Shown: in pieces, positions 1 to 64,000 of the stretch
How positions within the stretch are numbered: position 1 is the first letter of the stretch
Layout: each line of letters starts with the position of its first letter
DNA from: Siphonodentalium dalli
Lineage: Eukaryota; Mollusca; Scaphopoda; Gadilida; Siphonodentaliidae
Assembly (NCBI GenBank): GCA_032622095.1
Contig: CP136061.1
Span: forward strand, 36,275,797-36,339,796
Direction of reading: 5' to 3'
DNA: 64,000 bases
Program-made: the position numbers and the translations under genes
Notes under the pieces: generated by a model
Seen by the model: the letters and a program-made list of their open reading frames with translations, nothing else
The model's database searches: none
Told to the model about the DNA's origin: nothing

Positions 1-99
1 TCAGTTAAAATGGCCGCATATACTGAGTAAAATCATTCTCCATATACACGAGCACAATAATAAGCGATCGAATACTATCAACACAGACGTTAGCGAACT

Positions 100-173
100 G
101 GGGGGGGGGGTCTAAAATCGAGTATAGGTTTCGGGTGGTGGTTCCTCAAAATTACCTGACGCAACAAAACGGC
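100..173 (+). repeat. G-tract repeat, fragment
   Basis: A run of 11 G at 100-110 is followed by a segment (about 128-173) reading GGGTGGTGGTTCCTC and then a CAAAACGGCA-like end. The same order recurs at 7391-7487 and in part at 14191-14306. The nature of the family is unknown. Confidence 0.5.
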
Positions 174-1763
174 AAATAGTTTCGACAACGTGTATATGGC
201 TAATCGTGTGAGGTGATAGTTTCGCTGTGAACGATCTATCACGTTGAGCACAACGTTTACACTAATATTCCACTAAATTGACGAATGGAGGATAGTTTTC
301 GGTAGGTTCCAAGGTAGTGTCTGTATATTTAAATGACGATTTTGGTACAAACCGAAGAAAATGAAACCCTATCCGTTATATCAGTTAGGACTTCACGGTT
401 ACAGTTTGAATGTGCACATTACACCATGCCGAGTTATCCTAAATGTAACTGCTATGAATGAATTAGCGAAATCGCTTTAACGTGATCATACAACTGAAAG
501 AAAATGTCCATTCATTACCATGGGCTCCAAAATGTAAATGGTTGTCCCGCTTTTGACCCTTTCCGGTGATGAATTTAGGTCGATAAATGTGAAGGGTTGT
601 GGCGTTTAACCCTGTCATTTGATGAATCTAGGTCGATAAATGTGTCGAATAGTAACATACTGACTTACGAGACGGATTCAAATTATATAATTAAAATGAC
701 CCAATTGTTATACAGCGCGTAAAAATAAAGAGTGTTTCTTGTTTGTTTATACATGGTATGATTAAAAGAACGATTGTATCGCTTCTGTGAACAAATTGAA
801 AACATATGGAAACGTGATATGACTATATGGTAAAATTATATTTTATTTTGCAACTCAATGTATGTCCTGATTCCGTACATACATCTCTACACTCACATAC
901 CATCCGAACACGCCCTGGCAATTCTACTGTGTGTGAGTGCGTTCTTTTAATAATGCCACCATCTATCCTTAAACTTTGTTATATTTATACAAGTATATAC
1001 CGCTAATCGATATACGTTTTGACCATAAGTTTGGTATGTATCGACCTGTTGGTTCAACATTGTCTTATCTGTTGCGCTATACCAATCATTATTCATGTTT
1101 GCTCTTACATGTATTCACGTATCGAACAGCGCCGTGTTCGATTGTTGCCTTCGTGTAACATTCTTCAGCCTTGTAGAACTTAGAAACCAGGACCCTTGTG
1201 CATGTACATTTACGTACTTCTGGACTCCCATATATAACTTATATGACACACAGAGAAGACACGCAAGGAACGCTAACAACCATCCCGTATAGTCAAGTAG
1301 TCAAGACGCGGACTTCACATGAGATAAGGGCGACGTACTCGCAGATCTACTCGATTATTAACTTTAATTGTATCTTTTAGTGCAACCGTCCTGATATTAA
1401 GATGTATCCGTAAACATATCATGGTGGGACCAAGTCACCTAGCATGTTTGATTTCATCATATGACAAACCTAAACATACACTCATATAGACATACTGAAT
1501 CTATCGTATTTTCGACGAATTGGCATTTCCTGGAAGCGTGTAGGTTTGCGTTAATCGCTTCGATTTCACACTTTTGTTTTGTGTCTATTAGTAATGAGTT
1601 TTGTTCGACGCTATATGACGTGGACTCTCGCGGTTCGGGAAATAGAAAGTATACCACAAGTAATCAGACTCACTATTTATACGTGGGGCTGCAGTTAACG
1701 TAGACTGCTGAACAGGTACAGCGATGAAGCATTGTAACTGCCGACGCAGAGTTCTATGGAATA
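174..1763. other. No gene recognised
   Basis: AT-rich sequence. The only structure seen is a short direct repeat (567-591 and 623-648, motif AGGTCGATAAATGTG). Open frames here are short and begin at non-ATG codons, with no recognisable protein similarity. Confidence 0.5.
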
Positions 1764-2225
1764 TGTGACCCGCCATATCAAATCCAGTCATAAGTCGGGA
1801 TTTTTTTTACCCTGTGCCAATGCATTCTCTTATATATGCGAGTCGACCATAGGTCACCTCGCATATATAAGAGAATGCATTGGCCTAATAATTTTTTACA
1901 ATTTTAATAATTTTTTCTTGTATTCTTTAACAATTTTATAATTTTACCCATACAGAGCCCCAGAGAAACATGAGCAGACGACACTCTTCTATATGCTTCT
2001 ATATATATATGTGTGGGGCTCCCTGCAGGATAATGGATGCTTTTTATTTTATGTCCTAAAAAAATTAAGAAACATTTATTTAAAAAAAATGATAAAAAAT
2101 TGTTAGGCCAATGCATTCTCTTATATATGCGGCGACCTATGGTCGACTCGCATATATAAGAGAATACATTGGCACAGGGTAAAAAAAATCCCGACTTACG
2201 ACTGGATTTGATATGGCGGGTCACA
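1764..2225 (+). mobile_element. MITE copy A with TGTGACCCGCC termini and nested palindromes
   Basis: About 462 bp, flanked by TA. Inverted termini read TGTGACCCGCCATATC at the left and its complement at the right, about 60 bp each. Just inside each terminus sits a roughly 70-bp palindrome built on GCATTCTCTTATATATGCG with a GTCGACCATAGG centre. The middle holds a third short stem around GAGCCCC / GGGGCTC. There is no coding capacity. TA flanks fit a Tc1/mariner-type target, but the superfamily is not proven. Other copies are at 18182, 35189, 49544 and 59659. Confidence 0.85.
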
Positions 2226-2228
2226 TAT

Positions 2229-2625
2229 AGGAGGAGGTCAAGGGACCAATTTTCGAATTGGGATTCCATGCAATTCTCTGGATCAAAAGTTAGTCACAAC
2301 TGTTTGAGGTGCGACTTGATATTATGTTGGAATAATAGATAAACTTCTGGCGGATCGGAATTTCTTCCACTAAAATATTGGAACACTATTTTTGAATTTT
2401 ATTATGAGATTTTCAAAAGTAGGTCAAGTGTTATAATTCCAGAAAAGAGATCTAAAAAATAAATTTAAAGCGGTAATTGGTCATTGACCTAGAAGACCCG
2501 CCAGTTATATGACGTGACTGTTCAACGATATACATGTTTTATTTATCAGATATCTGCTTCATATATAACTTTTGTTTCTGAAATTTTGATGGGAATCGAT
2601 ATACAAAATTGATCACTGGTCTTTC
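2229..2625 (+). mobile_element. Diverged copy of GGTCAAGTGAC TTAA-type MITE
   Basis: Starts GGAGGAGGTCAAGGGAC directly against the right end of MITE copy A. It parallels the element at 19697-20112 along its length: CTGGCGG in the first third, AATTCCAGAAAA in the middle, ACTGTTCAACGATAT in the last third. The right end (CACTGGTCTTTCAC) is degraded, and the left TTAA flank is missing because copy A abuts it. Confidence 0.65.
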
Positions 2626-3407
2626 ACATTAGAGATTTGTTTCAGAGCGACCGAACCGGACCAGCATAGTGTTCCATTTGTTTCAATGACACTTATGAAA
2701 ATGTCAACGGAAGTTGAACAGGGCGTGAGAATTATTGTCCGGCAAGTATACGGACCATTGCAACATAATTGAGACATTGGACGTAAGAAAGCAACGGTGT
2801 TTGTAAATGGAACTAGCAAACTAATAATTATAGTCCAAAGGCGCCAACATATAAGACTTTTAGTGCCCTAAAATTACGGTCCGTTGATCCCGAATTTGGA
2901 ACCTAAACCATTACATTGTTTGGGCGTGTTAGAGATTTTCCTACCTCTAAAATTATTCTCAAGAAACTTATTTTGATATCGGCGGTCAAACCCACCACAA
3001 ACCTCTTTTAACTATCACAAATTATATTAGCATTTAGAAATAGTTGAGAAATTTAAAGGGGGGATCTGCCAAAGACAAAAGTGAAAGCTGAATGTGCGCC
3101 TGTTTGAGACAGTAAAATCGTTATTTTCATCGACAGACCGTTTCTCATAATCTCATAATCATCACAATTATCATAATTCTCTCTCGTTATAGTTTCTCTT
3201 ACCCCAATCTGCGAGACCATAGCCACTCCACCAGCCGCACTTAAACAGCAACTTCTACAATACATCTAAATTAAAAACCATCTCTGACACTTATATTGAT
3301 TATCAATTGAATGCTAGGGGAGAGGAGCTCCGATAAGTTCGGCAACTTGTGCTCCGATCCTCTGTACCCACACACATATCATTTGTTATATATAATCTAT
3401 GTAATAT
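2626..3407. other. No gene recognised
   Basis: No repeat or coding similarity noticed. The last part may hold a decayed 5' portion of the retrotransposon that follows, but I could not follow a reverse transcriptase frame upstream of about 3520. Confidence 0.4.
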
Positions 3408-4928
3408 ATGTTGTATATATGGGTTACAATAAATATTTTCAAATCATCTGGCAAAGAACCATATGAAATATCCCTTAAGTTGTGTGGGGGTTTCAACAGT
3501 TGCCATTTGGTCCTTTTCTATCTACCAAGGTTATGGACATTATCTCCCCTCTTTTATATTATATATATCAATGATCTTTTGTCAAATCTAAAGTCATCGG
3601 GATATGGCCTTTCGATGCAAGGTGCAAATTGCACATGTCCAACGCATGCCGATGACATGGCACTTTTCTCTTTAACTGCATATGGACTTCAGTCTCTTGT
3701 CGATATATGTGTCGAATATAGCTTGAAATGGCGTTATAGATACAACACAAACAAAACCCATGTCATTGTTTTCAATGAAAGTGCTAACGCAGCACTTAAA
3801 CGTCATAAGAACTGGCACATGTCTTCTCATGGCCTAACAGAAACCGACAGTGTTACTCATTTAGGTATTCCGCTTGAGAAATATAATTTTCGCTCAAAAC
3901 TTGTTGACAATATTTGTACAAAAACGAAGAATGCTTTCTTCTCTTTGGCTAATGCTGGCCTGCATGCAGGCGGTATTACCCCAGCGAGCTCTCTCAAGAT
4001 TTACAAGTCCGTGGTCTTACCGCGAGGCTTATACGGTAGTGAATTTTTGTGTGGTCTCTCTCAATCGGACACTGTTCAACTAGAGAAAGCACATCGTATG
4101 TGCCTCAAACTTATACAAGGCCTCAAAACTAGGACTAGCACAGACATGGTCTTGGGTCTGCTTGGTATTCCTCCTTTAATCACATTCATTAATTGTAGAA
4201 AAGTGTCCTTGTTTTCGTCATTTTGTTTACTCGAGTCTAAAAAAACTGTTAAAGATGTATTTATTATCAGATTACTGAGCTTTTCATATGAATCCAACAC
4301 TGCATCGAAGAATGTGTTTTTTCAGGACCTATCCAGTATTCTTGATAACTGGAGTTTGTCCTCCTATATGTCTCAATACATATCAACAGCTCTGTTTCCA
4401 GAGAAAACAGTTTGGAAAACCCTATCGAAACAGGGCAGTCATGTTTGGAAATCTGAATGGTCTCACAGGGTGCGCACGGAACCCACCTTTGATAGATTTC
4501 GTTTGGTTCACAGCAGTCCAGAATTGTCGTTTTTATGGAAAGTCTGCCAAAAGTACCCAGATGAGAAGGAGTCATTTTTCATCGCGACACAGCTACTGTG
4601 TTACCGAAATTTTGCTGGCGAAACTCAGTGCCTGTTATGTGCGCGAAGTTATATAGACCTACCGCAACACATTATAGCGGTTTGCCCAGAACTTGCAGCG
4701 TCGCGTAATCATTTTTGGTATCACTTTATAGATATGTTGCCTTTAGGGGCATTTCAACTTGTGGAGTCTTTTGATCAGCAGAGACTTATTGCCCTCTTTC
4801 TAGGCTATTTGCCTATTGAACTTTTGGACATTGCATGCATTCCACCTCAAACCATATTGAGATACTTCTTGAAGGCGACTAGGGCGCTGTGGTGCGAATG
4901 GAACCATCGTTCGTCATTGGCGTCATAA
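3408..4928 (+). CDS. Non-LTR retrotransposon ORF2 fragment: reverse transcriptase C-terminal half and zinc-binding tail
   Basis: One open frame of 506 codons. The first 40 or so residues look unrelated or eroded. From residue 43 it reads TLSPLFYIIYINDLL, the RT motif before the active site. The catalytic box at 79-83 reads THADD, where most relatives have (Y/F)ADD. LKWRYRYNTNKT (106-117) and SVTHLGIPL (148-156) match the thumb and following region of CR1/Jockey-like reverse transcriptases. The tail has C408-x2-C411-x9-H421-x4-C426, the C-terminal zinc-binding motif common in these ORF2 proteins. Endonuclease and RT fingers are absent, so the copy is 5'-truncated, as usual for target-primed insertion. 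The ATG given is only the first in the open frame and is unlikely to be a true start. No poly-A tail was identified. Confidence 0.85.
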   Translation: MLYIWVTINIFKSSGKEPYEISLKLCGGFNSCHLVLFYLPRLWTLSPLFYIIYINDLLSNLKSSGYGLSMQGANCTCPTHADDMALFSLTAYGLQSLVDICVEYSLKWRYRYNTNKTHVIVFNESANAALKRHKNWHMSSHGLTETDSVTHLGIPLEKYNFRSKLVDNICTKTKNAFFSLANAGLHAGGITPASSLKIYKSVVLPRGLYGSEFLCGLSQSDTVQLEKAHRMCLKLIQGLKTRTSTDMVLGLLGIPPLITFINCRKVSLFSSFCLLESKKTVKDVFIIRLLSFSYESNTASKNVFFQDLSSILDNWSLSSYMSQYISTALFPEKTVWKTLSKQGSHVWKSEWSHRVRTEPTFDRFRLVHSSPELSFLWKVCQKYPDEKESFFIATQLLCYRNFAGETQCLLCARSYIDLPQHIIAVCPELAASRNHFWYHFIDMLPLGAFQLVESFDQQRLIALFLGYLPIELLDIACIPPQTILRYFLKATRALWCEWNHRSSLAS

Positions 4929-5226
4929 TTGTTTGCCACTTATATGCATGTAGTCAGTGGGAGAAGAAAGTCACCATTGTTGGCAAATATAAATAATTGG
5001 TAGCCCTCTTATATACAATGGTGTTGTGTTGGGTCTACTATTTGTTTGTAATGTCCAACAACGGTGTCTGACAACTGTGATGTGAGCGAACATCTGGTCG
5101 TGTGGTCGGCTGGGTGCTACAGTTCTCCATGAATTTAGGATTATCTAGCTTCAATTAACCCCTCTCTGTTTCTCCCCACTTTTCTCTAACTTAACTCATT
5201 TCATTCTATTTTCCCATACTGTCTCT
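4929..5226 (+). other. Probable 3' untranslated part of the retrotransposon, boundary unknown
   Basis: Follows the ORF2 stop directly. It contains partial repeats such as CAATGGTGTTGTG / CACCATTGTTGGC but no clear 3' tail or target duplication, so the end of the element cannot be placed. Confidence 0.3.
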
Positions 5227-5275
5227 ATCTGTATCCGGCGCTCTCTCTCTCTCTCTCTATCTCTCTCTGTCTTGT
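5227..5275 (+). repeat. CT-rich microsatellite
   Basis: An imperfect (CT)n run interrupted by TAT and GT. Confidence 0.9.
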
Positions 5276-5500
5276 TCGTGTGCCCGGCCGATCTGTTTCC
5301 ATCTATATTCGTTTTGCTTTGCACATACATAAAGTGTGTACATGTATATATGTTATGTTCTCGTTCCTATGTTCTATTGTTTTTGTATGTTCTTGTATTA
5401 CATGTGTATATCATATCTTCATTTATATGGAGGAATTAAAGATATATATATATATACACTCCTTAATTATGGATCTCAAACTATAATGATTTCACTCTAT

Positions 5501-5572
5501 CCACCCCGACCGACCCGATCCGGGCATAATTGTGGTCGGGTTGTCCCGATTTTCCGGGTGAGCTGTCCCATG
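5501..5572 (+). repeat. Outlying GGTCGGGTTGT-type repeat fragment
   Basis: Contains GTGGTCGGGTTGTCCCGAT, the same unit as the array at 5851-6368, and CCGACCGACCCG in the opposite sense. It is about 280 bp from the main array, so the two are probably parts of one repeat region. Confidence 0.7.
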
Positions 5573-5850
5573 TTATGATTAGATAATTTCTGTCGTATTC
5601 ACAATATTTTCTTAATTTGTAAAATTCATATTTTAAAACATAAAAGACCACTCAAAACCGCACATTTATAACATTTATTAATAAAATGAATTAATTTTAT
5701 GATCAGCTATTAGAAAGGGACTGCGCTCAGAGTATGAACTGTTAATATAATAACTATTTGCTATCATTTATAATTATTGGAAAATACAGTCCTGGAGAGA
5801 AGGGCAATCAAGAAATATATGACGATAGGTTAAATATTAATCTTTATTTG

Positions 5851-6368
5851 GATCGGGCTGTCAGTGGGGTCGGGTGGTCTCAAGTCGATTGGGTCGGGTG
5901 GTCGCGGGTCGATCGAGTCGGGTTGTACTGGGTCGGGTGGTCCCGGGTCGGGTTGTCCCGTGGTCGGGTGGTCCCGAGTTAATCGAGTCGGGTGGTCCCG
6001 GGTCGATCGGGTCGGATTATGCCGGGGTCGGATTGTACTTGGTCGGGTGGTCCCGGGTCGTTCGGGTCGGTTGGTCCAGGGTCGATCGGGTCGGGTTGTC
6101 CCGGGGTCGGGTCAATCGGGTCGGGTTGTAATGGGTTGGGTTGTCGAGTCGATCGGAGTGTACTGGGTCGGGTGGTCCCGGGTCGACCGGGTCGGTTTGT
6201 ACTTGGTAGGGTGGTCACGTGCCGGGTTGCACTGGGTCGGGTCGATTGGTCGGTTTGTACTGGGTCGGGTGATCACGACTCGGGGTGTACTGGATCGGGT
6301 GGTCACGGGTCGACCGGGTCGGGTTGTACTGGGTCGGGTGGTCCCGTGTCGATCGGGTCGCGTTGTAT
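5851..6368 (+). repeat. G-rich minisatellite, GGTCGGGTTGTCCCGGGTCGATC units
   Basis: About 520 bp of degenerate units alternating GGTCGGGTGGTCCCG, GGTCGATCGGGTCGG and GGTCGGGTTGTACTG. It is strikingly richer in G and CpG than its AT-rich surroundings and strongly strand-asymmetric. Frames are open on both strands because the unit lacks stops in several phases; the translations are low-complexity G/V/R/S or P/T/R and should not be read as genes. Confidence 0.95.
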
Positions 6369-7390
6369 GCAATTTTTTACTAAAGACTCTTTGTGCCCTT
6401 ATGTGACATTTGTACCAGTTTAAAACATATTATAAGAATGTATAACTTCAAAAACACAATATCTATGTTACTGTGACCACATATGGGCCTTAGGAGAGAT
6501 GACATTAAGCTATATGACATGTTGCATATGGGGCGTGGTGTGAAAATATTCCTTCCCGACACCCTTCGGAAAGAAGCCTCGAGAAATGTAAAACTGAAAT
6601 ATATAAACTTGTCTTGATGTAGCTAAAGCCAAGATCATTGTGTGCATGGAAAAAGAGCAACTGCCTCAAGCATTAATGTGACTATCAATGGCTAGAATTT
6701 AACTGTCATCACACTGTTCATCAGTGCATCAAGCCAATGAGTGAATTATTTGCATGTCTATAAACTCATATGATCTGTTACTCTCACAACACCTAAAATA
6801 TTTAGCATAACGGATGTTATAATGGTATTAGTTTTTCAAAATTTTAATTAAAAACAAAAAAGAATAAAATTGGTTTTGTTAAATTGAGCAAGGAATTCAA
6901 TCTTTAAACAAAAAGTATATTAAAACAATATATATAAATCGAAATGTTTCAATGACCAAATGTGCTTGAAGCACACAAAATGGCCGCCGCTAAGTGAAGG
7001 GTCTGGGTCTGTCTAAGATCAAAATGTGTGCGAAGTCCAACAAAGAGGCCACAGGTAACTCCGATGCTGAATATAGGCTCGCAAAGGGAGCTTGTTTCAG
7101 CTAGTTTAGTATTATAGAACTAAGTTGATCCAGTAGACTAACATAAGTGGTATGGAATATGTTAGATAATGGGCTGGTTGACAGACTAATCACGAAATAG
7201 TTAGAAATTATGAAATTTTGTGTATTCTGCACAATGACCTAGGTTTACAGATGATCAGCAATTTATAAAAACTTTTTTTTTCAATTAAAACAGATTCTGA
7301 AACAGGCTAAACTGTTATTTGAACTAATTGAGATCATTCCCAGTCATAAGGGTGATATCAGTATAGTTTTATGAGATTTATGAAATTTAT
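6369..7390. other. No gene recognised
   Basis: AT-rich, no repeat partner noticed in the window. It contains an isolated AAAATGGCCGCCGC motif (about 6977) of the kind repeated in the 38-42 kb foldback element. Confidence 0.45.
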
Positions 7391-7487
7391 GGGGTGGGTG
7401 TCAAAAAATTGGGACTAAACAATTGGGTTTTTTTGCAGGTTTGGGGTGGTGGGTCCCCGAAAATGCCAGATGCAAAAAAACGACATA
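7391..7487 (+). repeat. Dispersed GGGTGGGTGTC...GGTGGTGGGTCCC repeat
   Basis: Shares the order GGGTGGGTGTC, then GGGTGGTGGGTCCC, then a short A-rich stretch with 14191-14306 and, more loosely, with 128-173 and 47655-47802. No coding content. Confidence 0.6.
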
Positions 7488-7554
7488 CCTTCCTGCAATT
7501 CTTTTTACTACCCCCTGCATATATCGTCAAAATGGGGCGATTCTAAGCAGATTT

Positions 7555-8187
7555 TCTACCTAAAACTAGCTCCAATATAAGCATATAATGTGCGGGTTTC
7601 CGAGAGAACAGGGTGTGAAACTCATTTCTCTCGGATAACAATCTTGTGAATACACTTATCACCACTTGTATTTTCTTCATCGTGTTGTCATTTTGTATGC
7701 TAGTTACAAAGTCATCTTTCTCCTAATCATGAACATCAACAAATGTTGGTGCCTTGGTATTGGATGCAAGTATCTAAGTCTGAACAGTCAGATTCACTGC
7801 TGATGGTACAACGTTAGTACCAGTGGTTGCAATCCTTACATTTATGTTATTACCATTGTTGCTTCTTCTCCATCCCTATTATGGAACTGAAGACACATAA
7901 CCAGAAACACTGACTGAGATTGTGGCATCTGCAGGCAACATTTGAGAATTTATACACTGAGTTTTACTTAAAACGTTGCTTTCACTAGTTTTAGAACTGT
8001 TTTCTTAGTCAATTCTGCTTACAACATCGTGCAAATCGTCATCTTCTCTAAATAGCTACATTAGATCATCGTATGATACCTCATGTAGATTCAAATTCCA
8101 TATTGTTTTTAATTTACGTACTTTCGCAAGAATAGATCGATTTACGTTGTGAACTCTGCAGAAATTGCAAATGCAGACGACGTTTAA
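7555..8187 (-). pseudogene. Decayed coding fragment of unrecognised protein, interrupted by TAG/TAA codons
   Basis: Read on the minus strand from about 8187 downwards, one frame keeps protein-like character for roughly 200 codons. It opens with cysteine-rich VCICNFCRVHNVN and continues SILAKVRKLKTIWNLN, then an acidic stretch (FREDDDLHDVVSRID) and a Ser/Thr/Val-rich part (VRIATTGTNVVPSAV). In-frame stops fall at 8056 (TAG), 8005 (TAA), 7879 (TAA), 7876, 7774 and 7723 (all TAG), and near 7555. No frameshift is needed to follow it. I do not recognise the family; the CxC..C..H start might be half a zinc-binding module. It may be an old transposon ORF or a dead host exon. That the reading is genuinely coding-derived is an inference from composition. 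Confidence 0.4.
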
Positions 8188-8204
8188 AAATAATCTAAAT
8201 CAGT

Positions 8205-8705
8205 CAATACAATTAAATCAGCGGAAATGCAATGAAATACGGACTTTTCGTAAGTAATCTGTCTTGTATCCTTAACATAATACCATTATATTTGATTTTT
8301 CCTTCTTTATTTTATCGAACAAAAATGCCGTCAGCAGCTTTTGATCAAGACCTTACTGAATTACGGGGAATTTTCCCCACTTAGGTGATAAAAGAAATTG
8401 TTATTCGTGCGCAGTGTAAAAATGTATTTTGAGGTTTTTTTTGGTCCTTCTCCACATTGTTTCAACTTTGTTGACATACGTTTTATTGTTTTAGGTTCGT
8501 ATACACACAATAATGTTATTTTACGGCTGTTAAATTGGTTATTTTGACATTTTGTTTTGTAAACAAGCCAGTTGTCGAAACGCACGTGCACCAGCTGTTG
8601 CCATCCACTATATCCGTCTTGTTGTCATTCAGGATACAACGTCGGAGACCGCCTATGTGTTTATGCGTGTATTTGAGGGAAAATAGCTAAACTGTAACAT
8701 AAATA
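8205..8705 (+). repeat. Dispersed repeat, inverted partner at 60425-60985
   Basis: Aligns in reverse complement with 60425-60985 over essentially its whole length: CGGACTTTTCGTAAGTA, TTTTGATCAAGACC.TACTG, GAATTACGGGGAAT, GCACGTGCACCAGCTGTTG and ACCGCCTA appear in order. Divergence is clear (several indels), so the copies are not recent. The short open frames inside differ between copies and are probably not genes. Element type unknown. Confidence 0.8.
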
Positions 8706-9221
8706 TTTGTACTTGAATTGTGACCAATTATGTCGGTCAATACCTAGTATTGAGAACAGTCAGTTACATTATTCCATTTTTCTGATAATGATATAACTGC
8801 AATACATATGTCACCATGCAATAGGCGTTTCACCTTATAATCTGGGTCGCAACCCCGGGATGCCGGAAATACCATTTAACTAGACTGGCAATTAGTACTT
8901 CTGTTCGGGGTGAACGATGATATGTGCCCACTGCGGTGATAGAGGCGTTATCGATTGCAGTGTGGATTCGACAATTATGTTCCTGCAGTTAATAAACATG
9001 CCCATGAGAACAATATGACATGAAGATGTCTATCGCGTTACAACGTTATACCACATAAAACTACATCATGCGAACGGATCGAGGGTCGTCTGCGAGGTGA
9101 CATTTCCAAAAACGCTCCATAAATTGGAACAAACTCAATACACACGCGTAAGTACAGTCTGCTCTCGTGATAATAAGCACAAGGCGGTCTCTTTTACAAT
9201 TGCGCGAAATAAGCTCATATT
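8706..9221. other. No gene recognised
   Basis: No structure noticed. Confidence 0.4.
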
Positions 9222-9316
9222 CACACGGCACAATCGTTTCGACGATTCTGCGACCAATTCCACGATTCTGCGGCTTGACAACCACGGTGCTGCGGCAATT
9301 TAACGATTCTGCGACC
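9222..9316 (+). repeat. ACGATTCTGCG repeat, left inverted copy
   Basis: About 95 bp pairing in reverse complement with 12437-12534, nearly identical (GGCTTGACAACCACGGTGCT shared). The submotif ACGATTCTGCG occurs three times within it. The two copies may be the ends of one 3.3 kb inverted-repeat element or two dispersed insertions. Confidence 0.75.
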
Positions 9317-10097
9317 AGGCCGATGCGATAAAAACTAAAAAAAAATTAAAGAATGAATAAATCCAGAAATACGGACAGGTATATGTACATATATTATATT
9401 TCTATTAGGTACGGCGATCTTCGATTCGATAATCGGTAGAGAGTTCAGCACTAGACAGTTAGCACAACAATACATAATCTTTGACACAAATAGACCGGTT
9501 GTTCTGGTTTTACACACATCACTGAGTGAAATTCGTCTTCAGAGTTGAGAAAATATATATAATGTCCTATAAAATTGAGTGGAAACCAAATAATAACATA
9601 GCCATACGTCTTTGGGTGATTTTTCACAACTGATGTTAACCTCAGTTCTGTGATTGATGGCGCTGTGTCCATATTTGCGGGGGTATCATCGCATTCAATT
9701 GACAACACCGATGAGTCGACTATGACAACGACGATTGTGCGACCAGCAATTGAAATTTCATTAACTTGTGCTCACGAGAAGTCGTTTTCTAATGAATGGC
9801 ACGTTCGCTATAGACATGAATACGCATATGAATCACATGACATCAAGCCTACGAGATTAAGACTCTTTTATTTGGAGCCAGCTGAGTAAAATAAAGTAAT
9901 GTCGAATCGTATATTGCTATACTGTACATGTTTAATTTCCATAGCTGTGCACCACACATTACATGATTTAAATTGCCTTTCCGCCTATCCAACTTTCCTT
10001 CCGTCTGTTTGTACGCAGTCGACTCACAATGCCTCGGTATTTTCTTATCGCCAACATGTCTTATTCTCAGTTGCGTTGTGGTGTGTATATATATATA
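9317..10097. other. No gene recognised
   Basis: Short frames on both strands (about 80 codons around 9451-9889) have ordinary amino-acid composition but no motif I recognise. Confidence 0.35.
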
Positions 10098-10190
10098 TAA
10101 GGAGAAAGAGGGGAGGGGAGGGAGATAGGGGAGGGAGATAGGGGAGAGAGAGAGAGAGGGGGGAGAGAGATAGGGAAATGGGGCGGGATA
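10098..10190 (+). repeat. Polypurine tract (GGGAGATAGGGGA)n
   Basis: Ninety bases almost wholly A/G, with GGGAGATAGGGGA and GAGAGA units, following a short (TA)n at 10087-10100. Confidence 0.9.
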
Positions 10191-11189
10191 GATAATCTCT
10201 AATGTGTTTTTTCAAGCTGACTTTAAAATGGACAAGGTTAATAAATTATTTTGCAAATAACTGGGACGAATTTGAAATCCACTTTATCACATAATCATAT
10301 TTTAAGAAGGAAAACGAGCTAAAAAGACGGATTAACAAAACTAATATTGATTTCCTTACCACAACACAAGAGGAAGTAAAGACACATTCAAGACAAAATA
10401 ATGTTCCATTTTAAATGTGTTTTTTTTTTCACTTTGGCAAAGTTGTATATATTGTATCATTAAAAGATCCTAATATTGCATATTTCCTTATATCCACTAA
10501 TGATGAATATGTGCGTGCTTCCCGGGATACTTGACATCACACCCGCAATGACCGCGCGGATTAATAGTACTTTCGAAAAGCCGCGCATGACACCAACATT
10601 AGATATTGGAAATTTTGGTCCCAACTCCTTTGCATTGACGAAAATAGATACAAAAACAAAGAGGCAAATTGGGGGACTATATTTTCGTCGCCAGCCAGAG
10701 TGCGCTATTATGTCGTATACGTTTGTGTAGCGTCTCGGCCGACACCGTAAATATATCCATTGTGCATGCATTTTCAGCTTCTTTTAAAGATTTTGATATT
10801 TTAAAAAAGGGTATAAAGAAAGTTATCAAACTCGTTTTATAAAATGTTATATCCCAACATTTCTCGTTGGGGATCCTCTATATAAATCATTTATATCATC
10901 CGTCCTTAATTACCGCTATATATTTTCCGTGAACGCGGACATGTATTTCATGAATATTAAAAAATCCTTATATGGAATGCACCTCCAGAACTTTGACACG
11001 TAGACTTAAACCGCGGAATGGGGTCTGAGTAATCCAATATGGCCGCGACTCGGTGATCTCGCTTATTCTAAGATGTGGTGCAGAAAATGATAAAAAATTG
11101 GGCGCAATGGATATGAGGGTCATATATTTTGAACGCATCGTAAAGCATGACATAGTTACAGAAAGACACACACACTCAACTTTTATATA
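10191..11189. other. No gene recognised
   Basis: Overlapping open frames on both strands at 10460-10771 (84 and 103 codons) show no family I can name. They may be chance or transposon-derived. Confidence 0.35.
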
Positions 11190-11515
11190 GATACTAGAAG
11201 GTGACCCGACTTCGTCCGGGCTTTGACCTTGAATTGTCCATTTTGAAGGTCAAGGTCAAGTGGGGTCACGATTTGACCAGTCCAAAAACACTGCCCGGAC
11301 AAAAGTACCCGACAAACGTGCCCGTCGAAATCCATCCGGTTTTACCCGACTTGACCTTGAATTGATCATTTTGAAGGTCAGGTCGGGGTCACGATTTGAC
11401 CCGTCCAAAACACTCAGTGGACAAAAGCAACCCAATGTATCAGATTTCGTGAAAATCCCATCAAAATTCTCGATTTGACTTTGAATTGATCCGATTTCAA
11501 GGTCAAGGTCACGTC
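11190..11515 (+). repeat. GACCTTGAATTG / AAGGTCAAGGTCA dispersed-type repeat
   Basis: Begins with a hairpin-like GACCCGACTTCGTCCGGG and repeats TTTGACCTTGAATTG...CATTTTGAAGGTCA three times at roughly 115-bp spacing, with diverged units between. AAGGTCAAGGTCA motifs of this sort are common in marine invertebrate repeats (general recollection). No second copy in this window. Confidence 0.6.
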
Positions 11516-12436
11516 GCACGCATATGGCTGTTTCTATAGTCTATATGAAAGTCTATCGAGTACGAAGTAATGATACGGATGAAGATTAGCCGGAATGCGA
11601 AAATACAAAATTCGTGTTGTCGATAAATATTTGTACAGTTTTCAAAACAATGTATCAAATAAAATTCATACTATATGCATACTAGTCCAACATACTCATT
11701 TATAGTCAATAGGCAGTGGTTGGCTTGGGTTTACGACCTGTATCAACATATATTTTTACACGAGCATGTGTGTCACCCTTTGTCCAATCCACTATATCTC
11801 TTATGTGACTTGGTCTCTATAGCTGTACATGTGGCGATCAGTAAATACACAGTATACTGTATTGAATCCAGGACATGTGCATTGTACAACGAAGGCACTG
11901 TTCCAAACATGTATTGATGCAGCATACACGGGCTTATACGCATAAATAAGCTGTCCGATGACAGTGCAGTGACCGATACATCGTATACAAATGAAAATTA
12001 CCGTTCAACGAGTCGCCCAATCGTCTTGTCATGGTCGAAGCGGGGCGTTGTCAAATAGTTGACACCGTTACTGCATTTCTGTGTATAGTTTAATCGAATA
12101 TTACGTCAACGGGGGTACGAATTTGACAAATAATACATTTATGCTATCAAAGCTTACGTTGGATGTTAATTTTCGCACCGTTAATGTCCCCTTGTAGCAC
12201 AATAAATTACTTTTTGCGATCGGTTCGCGGTTTGATCGGATTATCCAGACTTGACCGAGCCGATTGTGACTCATTTTATGTATAGATCTCATCTTCGTAT
12301 GTATTCCGTGAATTAACCTGGTGGACCTGCAAAGTCTACTCTACACGATGCATGCAAGAAGAAGCCCACTTTTATCGTCCCAATTCAGTAAAAGGACCGT
12401 TTATCTATGTTTGTCATAAAATATCACGTATAATAA
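11516..12436. other. No gene recognised
   Basis: AT-rich, no structure noticed. Confidence 0.4.
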
Positions 12437-12534
12437 GGCCGCAGAATCGTTGAACTGCCGCAGCACCGTGGTTGTCAAGCCGCAGAATCGTGGAATTGGT
12501 CGTAGAATCGTCGAAACGATTGTGCCGTGTGATA
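12437..12534 (-). repeat. ACGATTCTGCG repeat, right inverted copy
   Basis: Reverse complement of 9222-9316 with few mismatches. The similarity fades beyond ATTGTGCCGTGTGA. Confidence 0.75.
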
Positions 12535-14190
12535 TTGGCATTATTTCAAAACTCAATATACGCTCAATATGGGCATAAACGCTGGTTATTAAAACAGCCA
12601 TATGTCCTACCACTGAATTCACAAATTTATCCGAATCTAGATACACGATTGAGAATTTCCACGTCGCTTTTATCGGATTCCTATAGTAAAATCTTCCTGC
12701 AGTCACACTCCGTTGAAATGAATATTCACCCTTTCCCCAAAGTCCATTTTGGACAGTCCATTTTGGAACTTGGCATATCGAAAAATACACGACCATGCTT
12801 CTTTGTGCCCAATTTAATTAATAACCAACCATATATGTTGGATAATTCACGTCTTATTATAACTAAAGTAAATATCGCATTGTATGTGTGTGAGTTTGTA
12901 GATCAACGAATAAGCTGGAGCAAAATATTGCAAAACTAATTTTATCAGAAGACTCCATTTGAAGCGCAGTTCCATAGTTTGCACAAACACTGCGAAGTTG
13001 TGTTTTTTTTCACTGTCATGTTCAATTATTATATTTGAATTCAGGATGTGCCTGACCTGTTTATTATGATATCTCTCTCTTCTAATCAATAGCGCCAATC
13101 CCAGTCTTATACGCACCATGTGAACGCCGCATGAATCCCCCAAGCCTATACTATAATACCCAATTATTAAAATGGCTTGCTGACTATTTCATTAACCACA
13201 CAACAGTTCCAGTACCAGTTTAGGAATTACTACTCTTTAGCTCAGTTGTAACTCGGAGAATCTCCGGTGGATTTAATTTCTATTAATTTGATTGAAATTG
13301 CATTCCAAGAAAATATCACGCAGAGTTTATGGAAAAGGACACTTGACTCGCGTCTGCTTGTAATATGGATGACGCCACATAATACGCACGCGATTGAACG
13401 GCGAAATATATTTAATCGGGGTTCAAGGTTATATAGAGATTGTTATACCTTTAAATTGTAGCATAATGGATATATACTGTAACCCTATATAATAATAATA
13501 ATATCACATATGTATTGGCATAAGACACGTGTGCATGAGGGCACTCATGGCAGAATGCACACAATTATAAATGATACAGACATAGTATGGGGAACAACGG
13601 AATACAACATGAATAAAAGTGCATCTATAGGTATAATTCAATTGAACTATGCAGTAGAATATGACGCCGTGGGAACAACACTATGTTTGATCAAATGAAT
13701 TTCTGATATCAAAATATTCTGTAATTGATAGACATAATTCATTTGTCACTGCATGGTTCTCGGCTTTCAATATTGTTTCGAACTGTTTTTGGGACTAAAA
13801 ACCGACCCCGGAAATCAACCGACAAGATACACGATTCAGATTATCCTAACTGTGCGTGGATCGCGAATCCGCGCTTGTCGGTGTTCGAACCAGCTTCGTC
13901 AGCGCTGGGCGGCATATGGTGGCATAATGCACTGATCACTCTATCGACTGGACAACTCGGATCCCTTCCAATCAATGTATAGTGTATACTATTTTGTTTT
14001 CAGATCAAGAACCAACTATATATTGTTCTACTTTGAGTCGAAATATTAGACTAAAATTACATTCAGTTCGAGACATTCCACCCTCCATCTCCACCGCCAC
14101 ACCTCTGGGTTATTGCGTTAGGTTCGTAATTTATAACTGGTTCTGATCACCGTCTTTCATAAAATCTACCGTTGGAACAAAACATGTGTT
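12535..14190. other. No gene recognised
   Basis: Contains a 155-codon plus-strand frame that begins inside the preceding repeat (12472-12939) and a few shorter ones. None shows motifs I recognise and I do not call them genes. Confidence 0.4.
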
Positions 14191-14306
14191 GGAGTGGGTG
14201 TCCGAGATCGGATAGAAAAAGACTGGCGTCCTCTGGGTGGTGGGTCCCTAAAAAATAAAAACACCAAAATTTCTACCTTGTATCCTGGATTATTCTCCCC
14301 CCCCCC
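14191..14306 (+). repeat. G/C-tract dispersed repeat copy
   Basis: GGAGTGGGTGTCCGAG, then GGGTGGTGGGTCCC, ending in a run of 10 C at 14297-14306. Same family as 7391-7487. Confidence 0.6.
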
Positions 14307-14384
14307 TGTTCATAATATCGGACATATCCTTAATTTTTACCACAATTTTTCGTTTTGTCTCAATATAATTTTGATAGTTTTTCC

Positions 14385-15035
14385 TGTTATATTGGCTGGG
14401 GACACACGTACCACGGTAGTGATGGCATAGTAGGTGTGACAATTTATTATGGTGGAGTTTGGTGACAATTGGTCGCTGCAAATTCGCACAATGAGTCTAT
14501 CAAGCTCTGCCAGCGACGGTCGTTCTCTCAAGGAGGTATATACATGAATGTCTTCTCGATGTTGTTCTTTACTCAACACGCAGTGTTATATTTTGCATGC
14601 TAACACACAAGTCCACTTGATAACTTAATGAATAACCCATTTGTGTCAACAGCCATGGTTGTTCTTACAAAGAAAACACCGCCCATGTAATTTATCAACA
14701 AATGTACGTGAGTCAAACCTTATGCGTAGAATTAAACGTCGCAAAATAAAAAAAAAAACGCAATTAGTGCGATTAATATAAGTAGATAAACATCCTTTGA
14801 GACCCATATAAAAATACCACATGCATGATATGTGAGTGAATGAGGAATTGCCACCAGGCCGGGTTAATTGGTCAAGTCGACTCATTGTACGGAAACTCAG
14901 CGGACAACATGGCTGGCTAAGGCATATTAATTATGACGACCAATTGTCACCAAACTCCACCATAATAAATTGTCACACCTATATACTATGCCATCGCTAC
15001 TGTTATACGTGTGTCCGCAGCCATTGTATATCCTG
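14385..15035 (+). mobile_element. Inverted-repeat (MITE-like) element, about 650 bp
   Basis: Left arm 14396-14480 and right arm 14937-15022 are reverse complements over about 85 bp with few mismatches (ACAATTTATTATGGTGGAGT and GATGGCATAGTA shared). A weaker extension inward (ACAATGAGTC) brings each arm to about 120 bp. The 450-bp centre has no coding motif. Exact ends and target duplication were not resolved. Confidence 0.75.
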
Positions 15036-16381
15036 TCCAGCAATAATTTATTAACAAATGATGAATTGGTACTTTCATGACTAGCTCTGACCTCAATTCA
15101 TTTCAGAAACACAAAACCAAAGACACCCACGTCCAATGCGAATTACGTTCCCATTGCAAAACTACTATCATTCCCTATTTATCCTAACTTGTCGACCACA
15201 CCCATCGATAAAAAATTGCGAATAGAAATAATAGCAAGCAAATCTGACTTAATACATCTAACGGTAGTATGCTATCAAACAATGCGTGAATATTATAACT
15301 CCACTGTAAACGCACGCATGCTTTACAATCAAATCACTATTCTGTATCGTTACTGCGAAACCACAAATCGGTATTCTCGTCTCGACTAGGTCTCAGTTGA
15401 AGACTATTACCTATAACACACATAATTATCGATTATATTAAATTTTGTCCAGTTCATATATAATTATAATCTTTCCTCGACACGGCATAGCAATATAACG
15501 CAATTCCTATTTGGTTAACATAAAGATAAATGCTTCCAAGAAATGCTTAGTTGTCTGTGACCAGAACTTGTACGTTACCACATGGTACGAATTATGAACA
15601 GACCCGACAAAGGCTTGAATGACAATAAGAAGGCAAACCATGGTTTACGTAAACCTGAGTTTCAAAAAAAGACTAGAATACGGACCAGTGCGGACCGATT
15701 ACCTCTAAGCCAGTTGATGGGGACCATATTCTAGAGACTAAAGTGTGTATGGTGGTGAATCCCGATCAAATTTCTATGGTTGATTGGATATGCAAACAGT
15801 GCAACCAGAAAACAGTGGAAGATACCCATTCGTATGGGTATGTAGTTAACTCAGATTGGGACTACCGTAACATACTGAAACAAACATAGGACATCAAATC
15901 GACAACCATAAACTGACTCAAGTGAAATTATATATTAGCACGGAACACAGACAAACCATTATAATTTCCTGTTTTATTGCCGCCACTAATACCGCTAAGT
16001 CGTCTCGGGGTAATTAATTACCTTCGATTATGGTGTTCAATACTAATAACGGTTCACTAAAATAATCAGCAAATCAATCGTCATAATGGCTTGGATATGT
16101 GTTCTATTTGACATGATATGCCAAGTACTACCGCACCGCCTAGCGTATGCTTTCCGCTGAGGTATATTCATTTTATGGTGTGGCTTTTATTCGAAAGATG
16201 CATGTGACAACAAAATAAAACATGCATGAAGGCCAAACCATTTTGAAATATGTTCATATTTGAGTTATGAAGCGGGACAAACCAAAATTGCGAAAAATTA
16301 ACAAACTAAAGTTGATAATTGAGACAAATTTAAATTGCAAACAATGTCGTTTGGCATTCCTTTAAAAGCATTAATTATGGC
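15036..16381. other. No gene recognised
   Basis: No repeats or coding similarity noticed. Confidence 0.4.
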
Positions 16382-16436
16382 AAACATCAATACCAAACAT
16401 CCATACCAAACATCCATACCAAACATCCATACCAAA
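16382..16436 (+). repeat. Short tandem repeat, 13-bp unit CAAACATCCATAC
   Basis: About four copies in tandem. Confidence 0.9.
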
Positions 16437-16793
16437 TTTCATTCAGATCTCACAACCCATGCCTGGGATATCTGCTTGAACAGACAAAAATAATTGATTT
16501 CCACATAAACAAAGAAGGATAATTCTAACATGGAAAAAGTGAACAACGTCATTTGCCCCTATATTCACACCGTGTAATCAAATCTATGAGGTTCGGAAGT
16601 GTGTCAGGTTCCGTGTAGTTGTTCGTCCATTCCCTGGATGCGTTTTTAACAAAAGTTACGACCCGCCAAGATAGGAAGTAAATATGGATCGAATTTCAAG
16701 GTAAATTGATTATTTCCTTATTCTACCATAGCAGATTCCATACTTATTTATCGCGTTTTAAATACACATAACATAGCATTGAAACTACGATGG

Positions 16794-16934
16794 TACAGTA
16801 ATGCCCTAATTAATCGACTCTTTCGGTGAGAGCTTTCCGATGAATGGCAACAAGCCATATTTCCGACTAAATCCTGAAAAATTACCCATAATTCTGCTGT
16901 GGTTAAAGAGTCGATTAATTAGGGCATTACTGTA
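16794..16934 (+). mobile_element. Small MITE with 30-bp perfect termini, CAGT...ACTG ends and TA flanks
   Basis: A 141-bp unit including flanking TA. Termini CAGTAATGCCCTAATTAA and complement pair perfectly for about 30 bp. CAGT ends at a TA target fit pogo/Tigger-type Tc1-mariner derivatives. The 80-bp loop is non-coding. Confidence 0.85.
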
Positions 16935-17212
16935 TATAAGAAATGAATATAATGTTGCGTTTTTGATTGACAAATTGATATCATGTGCTCGTCGTTGAGG
17001 TACAGTACGTAATTCATAGATCGTCACCAAGTAATCGCATATATTACGGTTAAAAAACAGTATCTCACATATTTCTGGGAGAAAATAAACCTTATATTGA
17101 TTTATGGACGACAAATGTGTATGACATATATACATTCTGACGATAACTATGAACCAACAGCTGGGCACCAATTAAGTCTCTAAACCCAAAGCTGTTTTTA
17201 TTTTAAATTTGT

Positions 17213-17674
17213 TTAACCCTTTCAGTGCCAGGTCCGATTTTTGTATCAACCCATATACCCTGTGCCAATGCATTATCTTATATATGCGAGTCGACCATAG
17301 GTCGCCTCGCATATATAAGAGAATGCATTGGCCTAACAATTTTTCATCATTTGTTATTTTTTTGTACAATTTTTTACAATTTTAATGAATTTTTTCTTAT
17401 AATCTTTAACAGACTTATTTTGTAGGTTTAGTGCCAGGGAATCTTACGTTTTACCTGGGCATCAAAATTATTACTATGAATACTTGGTGATAGTTTTGAG
17501 TTATAACATGCCCCCAAGGTTTTATTCAGTTTGTTTTTAAATTTGCTATAGCATGCTTAAGCATACCCAAAAAAATCTTTAAAAAAATAAAAAATATTTT
17601 AAATTTTTTAGGGCCGATTTTACATACCGTAAATTAGGGCCGATGAGATCGGCCCCTGGCACTGAAAATGTTAA
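17213..17674 (+). mobile_element. TTAA-flanked, piggyBac-type MITE
   Basis: Flanked by TTAA on both sides. The left end reads CCCTTTCAGTGCCAGG and the right end CCTGGCACTGAAAATG, an inverted match of about 13 bp with mismatches at the tip. TTAA target plus a CCC-leading terminus is the piggyBac signature. It contains an inserted fragment of the TGTGACCCGCC MITE (17256-17411). Confidence 0.75.
17256..17411 (+). mobile_element. Fragment of TGTGACCCGCC MITE inside a piggyBac-type MITE
   Basis: Starts TACCCTGTGCCAATGC, carries one complete palindrome, and runs into TTTTTTCTTATAATCTTTAAC. The outer terminus and right half are missing. Confidence 0.8.
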
Positions 17675-17851
17675 AACATATATAAACGTGTGTAAGCTGG
17701 GATAAAATCGTTTTTAGCTGTATAACTTCACAAAGCATATTCAAAATTCAGCCATCGTCAAAAACTCATATCTATAACTGAAATTTACAAGGAGATTATG
17801 TATCGATTGTGCCCTAATTTTGGACATCAAACACATCTCAACCATTCATTT

Positions 17852-17944
17852 GCAGAATGAGGTCCACAGAGGGTGAATTTAGTGATGCTACCCCGCATAG
17901 CGGGCTAGCATCACCAAAATCACCCTCTGGGGACCTCATTCTGC
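17852..17944. repeat. Palindrome 1, GCAGAATGAGGTCC...GGACCTCATTCTGC
   Basis: A 93-bp inverted repeat with an inner CCCGCATAGCGGG stem. One half (CTACC..GCATCACC...ACCTCATTCTGC) recurs inside the large palindromic element at 27967-28008 and its mirror 28516-28557. Confidence 0.9.
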
Positions 17945-17954
17945 TTACACCTCA

Positions 17955-18031
17955 GCAGAATGAGGTTCCCAGAGGGTGAATTTGGTGCGGGGTAGCATCA
18001 CCAAATTCACCCTCTGGGAACCTCATTCTGC
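17955..18031. repeat. Palindrome 2, second GCAGAATGAGG inverted repeat
   Basis: A 77-bp inverted repeat immediately downstream of palindrome 1 with the same arms (GCAGAATGAGGTTCCCAGAG). It looks like a tandem duplication of one hairpin. Confidence 0.9.
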
Positions 18032-18181
18032 AAATGCGTGTAATATATGTTAGTACAATGCATATACTCCCTTTCACTCGTAAGTACAATAACTCCTGCA
18101 AAAAGTATCTAGCTCATCCATTGCATGAGTTCCCGATAGCAACTATATCCGAAGGTCTGAACCAATGGTTTGTATATTATA

Positions 18182-18530
18182 TGTGACCCGCCATATCAAA
18201 TCCAGTCGTAAGTCGGGATTGTTTTTACCCTGTGCCAATGCATTCTCTTATATATGCGAGTCGACCATAGGTCGCCTTGCATATATAAGAGAATGCATTG
18301 GCCTAACAATATTTTCCAATTTTAATAATTTTTTCTTGTATTCTTTAACAATTTTATAATTTTACCCATACAGAGCCCCAGACAAACATGAGCAGACGAC
18401 ACTCTTCTATATGCTTCTATATATGTGTGGGGCTCCCTGCAGGGTAATGGATGTTTTTTTATTTTATGTCCTAAAAATTGTAAGAAACATTTATTTAAAA
18501 AAAATGATAAAAAATTGTTAGGCCAATGCA
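18182..18530 (+). mobile_element. MITE copy B (TGTGACCCGCC family), right end truncated
   Basis: Left terminus and first palindrome intact, centre present. The copy breaks at GGCCAATGCA (18530), where unrelated sequence begins, so the second palindrome and right terminus are lost. Confidence 0.85.
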
Positions 18531-18946
18531 GCTTTGAGATAAAAGTGCTGAACCCCAAAATTGGGCCCTTAAAAATGGATGTTTTTTGGTTTTTGGCAAT
18601 TATCTTCAAAACCATTGACTTTTGGATATGAAAATGTATTACTGACCTCCCATAATGTGGCCATTCCGCACATTTTGAGTGGTCACTCGACCCCCTATGT
18701 CCAACGGTTCTGGAGATATAGTCACGGCGGGTGGTAGTAATTCGCGCAAAAAGGGGCGTGGCCATTTGACCCATTTCGCCCTCAATGGGAAATGTGTCGC
18801 CAACCAAATATTGTTCGTGTACCTTCAATTAGTGGATTCATGAAGAGTTTTGCTCTGGACATACAAGTGCATACAAAACCACCATGAGCTACTAGAGTAA
18901 GAACTAGAATGAGTTCCAATAAAGACACATTAAATTTTCGGAATTT
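18531..18946. other. No gene recognised
   Basis: Unique-looking sequence at the break of MITE copy B. Confidence 0.4.
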
Positions 18947-19181
18947 GGAAAGTCTGGTTGAAGAGGTGTAATAGCACATTCCAAGGTCGACAGCCCCAAC
19001 TGAGACCCACTAAACACGCCGCTGCAATGCTGACAAATAACGACTAATAACGGATCCAATTATAGAAAGTCTGACTGCAGGGGTGCAATAGCTAATTCCA
19101 AGGACGACAGCCCCAACTCAGAACCATTCCCACGCCCCTGCAATGCTGACAAATAACTACTAATAGCGGATCCAATTATAG
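18947..19181 (+). repeat. Two-copy tandem duplication, about 117-bp unit
   Basis: GAAAGTCTG...GACAGCCCCAACT...CGGATCCAATTATAG occurs twice head to tail with about 12 percent divergence by eye. Confidence 0.85.
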
Positions 19182-19696
19182 GACCGCAGGCCCCATGGGA
19201 GTGGACGGAAACCTGACAAGTTCCTAGGGAGGTAGACTGCAGCCATACCGAGTTCCTGGTCACCCCAAATTAATGGTTCCCTCATCGACCCTTTGTTAGC
19301 CCAGATGTAATGGTGTTCTGTTCATAAAGTACCACATTGGAATTGTAATTATGGCCGCTGGCGATCAGTATACGACAAAAATAATATAATGTATCTGATG
19401 ACAATCAACTTACTGCGTTACTAAGGCAACTGTGTGTTTTCAAACCGAATGTTAATTGGCAACGTTCACTTTCTAATGGTGGATATTATACGGGTAATTT
19501 CTGGACAATTAATATCATCAGACAGGGAACACGTCTGGCGATCCTCGGGTCAATGACTGAAGTTGAACCGTCGTTGGAACTCGCTCAGATTAAAGGGGCA
19601 CACGACGCAATGGGTAAATGTGCAAGCATGTTAAAAGTCTGTTAAAACATCAAAACCAAGATGAAAATTGATAAATATATAAACTTAGTTCTCATG
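19182..19696. other. No gene recognised
   Basis: No structure noticed. Confidence 0.4.
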
Positions 19697-20112
19697 TTAA
19701 GGGGAGGTCAAGTGACTCATTTTGAATGGGGATTTCCGTTCAAATATGTGGAGCAAACGTTACAGAGTTGTACATACTTCTGAGTGTGACTTGATGTGAT
19801 ATTGGAAACTAACAGGTATTTGTCTGGCGGGTCATCTTGGAACTTGTTTCATTATAATGTTGGTGTATTTATTTTTGAATTTTATATTGATTTTTCAAAT
19901 GTAGGTCATGTGATGTAATTCCAGAAAAAATTATCAAAAATGTATTTATTGCAAAATTTTATAATTTACCTAACGCAACTGCCAGTTGAATGTTATGACT
20001 GTTCAATGATATGCCTGCTTTGGTTCCCGAACAATTGCTTCATGATAACTTTTGCTCCCCAGATTTGCATGGAAATCAGCATTCAAAATTGGTCACTTGA
20101 CCTCCCCCTTAA
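19697..20112 (+). mobile_element. TTAA-flanked MITE, GGGGAGGTCAAGTGAC termini
   Basis: TTAA lies at both outer ends (19697-19700, 20109-20112). Left GGGGAGGTCAAGTGACTC and right GTCACTTGACCTCCCC are inverted copies, and ATTTTGAATG / CATTCAAAAT extends the pairing. About 408 bp between the TTAA sites, non-coding. A diverged relative is at 2229-2625. The TTAA target suggests piggyBac mobilisation, although the terminal bases are GGG and not CCC. Confidence 0.8.
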
Positions 20113-20261
20113 CGATCGATGACTCTCCAAGCAATAACGAAATTGCGCATGTTGAAACAATTGTTATGTAAACAAAACTGATAACAGCTAATCGCGTTGT
20201 AAGTTCAAATACTTTACCTTTATTATGATTAGAACATTTTTCAAAGCATTGACCTTTTCCA

Positions 20262-21030
20262 ATGCTTAAAGCCACATGGCGGTTTGCGCTCCAAAATACA
20301 CGTAATAATAATCGCTTTTGAATTCCCGGTATGGTAGAAATAAAGAGCGTTTGTTTGACTTCTGCGCGAAACAAATGAAAACAGCAGGAAAATGGCTGTG
20401 ACCATGGCAAGTGTTTTTTCAGAGCAAATAATACCGGTACATCTATATTTCAACTCAACTATGTATTTTTCAACCTATCCTCTATCTCCTTCCAAATTAC
20501 GTAGACACAATTAGGAAGCTCAAATGAGCCATGTCCGTTTAAAGCCAAATGGCGGTTTGCACTCGAAAATACACCTACTAATATTCGCTTTTTAATTTTT
20601 CCCGGTATCGAAATAGCTCGATAAATACTCGAACTACCTTTCTAAGGGCATTATATGTAAGGACATTATATGTAAGGACACATTATATGTAAGGACACAT
20701 TGAAGGCATACACAAATACAACTTTGAAGACGATATTGGGGCACAAAACAGCCACGTGCACGACACGTAACAGAAGAGAGCGTTCCGCGTTAGTGTTATA
20801 TTCCTGATATGGTACAAATAAAGAGCGTTTCTTATACTTATGCGCGAACAATTGAATACAGCTGCAAAATGGCTATGACCACCAGTGACCATGGCAAGTA
20901 TTTTGCGGAGCATGTGACGCCGGCATATCAATATTTCGCGCATTGCTCAACATATCTTATACATCCTTCCAACTTTCGTAGATAGTATTTCGAAGCTTGA
21001 ATGTGCCATAACCGTTTCATGTCCAGTTTT
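20262..21030 (+). repeat. Imperfect tandem repeat, about 275-bp unit
   Basis: GCCACATGGCGGTTTGC...AATACAC recurs at about 20262 and 20540, and AATAAAGAGCGTTT...ATGGCAAGT...CCTTCCAA at about 20340 and 20818. A short GGACATTATATGTAA triplication (20647-20700) interrupts the second unit. Confidence 0.7.
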
Positions 21031-23366
21031 GATTCTACTTTGGTATTGTACGGGACTAATTGGACTTGGTAATTCCAATGTAACAGTAATGTTTGTACAA
21101 CAATGATTCTGATATGCGACATCTATGGTTATTTGAGGGTTGTTAATAATGACAATAAGAACAAAGTCGATATATTTCTTCATGGACTTGTTAGTCTGGC
21201 AGTCGGGCTGAAAATATAAGGTCCACCAGGAAAAAAATCTTAACAAGCTAACTTTGGTATCGTTGGAAAGAGGAGGTCTTCGTGTATAACATATCCAAAA
21301 TCCGCTAAAATCCGCTTCGGGGAAAATGTTCTACAGCGCCCTGAATAGGGGTGGGGTCTGACTTAAATTATGAAGGTAAGTATACGATATGTTATGGCAT
21401 AGGGATTACGTAGTTATACAAGTATGTGTGAAATTGGAGCAACGGAGCGAATAGAGTGACACGGATATAAAAGAATACAATCGCGGTTATAAAATGGCTG
21501 TCAAAATGGCCGCAACTCCAAGACATACCACGACGAAAGCAACATATTACATAACCATATAGGAGTAAATATACGTATTATTAATGTATATTCATGTTGT
21601 TTATTATATTTAAAGGTACACAGATCATTAAAGCATCTATCTGAAGGATGTATTGGTCATTTTAACGCAAGTCAAACCCAACGGTTAAAATTCTGGGTTT
21701 TTGCTTATCTAACATCCAACTGTCCGGACAAAATATAATAATTTTGGTCCTGCAACACACAATGTAATGTTTCGCCACGCAGTGCATGCTAGTTTCATTG
21801 GATACTGTGATTAATTATTGAATGTAACACATACACCGAAGTGCACACCCTTGTGGTATACAGACTAGTTAGATTCATGGAATTTGCTACACTCTCCGTG
21901 ATAATATACCATACACATATGTCCCAATGCTTATCACACTGCAAAGAAACACCAATCTCTTCAATTGATTAGCGCCATATCTCACGAGATCAAAGAGATG
22001 GTACATCTTACAGATTATTTAAGACAAATTTCACGCGGCTACCAAACCGGTTTATTATTATAACATGTTGTTCAAATTACTTCAGTCCCCACTTTACAAC
22101 TGGAATATACTACCACGCAATGCACAATATTAATTTTCAGTATCGTTTTGTTTTAAAATATCTTACCAATACCACCCACGTAATTGTGTTAAATAGCAGG
22201 GGATCATCGTTTAAAGCTGTTATTTCAGCGTTGAACATTCGCTAAATGTTGCTATTTGTGGTTTGGTGTACAGCAACTATATGTTACCTTAGTCATAAGG
22301 GGCAAACGCGGTGATGCGGTTGCAGAAATCGTAGTACGTTTCGCTTATATGTGGCTTCGGTGAATATAAATAAATATAATTTCCAGATATAAACACAGTC
22401 TCAGCCACAGAATATGTAAACCATATTGGTCAAGTTCAGAAGTTATTGAAGATAGGCTTTGTACTCCTTTGTGTTTTGATAAATTTTGTTCATAATATAC
22501 CACCATGCATTCTTGTGATAAAAGCGAAATATTCGTGTTTTGTCACCTGATTGGAGGCAACTATGATTACTATTTTGAGATATAGACAATAGGATCTTCA
22601 CATTTTACCCCAAACTATATGCATATATCATATATTGTTCTATAGCAGTGCATTTTGAAAGGGTTAATGATGTAGATATAAAAAAAATGATGATCGGTCA
22701 CATTCACGAGACTGCTCTGACTACATATATTTCTGCTTCTAGAAAAGATCACAGGATCCATACATCCATATCAAATCGCAATTAATTGTTTAATTACACA
22801 TATAACCATACGATTCAAGATCAAAAATACATATTAAACTACGTTATTTTCCGTTAATGTGCGCCCAAAAGTCCAGATTTAACGGTTGCACGAGACCCTG
22901 CTTTCGATTGCTCTCACGTGAGATTCATTAGGGGGGATTCTTACATCTCTGATCAAACGTTTCTCTTATACTCTGCAATGAATATCCACAAATAATTCGA
23001 GCGTTTGTTCTATCTTATATGACTAGCAATTACATTTTGCACAAAGTGTAAATTTCATTCAGTTTTCTCTATTTTGGCGGCCGTTTTTGGAAATACATTC
23101 TACAAATATTGTTTACGGATAAACATTGTTTGTCAATATTTAAATTTATTACGAATTTGGCATTAATTGTTGCACCTACCGCCGAAATTAAACAATTTTC
23201 AGATATTAACAACCATATTGGGCGCCATTTTGAATAGAGAATTTTCCCCAAAGCGGATTTTTGCGGATTTTGGATATGTTATTCCTCAGATTCTGCCCGA
23301 CAAAATTGCACTAAAAACAGCTTGTTAATAATTTGTTCTAGGTCCAATGCTTCAACGACCAGACTA
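21031..23366. other. No gene recognised; weak inverted ends at 21288-21330 and 23239-23280
   Basis: AT-rich. A 42-bp inverted match (AACATATCCAAAATCCGC...GGGGAAAAT) at the two stated places may mark the ends of an unclassified 2-kb element. No coding motifs between them. Confidence 0.4.
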
Positions 23367-23391
23367 TGTTGAGGATAGTTCTCTCCACAGG

Positions 23392-23397
23392 CGTGTA
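23392..23397 (+). repeat. Target-site duplication CGTGTA, left copy
   Basis: The six bases CGTGTA directly precede the palindromic element and recur immediately after it at 33011-33016. The unoccupied version of this site (CGTGTA once) is present on the minus strand at 34522-34527. Confidence 0.9.
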
Positions 23398-23419
23398 AGA
23401 AGAATAGATGCCTCGTTAC

Positions 23420-23570
23420 TCTCACATCTAAAAATAGAATCTTTGGGGTCTAAAATTGGTTGTGGGTGTCTCGTTACCTTCACATCTAAAAATAGAATCT
23501 TTGGGTCTAAAAATTGTTTGAGGGTAAAATTGTTTGAGGGTAAAATTGGTTGTACTAAAATATTCCCAAA
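23420..23570 (+). repeat. Subterminal repeats of left arm, TAGAATCTTTGGGTCTAAAA
   Basis: CATCTAAAAATAGAATCTTT followed by GGGTCTAAAA occurs twice here, next to GAGGGTAAAATTG repeats and GGTTGTACTAAAATATTCCC. The same block recurs once near the palindrome centre (28009-28065) in the same orientation, and in mirror image in the right arm. Confidence 0.9.
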
Positions 23571-23932
23571 ATATCAAAACCCAAAATATTTTTTCAAAAC
23601 CCAAAACTTCCAAAATTTCAAAAACTTCCAAAATTTCAAAAACTTTCAAATATTTCAAAAATTTCAAAAACTTTCAAATATTTCAAAAATTTCAAAAACT
23701 TCCAAAATTTCCAGAATTTCCAAAACTTCCAAAATTTCCAAAACTTCCAAAATTTCCAAAATTTCCAAAATTTCCAAAACTTACAAAATTTCCAAAACTC
23801 CAAAAATTTCCAAAATTTCCAAAATTTCCAAAATTTCCAAAACTTCCAAAATTTCCAAAACTCCAAAAATTTCCAAAACTTCCAAAATTTCAAAAATTTC
23901 AAAAATTTCCAAAACTTCCAAAATTTCAATAT
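23570..23932 (+). repeat. TTCCAAAA / TTTCAAAAA minisatellite, left arm
   Basis: About 360 bp of AAACTTCCAAAATTTCC-type units. Long open frames on both strands (Lys/Ile/Ser/Phe- or Trp/Lys/Phe-rich) are a by-product of the repeat. The mirror array in the right arm (32580-32816) is about 108 bp shorter. Confidence 0.95.
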
Positions 23933-24025
23933 AATGAAGATGACGAGCAACCAATTTTCGACTGGCCTGAGGCATTACGTTATGGAATGAATAACGACAG
24001 CGGATCAGAATGCATACATATAGTA

Positions 24026-24140
24026 CGTCACTTGGACATTTTATCAGTTTATCACGTGATCACTAAATGTGGCAATCGGGTATCCACCGATGCCTGCAAT
24101 ATATTATTTATAATAATTGGACTCATTGATCTCACGTGAA
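24026..24140 (+). repeat. 115-bp direct repeat, copy 1 of left arm
   Basis: Starts AGTACGTCACTTGGAC, contains TATCACGTGATCAC, ends GATCTCACGT. Repeated at 25639-25754 with one or two changes. Neighbouring blocks (AATGAAGAGCGTTGAAC at about 24284, 26021 and 26298) are also reiterated, so the arm grew by internal duplication. Confidence 0.9.
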
Positions 24141-24565
24141 TAATACTCTTAGTTGTTCCAATAAAATAGTTATCAAATTCGATCACCAATAGATTTGACT
24201 GTGGAATGTAAGGACCTTTAACTTATTTATCGATCTAAAGGGACACTCATTATGAATGAATGTTAACAATACAAGCGCACGAATGAAGAGCGTTGAACAT
24301 ATACGAAATTACTACACGAATGAATTGAACCTTGAAATTTATATTTTCAAATCTTACCAACAACAGCTACAGACATAATCATAGTATTATACTGTCTTGC
24401 ATGTACACACGCTATGACATCATTAAAGGCGGACAATCCACTCACGGTGTGACAACAGATACGGACATAGGCATGGTGTTATACAGTCTTCTATGTACCC
24501 ACGCTATGACACCATTAACGTACATTGGATGTTAGGTATATGACTCTTGAGTATGTACCGATCAA

Positions 24566-25368
24566 TGAGCAAATGAGCAAAAAACTGAGCAAATGAGCAA
24601 GAAAATGAGCAAATGAGCAATAAAAATGAGCAAATGAGCATAAAAATGAGCAAATGAGCAAGAAAATGAGCAAATGAGCAAGAAAATGAGCAAATGAGCA
24701 ATAAAAATGAGCAAATGAGCAAGAAAATGAGCAAATGAGCAAGAAAATGAGCAAATGAGCATAAAAATGAGCAAATGAGCAAAAAAATGAGCAAATGAGC
24801 AATAAAAATGAGCAAATGAGCAAGAAAATGAGCAAATGAGCAAGAAAATGAGCAAATGAGCAATAAAAATGAGCAAATGAGCAAAAAAATGAGCAAATGA
24901 GCAAGAAAATGAGCAAATGAGCAATAAAAATGAGCAAATGAGCAAATAAATGAGCAAATGAGCAAGAAAATGAGCAAATGAGCAATAAAAATGAGCAAAT
25001 GAGCAAATAAATGAGCAAATGAGCAATAAAAATGAGCAAATGAGCAAACAAATGAGCAAATGAGCAATAAAAATGAGCAAATGAGCAAATAAATGAGCAA
25101 ATGAGCAAAAAAATGAGCAAATGAGCAAATAAATGAGCAAATGAGCAATAAAAATGAGCAAATGAGCAAAAAAATGAGCAAATGAGCAATAAAAATGAGC
25201 AAATGAGCAAATAAATGAGCAAATGAGCAAAAAAATGAGCAAATGAGCAAATAAATGAGCAAATGAGCAAGAAAATGAGCAAATGAGCAAATAAATGAGC
25301 AAATGAGCAAAAAAATGAGCAATAAAATGAGCAAATGAGCAATAAAAATGAGCAAATGAGCAAAAAAA
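24566..25368 (+). repeat. ATGAGCAA minisatellite, left arm
   Basis: About 800 bp of ATGAGCAAATGAGCAA followed by AAAA, GAAA, TAAA or TAAAAA in varying order. On the minus strand all three frames are open and read as LLICSF/FAHFLAH repeats. Three equally open frames argue against translation. The mirror copy is at 31155-31955. Confidence 0.95.
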
Positions 25369-25638
25369 TGGGCATACCTGTATGTAGGCCTACCAGTGGA
25401 TGAATAGTCTGCCGGAGAAGTACTGTGTAGACAGGTCTTGTCAGTAAGAGAGTCAGACGATAAGTGAAGGCTCGGCTATTAAAACATAGTAATGCGATAG
25501 CGAACATCAAACGAGTCTGCGCACGCATATCTGTCAAAGGATACGATGGCAGTCATTGGTCAATTTATCCCCGGTGTCAGCTCAGTACCCAATCGGGACG
25601 AAGCCGAAGGTCAACTCATTTTTTTTTTGCTCATTATA

Positions 25639-25754
25639 GTACGTCACTTGGACATTTTATCAGTTTATCACGTGATCACTAAATGTGGCAATCGGGTATC
25701 CACCGATGCCTGCAATTTATTATTTATAATAATTGGACTCATTGATCTCACGTA
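25639..25754 (+). repeat. 115-bp direct repeat, copy 2 of left arm
   Basis: Near-identical to 24026-24140. The 260 bp between the ATGAGCAA array and this repeat are unique within the arm and contain no recognisable gene. Confidence 0.9.
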
Positions 25755-26659
25755 AATAATACTCTTAGTTGTTCCAATAAAATAGTTATCAAATTCGATC
25801 ACCAATAGATTTGACTGTGGAATATAATGACCTTTAACTTATTCATCGATCTATGTTAGAACATGGTCTTAACAAAAAACTTGACCATAACAAAAATTAC
25901 CTTACATTTATGCATGAATCTAATTAGACCATACGTAAATATTGTCAGCTTATCGTATGATGAGCAAATCCGATGTTTATCAAAAATAGTACAACTTCCA
26001 GTTGGTAATTACTCTTACGAATGAAGAGCGTTGAACATATACGAAATTACTACACGAATGAACTGAAATTTATATTTTCACATCTTACCAACAACAGATA
26101 CAGACATAGTCATAGTGTTATACTATCTTACATGTACCCATGCTATGACATCATTCGAAGGGGCAATACACTCAAGGAGTTAAAGTGACACGAAACAAGG
26201 GACGTGATGTAATATTGGTGTTTGAATCTTAAAGGAACACAAGACACTCTAAAGGGACACTCATTATGAATGAATGTTAACAATACAAGCGCACGAATGA
26301 AGAGCGTTGAACATATACGAAATTACTACACGAATGAATTGAACCTTGAAATTTATATTTCACATCTTACCAACAACAGCTACATGCATTATCATAGGGT
26401 TATACTGTCTTGCATATACACACGCTATGACATCATTAAAGGCGGACAATCCACTCACGGTGTGACAACAGATACAGACATAGGCATAGTGTTATACAGT
26501 CTTCTATGTACCAATGCTATGACATAATTAAAGGGGGATAATACACGCACGGTGTGGAATGTTAAAGTGACACGCGGTAAGGGACGGGATGTAATATTGG
26601 TGAAACCCCCTCCCCACTTATAGATATACAACGAAGACGAGAATAACATGTTGATGAAG

Positions 26660-26665
26660 TTTATT
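26660..26665 (-). terminator. AATAAA polyadenylation signal, left-arm 189-aa gene
   Basis: AATAAA on the minus strand, a few bases after the 189-aa stop codon. Mirror at 29859-29864. Confidence 0.6.
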
Positions 26666-26670
26666 GAAAT

Positions 26671-27240
26671 TTAATCATTGTCTGAATCTTCGACCGTTAG
26701 ATTTACTTCTAAGAGTTTCTTGAATTTTCTCATCGCTTCATCTGCAGCCCATTCATTATTATATCCGTGTTTGGTCAGTTTGACCATTTTCTTCATGATC
26801 ATGGTATGTATGCGTGATGTTTTCAATCGATACTGGTATTCTATTAATCGTCTATAACTTTTGAGAAACAGAGCAAACTCTGTGTCGATGGTATCCTCTT
26901 TTCCCGACATGCTCTCATCTCCCGAAATGCTCTCTTCTTCTTTCACATCATTGGTGACGCGTTTCATCATACTTTTGAATGTGTCCATCTCGTTGACACA
27001 TCGCGCAGCTTTCTTAAGACCGAATACCGTTCTACTACCGACGCCATTACCATCTTCTGAATCTGATAGCGTTCCACGTTCATCTTCATCTGAATCTAGA
27101 ACCGCTTCGTCAGATTCATCGGTATCTTCTCCGAAGAGAGTTGGTTTTGTCTCGGACATAACTCCGTGTTTAATCTGTTTATGTCTTTGTAGATTGTAGT
27201 TCGTCGATAAAATAATGCCACATAAATCACACCCGTGCAT
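26671..27240 (-). CDS. C2H2 zinc-finger acidic protein, 189 aa, left-arm copy
   Basis: Identical in sequence to the right-arm copy at 29284-29853. It opens with a classic C2H2 finger at the extreme N-terminus: C4-x2-C7-x12-H20-x4-H25. Residues 37-62 are Asp/Glu/Ser-rich, as are 97-115. The last 70 residues are basic and probably helical (RRLIEYQYRLK, KKMVKLTKH). This layout suggests a nuclear, nucleic-acid or chromatin-associated protein, but no enzyme motif is visible. A TATAAGAG box lies 28 bases upstream of the ATG and AATAAA follows the stop. It lies downstream of the 108-aa gene on the same strand. I do not recognise the family; small zinc-finger proteins do occur in virus-like transposons, which is only suggestive. 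Intact and identical in both arms. Confidence 0.7.
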   Translation of the reverse strand: MHGCDLCGIILSTNYNLQRHKQIKHGVMSETKPTLFGEDTDESDEAVLDSDEDERGTLSDSEDGNGVGSRTVFGLKKAARCVNEMDTFKSMMKRVTNDVKEEESISGDESMSGKEDTIDTEFALFLKSYRRLIEYQYRLKTSRIHTMIMKKMVKLTKHGYNNEWAADEAMRKFKKLLEVNLTVEDSDND

Positions 27241-27421
27241 TATCGCGAATTATTGGAAGAACCATCACTCTTATAAGTAGCGATAAAAAGAGAGAATAAG
27301 GTGCGGTATACAACCGTCGCTCTAAGAGTACGTTCGTCCCGGGGCTAGGGTATAGATATTTGACCGCCGGTGATTCAATTAATGCCAATTTATCAGTATG
27401 GTACTCTATGTATTCATTCAT
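27227..27421 (-). CDS. Possible 64-aa small protein, left-arm copy
   Basis: Starts at ATG seven bases after the 108-aa stop and overlaps the first 14 bases of the 189-aa gene in another frame. The C-terminal half has a hydrophobic stretch (SLFLSLLIRVMVLPII) that could span a membrane. The promoter-like TATAAGAG of the next gene lies inside it, which weakens the case. It may simply be an open intergenic spacer. Confidence 0.3.
   Translation of the reverse strand: MNEYIEYHTDKLALIESPAVKYLYPSPGTNVLLERRLYTAPYSLFLSLLIRVMVLPIIRDNARV
27268..27275 (-). promoter_or_regulatory. TATAAGAG box before the 189-aa gene, left arm
   Basis: TATAAGAG 28-35 bases before the ATG, so a normal TATA-to-start spacing would place transcription start close to the start codon. 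The same eight bases precede the 108-aa gene. Confidence 0.5.
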
Positions 27422-27428
27422 GATTTGG

Positions 27429-27755
27429 CTAATCGTATGACACTGCTCTTTTCATTTTCTTCTTATTATTATTAGACAAACCTCCATCAGACACTCTCTT
27501 GTTGGTTTGTTTGGACGCTTTACGTGTGTTTGTCAACTTATTTGCTGCAACTTCAGCCTTAGCCATTTCAATCGCTTGAGCGATGGGTGTCACCACGTTA
27601 ATAAGTGGTTTTAGAACGTCTTCTTCACTATCACTAGTTTTAGTTTTGTCAATAAAGTATCGACCCTGATTATCTGGCATTAACTTCCCATCAACCATAT
27701 CTCTGAAATGTTTTCTCCACATTTCAATATCTGCTGGAATATACGGGATCGACAT
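27429..27755 (-). CDS. Unrecognised 108-aa protein, left-arm copy
   Basis: Identical to the right-arm copy at 28769-29095. The N-terminus (MSIPYIPADIEMWRKHFRDM) is followed by a G-x-Y-F-I-D segment near residue 31, an acidic SDSEED patch (41-46), an Ala/Glu-rich helix around 57-75 and a lysine-rich tail (NNNKKKMKRA), a likely nuclear or nucleic-acid-binding sequence. The opening resembles short MxIPYxPA starts I recall from proteins of invertebrate virus-like elements, but I cannot name a family. A TATAAGAG box lies about 61 bases before the ATG. It is the first of two or three genes in a row on this strand, with the 189-aa gene next. Confidence 0.65.
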   Translation of the reverse strand: MSIPYIPADIEMWRKHFRDMVDGKLMPDNQGRYFIDKTKTSDSEEDVLKPLINVVTPIAQAIEMAKAEVAANKLTNTRKASKQTNKRVSDGGLSNNNKKKMKRAVSYD

Positions 27756-27815
27756 GTTTCTTCAAAATGTACAAGTCACTCTTTTTTCTGCATTTTATTT
27801 TAGAAAGTTTATCGC

Positions 27816-27823
27816 CTCTTATA
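27816..27823 (-). promoter_or_regulatory. TATAAGAG box before the 108-aa gene, left arm
   Basis: TTTTATAAGAGGCGATA on the minus strand, 61-68 bases upstream of the ATG, sharing TATAAGAG with the box of the 189-aa gene. Confidence 0.5.
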
Positions 27824-27966
27824 AAAATCGATTATTGGCCATGAATGCCAAATGCACCATGATAGTTATCGATGTCAATAATGCGTTTCGTTGAGATCTT
27901 GATTGAGTATGCACCAATCAATGAGCAAATAAATGAGCAAGCAGGATGTTATGTCGCTTGGTGGCG

Positions 27967-28185
27967 GAGGTAGCATCACCAAATTACCCTCGGGGGACCT
28001 CATTCTGCCATCTAAAAATAGAATCTTTGGGTCTAAAATTGGTTGTACTAAAATATTCCCAAAAACCCAAAACTTCAAAAATTTCAAAAAACTTCAAAAA
28101 TTTCAAAAAATTTCAAAAACTTCAAAAATTTCAAAAACTTCAAAAATTTCAAAAAACTTCAAAAATTTCAAAAACTTCAAAAATA
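27967..28185 (+). repeat. Centre-proximal block of left arm: hairpin half, subterminal repeat, TTCAAAAA array
   Basis: Reads GGTAGCATCACCAAATTACC then ACCTCATTCTGC (half of the 17852 palindrome), then CATCTAAAAATAGAATCTTT plus GGGTCTAAAATTGG (terminal-type repeat), then TTCAAAAATTTCAAAAA units up to 28185. The block reproduces terminal sequence at the inner end of the arm. Confidence 0.85.
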
Positions 28186-28189
28186 AGAC

Positions 28190-28335
28190 CCCGGCGGCGG
28201 AGGCGGCGGCGGCGCCGCCGCCGGTATTTTACTGCGGGGTCCGCCGGCGGCGGACCCCGGCGGCGGCGGCGGAGGCACCGCCGCCGCAGTAAAATACCTG
28301 CGCCGCCGCCGACGCCGCCGCCGCCGCCGCCGGGG
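28190..28335. repeat. CGG/CCG-rich centre of the palindrome
   Basis: About 145 bp of (CGG)n / (CCG)n. The two halves are not exact mirrors here, although GTATTTTACTGCGG (28224) and CCGCAGTAAAATAC (28286) are. Within it GGTCCGCCGGCGGCGGACC (28238-28256) is a small hairpin of its own. The centre lies near 28262. Confidence 0.9.
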
Positions 28336-28338
28336 TCT

Positions 28339-28557
28339 TATTTTTGAAGTTTTTGAAATTTTTGAAGTTTTTTGAAATTTTTGAAGTTTTTGAAATTTTT
28401 GAAGTTTTTGAAATTTTTTGAAATTTTTGAAGTTTTTTGAAATTTTTGAAGTTTTGGGTTTTTGGGAATATTTTAGTACAACCAATTTTAGACCCAAAGA
28501 TTCTATTTTTAGATGGCAGAATGAGGTCCCCCGAGGGTAATTTGGTGATGCTACCTC
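28339..28557 (-). repeat. Centre-proximal block of right arm (mirror)
   Basis: Exact reverse complement of 27967-28185 as far as I can read. Confidence 0.85.
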
Positions 28558-28700
28558 CGCCACCAAGCGACATAACATCCTGCTTGCTCATTTATTTGCT
28601 CATTGATTGGTGCATACTCAATCAAGATCTCAACGAAACGCATTATTGACATCGATAACTATCATGGTGCATTTGGCATTCATGGCCAATAATCGATTTT

Positions 28701-28708
28701 TATAAGAG
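28701..28708 (+). promoter_or_regulatory. TATAAGAG box before the 108-aa gene, right arm
   Basis: Mirror of 27816-27823, 61-68 bases before ATG 28769. Confidence 0.5.
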
Positions 28709-28768
28709 GCGATAAACTTTCTAAAATAAAATGCAGAAAAAAGAGTGACTTGTACATTTTGAAGAAAC

Positions 28769-29095
28769 ATGTCGATCCCGTATATTCCAGCAGATATTGA
28801 AATGTGGAGAAAACATTTCAGAGATATGGTTGATGGGAAGTTAATGCCAGATAATCAGGGTCGATACTTTATTGACAAAACTAAAACTAGTGATAGTGAA
28901 GAAGACGTTCTAAAACCACTTATTAACGTGGTGACACCCATCGCTCAAGCGATTGAAATGGCTAAGGCTGAAGTTGCAGCAAATAAGTTGACAAACACAC
29001 GTAAAGCGTCCAAACAAACCAACAAGAGAGTGTCTGATGGAGGTTTGTCTAATAATAATAAGAAGAAAATGAAAAGAGCAGTGTCATACGATTAG
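28769..29095 (+). CDS. Unrecognised 108-aa protein, right-arm copy
   Basis: Same protein as 27429-27755 with no amino-acid difference, transcribed away from the palindrome centre. The start is the ATG in GAAGAAACATGTCG; the stop TAG lies seven bases before the next ATG. The upstream 110 bases to the end of the repeat block contain the TATAAGAG box and an AT-rich leader. Function unknown. The conserved pair of copies shows that both arms keep the same coding capacity. Confidence 0.65.
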   Translation: MSIPYIPADIEMWRKHFRDMVDGKLMPDNQGRYFIDKTKTSDSEEDVLKPLINVVTPIAQAIEMAKAEVAANKLTNTRKASKQTNKRVSDGGLSNNNKKKMKRAVSYD

Positions 29096-29102
29096 CCAAA
29101 TC

Positions 29103-29297
29103 ATGAATGAATACATAGAGTACCATACTGATAAATTGGCATTAATTGAATCACCGGCGGTCAAATATCTATACCCTAGCCCCGGGACGAACGTACTCTT
29201 AGAGCGACGGTTGTATACCGCACCTTATTCTCTCTTTTTATCGCTACTTATAAGAGTGATGGTTCTTCCAATAATTCGCGATAATGCACGGGTGTGA
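29103..29297 (+). CDS. Possible 64-aa small protein, right-arm copy
   Basis: Mirror of 27227-27421 with identical translation. It has a proper ATG but no recognisable domain, and it overlaps the start of the 189-aa gene by 14 bases. Confidence 0.3.
   Translation: MNEYIEYHTDKLALIESPAVKYLYPSPGTNVLLERRLYTAPYSLFLSLLIRVMVLPIIRDNARV
29249..29256 (+). promoter_or_regulatory. TATAAGAG box before the 189-aa gene, right arm
   Basis: Mirror of 27268-27275, in context GCTACTTATAAGAGTGATGG, 28-35 bases before ATG 29284. Confidence 0.5.
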
Positions 29298-29853
29298 TTT
29301 ATGTGGCATTATTTTATCGACGAACTACAATCTACAAAGACATAAACAGATTAAACACGGAGTTATGTCCGAGACAAAACCAACTCTCTTCGGAGAAGAT
29401 ACCGATGAATCTGACGAAGCGGTTCTAGATTCAGATGAAGATGAACGTGGAACGCTATCAGATTCAGAAGATGGTAATGGCGTCGGTAGTAGAACGGTAT
29501 TCGGTCTTAAGAAAGCTGCGCGATGTGTCAACGAGATGGACACATTCAAAAGTATGATGAAACGCGTCACCAATGATGTGAAAGAAGAAGAGAGCATTTC
29601 GGGAGATGAGAGCATGTCGGGAAAAGAGGATACCATCGACACAGAGTTTGCTCTGTTTCTCAAAAGTTATAGACGATTAATAGAATACCAGTATCGATTG
29701 AAAACATCACGCATACATACCATGATCATGAAGAAAATGGTCAAACTGACCAAACACGGATATAATAATGAATGGGCTGCAGATGAAGCGATGAGAAAAT
29801 TCAAGAAACTCTTAGAAGTAAATCTAACGGTCGAAGATTCAGACAATGATTAA
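29284..29853 (+). CDS. C2H2 zinc-finger acidic protein, 189 aa, right-arm copy
   Basis: Identical to the left-arm copy: N-terminal C2H2 finger (C4, C7, H20, H25), two acidic serine-rich stretches, basic helical C-terminus. The minus strand opposite is also open for 112 codons (29325-29663), which is a shadow. AATAAA follows the stop at 29859. It is the last gene of the arm before the duplicated non-coding blocks begin. Confidence 0.7.
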   Translation: MHGCDLCGIILSTNYNLQRHKQIKHGVMSETKPTLFGEDTDESDEAVLDSDEDERGTLSDSEDGNGVGSRTVFGLKKAARCVNEMDTFKSMMKRVTNDVKEEESISGDESMSGKEDTIDTEFALFLKSYRRLIEYQYRLKTSRIHTMIMKKMVKLTKHGYNNEWAADEAMRKFKKLLEVNLTVEDSDND

Positions 29854-29858
29854 ATTTC

Positions 29859-29864
29859 AATAAA
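29859..29864 (+). terminator. AATAAA polyadenylation signal, right-arm 189-aa gene
   Basis: Lies six bases after the stop codon, in TTTCAATAAACTTCATC. Confidence 0.6.
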
Positions 29865-30769
29865 CTTCATCAACATGTTATTCTCGTCTTCGTTATATAT
29901 CTATAAGTGGGGAGGGGGTTTCACCAATATTACATCACGTCCCTTACCGCGTGTCACTTTAACATTCCACACCGTGCGTGTATTATCCCCCTTTAATTAT
30001 GTCATAGCATTGGTACATAGAAGACTGTATAACACTATGCCTATGTCTGTATCTGTTGTCACACCGTGAGTGGATTGTCCGCCTTTAATGATGTCATAGC
30101 GTGTGTATATGCAAGACAGTATAACCCTATGATAATGCATGTAGCTGTTGTTGGTAAGATGTGAAATATAAATTTCAAGGTTCAATTCATTCGTGTAGTA
30201 ATTTCGTATATGTTCAACGCTCTTCATTCGTGCGCTTGTATTGTTAACATTCATTCATAATGAGTGTCCCTTTAGAGTGTCTTGTGTTCCTTTAAGATTC
30301 AAACACCAATATTACATCACGTCCCTTGTTTCGTGTCACTTTAACTCCTTGAGTGTATTGCCCCTTCGAATGATGTCATAGCATGGGTACATGTAAGATA
30401 GTATAACACTATGACTATGTCTGTATCTGTTGTTGGTAAGATGTGAAAATATAAATTTCAGTTCATTCGTGTAGTAATTTCGTATATGTTCAACGCTCTT
30501 CATTCGTAAGAGTAATTACCAACTGGAAGTTGTACTATTTTTGATAAACATCGGATTTGCTCATCAGACGATAAGCTGACAATATTTACGTATGGTCTAA
30601 TTAGATTCATGCATAAATGTAAGGTAATTTTTGTTATGGTCAAGTTTTTTGTTAAGACCATGTTCTAACATAGATCGATGAATAAGTTAAAGGTCATTAT
30701 ATTCCACAGTCAAATCTATTGGTGATCGAATTTGATAACTATTTTATTGGAACAACTAAGAGTATTATT

Positions 30770-30885
30770 TACGTGAGATCAATGAGTCCAATTATTATAA
30801 ATAATAAATTGCAGGCATCGGTGGATACCCGATTGCCACATTTAGTGATCACGTGATAAACTGATAAAATGTCCAAGTGACGTAC
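30770..30885 (-). repeat. 115-bp direct repeat, right arm copy near the genes
   Basis: Mirror of 25639-25754; the second right-arm copy is at about 32376-32490. Confidence 0.85.
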
Positions 30886-31154
30886 TATAATGAGCAAAAA
30901 AAATATGAGTTGACCTTCGGCTTCGTCCCGATTGGGTACTGAGCTGACACCGGGGATAAATTGACCAATGACTGCCATCGTATCCTTTGACAGATATGCG
31001 TGCGCAGACTCGTTTGATGTTCGCTATCGCATTACTATGTTTTAATAGCCGAGCCTTCACTTATCGTCTGACTCTCTTACTGACAAGACCTGTCTACACA
31101 GTACTTCTCCGGCAGACTATTCATCCACTGGTAGGCCTACATACAGGTATGCCC

Positions 31155-31955
31155 ATTTTTTTGCTCATTTGCTCATTTTTATTGCTCATTTGCTCATTTT
31201 ATTGCTCATTTTTTTGCTCATTTGCTCATTTATTTGCTCATTTGCTCATTTTCTTGCTCATTTGCTCATTTATTTGCTCATTTGCTCATTTTTTTGCTCA
31301 TTTGCTCATTTATTTGCTCATTTGCTCATTTTTATTGCTCATTTGCTCATTTTTTTGCTCATTTGCTCATTTTTATTGCTCATTTGCTCATTTATTTGCT
31401 CATTTGCTCATTTTTTTGCTCATTTGCTCATTTATTTGCTCATTTGCTCATTTTTATTGCTCATTTGCTCATTTTTTTGCTCATTTGCTCACTTTTATTG
31501 CTCATTTGCTCATTTATTTGCTCATTTGCTCATTTTTATTGCTCATTTGCTCATTTTCTTGCTCATTTGCTCATTTATTTGCTCATTTGCTCATTTTTAT
31601 TGCTCATTTGCTCATTTTCTTGCTCATTTGCTCATTTTTTTGCTCATTTGCTCATTTTTATTGCTCATTTGCTCATTTTCTTGCTCATTTTCTTGCTCAT
31701 TTGCTCATTTTTATTGCTCATTTGCTCATTTTTTTGCTCATTTGCTCATTTTTATGCTCATTTGCTCATTTTCTTGCTCATTTGCTCATTTTCTTGCTCA
31801 TTTGCTCATTTTTATTGCTCATTTGCTCATTTTCTTGCTCATTTGCTCATTTTCTTGCTCATTTGCTCATTTTTATGCTCATTTGCTCATTTTTATTGCT
31901 CATTTGCTCATTTTCTTGCTCATTTGCTCAGTTTTTTGCTCATTTGCTCATTGAT
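31155..31955 (-). repeat. ATGAGCAA minisatellite, right arm
   Basis: Mirror of 24566-25368. Unit order differs in places from the left arm, for example GCTCATTTTCTTGCTCATTT at about 31669-31700. The frame-wide LLICSF-type open frames are repeat artefacts. Confidence 0.95.
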
Positions 31956-32579
31956 CGGTACATACTCAAGAGTCATATACCTAACATCCAATGTACGTTA
32001 ATGGTGTCATAGCGTGGGTACATAGAAGACTGTATAACACCATGCCTATGTCCGTATCTGTTGTCACACCGTGAGTGGATTGTCCGCCTTTAATGATGTC
32101 ATAGCGTGTGTACATGCAAGACAGTATAATACTATGATTATGTCTGTAGCTGTTGTTGGTAAGATTTGAAAATATAAATTTCAAGGTTCAATTCATTCGT
32201 GTAGTAATTTCGTATATGTTCAACGCTCTTCATTCGTGCACTTGTATTGTTAACATTCATTCATAATGAGTGTCCCTTTAGATCGATAAATAAGTTAAAG
32301 GTCCTTGCATTCCACAGTCAAATCTATTGGTGATCGAATTTGATAACTATTTTATTGGAACAACTAAGAGTATTATTCACGTGAGATCAATGAGTCCAAT
32401 TATTATAAATAATATATTGCAGGCATCGGTGGATACCCGATTGCCACATTTAGTGATCACGTGATAAACTGATAAAATGTCCAAGTGACGTACTATATGT
32501 ATGCATTCTGATCCGCTGTCGTTATTCATTCCATAACGTAATGCCTCAGGCCAGTCGAAAATTGGTTGCTCGTCATCTT

Positions 32580-32816
32580 CATTATATTGAAATTTTGGAA
32601 GTTTTTGAAATTTTGGAAGTTTTTGAAATTTTGGAAATTTTGGAAGTTTTGGAAATTTTGGAAGTTTTGGAAATTTTGGAAGTTTTGGAAATTCTGGAAA
32701 TTTTGGAAGTTTTTGAAATTTTTGAAATATTTGAAAGTTTTTGAAATTTTTGAAATATTTGAAAGTTTTTGAAATTTTGGAAGTTTTTGAAATTTTGGAA
32801 GTTTTGGGTTTTGAAA
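32580..32816 (-). repeat. TTCCAAAA minisatellite, right arm
   Basis: Mirror of 23570-23932 but about 108 bp shorter, the largest difference between the arms. Confidence 0.95.
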
Positions 32817-33010
32817 AAATATTTTGGGTTTTGATATTTTGGGAATATTTTAGTACAACCAATTTTACCCTCAAACAATTTTACCCTCAAACAATTTTTA
32901 GACCCAAAGATTCTATTTTTAGATGTGAAGGTAACGAGACACCCACAACCAATTTTAGACCCCAAAGATTCTATTTTTAGATGTGAGAGTAACGAGGCAT
33001 CTATTCTTCT

Positions 33011-33016
33011 CGTGTA
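33011..33016 (+). repeat. Target-site duplication CGTGTA, right copy
   Basis: Follows the terminal TTCT of the palindrome and continues into TGTAATTTCACATG, the sequence that follows CGTGTA in the unoccupied copy. Confidence 0.9.
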
Positions 33017-33163
33017 TGTAATTTCACATGAACCCTCTTCAAAGGCCTTTAATGGTGCCACAGTCTCTTTAAAAATATAACAATAAAAATAATCCTAACG
33101 GATGTTCGTCTCTGGAAATGTCCACTATATTTCATTTCTACAACGACGCGGCATTCCCAACAT
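33017..33163 (+). repeat. Host-side inverted repeat, arm interrupted by the palindrome
   Basis: Reverse complement of 34383-34521 with a few indels (AACCCTCTTCAAAGGCCTTT, GGATGTTCGTCTCTGG). With 23367-23397 on the other side of the palindrome it forms one terminus of an older inverted-repeat element whose other terminus is 34383-34553. Confidence 0.85.
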
Positions 33164-33672
33164 GACGTAATAAACCATTTCCAAATATGGAGTGCATTCC
33201 TGGCGTAGTAAATGTTTGTGAGAATCGTAGTATTTGGAAATAGTTATAAATACAACAAGATGCGAAAGAATAATCAGTCATGGATATCGTTGACTGATAT
33301 AACTCGAAGATGATGTCTCCTATATTGTGATAAGTAAAATTATTTATTGTATATCCAGTATTCAGTTTTCCAACAATAGTTGAGTTTGACAATGTATGGG
33401 AAGGTTGTCAACGCGTCATTGCCTCTGATTCGTGAAGTGATCCGTTATGCCGTAAACCAATGAAATCACGCGCGTGCTTCCCCACTCTCCAATGAAATGG
33501 AGGGAATCCCATCAATTCAGTAACTGATTATGAATGAGATTTCCAGAGACGTAATTATTGTAAAATTTTCGTCGGCTTTTAAACAGACTGATGGTGCCAC
33601 TGAACTACTTCTATGCATGGGAAACTGGGAAACTTTACTGAATTAAGCACGTGAACTGCGACACGAATTAAG
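33164..33672. other. No gene recognised
   Basis: Interior of the older inverted-repeat element; no coding motifs noticed. Confidence 0.4.
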
Positions 33673-34019
33673 TTAACCCTTTACCCAACAGAACGGCCCT
33701 GTGCCAATGCATTCTCTTATATATGCGAGTCGACCATAGGTCGCCTCGCATATATAAGAGAATGCATTGGCTTAACACATTAAACAATTTTTTTTAGGCC
33801 AATGCATTCTCTTATATATGCGAGGCGACCTATGGTCGACTCGCATATATAATAGAATGCATTGGCACAGGGCATAACTGTAACTATCACAATGTGGTCA
33901 AGGAGCCGGTTCCAATGATATCCATATGTGTATGGTTCTATTGAGACAGACCGAAGATATTTTAGGCTGTTGAAGCTTTATTTGGCCGGTTTTGGCCGGT
34001 TTGTTGGGTAAAGGGTTAA
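33673..34019 (+). mobile_element. TTAA-flanked piggyBac-type MITE, CCCTTTACCCAACA termini
   Basis: TTAA at 33673-33676 and 34016-34019. CCCTTTACCCAACA and its exact complement form 14-bp termini, 18 bp with TTAA. The CCC start and TTAA target fit piggyBac. It contains two back-to-back palindromes of the TGTGACCCGCC family at 33697-33872. Confidence 0.85.
33697..33872. repeat. Paired 70-bp palindromes, MITE-derived, inside a piggyBac-type MITE
   Basis: Two GCATTCTCTTATATATGCG palindromes in mirror arrangement separated by about 20 bases, bounded by CCCTGTGCC / GGCACAGGG. It equals the family MITE without its outer termini and without its centre. Confidence 0.85.
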
Positions 34020-34382
34020 CGGACGGTCATTTCGGGATAGTGCTTTTGAGCAGTAAAAACTATTTCAAATAACTTCACACATACGGTAGCAGGGTTAGAT
34101 CATATCCACATTAATTGTTTAGCGACAACAATACAGAGCAATCAGTCCAATAAGATACACATGTTAAATCTAAAGTGAACATTGGAAAATGTCAAAGCAC
34201 TGAACAATAACCTGAAAAACATTCAGAGTGAAATACTTGATATTAATATTTTAGGGGTGTTTGTTCACAAATCACTGTAACAGTTTTGTTTTCATAACAA
34301 TGGACTCAACGCGTGACATTTCGTGATTGTAGAAATATCAATAATGAATATAAGAACACAGTTTATCTATTCGATTGTTGTG
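34020..34382. other. No gene recognised
   Basis: No structure noticed. Confidence 0.4.
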
Positions 34383-34553
34383 AATGCCGCGTCGTTGTAG
34401 AAATTAAATATAGTGGACACTTCCAGAGACGAACATCCGTTAGGATTATTTTTTTGGTTATCTTTTTAAAGAGACTGTGGCACCATTAAAGGCCTTTGAA
34501 GAGGGTTCATGTGAAATTACATACACGCCTGTGAAGAGAACTATCATCAACAT
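34383..34553 (-). repeat. Intact arm of host inverted repeat, unoccupied insertion site
   Basis: On the minus strand this reads ...CTCTTCACAGGCGTGTATG..., with a single CGTGTA (34522-34527), where the other arm carries the 9.6 kb palindrome between two CGTGTA copies. Confidence 0.85.
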
Positions 34554-34636
34554 CTGTTCGGATTATTTTTCTTCGTGGGGTAATGTTTTAAAGGGAGACT
34601 GCTCGCCAATTGCCATAAATTCCAGGAAATAACAAA

Positions 34637-34865
34637 TATTGATTGACTGGTTGATTGAGGGTTTAACGTCGTTTTAGCCGCTGGGCCATATCACGCCCAA
34701 GAACATAATCAGGTATAAAAAATATCACAAGGAGGCAACTGTGTAGATAAATCAGACAGTGGATTAGATTAAAAAATGAGCTACGTACAAATAAAAGCAC
34801 ACAAGGTGAACGTTTCCACTTGGAGTCAGGAACACTCAAGAACTGACTGGTGTGATAGCATACTA
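34637..34865 (+). repeat. SINE-like dispersed repeat, TTTAACGTCGTT family
   Basis: Shares with 61790-62010 (inverted): TTGATT, TTTAACGTCGTT, GAACATAAT, GACAGTGG, AGCACACAAG, GAGTCAGGAA, in order, over about 220 bp. TTGATTG...TTTAACGTCGTT strings are a pattern I recall from mollusc repeats. No tRNA promoter boxes were confirmed. Confidence 0.65.
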
Positions 34866-35188
34866 TAAAACGTATAAAAGTAGTATACATAATAATACAT
34901 AAGAATACATAATAAATACCAAAGAAATAACTTGAAATTACCAAAGTTGCACATCGAAATATGTAAATCAGTTTTTAACATCAGATTGTGCATTGAGAAT
35001 ATATTTATAATATTATATGAATCGCACATGAACCTTTATCAATGCGTCAAGCTGACGGTCGGATGAGTTAGACAGAAGAATGTCATCTTTCACCCATTCG
35101 GCAGCCTCAATCCACACATACTCATTGGTGCCTTTTAGTGTTAATCGTTTCTCATCAAGCATCTGGTCGAATTTTTATACTTCAAATA
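34866..35188. other. No gene recognised
   Basis: No structure noticed. Confidence 0.4.
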
Positions 35189-35619
35189 TGTGACCCGCCA
35201 TATCAATTCCAGTCGTAAGTCGGGATTTTTTTACCCTGTGCCAATGCATTCTCTTATATATGCGAGTCGACCATAGGTCGCCTCGCATACATAAGAGAAT
35301 GCATTGGCCTAACCATTTTTTACAATTTTAATAATTTTTTCTTGTATTCTTTAACAATTTTATAATTTCACCCATACAGAGCCCCAGACAAACATGAGCA
35401 GACAACACTCTTCTATATGCTTCTATATATGTGTGGGGCTCCCTGCAGGGTAATGAATGCCTTTTATTTTATGTCCTAAAAATTGTAAGAAACATTTATT
35501 TTAAAAAAATGATAAAAAATTGTTAGGCCAATGCATTCTCTTATATGTGCGAGGCGACCTATGGTCGACTCGCATATATAAGAGAATGCATTGGCACAGG
35601 GTAAAAAAAATCCCGATTT
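35189..35619 (+). mobile_element. MITE copy C (TGTGACCCGCC family), right tip missing
   Basis: TA-flanked left end, both palindromes and centre present. The right end stops at AAAAATCCCGATTT, lacking the last 35 bp of the terminus. It lies just 3' of the decayed non-LTR ORF1. Confidence 0.85.
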
Positions 35620-35769
35620 TTGTTGTGGAGCTATATCACCAACGCGAATGGACTGTGATGCAGTAACTGACCCAAGTTGAGAGAATTGTTTGTGAGCAAC
35701 GGGTGCACCTTCGGTATATGTGATACAAAGTTTTGGACAATTGCTATATTAGTTAAATCAATATGTGTC

Positions 35770-38189
35770 GCTTATGATACACGAATAGTTTTGGCCTGGC
35801 TGTTGTCTGTCTGAGTGTCTGTCTGAGTACTTTTTGTAGAAACGACAGCAGAGTATATGACTGGTTGAGTTGATGGTCGAGCACCAACTATTTTCTTTGC
35901 AACGAAATATGATAGATGGTTCTCAGCCTTACACCGTTGAATTTTGAATACATTGTCCCATATGTCCATGAACGATCCATTGCATCATGTGAACCTTGAC
36001 AATTTGAAAAATTTAATTATCATGACCAGAAACAGAACAGCGTGTACATAGGGTTTCTTTACCTTTACAATGTTCTTGGCCATGACTGTATCCCGGACAT
36101 TTAAAACACCGCAGGGGATTTGGAACATATGTAGAACAATCTGTCTCCATATATCCAACCTTCAATATGGGCGGACGTTCGCACCGATTGAAAGTCAAAA
36201 GATAACTATGCAAAGGAACTTTTAGTCCATAAACTGTCTTAGAAAATATGCGAACATCAGCAACTCCACGTGGTACCACTTCGTCCAGTATCTCCGACAA
36301 AGAAGAGCGGAGATATCGCCGGTTCTAAAAACTCCTATTTGTGAGTATTTAGTATAGAAAGGGTTAAACTTATTATCTGAACATTTCCTAAGGAAACTAC
36401 TCATCAATGAGTATTTAATATAGAAAGGGTTAAACTTATTATCTGAACATTTCCTATGGGATAACTACTCATTAATGATGCTTTAGTATATGGTTAAATC
36501 CTATGGGATAACTACTCGTCGATGATGCTTCAGCATATAAAGGGTTAAACCTATTATATGAACATTTCCTGTGGGATAACTACTCGTCAATGATGCTTAA
36601 TATATACAGGGTTAAACATATTATCTGAACAGTTCCTGTGGGATAACTACTCATTGATGCTTTAGTATATAAATGGTTAAACTTATTATCTGAACATTTC
36701 CTAAGGGATAACTACTCATCAATGATGCTTTAGTATATAGATGGTCAAACTGACTATCTGAACATTTCCTATGGGATAATTACTCATGAATGATGCTTCA
36801 GCATATAAAGGGTTAAGTATAGAACGGGTTAATCTGAACATTTCCTATGGGATAAATACTCATCAATGATGCTTTAGTATAGACAGGGTTAAACTTATTA
36901 TCTGAACATTCCTATGGGATAACTACTCACCAATGATGCTTTGGTATAGAAAGGGTTAAACATATTATCTGAACATTTCCTAAGGGATAAATACTCATCA
37001 ATGATGCTTTAGTATAGACAGGGTTAAACTTATTATCTGAACATTCCTATGGGATAACTACTCACCAATGATGCTTTGGTATAGAAAGGGTTAAACATAT
37101 TATCTGAACATTTCCTATGGGATAACTACTCACCAATGATGCTTTAGTATAGAAAGGGTTAAACATATTATCTGAACATTTCCTATGTGATAACTACTCA
37201 TCAATGATGCTTTGGTATAGAAAGGGTTAAACTTATTATCTGAACATTTCCTATGGGATAACTACTCACCAATGATGCTTTAGTGTAGAAAGGGTTAAAC
37301 TTATTATCTGAACATTTCCTATGGGATAACTACTCATCAATGATGCTTTAGTATATAGATGGTCAAACTGACTATCTGAACATTTCCTATGGGATAATTA
37401 CTCATGAATGATGCTTCAGCATATAAAGGGTTAAGTATAGAACGGGTTAATCTGAACATTTCCTATGGGATAAATACTCATCAATGATGCTTTAGTATAG
37501 ACAGGGTTAAACTTATTATCTGAACATTCCTATGTGATAACTACTCATCAATGATGCTTTGGTATAGAAAGGGTTAAACTTATTATCTGAACATTTCCTA
37601 TGGGATAAATACTCATCAATGATGCTTTAGTATAGAAAGGGTTAAACTTATTATCTGAACATTCCTATGGGATAACTACTCATCAATGATCCTTTGGTAT
37701 AGAAAGGGTTAAACTTATTATCTGAACATTTCCTATGGGATAAATACTCATCAATGATGCTTTAGTATAGAAAGGGTTAAACTTATTATCTGAACATTCC
37801 TATGGGATAACTACTCATCAATGATGCTTTGGTATAGAAAGGGTTAAACTTATTATCTGAACATTTCCTATGGGATAACTACTCATCTATTCAATGTTTT
37901 GTGATGGGCAACCGTGACTGGGGTTTGTGTAATATTTGTTATCTGAAATTTCTTTGAACATTCAAGCATGATAGAGCCAGTCACTGGCCCGGACCTGATC
38001 GGTTTGACATATTTCAATTGTCCACCAATACTTTGATGTGTCTTATCAATGAAACATACAGAAGGTATGTTAACAGTCGGGTCGAAGCTACGAACCAAGT
38101 ACTGAGGGAATACCCCAGCATCATTGGACATAAGTGAGTCATCATTCTTACGATCAGGTCGTGTTTGTTTTTTTTATTTCAGTTGCCAT
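35770..38189 (-). pseudogene. Non-LTR retrotransposon ORF1 (gag-like, CCHC zinc knuckles), decayed and split by a satellite array
   Basis: Minus strand. A probable start ATG at 38187-38189 reads MATEIKK, then a run of eight A shifts frame into TRPDRKNDDSLMSNDAGVF. N-terminal part to about 37890 ends TQTPVTVAHHKTLN. The 36335-37890 array interrupts. Coding resumes RRYLRSSLSEILDEVVPRGV (about 36336-36280), then LLTFNRCERPPILKVGY, NPLRCFKC and a CCHC knuckle (CFKCPGYSHGQEHC) with a second started (CTRCSVSGHDN). A frame change at about 36000 leads to DIWDNVFKIQRCKAENHLSY and a Ser/Thr/Gln tail ending near 35772. This order, Pro-Asn-Pro-Leu-Arg-Cys-Phe-Lys-Cys box included, is typical of ORF1 nucleic-acid-binding proteins of Jockey/CR1-like elements. 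No ORF2 follows; MITE copy C does. It may or may not belong with the RT at 3408. Confidence 0.8.
36335..37890 (+). repeat. 68-bp satellite array inside the ORF1 pseudogene
   Basis: About 22-23 units of ATGATGCTTTAGTATAGAAA, GGGTTAAACTTATTATCTG, AACATTTCCTATGGGATAAC, TACTCATCA. A block of roughly 600 bp with distinctive variants (GATGGTCAAACTGACTATC, then AAGGGTTAAGTATAGAACGG) occurs twice (about 36720 and 37340), a higher-order repeat. Every unit contains TAGTATAGAAAGGGTTAA, the right terminus plus TTAA of the piggyBac-type MITE at 59625-60343. Confidence 0.95.
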
Positions 38190-39559
38190 ATCAAAAAGCA
38201 AAAGTGATGACACCTGGGACTTAACTTCACCCCACTCATTTTGTTCCTTATTATGTCCTTCAACTTTTAAGCAATGTTAACAAGAACAAAAAGTGGCCTT
38301 TTAGACTCCAGACAAGATGGCGTCCATCATGGCGCCGTTTTTCAGACAAGACCCTAAGTCAGTTTTATGCAAATTATAGCGGGAAAATCTAGTAAAATGT
38401 ACACAAATGTATATATTTTCTTGAAGCTAAGACATATTGACACTTTTTTGGGCCGAAATTGAAACTCACCATCCAAGATGGCCGCCAAAATGGCCGCCGG
38501 AAGTTGAAAATAAGACATTATTTCACAAATATCTTCTAGATCAATTCATGCTGTTTGGAACTAGTTGAGTAATGCAACTTTATTTAGTGTTTTGTATATT
38601 AACTGATCATTGGAGCAATTAAATATGCAATTATTGGGCTCCTACCCCATTCCGATCCCCCAAAAGTTAGATTTTACAGAATGCGGTATAAAATTTCACA
38701 AAAAAATCACAATTGGGATTCTAGTCATATTTCAACAAGAAATGAACAGAACTTTGTAATATAAGTGAGGCATATCAATACCTATGAATATTCCAAATCA
38801 CTGGAACCAAAACTCTTATTTTGGCTCAAAATGGCTGCCAATATGGCCGCCATAATATGGAAAATGGTAAATATTACACCAGCGTGTCCTGCAATCGCTT
38901 ACACTTTGTGGTTGATGTATAAAATTGGCTATTCTGCATTCTATACATTGAATACTAACATGTCTGATGCACCATGGTTAATTGATACTATTGTCACCAC
39001 TGACATCGTCAAAAATATATGACTTTTCTCTCAAAAATTTTACATAAATATTGGCAAAAAATCACTTTTCAGGTTTGGACCATTTTTTTCAGGTAAAATA
39101 TAACTATCTTTGGATTGAAAGGTGTTTATTGTTTTGGTCTATTTAAACGTGTCACACTACGGTCTTTATAGACCAAATTGTTCAAGATGGCTCCCAAAAT
39201 GGCAACAAATTTGTAAAATGTTAATTTTTTACATATATCCCGAACATTCGGTGCATTATCCGAAAAGGTAGCAAATTGTGACTCACTTGGTTATAATACG
39301 TGTTAGTTAATTAACTGACAACTACATGTTCTATTCTGGTTGTCCCAGTTCCGTATGGGGCATGACAAATTCATTTTAAAGCATGTAGTTTTGCCGAGAA
39401 CCTCTTTTGTGATTTTGGCCATATTTATCGAAAGGAAATGGGCAGAACTTTGAGACAGAACTGAGATGGACCGTAATCTTTGGCTATTCTGATAAAATAA
39501 ATGCCAACAGGATACAGTGTGGATGCCAAGATCGTAGCCAGGGAGTTACTCTATGATCA

Positions 39560-40800
39560 TATGTGAGGTGAATAGGTATACAGGGAGTTATTGTATGGCA
39601 TGACTGATGTGAGTAGGTATACAATGAGTGACTATATGGTTATGAGTGGGTTGTCCATGGTAAGATGCATCTAGGTATACGGGGAGAGGTCATGGTCGGG
39701 TGTGAGGTGAATCGGTATGCATGGAGTGACTGTATGGTGTATGATTGTGAATATCCAGTACGGGTGCACCCGGTGTGCCTGTATGGCCATTGGTGTGGTG
39801 TATGGATATAGCTACATGGTCATCTTTGTATTGATTATGTATATATGAAGTGACTGTAAGGTCATGGTGGGCTGTACATGTGTTGTCTATATGATCATGG
39901 ATTTGGTGTGTGGATAAATAGGGAGTGATTTTATGGTTACGGGTAATGTGTATAGGTATATGTGGAGTGACTGTACGATCATGATTGAATATGAATACCT
40001 GGAGTAAACTGGGTGGACATTATCGAGCGTGTGGGTATATAGGGAGTGTCCTTGTGGTAACGGGTGGGATGTATATTTATATATCTCGTGGATGTATTAT
40101 CACTGGTGGGTGTATAGGGCTTAGCTGTATTACCATGGCTGGTGTGTATGATTATACAGTGAATTGCTGAATTGTCATGTGTGAGGTGTATAAATTATGC
40201 AAGTATGGATTGTTTGAGTGGGCGTGTGTGCGGGTTTTATTTTTATATCTGGAATGGCTGAATGGCCATTAGTGAGGTTTACATATATACCTGGAGTGAA
40301 TCTATGGTCTAGGGTGGGCTGCATATGTATATTGAATGGTTATATGACTATTTGTGTCGAATAGGTATACAGGTAGTGACTGTATGGTTAATGATGAGAT
40401 GAGTACATGTAGGTATACAAGTAGTAACTGTATGATCATAAATGTAATGAACACCTATACAGGGGTTGACTAAATGGTAATGTGTCAGGTGTATGAGTAT
40501 ACCTGGTGTTCCTCTTTGGTGACTCGTGGCGATATGGTCATGTGTAGGTTATACCAGTATACACATGTGTTGCTTTATTGTCTTGAGCGAGGGATATGTG
40601 TATACAGAGAGTGGCTATATGGCCATGGATGGGTAGGTGCATATGCATACATGGAGTGACTATACTGACATGGTTGGGGTGTATTAGTATATATTGAGTG
40701 GCTATTCGGCTATGGTGTGACAAATAGGGATACAGGGAGTGACATGGCCAATGTTGAGGTGAATATGTATGGATTGACCATGATCATGTATGACTCTCTG
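39560..40800 (+). repeat. 43-bp minisatellite, plus-facing half of the foldback
   Basis: Degenerate units of TAGGTATACAGGGAGTGAC, TGTATGGTCATG, GGTGAGGTG. Highly diverged between units, so old. Confidence 0.9.
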
Positions 40801-40849
40801 ACATGACCTCTCTATTGATTAACATATCCTTGAGTTATTGTGGAAAGCG

Positions 40850-41480
40850 ATAGCCACCCAAGGTACACATGTACAACCCACCCATTACCACAGTCACTCC
40901 ATATGTACATAAACACCACACAAATGACAACATAGTTACCCACTTTATACACGTACACCTGATCAGACAGCCATACTTGGTTATACCCGTACATACCACA
41001 AATGATGATACAGCCACGAGTCACCATGCATGAACACCAGGTATACACCTACACCCGACACGTGACCATATAGTCACTATATGTATACATATTCACTACA
41101 TTCACGACCATACAGTCACTCTTTGTATACATATTCACCTCACCATGGACCATACAGCCACTGTATGTATACCTATTCGCCATACCCATGACCATAGAGT
41201 CAATCCAGGTATACATATGCACATCACCAATGGTGAGCCCTTCCAGATATACCAATACCCACACATACGACCACTCATAAGTTCCATACTTGCCATACTC
41301 ATACAAGCCATCCGTGATCATACATCTACTCCCCATACACCACCAATGATAACACATCCACAACATATATAAATATACCACCACCGTTACCAACAAGGCA
41401 CTCCCTATATACCCACACATCATTCATGACCATACAATAACTCCATGTATACCTATTATCCTCATCTATGATCATATAGT
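40850..41480 (-). repeat. 43-bp minisatellite, minus-facing half of the foldback
   Basis: Same unit in reverse complement (CACTCCATGTATACCTATT, CATGACCATACAGTCACT). The switch of orientation is near 40800-40850. Open frames here are repeat artefacts. Confidence 0.9.
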
Positions 41481-42822
41481 AACTCCCTGGCTGCCATCTT
41501 GGCTTCCACCCTGTATCCAGTTGAAAATTGTTTACCATAATGGGCCAGAATACCCATATGTCATGGTTCATCTCAGTTCCGTCTCAAAGTTCTGCCCATT
41601 TCCTTACAATAATATGGCCAGAATTATAAAAGAGGTTCTCCGCAAAATTCCATCCTGCAACTTTGAAATGAATTTGTCATGCCCCACACGGAACTGGGAC
41701 AAACATAATAGAACGTAGCTGTCAGTTAATTAACTAACACGTACAATAACCAAGTGAGTCACAATTTCCTACCTTTTTCGGATAACGCAGAGAATAATGT
41801 TCGGGATATGTTAACTTTTAACTTTTTACAAATTTGGTTGCCATTTTGGAAGCCATCTTGAGCAATTTAGTCTATTAACACCGTAGTGTGACACATTTAA
41901 AATAGACCAAAACAATAAAGACCTTTGATACCAAAGATAGTTGCATTTTACTTGAACAAATGGTCGAACCCTGAAAAGTTAATTTTTGCCGATATTTATG
42001 TCAAGATTGTGAGAGAAAAATACAATATTTCTGGTGATGTCAGAGGTGACAATAGTACAAATTATCCGTGGTGCATCAGACATGTTAGTATGTAATGTAT
42101 AGAATACAGATTAGCCAATTGTATACATCAACCACAACTTGTAAGCGATTACATGACACCCTGGTGCAATATTTACAATTTTCCATATTTTGGCGGCCAT
42201 TTTCGCAGCCATTTTGAGCGAAGGTAAGATTTTTGGTTCCAGAGAGTTGGAATATTCATAGGTAATGATATGCCTCCCTTACGTTACAATGTTCTTTTCA
42301 TTTCTTGTTGAAATATGACTAGAATCCCAATTGTGATTTTTTGTAAAATTTTGTACCGCGTTCTGTAAAATCGAATTTTTGAGTGATCGCAAGGGGCTAG
42401 GACCACATTAATTGCATATTTAATTGCTCCAATGATCAGTTAATATACAAAACACAAAATAAAGTCATATTACTCAACCAGTTTCAAACAGCATGAATTG
42501 ATCTAGAAGATATTTGTGAAAAAATGTCTTATTTTCAACTTCCGGCGGCCATTTTGGCGGCCATCTTGGATGGTGAGTTTCAATTTTGGCCCAAAAAAGT
42601 GTGATTATGTCTTAGCTTCACATATACATTTGTATACATTTTACTAGATTTTCCCGCTATAATTTGCATAAAACTGACTTAGAGTCTGGTCAGATAAACG
42701 GCGGCCATGATGGACGCCATCTTGTCTGGAGTCTAAAAGGCCACTTTTTTTTCTTGTTAACATTGTTTAAAAGTTGAAGGACATAATAAGGAACAAAATG
42801 AGTGGGGTGAAGTTAAGTCCCA

Positions 42823-42840
42823 GGGGGGGGGGGGGGGGGG
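42823..42840 (+). repeat. Run of 18 G at the junction of two repeats
   Basis: Lies exactly between the outer end of the foldback element and the dispersed repeat starting at 42843. Confidence 0.95.
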
Positions 42841-42842
42841 TT

Positions 42843-43250
42843 CAAGGGTACCCATATTAGCTCCCGGACTACTCCACACGATGAGACAGGCGTGAACAAT
42901 ACAGGTGTCAACACTCAACAATCATCAGGACGAACACAACAGAGACAAGAGAACAGAAACATCACGCGTACAACACAAACTAAACATAATACTTCAAACA
43001 ACAGACGAGCAATACGACATATAACACAAAATGAATCTGAAACAGAGGCGTGACTAGCATATTGATTGAGCCGGGTCGACTCAACCACCCGCCTTGAAGA
43101 GATATAGGATCAAAGTGGACCATGGACCATGGGCCGCACTCGCAGGTCGATGCCTCAAGTTGGGACGGCCGCCCTAGTACCACCAGCACTCCCACACCAC
43201 ACATCACGGGATACACCCCACGACAAACAGCGTGCCAATTAGGAAAGTAT
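42843..43250 (+). repeat. Dispersed repeat, inverted partner at 63565-63965
   Basis: Shared in order with the complement of 63565-63965: ATGAGACA.GCGTGAACA, CAATCATCA / CAACCATCATGA region, GTGACTAGC, GATTGAGCCGGGTC, CGCAGGTCGATG, CACGGGAT. Diverged by many indels. Element class unknown; not recognisably tRNA-derived. Confidence 0.7.
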
Positions 43251-44529
43251 TACCCATCACAGTTGGGTTGTAAGCATATTCTACTCCGGGCCCACACGGG
43301 GTAATAGCAAAGATCTAATATCAATAATAGATAGCAAAAATTATTAATTTGAGTTGAAGATTTCTTCTGTAAACGTTCGGGTTAAACAGACTATCTTAAA
43401 ACCAAATTCAAAAATTTAATAAAAATTTACTTTATGGCTCCAGCCATAAACTAAGTAACGAACTTCCATTTACAAAACGGATAGTGGATTGGGGAACACG
43501 TGGCACACATCGGGCAAACATTATGCTGATACGGGGCGTGAACTCAAGTCATTCACTGACTATAGTATAATATTAATGAGTATTTGGAATGATTATGCAC
43601 ATCATATAACATGTATTTGATACATTTGCCTAAAAAATGTAGAAAAATATATCTATGACGAGCGTTCTAATTTTGCATTCCGGTTTATCTCCCATGTGTA
43701 ATATTACTTCGTACTATGCGCCCAGTCAAATAATGGAAATCTGGTTACCTTATTCTACGAAACAGAGAATAGAAACCAAAAACAACATTTGAGCATATAG
43801 TACCACTTTAACATACTTTTATTTTTGTTTGCGTTCACGTGTATTTTTGTGTTTTTCACATAATCAGAATAATGGAATTCGCCCAGAATTACAGACACAA
43901 CAGGTTTTATTGGAATTAAGATGGTTAACTTTCCCATTGCGAATACCTCAACTATACATGTACAATATCCATCTCCAGACGTGTTAATGTAGTACTTTGT
44001 GCCTTCGAAGGTTCTTCACATTACGCATACTTATGTATCCTCAATGGATATTAAAATTGCTGTGTATATACCTAGAGAGTAACTGATCACATTTAATGGG
44101 AATATTAATGATCCGCCAAGAGCTCGAAGTGAATATTTCGACACAATAGAAAGGCATCTGCCGTTGAATGATGTTAATTATGTATAGTCAAATTCCAAGA
44201 GTTAAATAGCAAAATCAATTGTTGCGCGTTTTACCCGTACATGCGGTAAGCGAAGTTCTATCTTCAGGGAATACAATACATTGTAATTAAAGTTGAATAT
44301 TTGTCGCTAAAACACATATTCTGATTGGCCGAGAGTTGCTAACTTTAATTTTTGATACACCAGCATCGATCGCTGGTCGGAAGACTGATGTTTGAATGGA
44401 GCATGGTGTCATTTGAAACGCGCGTAAAATACGTCATCGTGATGCCAGAAGTCACGCAATCGAGTCAACCCTAACGTAGTTTTCTATGGATGCGATTAAA
44501 ATGAAGTTATTCCTGCGCTGTCACGAGTA
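43251..44529. other. No gene recognised
   Basis: AT-rich, no repeat partner noticed. Confidence 0.4.
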
Positions 44530-44539
44530 ATCCCATGGA

Positions 44540-44820
44540 TTTGATTACCACAGAAAGGATGTCTCACTATCTCACTTCAAAGCATGATATATCGATAACA
44601 ATGTTTTTCTTGAAGTTTCTTTTAACTTTGATGCTGAATTGAATTACAATGGAGAAAAACGACCCCTGTCGAGTTGGATATTCGTGGATTCGAGCATGGA
44701 AAGAGTTTGTGAACTCGCCGGCAAGGCGGCTCGTTCGCAATCAGTTATCATCTCGAATCGTCGAATATCCAACTCGACAGGGTTCGTTTGACCCCTAATT
44801 GGACACGTTTCGCATAAAGA
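44540..44820 (+). repeat. Direct repeat flanking the satellite array, left copy
   Basis: TCTCACTATCTCACTTCAAA, GCATGATATATCGATA, GAATTACAATGGAGA and TCGAATATCCAACTCGACAG all recur in order at 47840-48060 on the other side of the array. Confidence 0.85.
44664..44782. repeat. 119-bp palindrome, CCCTGTCGAGTTGGATATTCG arms
   Basis: Outer arms CCCTGTCGAGTTGGATATTC and complement, next GATTCGAG / CTCGAATC, then a loop around AACTCGCCGGCAAGGCGGC. The right half recurs at 47998-48031 with changes. Confidence 0.85.
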
Positions 44821-47064
44821 ACTACTACTGATAAGAATTACTAATATGGGACAACGTCATTAATATACCCAATAGTAATCGCATAATTAACTACTACTGA
44901 TAATAATTACGAATATGGTACGTCAATAATACCTAATAGTAGTCGCATAATGAACTACTACTGATAATTATTACGAATATGGTACAACGCCGTTAATACC
45001 TAATAGTAGTCGCATAATGAATTACTACTGATAAGAATTACGAATATGGTACACCGTCATTAATACCTAATAGTAGTCGCATAATGAACTACTACTGATA
45101 AGAATTACGAATATGGTACAAGGTCATTAATACCTAATAGTAGTCGCATAATGAACTACTACTGATAAGAATTACGAATATGGTACACCGTCATTAATAC
45201 CTAATAGTAGTCGCATAATGAACTACTACTGATAAGAATTACGAATATGGTACAAGGTCATTAATACCTAATAATAGTCGCATAATGAACTACTACTGAT
45301 CAGAATTACGAATATGGTACAAGGTCATTAATACCTAATAGTAGTCGCATAATGAACTACTACTGATAAGAATTACGAATATGGTACACCGTCATTAATA
45401 CTACCTAATAGTAGTCGCATAATGAACTACTACTGATAAGAATTACGAATATGGTACAAGGTCATTAATACCTAATAATAGTCGCATAATGAACTACTAC
45501 TGATAAGAATTACGAATATGGTACAAGGTCATTAATACCTAATAGTAGTCGCATAATGAACTACTACTGATAAGAATTACGAATATGGTACAAGGTCATT
45601 AATACCTAATAGTATTCGCATAATGAACTACTACTGATAAAAATTACGAATATGGTACTTCATTAATACCTAATAGTAGTCGCATAATGAGCTACTACTG
45701 ATAAAAATTACGAATATGGTACTTCATTAATACCTAATAGTAGTCGCATAATGAACTACTACTGATAAAAATTACGAATATGGTACTTCATTAATACCTA
45801 ATAGTAGTCGCATAATGAACTACTACTGATAAGATTTACGAATATGGTACGTCATTAATACCTAATAGTAGTCGCATAATGAACTACTACTGATAAAAAT
45901 TACGAATATGGTACTTCATTAATACCTAATAGTAGTCGCACAATGAACTACTACTTATAAAAATTACGAATATGGTACTTCATTAATACCTAATAGTAGT
46001 CGCATAACGAACTACTACTGTAAGAATTACGAATATGGTACAAGGTCATTAATACCTAATGTTAGTCGCATAATGAACCACTACTGATAATTATTACGAA
46101 TATGGTACAACGCCGTTAATACCTAATAGTAGTCGCATAATGAACTACTACTGATAAGAATTACGAATATGGTACAAGGTCATTAATACCTAATAGTAGT
46201 CGCATAATGAACTACTACTGATAAGAATTACGAATATGGTACAAGGTCATTAATACATAATAGTAGTCGCATAATGAACTACTACTGATAATAATTACGA
46301 ATATGGTACGTCATTAATACCTAATGGTAGTCGCATAATGAACTACTACTGATAACAATTACGAATATGGTACTTCATTAATACCTAATAGTAGTCGCAC
46401 AATGAACTACTACTGATAAAAATTACGAATATGGTACTTCATTAATACCTAAAAGTAGTCGCATAACGAACTACTACTGGTAAGAATTACGAATATGGTA
46501 CGTCATTAATACCTAATGTTAGTCGCATAATGAACCACTACTGATAATTATTACGAATATGGTACAACGCCGTTAATACCTAATAGTAGTCGCATAATGA
46601 ACTACTACTGATAAGAATTACGAATATGGTACAAGGTCATTAATACCTAATAGTAGTCGCATAATGAACTACTACTGATAAGAATTACGAATATGGTACA
46701 AGGTCATTAATACCTAATAGTAGTCGCATAATGAACTACTACTGATAAGAATTACGAATATGGTACAAGGTCATTAATACATAATAGTAGTCGCATAATG
46801 AACTACTACTGATAATAATTACGAATATGGTACGTCATTAATACCTAATAGTAGTCGCATAATGAACTACTACTGATAAGAATTACGAATACGGTACAAT
46901 GTCATTAATACCTAATAGTAGTCGCATAATGAACTACTACTGATAATAATTACGAATATGGTACGTCATTAATACCTATTAGTAGTCGCATAATGAACTA
47001 CTACTGATAATAATTACGAATATGGTACGTCATTAATACCTATTAGTAGTCGCATAATGAACTA
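44805..47064 (+). repeat. 63-67-bp satellite array, AACTACTACTGATAAGAATT units
   Basis: About 34 units of GTCGCATAATGAACTACTAC, TGATAAGAATTACGAATATG, GTACAAGGTCATTAATACCT, AATAGTA. A variant block (ATGTTAGTCGCATAATGAACC next to GTACAACGCCGTTAATACC) recurs at about 46055 and 46520, a higher-order repeat of roughly 460 bp. The unit equals the terminal region of the inverted-repeat element at 59252-59613. Confidence 0.95.
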
Positions 47065-47500
47065 GAATGCACTCAGAGAGATGAGATGAGAATTACGAAT
47101 ACGAATAGTAGTCGTGGCCGTTTTCGTATGGCATAAAACTCTATTCGCAGAATTGACGATTACGAGTCCGTTTGTAAGAAAATAGTGCCGCCCAATCTTC
47201 TTCCCCCTCGCATGTAGTGTGGTAGGGTTCTGCTCGCCATGCTTACTTTGTTAATTACTTAATTGTGTTGCCAGGGGGAAAAAAAAATTCCAGGCACGTA
47301 TGCCGGGGTGGGTGGGTGGTCGATGTGACCAACAAACAATTTTTTTCCGCAACTCAAAAATATTTTCCTGCAAGTCTTTCTGGCTGTTTTTGCAATGAGT
47401 TGGCTTAAAACACATCTATATGTCAATATTAACATAAATGACAAATTTCATGATGATCAGACACACAGTATAGCCTGTAGCCCATGCTAAGATGGCCGTT
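47065..47500 (+). repeat. Array exit segment, repeated at 48090-48240 and near 59300-59450
   Basis: TACGAGTCCGTTTGT(A/G)AGAA and CTCGCA(T)GTAGTGTG with TTACTTTGTT follow in order here, at 48090-48240, and in the 59252 element. So the array sits inside an expanded copy of that element. Confidence 0.7.
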
Positions 47501-47654
47501 GGCAGCCATGTTATTTTTTGGCCGAATGACCCCAAAATGACTCGTTCCTATTTACATGTCAATGTTAACATCCATGACTAATAGTATGCACATAAATTCA
47601 TATACAGCTGTTTACAGTGAATTCCCCCCGCAAATCTTTGTTTTAGTGTTAATA

Positions 47655-47802
47655 GTGGGGTGGGTGTCCAAACATGGTCGAAAAAAACTGCCGAAAACGG
47701 AAAAAAATTTGGACGCGGGGGTGGGTGGGTCCAAAGAAGGGTCAAAAGTAAAAAAAATTCAGTATACGTGCCTGAAAAAAAAATCCGACCCCCCCCCCTG
47801 GT
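47655..47802 (+). repeat. G/C-tract dispersed repeat copy
   Basis: GGGGTGGGTGTCCAAAC, CGAAAAAAACTGCC, GGGGGTGGGTGGGTCC, ending in 10 C at 47789-47798. A partial inverted relative (CAGGCACGTATGCC with GGGGTGGGTGGGTGG) is at 47272-47322. Confidence 0.65.
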
Positions 47803-47839
47803 GTTGCTACGAATAACCCCATGGAACGTACCCATAGAT

Positions 47840-48060
47840 TTCATTACAACAGAAAAGATATCTCACTATCTCATTTCAAAGCATGATATATCGATACAAA
47901 TGTTTTTTGTGAAGTTTCTTTTATCTTTGATGGTGAAGTGAATTACAATGGAGATAAAAGTAGATGGCAATCCGGCTCATTCACAAACTGTTTTCATGCT
48001 CGAATCGTCGAATATACAACTCGACAGGGTACGTTTATCCCCCATAAGGACACCTTTCGC
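47840..48060 (+). repeat. Direct repeat flanking the satellite array, right copy
   Basis: Partner of 44540-44820, about 85-90 percent similar by eye. Confidence 0.85.
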
Positions 48061-48240
48061 ACAATGAACTACTACTGATAGGAATTAATAATAGCTCATA
48101 GTTGTCATGACCGTTTTCCGAGGGTCAAAAATCTTCGCAGAAGTGACTCCGTTTGTGAGAACATAGTGCCATTCAATTTTCTTGTCACTCGCAGTAGTGT
48201 GTTACAGTTCTGTTTGTCGTGATTACTTTGTTCTTAATTG

Positions 48241-49543
48241 TGTTGTTATGTCATATTGTGATTGCTGATCTCGACGAGTGTGTACAGAGCTCGATGTGCC
48301 ATGCTTGGCTTATAGAAACCGTAATCGTAACCTAGGATTTGTATGCGGCTGATCGCTAACTTTCCCATAAGCTAAAAGTGACGAATTTCATTACGATCAC
48401 GATGTAGACATAAACACCTCCGTATTTACATTCTTGAATCGAATGGTAATTATACTCGAGACTCGTTGAGAGCAGACGCCGGAAACCACAAATGAAATCT
48501 CTTCGTTGTGTGACGGTAATCGTGGACGAACCCTAACTAAGAATAACCTAATTACGGGACCCCCGGGCCACTTCCGTTGTAATTGTCAGTACTAATCACC
48601 AGATGAGGGAACGGATAGTATTTATAATGCCACGAACCACGCAAGTCGGATAACTGACCAGGTAGACGGAAATACGAACCGTCGTGAGCCTTCAGTGGTC
48701 CGATAATGATTGAGGCCACTGGCGAGAACTCTACTTTCTGTACTTTCTAAGCCATATTTACGTCAAAGAAAACTCAGACTTAATCTATATAAAGCATATC
48801 TTGTTTTGCGTGTTCTCGAACTTTTCGGCCACCAATGGCATGGGAAATATCCAACGAATAACTGCAATTTGCTTCCCCGGTTATGGATTGACCTGTCTCG
48901 TCTGAATCTTGCAAGAACTACAGTTTCCAAAATGTTACGTCACAATGAGATGGTAATTTTACTGCCGGCATATTTTGCTATAAAAATACGGAAATTCCAT
49001 CAAAAATATTAAACGCTTTTTTTCCGTAAAATAAAATGAGATTCCTTTCAAAAATATCAGTAATTTTACGTCACAATGTGATGGTAATTATGTACCATGG
49101 CGAACATAGTCAGAGCATTGTAATAGCGCTAACAGCTTATCCGTGATTGGGTGGAATTGGGTCCGTGGTAATCCACCAGTTCATTCGACAATGTTGTTGC
49201 TATTAGTGGGTGCATACTCCAAGTGTATGAAAGGACGTCCTGTTTTCGATAACGTCGGGTTTTCGATAATCGCGTGACATGACGATACTCTCAGTTAGTC
49301 GCAGGTCGGTTGAACTTAGATCAATAAAGTAGGATAATTGTATAAATTTATTTCAGAATGCTGTGATTGGTGAAAGACAATAATATACTAGATTATATGT
49401 AATTGACTAAACTTTTTTTTGCAACTTGTCGAAAGAGAATATTTTGGTGCGGATGTTTTATTTTGTCGCACCCAGTATACAGTGGTGCGTGGTGGATCTT
49501 GAGAAGTATACATGCACTATATATACATATCAATTATATCATA
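48241..49543. other. No gene recognised
   Basis: A 100-codon plus frame (48710-49012) is basic and leucine-rich without a recognisable motif. TTACGTCACAATG.GATGGTAATT occurs twice (about 48935 and 49068). Confidence 0.4.
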
Positions 49544-49991
49544 TGTGATCCGCCAAATCAAATCCAGTCGTAAGTCGGGATTTTGTTTACCCTGTGCCAT
49601 GCATTCTCTTTTATATGCGAGTCGACCATAGGTCGCCTCGCATATATAAGAGAATGCACTGGCCTAACAATTTTTTTTAAATAAATGTTTCTTACAATTT
49701 TTAGGACATAAAATAAAAAAACATCCAATACCCTGCAGGGAGCCCCACACATATATAGAAGCATATAGAAGAGTGTCGTCAGCTCATGTTTGTCTGGGGC
49801 TCTGTATGGGTGAAATTATAAAATTGTTAAAGAATACAAGAAAAATTGTAAAATTGTAAAAAATTGTTAGGCCAATGCATTCTCTTATATATGCGAGGCG
49901 ACCTATGGTCGACTCGCATATATAAGAGAATGCATTGGCACAGGGTAAAAAAAATCCCGACTTACGATTGGATTTGATATGGCGGATCACA
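49544..49991 (-). mobile_element. MITE copy D (TGTGACCCGCC family), inverted orientation
   Basis: Full-length, 448 bp, TA-flanked, both termini and both palindromes present. The centre runs opposite to copies A, B, C and E (AATAAATGTTTCTTAC first, CTGGGGCTCTG later). Termini carry GTGATCCGCC instead of GTGACCCGCC at both ends. Confidence 0.9.
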
Positions 49992-50637
49992 TATATTCTT
50001 ATATATTACTTGATCCGACACTTATTCCATTCATTAAACCCATTATATAATAATGATGTACAACGGTCATTGTATAACATGAAAAAGTGCCAGGTGTACC
50101 CAAATGTATTATTGTTGCACAAACGCGACCTTTGACCGTTTGTCGTCTGTTTACATTCCATACGCTACGGACGAGGAATGGAGACGAATCGGTGTCTGTG
50201 ACTGATATTGAAATAGTTTGAAAAGTTATTTCATTTCTTAAATTTACGCCATTAAATATGTCAAAAAGTCTTATTTAAGTGGGATTATTTCTTTACGCGG
50301 GCAAACAGTTCATAGTTACGTGAAACCTCATCGCAGGTCGTATAGGAGTCGTTGTTATACTTTCCCATTTATTGATTAAGTATTTTTTAAGGAAGTTTTT
50401 GATCACGTAATAAATATAATCTACAACTCGTCCCTAGTTTATATCGTAATTTACAAACCGAGTCCAATAAATTAGGTCTGGACCGAGTCTTTATATATAC
50501 AATACCCACACCGGATGGGTCGAAATTTAAGTTACCGCTTGTTCTATAACGCGTGAATTGGATGAGTAGTACGTTACCGGAGCCATACAAGCCGTATATA
50601 GCTGTTGCTTCATGGCCTCAGTGGTATATGTATAGAA
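49992..50637. other. No gene recognised
   Basis: No structure noticed. Confidence 0.4.
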
Positions 50638-50775
50638 TACACCCATAGTAGCCGGGAATACCAAATTTTCACCACGAGTGGAATTGTGGTTTTAACCACG
50701 AGCCCTTTGCGGAGTGGTTAAAACAACAATACCACGAGTGGTGAACATTTTGTACTCTCGGCTACTATGCGTGTG
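50638..50775. repeat. 138-bp palindrome, CACCACGAGTGG arms
   Basis: CATAGTAGCCG, TTCACCACGAGTGG and GTTTTAACCAC pair with complements across a loop at CCCTTTGCGGA. Several mismatches and bulges. CCACGAGTGG is itself nearly palindromic. Confidence 0.85.
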
Positions 50776-51900
50776 TTTTATTTATGCCATACTTTTTATT
50801 TTTGTAATTTTGTTTGCGAATTCAACTACCCTACTGTTTACATTGAATGTGTATCCTCACCCAGAGACACAAACACGACGCTATAAGGAATGTGCGTCGC
50901 GCGTAGTGATGCTCACATTAACGCCATGACGTCATCCTCTTTCTGAGCGATCAGTCACTTGGAATTGTCATTCATATGTTTCCTAGTTAATATAGCACTA
51001 GCAAGCTACATTTGATTAAAATTCAGGCAATTTTCTTCATTTCTAATTGATATCATGACAACCTTCAATTTAAATGAATGTGACATAGGATCTATTTTGC
51101 TAACCGCGATGTAGTTCTACTATGGGTATATACACGTTTAACACATGAAATGACGTTTGAACATTTACACCCACAGTATAAATTTATACCCACAATAGGA
51201 AGCTGTATACCCACAGTATAGGGTGTAAAGATGAAGTTTACAAAATGGGTGTTATACACACACTAGGACAGACAATTATGGTATAAACTGTGTTCTTTCA
51301 TTTTGCAGAGATAGATATCTTTAAGTAAAGAGTTATCGGTCATTATTTGAGGTTATACTATACAAACTAGCTCCAAATGTTGTTAATGTAATAAAGTTAT
51401 TTAATCCATCGATCACTATACCTATATTGCCTGCATGCATAAAGCCTGCTTAATAAACGTTACGTTACGTAGCTTTATTAGGTCAACGTATCTTTATTAG
51501 GTTAGTACTATTTGCATGACGCAATTGTATATGCAAATTGCGCAGGTAACTAGGAACGTCAACCGACCTGAATGACGCCATTGTGATTTTGGGACCTTTT
51601 TATCGTCCATAATTCACCGCAATTGATAACAAATTCGTAATCGGATATGTGTTTTCGCTCTAAAACATCTATAAACCATTAGCTAAAGGTCAGCTTAGAA
51701 TAACTATTAAAAAACTCAACAAACTATTTCGCTCTAAGCTGCATTCAGGTTTTTGCCACGTCATGAATGCTAATTAGTTTGCTTGACCTAATAAATGTAA
51801 GGGCGCCATCGAAGAAACGAATGTAACACTGAGGAAAATGACAGATTTACCGCACAAATTGCATGTTTTGTGCGATGGATAAATAAAATATGTAGCTAAT
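50776..51900. other. No gene recognised
   Basis: Contains repeated ACCCACAGTATA / ACCCACAATAGG motifs (51170-51225). CTTTATTAGGTCAACG (51472) pairs with TTGACCTAATAAATG (51782), too short to call an element. Confidence 0.4.
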
Positions 51901-52020
51901 GTTGTCGCTAAAACTGTTTATGTCCGCTCGGGGGATTTGGCATCTATTGGACTCGGCAGAGCCTCGCCCAATAGATGCTCAAATCCCCCTCACGGACATA
52001 AACAGTTTAAGCGACGACAC
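51901..52020. repeat. 120-bp palindrome, GTCGCTAAAACTGTTTATGT arms
   Basis: Arms of about 55 bp (also GGGGGATTTG.GCATCTATTGG) around a GGCAGAGCC loop. A foldback MITE or hairpin; two further hairpins follow. Confidence 0.85.
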
Positions 52021-52040
52021 TATAGCTGCATATTCTATAT

Positions 52041-52185
52041 ATACAATGTTGTGTACAGTATGTGTTTTTCTTGTACGAGTCCAGGTTGTGGTGAAAAAAG
52101 TCATATTGCGTGTCTCGTCCAATATGACTTTCACCACAACCTGGTCGAGTAGAAGAAAAACTCATACTGTACACAGAATTGTATA
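52041..52185. repeat. 145-bp palindrome, CCAGGTTGTGGTGAAA arms
   Basis: ATACAAT, GTGTACAGTATG, CCAGGTTGTGGTGAAA and AGTCATATTG pair with complements; the loop is near CGTGTCTCGT. Unpaired bulges around TTGTACGAGT and TCGAGTAGA. Confidence 0.85.
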
Positions 52186-52454
52186 ATGACATTTTTATTA
52201 TCCATCTGTATGTTTATCCTAATTTTGGGAATGAACCTTTAGTGGTTATTTTTTGGTATGTGTCGGCACTTAATTCTCTATAAAAGCCTGTATTTGATCA
52301 TCAGAAAACGTGATTTGGAATAAACACGGAAATGAAAAAAAACTCAATGCGGAACTGAGACGTCTGCTAAATCCACCAGTGTTGCGCGCATTACAATTTC
52401 GTCGATTCGTTTCGCAATAGTTAATTCGTGACGTCACAGAGTCCCGATAAAAAT

Positions 52455-52515
52455 ATCATATTGCACACTGTCTTGGGAGTCCAATATGACATTCGGGAGT
52501 CCAATATGACTTTTT
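52455..52515. repeat. Short hairpin with CCAATATGAC duplication
   Basis: ATCATATTGCACACTG followed by GGGAGTCCAATATGAC twice. The CATATTG / CAATATG pairing repeats the tip of the preceding hairpin. Confidence 0.6.
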
Positions 52516-52713
52516 CCCGGATTATCACGTGGCGGCTTTTTCCCCAATCAGAAATAGTGTTAGTTAAGGGATGGATAATAATACTTAGTATTTAATACAG
52601 AAAGGTACTTTGTATTTGTAACGAGTGAATCATGATCATTGATCTAAGTTTGGCAACACGGTTTGCAATAAACACAAAATTGTCAAAAGTGTTTTCTAGT
52701 TTCTTGAAAATTA

Positions 52714-53265
52714 TTAACCCTTTGGAGAGTATCTGTAACGTCATATACATGACGTCATGAGTAAATTTAACTTCGATGTCATAGCAATAATTATTAACAA
52801 GTTCGGTCAAAAAGGCCCAATAATTTGTTTTAATTTATGTGCATTTTTTGTTAATGTGTGTTATCATAATCAATTGCACTTATACATTTGGAACATTATA
52901 TTAATCAAAATAACTCCTATACAAATCATTTATAAATCAGATGATTTATTGAAGTTATGTCTACATAGAATAACACTTCCTGAAACGACATATATGTCGT
53001 TCTACTCCTCAACCAATAGACGACATATATGTCGTTCTACTCCTCAACCAATAGACGACATATATGTCGTTCTACTCCTCAACCAATAGACGACATATAT
53101 GTCGTTCTACTCCTCAACCAATAGACGACATATATGTCGTTCTACTCCTCAACCAATAGACGACATATATGTCGTTCTACTCCTCAACCAATAGACGACA
53201 TATATGTCGTTCTACTCCTCAACCAATAGACGACATATATGTCGTTCTACTCTCCAAAGGGTTAA
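52714..53265 (+). mobile_element. TTAA-flanked piggyBac-type MITE carrying a 35-bp array
   Basis: TTAA at 52714-52717 and 53262-53265. CCCTTTGGAGAGTA and its exact complement form 14-bp termini. About 544 bp between the TTAA sites, with no transposase. The right half is the 35-bp array at 52986-53250, which runs to the right terminus. Confidence 0.85.
52986..53250 (+). repeat. 35-bp tandem array with a 14-bp palindrome per unit
   Basis: Seven and a half virtually identical units of CGACATATATGTCG plus TTCTACTCCTCAACCAATAGA. CGACATATATGTCG is a perfect palindrome. Identity between units implies recent expansion. Confidence 0.95.
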
Positions 53266-53844
53266 GGCAAAAACGCAGCTAGCTATTGCACGTATATTTG
53301 GCTCCGAAGAATGTTAACACGATGATTTAATCTGACAAAGACGGAAGGAATAAGCTTATCAGTTACGATGCAGGACTGCATGCTCTTGGTTTATCAAAGC
53401 AGATCATAAAAGAAACAAAACTAACAAGAGGGTATCTTCAAGTCTCTTGAAAATTAAGCGAATAGCACGGATGCCGGATTTTTTCCTGTGACATCAATCA
53501 CCATTTATGATAGTATCAAGGGTTGTGTTCGTGAGTGCATTCTTATGACTTGCCAAGCCGTATCCACCCGCTCTCGGTAAATGTTGTCGTGATTATTTGG
53601 CGGGAACTCGTTATATTTTCTCTAAAGCAAAGGACACGTTGGGCTGCAACGACACAATACGGGCTTCCATTCCATCAACGTTTCAACAGCTTCGATCGAA
53701 TTGGCTTGGATCGATCGGTGCTCGACTCCTCGTCAGCGCTCAGATTGGAATCGTATAGTGTATGAACAGGTGCGCTTTCGTCGAGTTACTCCTGGTGGCG
53801 TATTAACCAGTAATAGGATATATTACAATAACAGTTGTCATTAC
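53266..53844. other. No gene recognised
   Basis: A 76-codon frame (53535-53765) is not recognisable. Confidence 0.4.
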
Positions 53845-53985
53845 CCGGGTAAGTACTACACACTAAATAAAAATGTGGCATATTTGTGGGGTAATAGTTG
53901 AAATGGGGCATATTTTGTCCTTTTGCCACCGAATAGGGGCATGTGTCACATTCAACTATATACGAGCACACCTCCAAACATGTGG
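53845..53985 (+). repeat. GGGGCATATTTTG-type degenerate repeat, partner at 57360-57645
   Basis: ACACACTAAATAA, GGGGCATATTTTG, TCTGCCACCCTAAA and GGGGGCAGA also occur at 57360-57645 (partly inverted: TTATTTAGTGTGT). Units centre on inverted GGGGCA / TGCCCC motifs. Confidence 0.6.
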
Positions 53986-54667
53986 GCGAAAATTCTGCCA
54001 CCCTAAATGGGGGCAGATCTTTTGACCAATCATAACTGAATGCATATATAAGCTTTTTGACAAGGTCTAGATCTTAACTTAATTGCACGAGCTTGAAACA
54101 TGGCGGATAAGTTAATCGACTCTGTTCAGTTGTAAGTCATGAAATGTGTGGTGCCCCGAAAACTATTGTGTGCCAAACGTATAAATCAAGCATATTCCGT
54201 ATTGTTTCGCGTTGTTATTATTCTTCTGAGGTGTAACATTTACTAGTAACATCTATGCAGACAAAGCGAAGATCGGTTGACAGTATCTGGCTGGCTTTCT
54301 GCTCAATTTTGACAAAAAACAAAAACAAACGTTTTTTGCTTCGTAATTGATTCGGAAATCATATAGAATATTGCTGATTCTTACTGAATATTCCGATTAT
54401 CTTTCCAATTGGACAGGTTTTTATAAAGTTGACAAATTGGTTTGGTCTAGTGCCAGAAGACTGAAGTCTTGAAGAAGAACACTGTGAATATTAGTAGCCT
54501 AAAATGAGTCAGTGACTTTAATTGATTCAAGGTGGAAAATGAACTGAAAATGAATAGATCTGCCGAATTACTCTTGACTATATTATTTCAATGGAATGGG
54601 CGTGGCTTGCAGTTGCAGACTGCACTGCATTGATCAGTGTCTTGACTCGTAAGTGTGAGATGATCCA

Positions 54668-54786
54668 GGGGGGGGGGGGGGGCGGAAAAAAACTGCGGGA
54701 CACAACGTACTGGGGTGAGGGGGGTACCTAGGCGTAAAAAATCTACACGTAAATGTTTACCTTATTCATTTAGGGGGGGGGGGGGG
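54668..54786 (+). repeat. Two poly-G tracts with CGGAAAAAAACTGCGG
   Basis: G15 at 54668-54682 and G14 at 54773-54786, each followed by an A-run (CGGAAAAAAACTGC, TTGTCGAAAAAAATTTGC). Confidence 0.85.
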
Positions 54787-54856
54787 TTGTCGAAAAAAAT
54801 TTGCATGTAATTTTTTTCCAAATATGTATTTTCAGACTCACAACTTCAATTTTCTC

Positions 54857-55198
54857 TCATTTTATAGAATATGGATTAACCTTAATATCCAAATCATATA
54901 TACATGAGTAGTACAATCCACATAAAACAATTTTGGATAACCACTGTCTTGGTTTACATGTGATATTGACCCCATTAACCCTCTTAATAATGCCGACTAT
55001 GTCAGTGTCTACCAGTCGAATGCAGAATTCTATCCTGCGATCGCTTATCTGGCAAATGTTTACTGCAGAACTATCCCATGTATTAAACAATTTCTCCTCC
55101 AATGGTATCAGAAAACAGTTATATGCTGGTATTTCACTCATCTCATTTGCATCTTTTTCAAAGTCGAGGTAATGCATACAAAGCGTTGCGATCACCAA
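54857..55198 (-). other. Open frame of 113 codons, possible exon, unrecognised
   Basis: Minus strand. The translation has varied, protein-like composition (MSEIPAYNCFLIPLEEK, ISDRRIEFCIRLVDTD, CKPRQWLSKIVLCG) and is not repeat-derived. No domain recognised, no convincing splice sites or promoter, no second copy in the window. It could be a chance frame in AT-rich DNA. Confidence 0.2.
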
Positions 55199-55403
55199 TA
55201 TACATGTTTGTACATGTCATGACATCACGAGGTACAAATCTGCGTTCTACTGGTAGACAATGACCATTTTGGTCATAATAATCTAAGCTAAGTTACCAAG
55301 CACCTTCTCGTGAATTGTAACAATTTATGATATACACTCCAGTGTTTTTTTCGGTTTCCGGTCAAACCGAGTTGTTGTCCGGCTGGGGTAGATTTGATTT
55401 TTC

Positions 55404-55536
55404 GGGGGGGGGGGGGGCAAATGGTCAGTGGAAAAAAAACTGCAGTTTTTGCTGTTTTGGGGGGAGGGTACCCAAACCGAAGAAAACAGTTTTGTCCACC
55501 CTGTGTCTGCAGTTTTTTTCCGCCCCCCCCCCCCCC
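55404..55536. repeat. Inverted G14...C14 repeat with AAAACTGCAG stems
   Basis: G14 (55404-55417) then GGAAAAAAAACTGCAG; at the other end CTGCAGTTTTTTTCCG then C14 (55523-55536). An inverted version of the 54668 unit folded on itself. Confidence 0.85.
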
Positions 55537-56901
55537 GGATGATCTGCGAAGACTGCCGGAGTCGCGAATCATGTACGCCCGTTGATTAATGACGCTGTAA
55601 TGTTAGCTTGCGTATATTGTGACGTTGATCATGCCATATTCCATTAATCCCAGCTACATGGATAAGAATAGTACGCAGCAACGCTGAAACCTTACGCGCT
55701 CCCGCCGCGAATAGTACAGCGACTTTTAGTGAGGTAGTTGATTCGAGGTGGAAAATAAACTGAAATGATGTGCATCATTAGTGATTACTCTGACTCATTT
55801 GGACGATGCATTGATTGTCGTCATGAGATAAGTTCCGAATATTACTGGAGCCGTGAATCGAGTACACACATTACACGTTGGTGTATCTATTGCGATCATT
55901 GATCCGTGATTGGCTTAATGACTATATAGATACTGTTTTCAAAGATGAATCAAAACCGTGACTGACAACCTACAACCTAGTTCAGCTATGGACATATAGT
56001 GGTGATAGTGCGTAGCATTTTACTGGAAGTGCAATCTGAGAAAGCGGTCATATTATTCTACGATTGTACACGTCAAAGACATATTGTGTGCGAACAGCGT
56101 CGGTGTCGTGCGTGCATATACATACTGATGGATACATACGTCAACACATAAAATAAGTATTTCCACAGTGATTCTGAATTTCCTTTACATAAATGTTTTT
56201 TCAACTGCAATAGTCTTGTTCCCCCAATCAGGAGAGAAAACCTGATTAATATGTTTCAGATTAGTCGTAATTGTAATTAGGCTTGAACAAATTGTGATGT
56301 TTCCATTAACCCTCCCCCTCCCCACCCCCACCCTCCCGCACCTAATAATTGTATCGACACCGTGAATAATTAAACAGTCGCACTAATCGAAACAACATGA
56401 AATCACGTTTATCGATCTCTGATCATAGTAAAATTGTGCTCATCAGTCGCCGATCTGCATTATTTGATCTGGCAATTGGGATTGGGCTGCGCATTTGTGT
56501 ATACCAGTTCAACCGATGGGTTGATCGCGATAATCTTTATGACAAATAATGACAAGGCTTATTCATCACTTCCAATAAAAAAATCACACTAGTGTGTTCA
56601 TTGTGTCCAGTTATATCATCGGTTGTGCAAAGGGCATATATTCAGAAATTCAAAAATGTATATTAAAAAGAATAATTTTCGCCCGCTCAACCATAATATT
56701 TTTCCTTCCGTTACCAGAAACATCACTATTTGTTTGTAGTCCTTATGGTAGTTTCGCAACTCACGGATAGAGTTACGACAATATTTTGCTAATCATTGTT
56801 GTAAATTAAAATGGTGCGAACATTGCTTCCCAAATATAATGGCGACGATTTTAATTACTGTATACCGCAACTCACGGATAATCGTGTGCAGTGAGATTTT
56901 T
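55537..56901. other. No gene recognised
   Basis: No repeat or coding similarity noticed beyond GCAACTCACGGATA occurring twice (56756, 56868). Confidence 0.4.
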
Positions 56902-57155
56902 CACAATGCCCAATCTACAATGTTCACAATGCCCTATCTACAATGTTCACAATGCCCTATCTAAAATGTTCACAATGCCCTATCTACAATGTTCACAATG
57001 CCCTATCTACAATGTTCACAATGCCCTGTCTACAATGTTCACAATGCCCTATCTACAATGTTCACAATGCCCAATCTACAATGTTCACAATGCCATATCT
57101 ACAATGTTCACAATGCCCAATCTACAATGTTCACAATGCCCAATCTACAATGTTC
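56902..57155 (+). repeat. 23-bp tandem array, CACAATGCCCTATCTACAATGTT
   Basis: Eleven units differing at two or three positions. All three plus frames are open (YNVHNALSTMF, LQCSQCP types) because the unit has no stop. Not a gene on present evidence. Confidence 0.95.
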
Positions 57156-57359
57156 TAATTTTCATTATTAATAACTCTCCAATGAAAAAAGATTTCACTT
57201 TATAAAACCATTGTTATGTAAACTTTACTGTTACAGTCAGAGTGGCATTGCTGATCAATGTCTAATTAGTCCAACAAGATACTAAAGTTTGTATAAAATC
57301 CTGACAATAAACATTGGAAATGTTCAAAGCATTGAGAAATATTCTATAAAGGTGGTACG

Positions 57360-57645
57360 GTTACCCTCCGGGAATGCCCAAATTTGACACCTAAGTGGTA
57401 AAAATTTGCCCCCAAGTAATGGCAACATATTCCTCCCAAGGAATGGCAACATATATCCCACACGGAGTGGCAAAACTGCCCCAAAATTGGCAATTATTAC
57501 CTCTTTTTATGAAAGTTAATTACCCCGTCAGGAGGGGCAGTCTGTCCCCTAATGGGGAACGAGTGATAGCAACCCCATGATGGGGGCATATTTGCCCCCT
57601 AAAGTGGAAAATCTGCCACCCTGTTATTTAGTGTGTACATGTGCA
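57360..57645 (+). repeat. Degenerate TGCCCCC / GGGGGCA repeat
   Basis: Units of about 25-30 bp such as AAGTAATGGCAACATATTCC, GGAATGGCAACATATATCCC and ATGGGGGCATATTTGCCCCC, ending ACCCTGTTATTTAGTGTGT. Related to 53845-53985. Confidence 0.65.
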
Positions 57646-58440
57646 TAATATATTCCACCGGAAGAGTTATATCTTGTTTCACCCGAGAATGCGTTGGTAC
57701 GATGATGGGTTGTCATGTTTCTCTGTAATTCACCGCGGTGATCAAGTGACCGATTTCCCACCCTCTTATATCAGTCGCCACACGTCCACGTAACTGAACT
57801 CACCACAGGTCGGTGATCGGTGCGCGATCAGTGTGGCGCCGTGTGAACACTCACGTGACACCTTTCGCATAATGGACTACTTCATGCAGCACCCTCTACG
57901 TTAGCACTGCGATATAGCACTGCCACAAGGATGGTACTTTGCGGACCGATACATCTATTTTTACATATCGTCGGAACTATATTTAGTCACCTATTATCTT
58001 ATTTTGACCACCAGAAGTTTGCAATAATGGTAATTCTTTCGGTATTGATAAGAACGATATGAACTGAACCAGACTTTGACAATTTTTATCCTAAAACATA
58101 AGAACTAATAACACGTAAGAAATCCTTACCAAATGCCCTTATGGCAGTGGTATCTCAGCGGAGCGATGGGAGATAACTCCACTTTGGGAAATTCCAACTG
58201 CACCCCCCCCCCCTTGAATCAGAATAAGACCAAACACAAGTTTTGCATAATTCCGTTTGTACCCCCCCCCCCCCCCTAGCACGTCAGTGCTCACGCCTAT
58301 ATATACTATATATTCATAAACCATGATTCTATATTCCCGGTATGAGACCATTAAGATATTTTAACCTGAAAATTGCATAAATCCTAACATCTAGTGGTCT
58401 AACTCCAGACAAATGCACAAGGTTACGGGCAAGAGACCAC
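57646..58440. other. No gene; C-tracts at 58203-58213 and 58262-58276
   Basis: GACACCTTTCGCATAATGGACTAC at 57856 is an isolated terminus of the 59252-type element. Two poly-C runs bracket a 50-bp segment. Confidence 0.5.
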
Positions 58441-59010
58441 GACACACGGGCCGGTGAGAGAAAATTTTGAAAAGTATACAAGAAAATCGCAAATCCCAGC
58501 CTCAACTGAAGCTTTCCTAGTGTTGAAAATTTCAAACTTCATACTCCCCCTCAGGTTGGAAAATTCTCCAACTGATGACCATTTCAGTCCACAAGTTTGA
58601 CCAAATGTAGTAAAATATTGTTTTTGTTAAACTAATTAGCAGTTTTGTATTGGCCACGGGGGAGGGACAATGACACACCGGGCCGACCATGGTTCGGCCC
58701 GGTGTTAGAAAATTTTGAAATCTGAACAAGAAAATCGCAAAATCCTAGCATTTAGACTAGCCTCAAGCCTTCCTAGTTGGAAATTTCAAACCTGACACCC
58801 CCACTTAGGTTGGAAAATTTCAAACTGATGACAATTCCAATGACAATGTTGACCAAATGTATGATAATATTGTTTTCTTAAATTAACTAGCAGTTTCTGA
58901 CTGGCAGCGGGGGAGGGACCAGGACACAAGCTTTCCAAGTGTTGGAAATTTCCAACCTGTCACACCCCTAAGGTTGGAAAATTTTCAACTGATGACCATT
59001 TCAGTCCAAA
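58441..59010 (+). repeat. Tandem repeat, about 248-bp unit, 2.3 copies
   Basis: Markers AGAAAATTTTGAAA, AAGAAAATCGCAAA, TTGGAAATTTC, AACTGATGAC, GGGGGAGGGAC recur at about 248-bp spacing. The third copy lacks the first marker. A hairpin GGGCCGACCATGGTTCGGCCC is present in the second unit only. Confidence 0.85.
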
Positions 59011-59251
59011 ATTTGGAGAGAAAAAATAGGAAAAAAAATATGCAAATATTGGTCCAAAAACAATTAATTCCCTCCAATAAATTGTTTGAAAATCAAACAA
59101 CAAGAACATTTTCAACCTATTGTTGGTGTGAAATTTCCAACTAATGTTTTGGCAGGTATGAAATTTCCAACTGTTGAAAAATTTGACCAAAGTTGGGGGG
59201 GGGGTGAGACACCCTCAAACCCCCCTGTCGCCACGTCTCTGCACTCACTTG

Positions 59252-59613
59252 ACACCTTTCTCACGATGGACTACTTGTGATATGAATTGCGAGTAGCTTA
59301 TAGTATAGTCGTAAATTATTCGGACAGTCAAAAATTATTTTCGACGAAATGACGACTACGAGTCCGTTTGTGAGAATATAATGCGATTCAAACTTCTTGC
59401 CACTCATAGTAATGTGATTAGCCATGTTTGCCTTGATTATGTTGTTATCAGGTCATGGTCAGTGGTAGTTTCGATGAATGAATGCAAAGTTCGAGTGCCC
59501 ATGGCTGGCTTCTCGTATAGCAAAACTACAACTGATAGAAAGAACACAAATTCTAGTGACGTAGTACCCTATTCGTAATTCTTATCAGTAGTACTTCATT
59601 GTGCGAAAGGTGT
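59252..59613 (+). mobile_element. Inverted-repeat element, ACACCTTTC termini, source-type of the 44.8 kb satellite
   Basis: Left ACACCTTTCTCACGATGGAC and right GTAGTACTTCATTGTGCGAA plus AGGTGT are inverted relatives over about 40 bp. The right arm read in reverse contains GTACTACTGATAAGAATTAC, the core of the 44805-47064 unit. The inside includes TACGAGTCCGTTTGTGAGAA, shared with 47150 and 48140. Confidence 0.75.
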
Positions 59614-59624
59614 ACAATGCTAAT

Positions 59625-60343
59625 TTAACCCTTTTTATACTATTTATGTTATCATATATGTGACTCGCCATATCAAATCCAGTCGTAAGTCGGGATTTTT
59701 TTACCCTGTGCCAATGCATTCTCTTATATATGCGAGTCGACCATAGGTCGCCTCGCATATATAAGAGAATGCATTGGCCTAACAATTTTTTACAATTTTA
59801 ATAATTTTTTCTTGTATTCTTTAACAATTTTATAATTTCACCCATACAGAGCCCCAGAAATATGCTTCTATATATGTGTGGGGCTCCCTGCAGGGTAATG
59901 GATGTTTTTTATTTTATGTCCTAAAAATTGTCAGAAACATTTATTTAAAAAAAATTGTTAGGCCAATGCATTCTCTTATATAAGAGAATGCATTGGCACA
60001 GGGTAAAAAAAATCCCGACTTCCGACTGGATTTGATATGGCGGGTCACATATATGTAACTGATTAGACCAGAAGAGCGACTGGGGAATAAAAGCCAACTG
60101 ATTAATTCGTTTATGGCTGGCGTTAACACTTCCTATACAAAAGCGTCATTGATGAGTAGTTATCCCATATCAGATAACTTATTATATAAACATTTCCATC
60201 AAAAATAGGGCTCCTTCTGCAATTGTATCTATATATGTATGTCTGTTGTTATCATCTTATAGTCACTTCAAATGAATAATCGCCAATTGCGATGTTCACT
60301 TTTTAACTGACTGGCAGAATCCATTTAGTATAGAAAGGGTTAA
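59625..60343 (+). mobile_element. TTAA-flanked piggyBac-type MITE, CCCTTTTTATACTA termini
   Basis: TTAA at 59625-59628 and 60340-60343. Termini CCCTTTTTATACTA and TAGTATAGAAAGGG match at 13 of 14 positions in inverted sense. Inside are a nested MITE (59659-60049) and, at 60160-60205, TCATTGATGAGTAGTTATCC with CAGATAA, a diverged relative of the 36335-37890 satellite unit in reverse. Confidence 0.85.
59659..60049 (+). mobile_element. MITE copy E (TGTGACCCGCC family), nested, with collapsed right palindrome
   Basis: A 391-bp copy with TGTGACTCGCC / GGCGGGTCACA ends. The first palindrome is normal; the second has lost its GCGAG...GTCGAC centre and is a gapless 36-bp palindrome at 59962-59997 (CCAATGCATTCTCTTATA joined to its mirror). 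About 35 bp of the centre are also missing. Confidence 0.9.
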
Positions 60344-60424
60344 TATGGTTAAGGACTGTGTCCTGTCGATAGCTGAACGACTGGCATCGGATGAGTATGA
60401 CGTATTCCGCCTGTATTCTTAAAA

Positions 60425-60985
60425 TAATTTTATTTATCTTACAATATAGCTATATTTCATCAAATACACGCGAAAACGACTAGGCGGTTTCCGATCCTGT
60501 ATCCTGGATGGCAACAAGGATATCTTCGATGGCAACAGCTGGTGCACGTGCGTTTCGACAACTGGCTTGTTTTCAAAACAAAACGTCTAAATAACCAACT
60601 AAAAGTCGTAAAATAATATACTCGTGTGCTACGAATGTAAAATAATCAATAATTAGTTCAATAAAGTTGACAAAATGTGGAGACAGGGCCCAAAAAGCTC
60701 AAAATAACCACCCAAAAATGTTTGGAAATCGAAAAAGGAACGAAGTTTACACATTGTTTACAGCGCGCACGAATACGGACTATTTTGACAATTTCTATTT
60801 TAGCGAAGTAGGGAATTCCCCGTAATTCAGTACGGTCTTGATCAAAAGCTACTGAACGCATTTTTATTCGATAAAATACATGCAGAAGGGAAAATCAAAT
60901 TAATTTTATCTTATGTTAAGGATATAAAACAGAATACTTACGAAAAGTCCGTGATTTATTGCATTTCCTCTAAATGGGTTATTTT
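60425..60985 (-). repeat. Dispersed repeat, inverted partner of 8205-8705
   Basis: See 8205. On the minus strand a frame starts M-R-S-V-A-F-D-Q-D-R-T-E-L-R-G at 60861; the other copy has a similar start but hits a stop after LRGIFPT. It could preserve part of a transposon gene or an exon; unproven. Confidence 0.8.
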
Positions 60986-61378
60986 AGTGCGAGTCAGAAC
61001 TCGATTGTCGAAGTGTCGGAAAGTTCAAAATTCACCAAAACTCTGAATGGACAGTCATCTCCGGCAATGCATCTTGCCAACACTATCACTATCCAAGGAG
61101 ATTGCACCATAAAATAATACAATTATCCTGTTAAAAGTGACAATTATGTCGAACATATGAAACGAAAATATCGTCGCCTCTTCATTGAATCGGATTCCAG
61201 CCAAAGTGAATTTGAATAGTGACGTGAATTTCTCAGAATTTGACTTATCACAACGTCGCGTGCTGAGAATTGTGTACGTTGTGTGTTGCGCGTAATAAAA
61301 TAGTTCCTGTTTTAAATTGAGTTTTATTGCATTTTTATGGGACGAATTGTAAGATAAATTGGTTATCATCACCCTGTG
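60986..61378. other. No gene recognised
   Basis: A 105-codon minus frame here (61055-61372) has no recognisable motif. Confidence 0.35.
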
Positions 61379-61501
61379 TGTTTCCGAGATCCGTATTCAA
61401 GTCTCGCTGCCTTCTCTGGGCTGTCTATCGACTCGTCCTACGGACTCGTCGTTAGACTGCCCAGAGAAGGCAGCTCGACTTGAATACGGATCTCAGAAAC
61501 A
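61379..61501. repeat. 123-bp palindrome, GAGATCCGTATTCAAGTC arms
   Basis: GATCCGTATTCAAGTC, GCTGCCTTCTCTGGGC and complements pair; the tip is GACTCGTCCTACGGACTCGTC. Few mismatches. Confidence 0.9.
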
Positions 61502-61520
61502 GACATGGTGGCGATAACCT

Positions 61521-61771
61521 ATATTTATTTGCTATTGATTACGTATTCCGCCTGTATTCTTATAATAATTTTATTTATTTGCTATTGATTACGTATTCCG
61601 GCTGTATTCTGATAATAATTTTATTTATTTGCCATTTATTACGTATTCCGCCTGTATTCTTATACAATATTTATTTATTTGCCATTTATTACGTATTCCG
61701 CCTGTATTCTTATAATAATTTTATTTATTTGCCATCGATTATGTACTCCGCCTGTATTCTTATAATAATGT
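61521..61771 (+). repeat. 50-bp tandem array, five units
   Basis: ATTACGTATTCCGCCTGTAT, TCTTATAATAATTTTATTTA, TTTGCTATTG. A single related unit (GACGTATTCCGCCTGTATTC) lies alone at 60397-60440 beside the 60425 repeat. Confidence 0.95.
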
Positions 61772-61789
61772 TATGGGTTTTATAATATA

Positions 61790-62010
61790 TGGTTGCTGCA
61801 CACTAGTAATTTTTTAGTGCGTATTCCTGACTCTAAGCTTCTTGTGTGCTTTATTTGGAGATAGGAGCTGTTTGCTTCCACTGTCTGCGTTGTGCACACA
61901 GTTGTTTTGCTACGATAGTTTTTGTCAACTTAATTATGTTCATATTCGTGAAATGCCCTAGCTAGTTTAACGACGTTAAACTCCAACAAAATAATCAATC
62001 ACATACGTAA
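61790..62010 (-). repeat. SINE-like dispersed repeat, TTTAACGTCGTT family, second copy
   Basis: Reverse complement relative of 34637-34865. Directly follows the 50-bp array. Confidence 0.65.
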
Positions 62011-63520
62011 TTGAGGCACAAGTTTTAATAATTTGGAGGCATACTCGCCCCTTGTTACATTTAAAACAAACATTAAAATACGATACAGCATCAATTATTA
62101 ACAATTACTATGGGATGATACAGAGTGTCTGATTTGGTTGAGTCAGTGTTTCAACTGTAATCCGAACTCGATATTGTAGACCAGTATGGGTATGACGTTT
62201 TTAGAATATTACCGAGACAGGATAATATTTTGTCTTAACTTGTTTGAAATTGTTCACAGTGGTTTATATTAGCTATGTATGGGTTGATTAATCTAAACGA
62301 ATGGTGTTATGGTCGTTGGACATACCATGTACTCTGTTCAGGTAATGTTTCATTTCGAATGGATGAAAGTCGTATACAACTAAAGGTACTCCATCCGATC
62401 AGACGGTCCCCATACCATCAATATACAACAACAACATTTCTTCAAAATACGCTTTAGTTATCAGAATCGATTTATTGCAACAAAATAATGCTAACCACTG
62501 TCAACTGTGGTATCAAATTTCCCAAAAATTAATTGTTATTTATCAACATTTTGTTCAACAAAATATGGCCGTATTATCACGAAATTTGACCGTATTACCA
62601 CTTGATTTTAGAGTTATCCATCTTCATCCGCAATTTTGTCCGAGACCCTCCGTTTGACCACGTGTTTCTGCGCCACATATTATTACACATCTCGAGAAAT
62701 AACTTCAAAAATCGATATCTGATCACTCTGAGGTTTGATGGGTGGGTTCCTCGACTCGAATCAAATAATTTTTACCCCCGAAGCCAAAGAAATAGTAATT
62801 TAGGAGCGTCTGATCGGATTGAGTACCTTTAAAGTGCGATACGAGTAGACATGTATGGACATAATGGTTGGATCGAACCGAATACACAGCTAAAATGACA
62901 ATTCACGAATGGCTGCAATGTAAAGTATTGAAGCCCCGAATTCATTGACAGAGAACTGACGACTTTTTGATATCCGTGATAAGCTTAGTTTCGACCATTC
63001 ACGTACGTCACACTTCACATACCTATATAGTACTGCTCTAGACCATCTTAATCTGGTCGCGGTTTAGTCTCAGATATAATGTATATGGCTCGCCCTGTGG
63101 AATATACGCAATAACCAGAGGATATCGTTATTATCATCCCATGCATTGTTTGGTTTATAAGCATTTATGTATCACAACTTTGTCAGATTGATTGGGGGCG
63201 AAAGAGCACAAATATGTGTTCCTTTCACTGTTAATAAAACCGCTTTACATTGCGAGTCGAAGCCCCCAACCGGTTTATGATAAATGCTAACATACCCCCT
63301 AGTGGGTCCGAGGTAGAATCTGCATACCACCCTAGTGCGATGGGTGAGAATCCCCTAATCGGCACCCTGGGTACCGTGGGCTCAACATATCCTCGCGGAA
63401 AAACATACATAATCGACCTATAATGTGAAATAGGTACATTGTGTGATTATTTGAATCTGAAATAAGCAGATAATGGACTCTACTCGTTATTTCGTTTTAT
63501 GGCGCGGGTTATGTAACTGT
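62011..63520. other. No gene recognised
   Basis: Three short plus frames (60-76 codons) within 62275-62832 have no motif. No repeats noticed. Confidence 0.4.
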
Positions 63521-63523
63521 CCG

Positions 63524-63562
63524 CACATAATCTGCTTAAAATTCTATTATAAGCAGATAATG
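63524..63562. repeat. Short hairpin CACATAATCTGCTTA / TAAGCAGATAATGTG
   Basis: Perfect 15-bp arms around AAATTCTAT. A third AAGCAGATAATG is at 63463. Confidence 0.8.
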
Positions 63563-63564
63563 TG

Positions 63565-63965
63565 TTGGTGTTCGGGAGAACAGGCTGGTGGGTTGCATCC
63601 CGTGAGGTGTGGTATATAATTCACGTATCACGCGAGACATCGACCTGCGGATACGGCTTAGCACATCGTCCTCTTTTGTCTTACATCTCGGGTGATTGAG
63701 TTGACCCGGCTCAATCGGTGGGCTAGTCACACCTCCCCACGGTGTTTCCGATTACATTTATGTGATCTGTTGTATTTTTATCCTGATGCCTAGTATGTTC
63801 TGTTTTTCTGGAAACACATGCATGTTGCTTCTTTCGTGTCATGTCTTTGCATTTCGTTTTCATGATGGTTAAATGTTTCAATCTTGTAATGTTCACGCAT
63901 GTCTCATTGTGGGAAGGTACCGGGAGGCTGATATATGCAGTGGCTAAATGTGTCACCGCTTCAGC
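63565..63965 (-). repeat. Dispersed repeat, inverted partner of 42843-43250, reaching near the window end
   Basis: See 42843. Two open minus-strand frames (63536-63730 and 63723-63989) lie in it but are not conserved in the partner. Confidence 0.7.
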
Positions 63966-64000
63966 TATGTACCAGTCTGCTGTGACCATAATTGGAATGG

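Follow-up and report, generated by a model that had tools for sequence, protein, structure and literature searches.

What kind of element can occupy a chromosome as a near-perfect palindrome, and how might such a structure be copied? The question is raised by the window analyzed here, a stretch of 64,000 nucleotides from Siphonodentalium dalli contig CP136061.1, in which positions 23398 to 33010 (9,613 bp) form a palindrome with AG...CT ends (AGAAGAATAGATGCC and GGCATCTATTCTTCT, verified) and CGTGTA on both sides. An earlier note on this DNA had described two inverted arms meeting at a CGG-rich center, inverted termini, and a 6-bp duplication outside them. The arms, the AG...CT termini, and the outer CGTGTA duplication were all borne out in the sequence. 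CGG-rich sequence is likewise present at the center, but that description was too loose, as the center is a 74-nt asymmetric T hairpin (28224 to 28297). The features are as follows.

23392..23397, no strand: target-site duplication CGTGTA, left
23398..28260, + strand: left arm of the palindrome, 4,863 bp
23398..23684, + strand: Polinton-type end, its identity to the autonomous elements being 98-99% in the first 163 nt and 87% across ~290 bp
24564..25374, + strand: minisatellite (AATGAGCAAATGAGCAAAAA)n, left arm
26671..27240, - strand: p189 gene, with one C2H2-like finger (below the Pfam cut-off) and an acidic linker
27429..27755, - strand: p108 gene, with a counterpart in the autonomous Polintons at 75% identity
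28009..28185, + strand: partial copy of the end sequence near the center, in direct orientation, continuing into the CGG stretch
28224..28297, no strand: T hairpin, stem GTATTTTACTG/CAGTAAAATAC (28224-28234, 28287-28297)
28236..28258, no strand: T hairpin arm B
28259..28285, no strand: T hairpin arm C
28261..33010, - strand: right arm of the palindrome, 4,750 bp
28769..29095, + strand: p108 gene, mirror copy, identical
29284..29853, + strand: p189 gene, mirror copy, identical
31150..31952, - strand: minisatellite, mirror copy, right arm
32724..33010, - strand: Polinton-type end, mirror copy
33011..33016, no strand: target-site duplication CGTGTA, right

The right arm matches the left at 4,715 of 4,747 aligned columns (99.3%). 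With the central 28201 to 28323 left out, 12 substitutions separate the arms, along with one indel of 108 nt and one of 8 nt, each within a tandem array. An Rfam scan of the window at gathering scores gave no match.

Polinton ends, genes, and relatives

AG...CT inverted-repeat ends are a defining mark of Polinton/Maverick elements, and the window element carries them. It also resembles this group in its long inverted repeats and 6-bp duplications, the latter described for Polintons in PMC10045372, and it shares its ends with a full Polinton of the same genome (E13, below). It differs in its whole-length symmetry, its axial T hairpin, and the absence of PolB, integrase, ATPase, and protease: repeat-derived frames aside, each arm encodes only p189 and p108. 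p108 is homologous to a Polinton gene (E 8e-49), as is the ATPase of the E5 subfamily (E 2e-31 in a small local set). A three-row profile of p108 found 30 distant relatives among public proteins at E <= 0.1; single-sequence searches of public proteins with p189 and p108 found none. PHROGs returned one weak match of unknown function for p108 (E 0.025) and no match for p189, which also had no match in PDB, and among viral contigs no relative of PolB, p108, or p189 could be confirmed. A structure model of p108 (two helices; pLDDT 69.6, pTM 0.30) was uninformative. The dN/dS ratio was 0.52 for p189 (E2 versus E12) and 0.38 for p108 (E2 versus E13); among other pairs, two lacked synonymous change and a third was saturated.

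A search for a full-length Polinton with the same termini was successful. E13 (16.6 kb; ends 98% identical to the window element over 163 nt) encodes PolB of the protein-primed type and an rve integrase with a chromodomain, with weaker matches to an ATPase and an adenovirus-like protease. The ends of a second element, E8, are 99% identical to those of the window element, and among its genes PolB alone was matched. In the host genome, 45 of the 48 PolB copies scored are free of stops. PolB itself had no match in PDB. No capsid protein was recognized in E13, whose 421- and 519-aa frames had no Pfam match by sequence search; the 421-aa frame and a 601-aa frame of E8 also had no match in PDB sequences or PHROGs. 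The earlier interpretation, in which polymerase and integrase would be borrowed in trans, is supported: the genome has a complete Polinton with matching ends, and the window element lacks those genes. One correction concerns the arm, most of which is no excerpt of the full Polinton: alignment is confined to its outer ~290 bp, the region of the p108 gene (82%), one piece of 46 bp, and matches that resemble arrays or ends. The note knew of no standard Polinton with palindromic gene content, and PolB-carrying palindromes do exist: head-to-head PolB copies were present at two further places, at one of which (C1:95377025-95392671) the axis is inside the Polinton's own GC array.

The window element belongs to a family. 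Its end motif has 585 exact copies in the host genome, and 18 of 21 elements examined, the window element included, are palindromic. Flanking 6-mers were identical in 17 of the 20 elements with both ends (cross-element pairings as control, 0 of 380). Further palindromic copies with different 6-bp duplications exist in the assembly, as anticipated. In E6 and E11 the flanking 6-mers match once an extra TCT is allowed for; E14 has no duplication and instead has 18-bp inverted flanks. The idea of a single defective genome gives way to that of an abundant family.

The axial hairpin and the likeness of the arms

The T hairpin pattern occurred at 291 places in the host genome and its reversed control at none. 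Between subfamilies the hairpin was 91 to 96% identical, an apparent identity inflated by a search pattern that fixes the stem letters, while the flanks fell to 49 to 62% in 8 of 10 pairs. A T-fold was predicted for 6 of 7 tested copies, and a long hairpin for the other (E9). The T was present in 18 of 47 paired elements; in 15 of these it lay at 0.45 to 0.55 of element length, and in three it was off-center (0.402, 0.422, and 0.738). Lopsided flanks were seen at 3 of 15 T loci examined. The T stems contained no two-sided compensatory changes, which is conservation, not covariation. Flip/flop inversion of the hairpin was considered for E3, which has two T motifs in the same orientation, and was rejected, as these motifs stem from a ~497-bp segment duplicated directly in tandem.

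Arms of the same element differed at 48 columns, none common to different elements and each private to one copy. Differences between elements that were present in both arms numbered 90 columns, the minority state occurring in at least two elements in 39 and in one element only in 51. Because arm-to-arm differences are private and between-element differences occupy both arms, the arms, judged from these alignments, appear to be re-copied from each other. The 39 columns point to homogenized states carried through transposition. In E15 and E18 a gene is split in one arm only, indicating a one-arm insertion that was neither removed nor copied.

Could the host rather than the element keep the arms alike? 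Long chromosomal palindromes undergo conversion, and gene conversion or cruciform repair acting on the chromosome, regardless of how the element replicates, would also yield the 51 single-element columns. The 39 columns shared by at least two elements argue against this explanation, although conversion before each transposition would still fit them, and the one-arm gene splits of E15 and E18 persisted; we regard it as unlikely. Just as improbable, in our judgment, is a DNA transposon of foldback type whose terminal repeats are very long and which the Polinton integrase would move in double-stranded form; its palindrome would be a frozen accident of history with no role in copying. FB and Galileo have ends and a duplication length unlike those of the window element, which are of Polinton type. 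The inverted repeats of Galileo are described as long, internally repetitive, and Foldback-like (PMC3573991), and the very long, array-containing repeats of Foldback-type transposons recall the tandem arrays within the window arms; the window element nevertheless differs in having genes in both arms and a T hairpin conserved at its axis. Moreover, this explanation predicts arm differences inherited with the arm, and none of the 48 columns was shared.

A third explanation, which we find more doubtful still, has the T serve as a genuine telomere that a Rep-like nickase cleaves, the integrated form being an unresolved dimer of a ~4.8-kb parvovirus-type monomer with borrowed Polinton ends. That unit length would suit it, as would the stem-B-C-stem order, which matches the A, B, and C palindromes of the AAV ITR as presented in PMC11575299. 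Bidnaviruses are a documented parvovirus-Polinton mix, joining Polinton replication parts with parvovirus-derived ones, but their repeats, as treated in PMC4061559, form no parvovirus-type hairpins. Against a telomere, the T lay inside the element at the examined loci, at the axis and never at an end, and no nickase was present among frames scanned with Pfam; Parvo_NS1 had no match in the host genome, though the same search recovered 0 of 14 controls. Finally, missing-adapter long reads may yield false palindromes, but an assembly or sequencing artifact is scarcely credible given private arm differences, many loci on chromosome-size contigs, and the differing flanks with direct duplications at 17 of 20 elements, since misassembly would mirror the flanks of the window palindrome too.

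A probable self-complementary satellite and its proposed copying

The explanation that we consider likely is that of a Polinton satellite, non-autonomous and self-complementary in its genome, copied in trans by a helper's protein-primed strand displacement together with hairpin fold-back. Polinton copying has so far been inferred from gene content, as set out in PMC6431247 and PMC4061559. For the palindromic satellites, we infer that helper PolB would start at the satellite end by protein priming, for which a terminal protein of the helper is our guess, and would displace one strand. This strand would fold back on itself at the T, forming a duplex with a single open end that again serves as a double-stranded origin; renewed priming at that end, followed by copying through the hairpin, would restore the full palindrome, so that one arm would be copied from the other in each round. 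Helper integrase would then insert this linear DNA and so create the 6-bp duplication. Snap-back at GC-rich hairpins may give rise to founding palindromes, as proposed for the PolB-bearing palindrome. A further reading, whose chances we judge evenly balanced, is a class of transposable element with a genome self-complementary by design, in which two constant cis parts (the Polinton end and the T fold-back hairpin) would carry interchangeable cargo through protein-primed/hairpin hybrid copying, an arm being re-copied every round and one-arm cargo passing to both arms.

Partial precedents exist among viruses. Protein-primed strand displacement and snap-back copying produce symmetric defective adenovirus genomes with mirror-image ends; we know of no integrated lineage or conserved axial hairpin among these. 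Self-complementary AAV (scAAV) has a T-shaped hairpin at the turn. AAV snapback genomes and scAAV, as characterized in PMC8235507, are likewise single strands with both senses that fold into a duplex and depend on a helper, but they originate in virus stocks or are engineered, whereas the window family is integrated, multiplied, and Polinton-ended, with no Rep among the frames scanned. Literature searches listed no title describing a palindromic Polinton among their matches and found nothing for Polinton combined with "self-complementary." To our knowledge, no described Polinton is palindromic over its whole length with an axial T hairpin.

The window contains one member of an abundant palindromic, Polinton-ended family with a conserved axial T hairpin, probably copied by full Polintons of the same genome through folding back. 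With many integrated palindromes present in one genome, alongside full Polintons whose frames are open and a fold-back hairpin that is conserved, a transposon becomes a system in which strand displacement and snap-back copying can be tested. The family has placed ~10-kb near-perfect palindromes, which are fragile structures, in chromosomes, probably hundreds of times. As far as we know, self-complementary genomes have until now been met with in engineered AAV vectors and in defective virus particles. If the proposed explanation is true, a mobile family passes such genomes on by inheritance as well, and in it cargo captured by one arm would immediately be duplicated.

Palindromic elements in the host assembly

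The window element (23398-33010) is a palindrome with arms of 4,863 and 4,750 bp that are identical at 4,715 of 4,747 aligned columns; apart from the centre (28201-28323), we counted 12 substitutions between the arms, plus two indels that both lie within tandem arrays. Its ends are AGAAGAATAGATGCC and the mirror of that sequence, with CGTGTA flanking both sides. The inverted arms, matching termini and duplication described in the earlier note were thus confirmed by arm alignment and a flank check. That note also supposed that two or three small genes had been kept; we found two non-repeat-derived open frames per arm, p189 and p108, each identical between arms. p189 has a single C2H2-like finger scoring under the Pfam cut-off, and p108 had no Pfam match above cut-off. 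Part of the end sequence recurs in each arm beside the axis (28009-28185), oriented as the outer end. Outside the element, the window carries long satellite arrays (44810-47064, 67-bp unit × 34; 36499-37887, 68-bp unit × 20) and a 507-aa open frame (3405-4928) resembling, by eye, part of a LINE-type reverse transcriptase.

We searched the host assembly (2.23 Gb, 9 contigs) with the terminal 163 nt. The probe drew 1,321 candidates, of which 40 were scored as matches; these formed 19 inward-facing pairs (that of the window element included) and two single ends. Together they give 21 elements for comparison (E1 to E21), namely the window element, 18 further pairs and the loci of both single ends. 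The second end of E20 was located within its own locus; none was found in that of E21. The other palindromic copies sought in the earlier note exist: 18 of the 21 elements, window element included, are palindromes, a share that is biased because elements were chosen by similarity to the window element's end. The portion of the left half that has a mirror counterpart in the right half is ≥96% in 10 elements, 86 to 94% in 3 and 52 to 57% in 3 (E12, E15 and E18); in E15 and E18 a gene is interrupted in just one of the arms, as would follow from a later insertion. Arms of E20 and E21 diverge by 0.04% and 0.11% across ~2.7 kb. The non-palindromes are E8 (19.2 kb), E13 (16.6 kb) and E10 (6.0 kb). 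E10 (locus L015, C7:56196343-56202365) shares interior sequence with the palindromes and has terminal repeats of ~1.0 kb, but lacks the central hairpin motif (T); by sequence it looks like a palindrome minus T and one arm's interior.

A tally free of this selection was taken with the exact end motif, a pattern blind to the end subtype reading CTCGTTGG; it occurs 585 times in the assembly (reversed control, 0). Pairing among the first 100 of these places (contig C1, and C2 up to 79.1 Mb) gave 47 elements. Exact T motifs were present in 18, all 6.5 to 11.4 kb long. Among the 29 lacking one, 12 were as large as E13 (16.1 to 16.6 kb) and 14, which may or may not be palindromic, were 4.7 to 12.2 kb. 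The PolB copies scored (48 of 2,326 candidates) place PolB inside at least 8 of the 47 elements, and none of these copies lies in the 18 bearing T; 26 of 44 T motifs in the listed range fell outside the paired set.

Central hairpin and cargo

The CGG-rich centre reported earlier is, more specifically, an asymmetric T-shaped hairpin (28224-28297) composed of GTATTTTACTG, two unequal side hairpins, B and C, and CAGTAAAATAC. B is GGGGTCCGCC-GGC-GGCGGACCCC; C is GC-rich and changes length mostly by steps of three. When seven T copies were folded as single-stranded DNA, six gave a three-way junction and the seventh, E9, one long hairpin; z values ranged from −7.0 to −13.2 across the seven. The T pattern matched 291 places in the host genome (reversed control, 0). 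At 15 extra T loci outside the elements already taken (three from the search, twelve hand-picked from its list), flanks were mirrored over ≥76% of their extent in 12 and over 55%, 38% and 28% in the other three. E8, E10 and E13 yielded no paired T. In an alignment of 26 distinct T motifs, pair cells were paired in 97.7%, compared to 37 to 64% in slid controls, and no two-sided compensatory change was seen; stem pairing here is conservation, not covariation.

Between subfamilies, T motifs are 91 to 96% identical, compared to 49 to 62% for the adjacent 150 bp in 8 of 10 pairs, where flank identities are raw values, uncorrected for chance matching, and the T-finding pattern fixes stem letters; in the pairs E1/E5 and E2/E14, T and flanks are both similar. 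Our reading is that the end and T are the two constant components of the family and that the contents between them have been exchanged. The E3/E5 subfamily encodes a C2H2-ATPase fusion whose ATPase matches Pox_A32 just over the cut-off and the ATPase of the autonomous relative E13 at E 1.7e-31 (small local set); the C-terminal part of the fusion is related to p189 (22%). p189 itself matched none of the frames of E8, E13 and E10. Some of the cargo is thus Polinton-derived, the remainder having no known Polinton origin.

Autonomous relatives and PolB-bearing palindromes

The search proposed in the earlier note for a full-length Polinton sharing the window element's termini yielded E13 (first 163 nt, 98%; PolB and integrase). 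Above Pfam cut-offs, E13 encodes an rve integrase with chromodomain and PolB (DNA_pol_B_2, E 7e-52); matches that fall short of them point to an A32/AAA-type ATPase and to an endoprotease of adenovirus type (E 6e-4). It also carries two transcription-related genes:

L020:7133-7687, minus strand, TATA-binding protein (TBP; Pfam E 5e-31)
L020:7669-8322, minus strand, PC4 (Pfam E 4e-15)

No title on TATA-binding protein in Polintons was found in the open literature. E8 (L018:7299-9403, L019:460-2575) has two frame sets sized like the TBP and PC4 frames, in direct order with a GC array after each, which may explain its 19.2 kb against 16.6 kb. PolB copies lacked stops in 45 of 48 scored (2,326 candidates). 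We take E13-type elements as the helper, which would act in trans; no helper capsid or terminal protein was identified by sequence.

The window element matches E13-type elements along the outermost ~290 bp (87%; first 163 nt, 98 to 99%), across the p108 region (82%) and over a 46-bp piece, with further array-like and end-like matches. Comparison of eight palindromic arms (14 longest matches per arm) showed that E1, E3, E4, E6, E11 and E12 share a 1.0- to 1.2-kb terminal repeat with E8 and E13.

Head-to-head PolB pairs occurred at two places in the genome (48 scored of 2,326 candidates). On C1, family ends at 95377025 and 95392671 delimit a 15,647-bp element whose midpoint coincides with the axis of its centre (locus L057), an inverted repeat (93%) with halves matching the PolB-adjacent GC array of E8 and E13. 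On C3, the same inverted halves lie 192 bp apart (positions only). A GC-array probe found these two places palindromic, with halves in both orientations, and 38 single-copy places among 40 scored (242 candidates); the helper array forms hairpins (fold z, −16). At least one palindrome has thus arisen from the helper itself at this GC-rich array, separately from the T lineage. The C1 and C3 palindromes represent either one event or two.

Arm co-evolution and replication

Arm comparison covered four distinct regions, for which both arms were available in 8, 14, 20 and 5 elements; the 20-element region takes in the three non-palindromes through their terminal repeats. Arms differed inside one element at 23, 10, 4 and 11 columns, and none of these 48 differences was common to two elements. 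Elements differed while both arms agreed at 43, 30, 8 and 9 columns; of these 90 columns, 39 have the rarer state in ≥2 elements. Therefore, a change in one arm is carried over to the other either before the element spreads or while it does so: the arms co-evolve. This is predicted by fold-back copying; the main alternative is repeated in-place gene conversion homogenizing the arms.

The architecture and the co-evolving arms are observations; the part played by the helper, the priming and the fold-back belong to a proposed mechanism. In it, replication would start by protein priming at one end and continue by strand displacement; the displaced strand would fold at the T hairpin, the regenerated double-stranded end would be primed a second time with copying proceeding round the hairpin, and the linear palindrome would integrate. 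In adenovirus replication, synthesis starts opposite an inner triplet and then jumps back. The family end starts (AGA)2ATAG, and at 2 of 40 ends of 20 elements (the right ends of E6, L017, and E11, L030) there is a third AGA with the 6-bp duplication starting outside it, the pattern that slippage by one triplet would leave; the two cases are no more than a hint of jumping back. In E3, E5 and E10 the third AGA is part of the duplication; these end readings were made partly by eye. In place of a duplication, E14 (L031/L032) has outer flanks that repeat one another in inverted orientation over 18 bp.

The proposed plan follows that of the snapback and self-complementary AAV genomes described in PMC8235507; the family here has Polinton ends in place of AAV ITRs, and no Rep was found. 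A parvovirus assignment was not adopted. A Parvo_NS1 search of the host genome gave no match but likewise detected 0 of 14 controls. No title on a palindromic Polinton was found in the open literature, subscription papers and repeat databases being outside the scope. Judged by its ends, its duplication and the helper that shares its ends, the window element is a non-autonomous Polinton derivative; an autonomous Polinton it is not.
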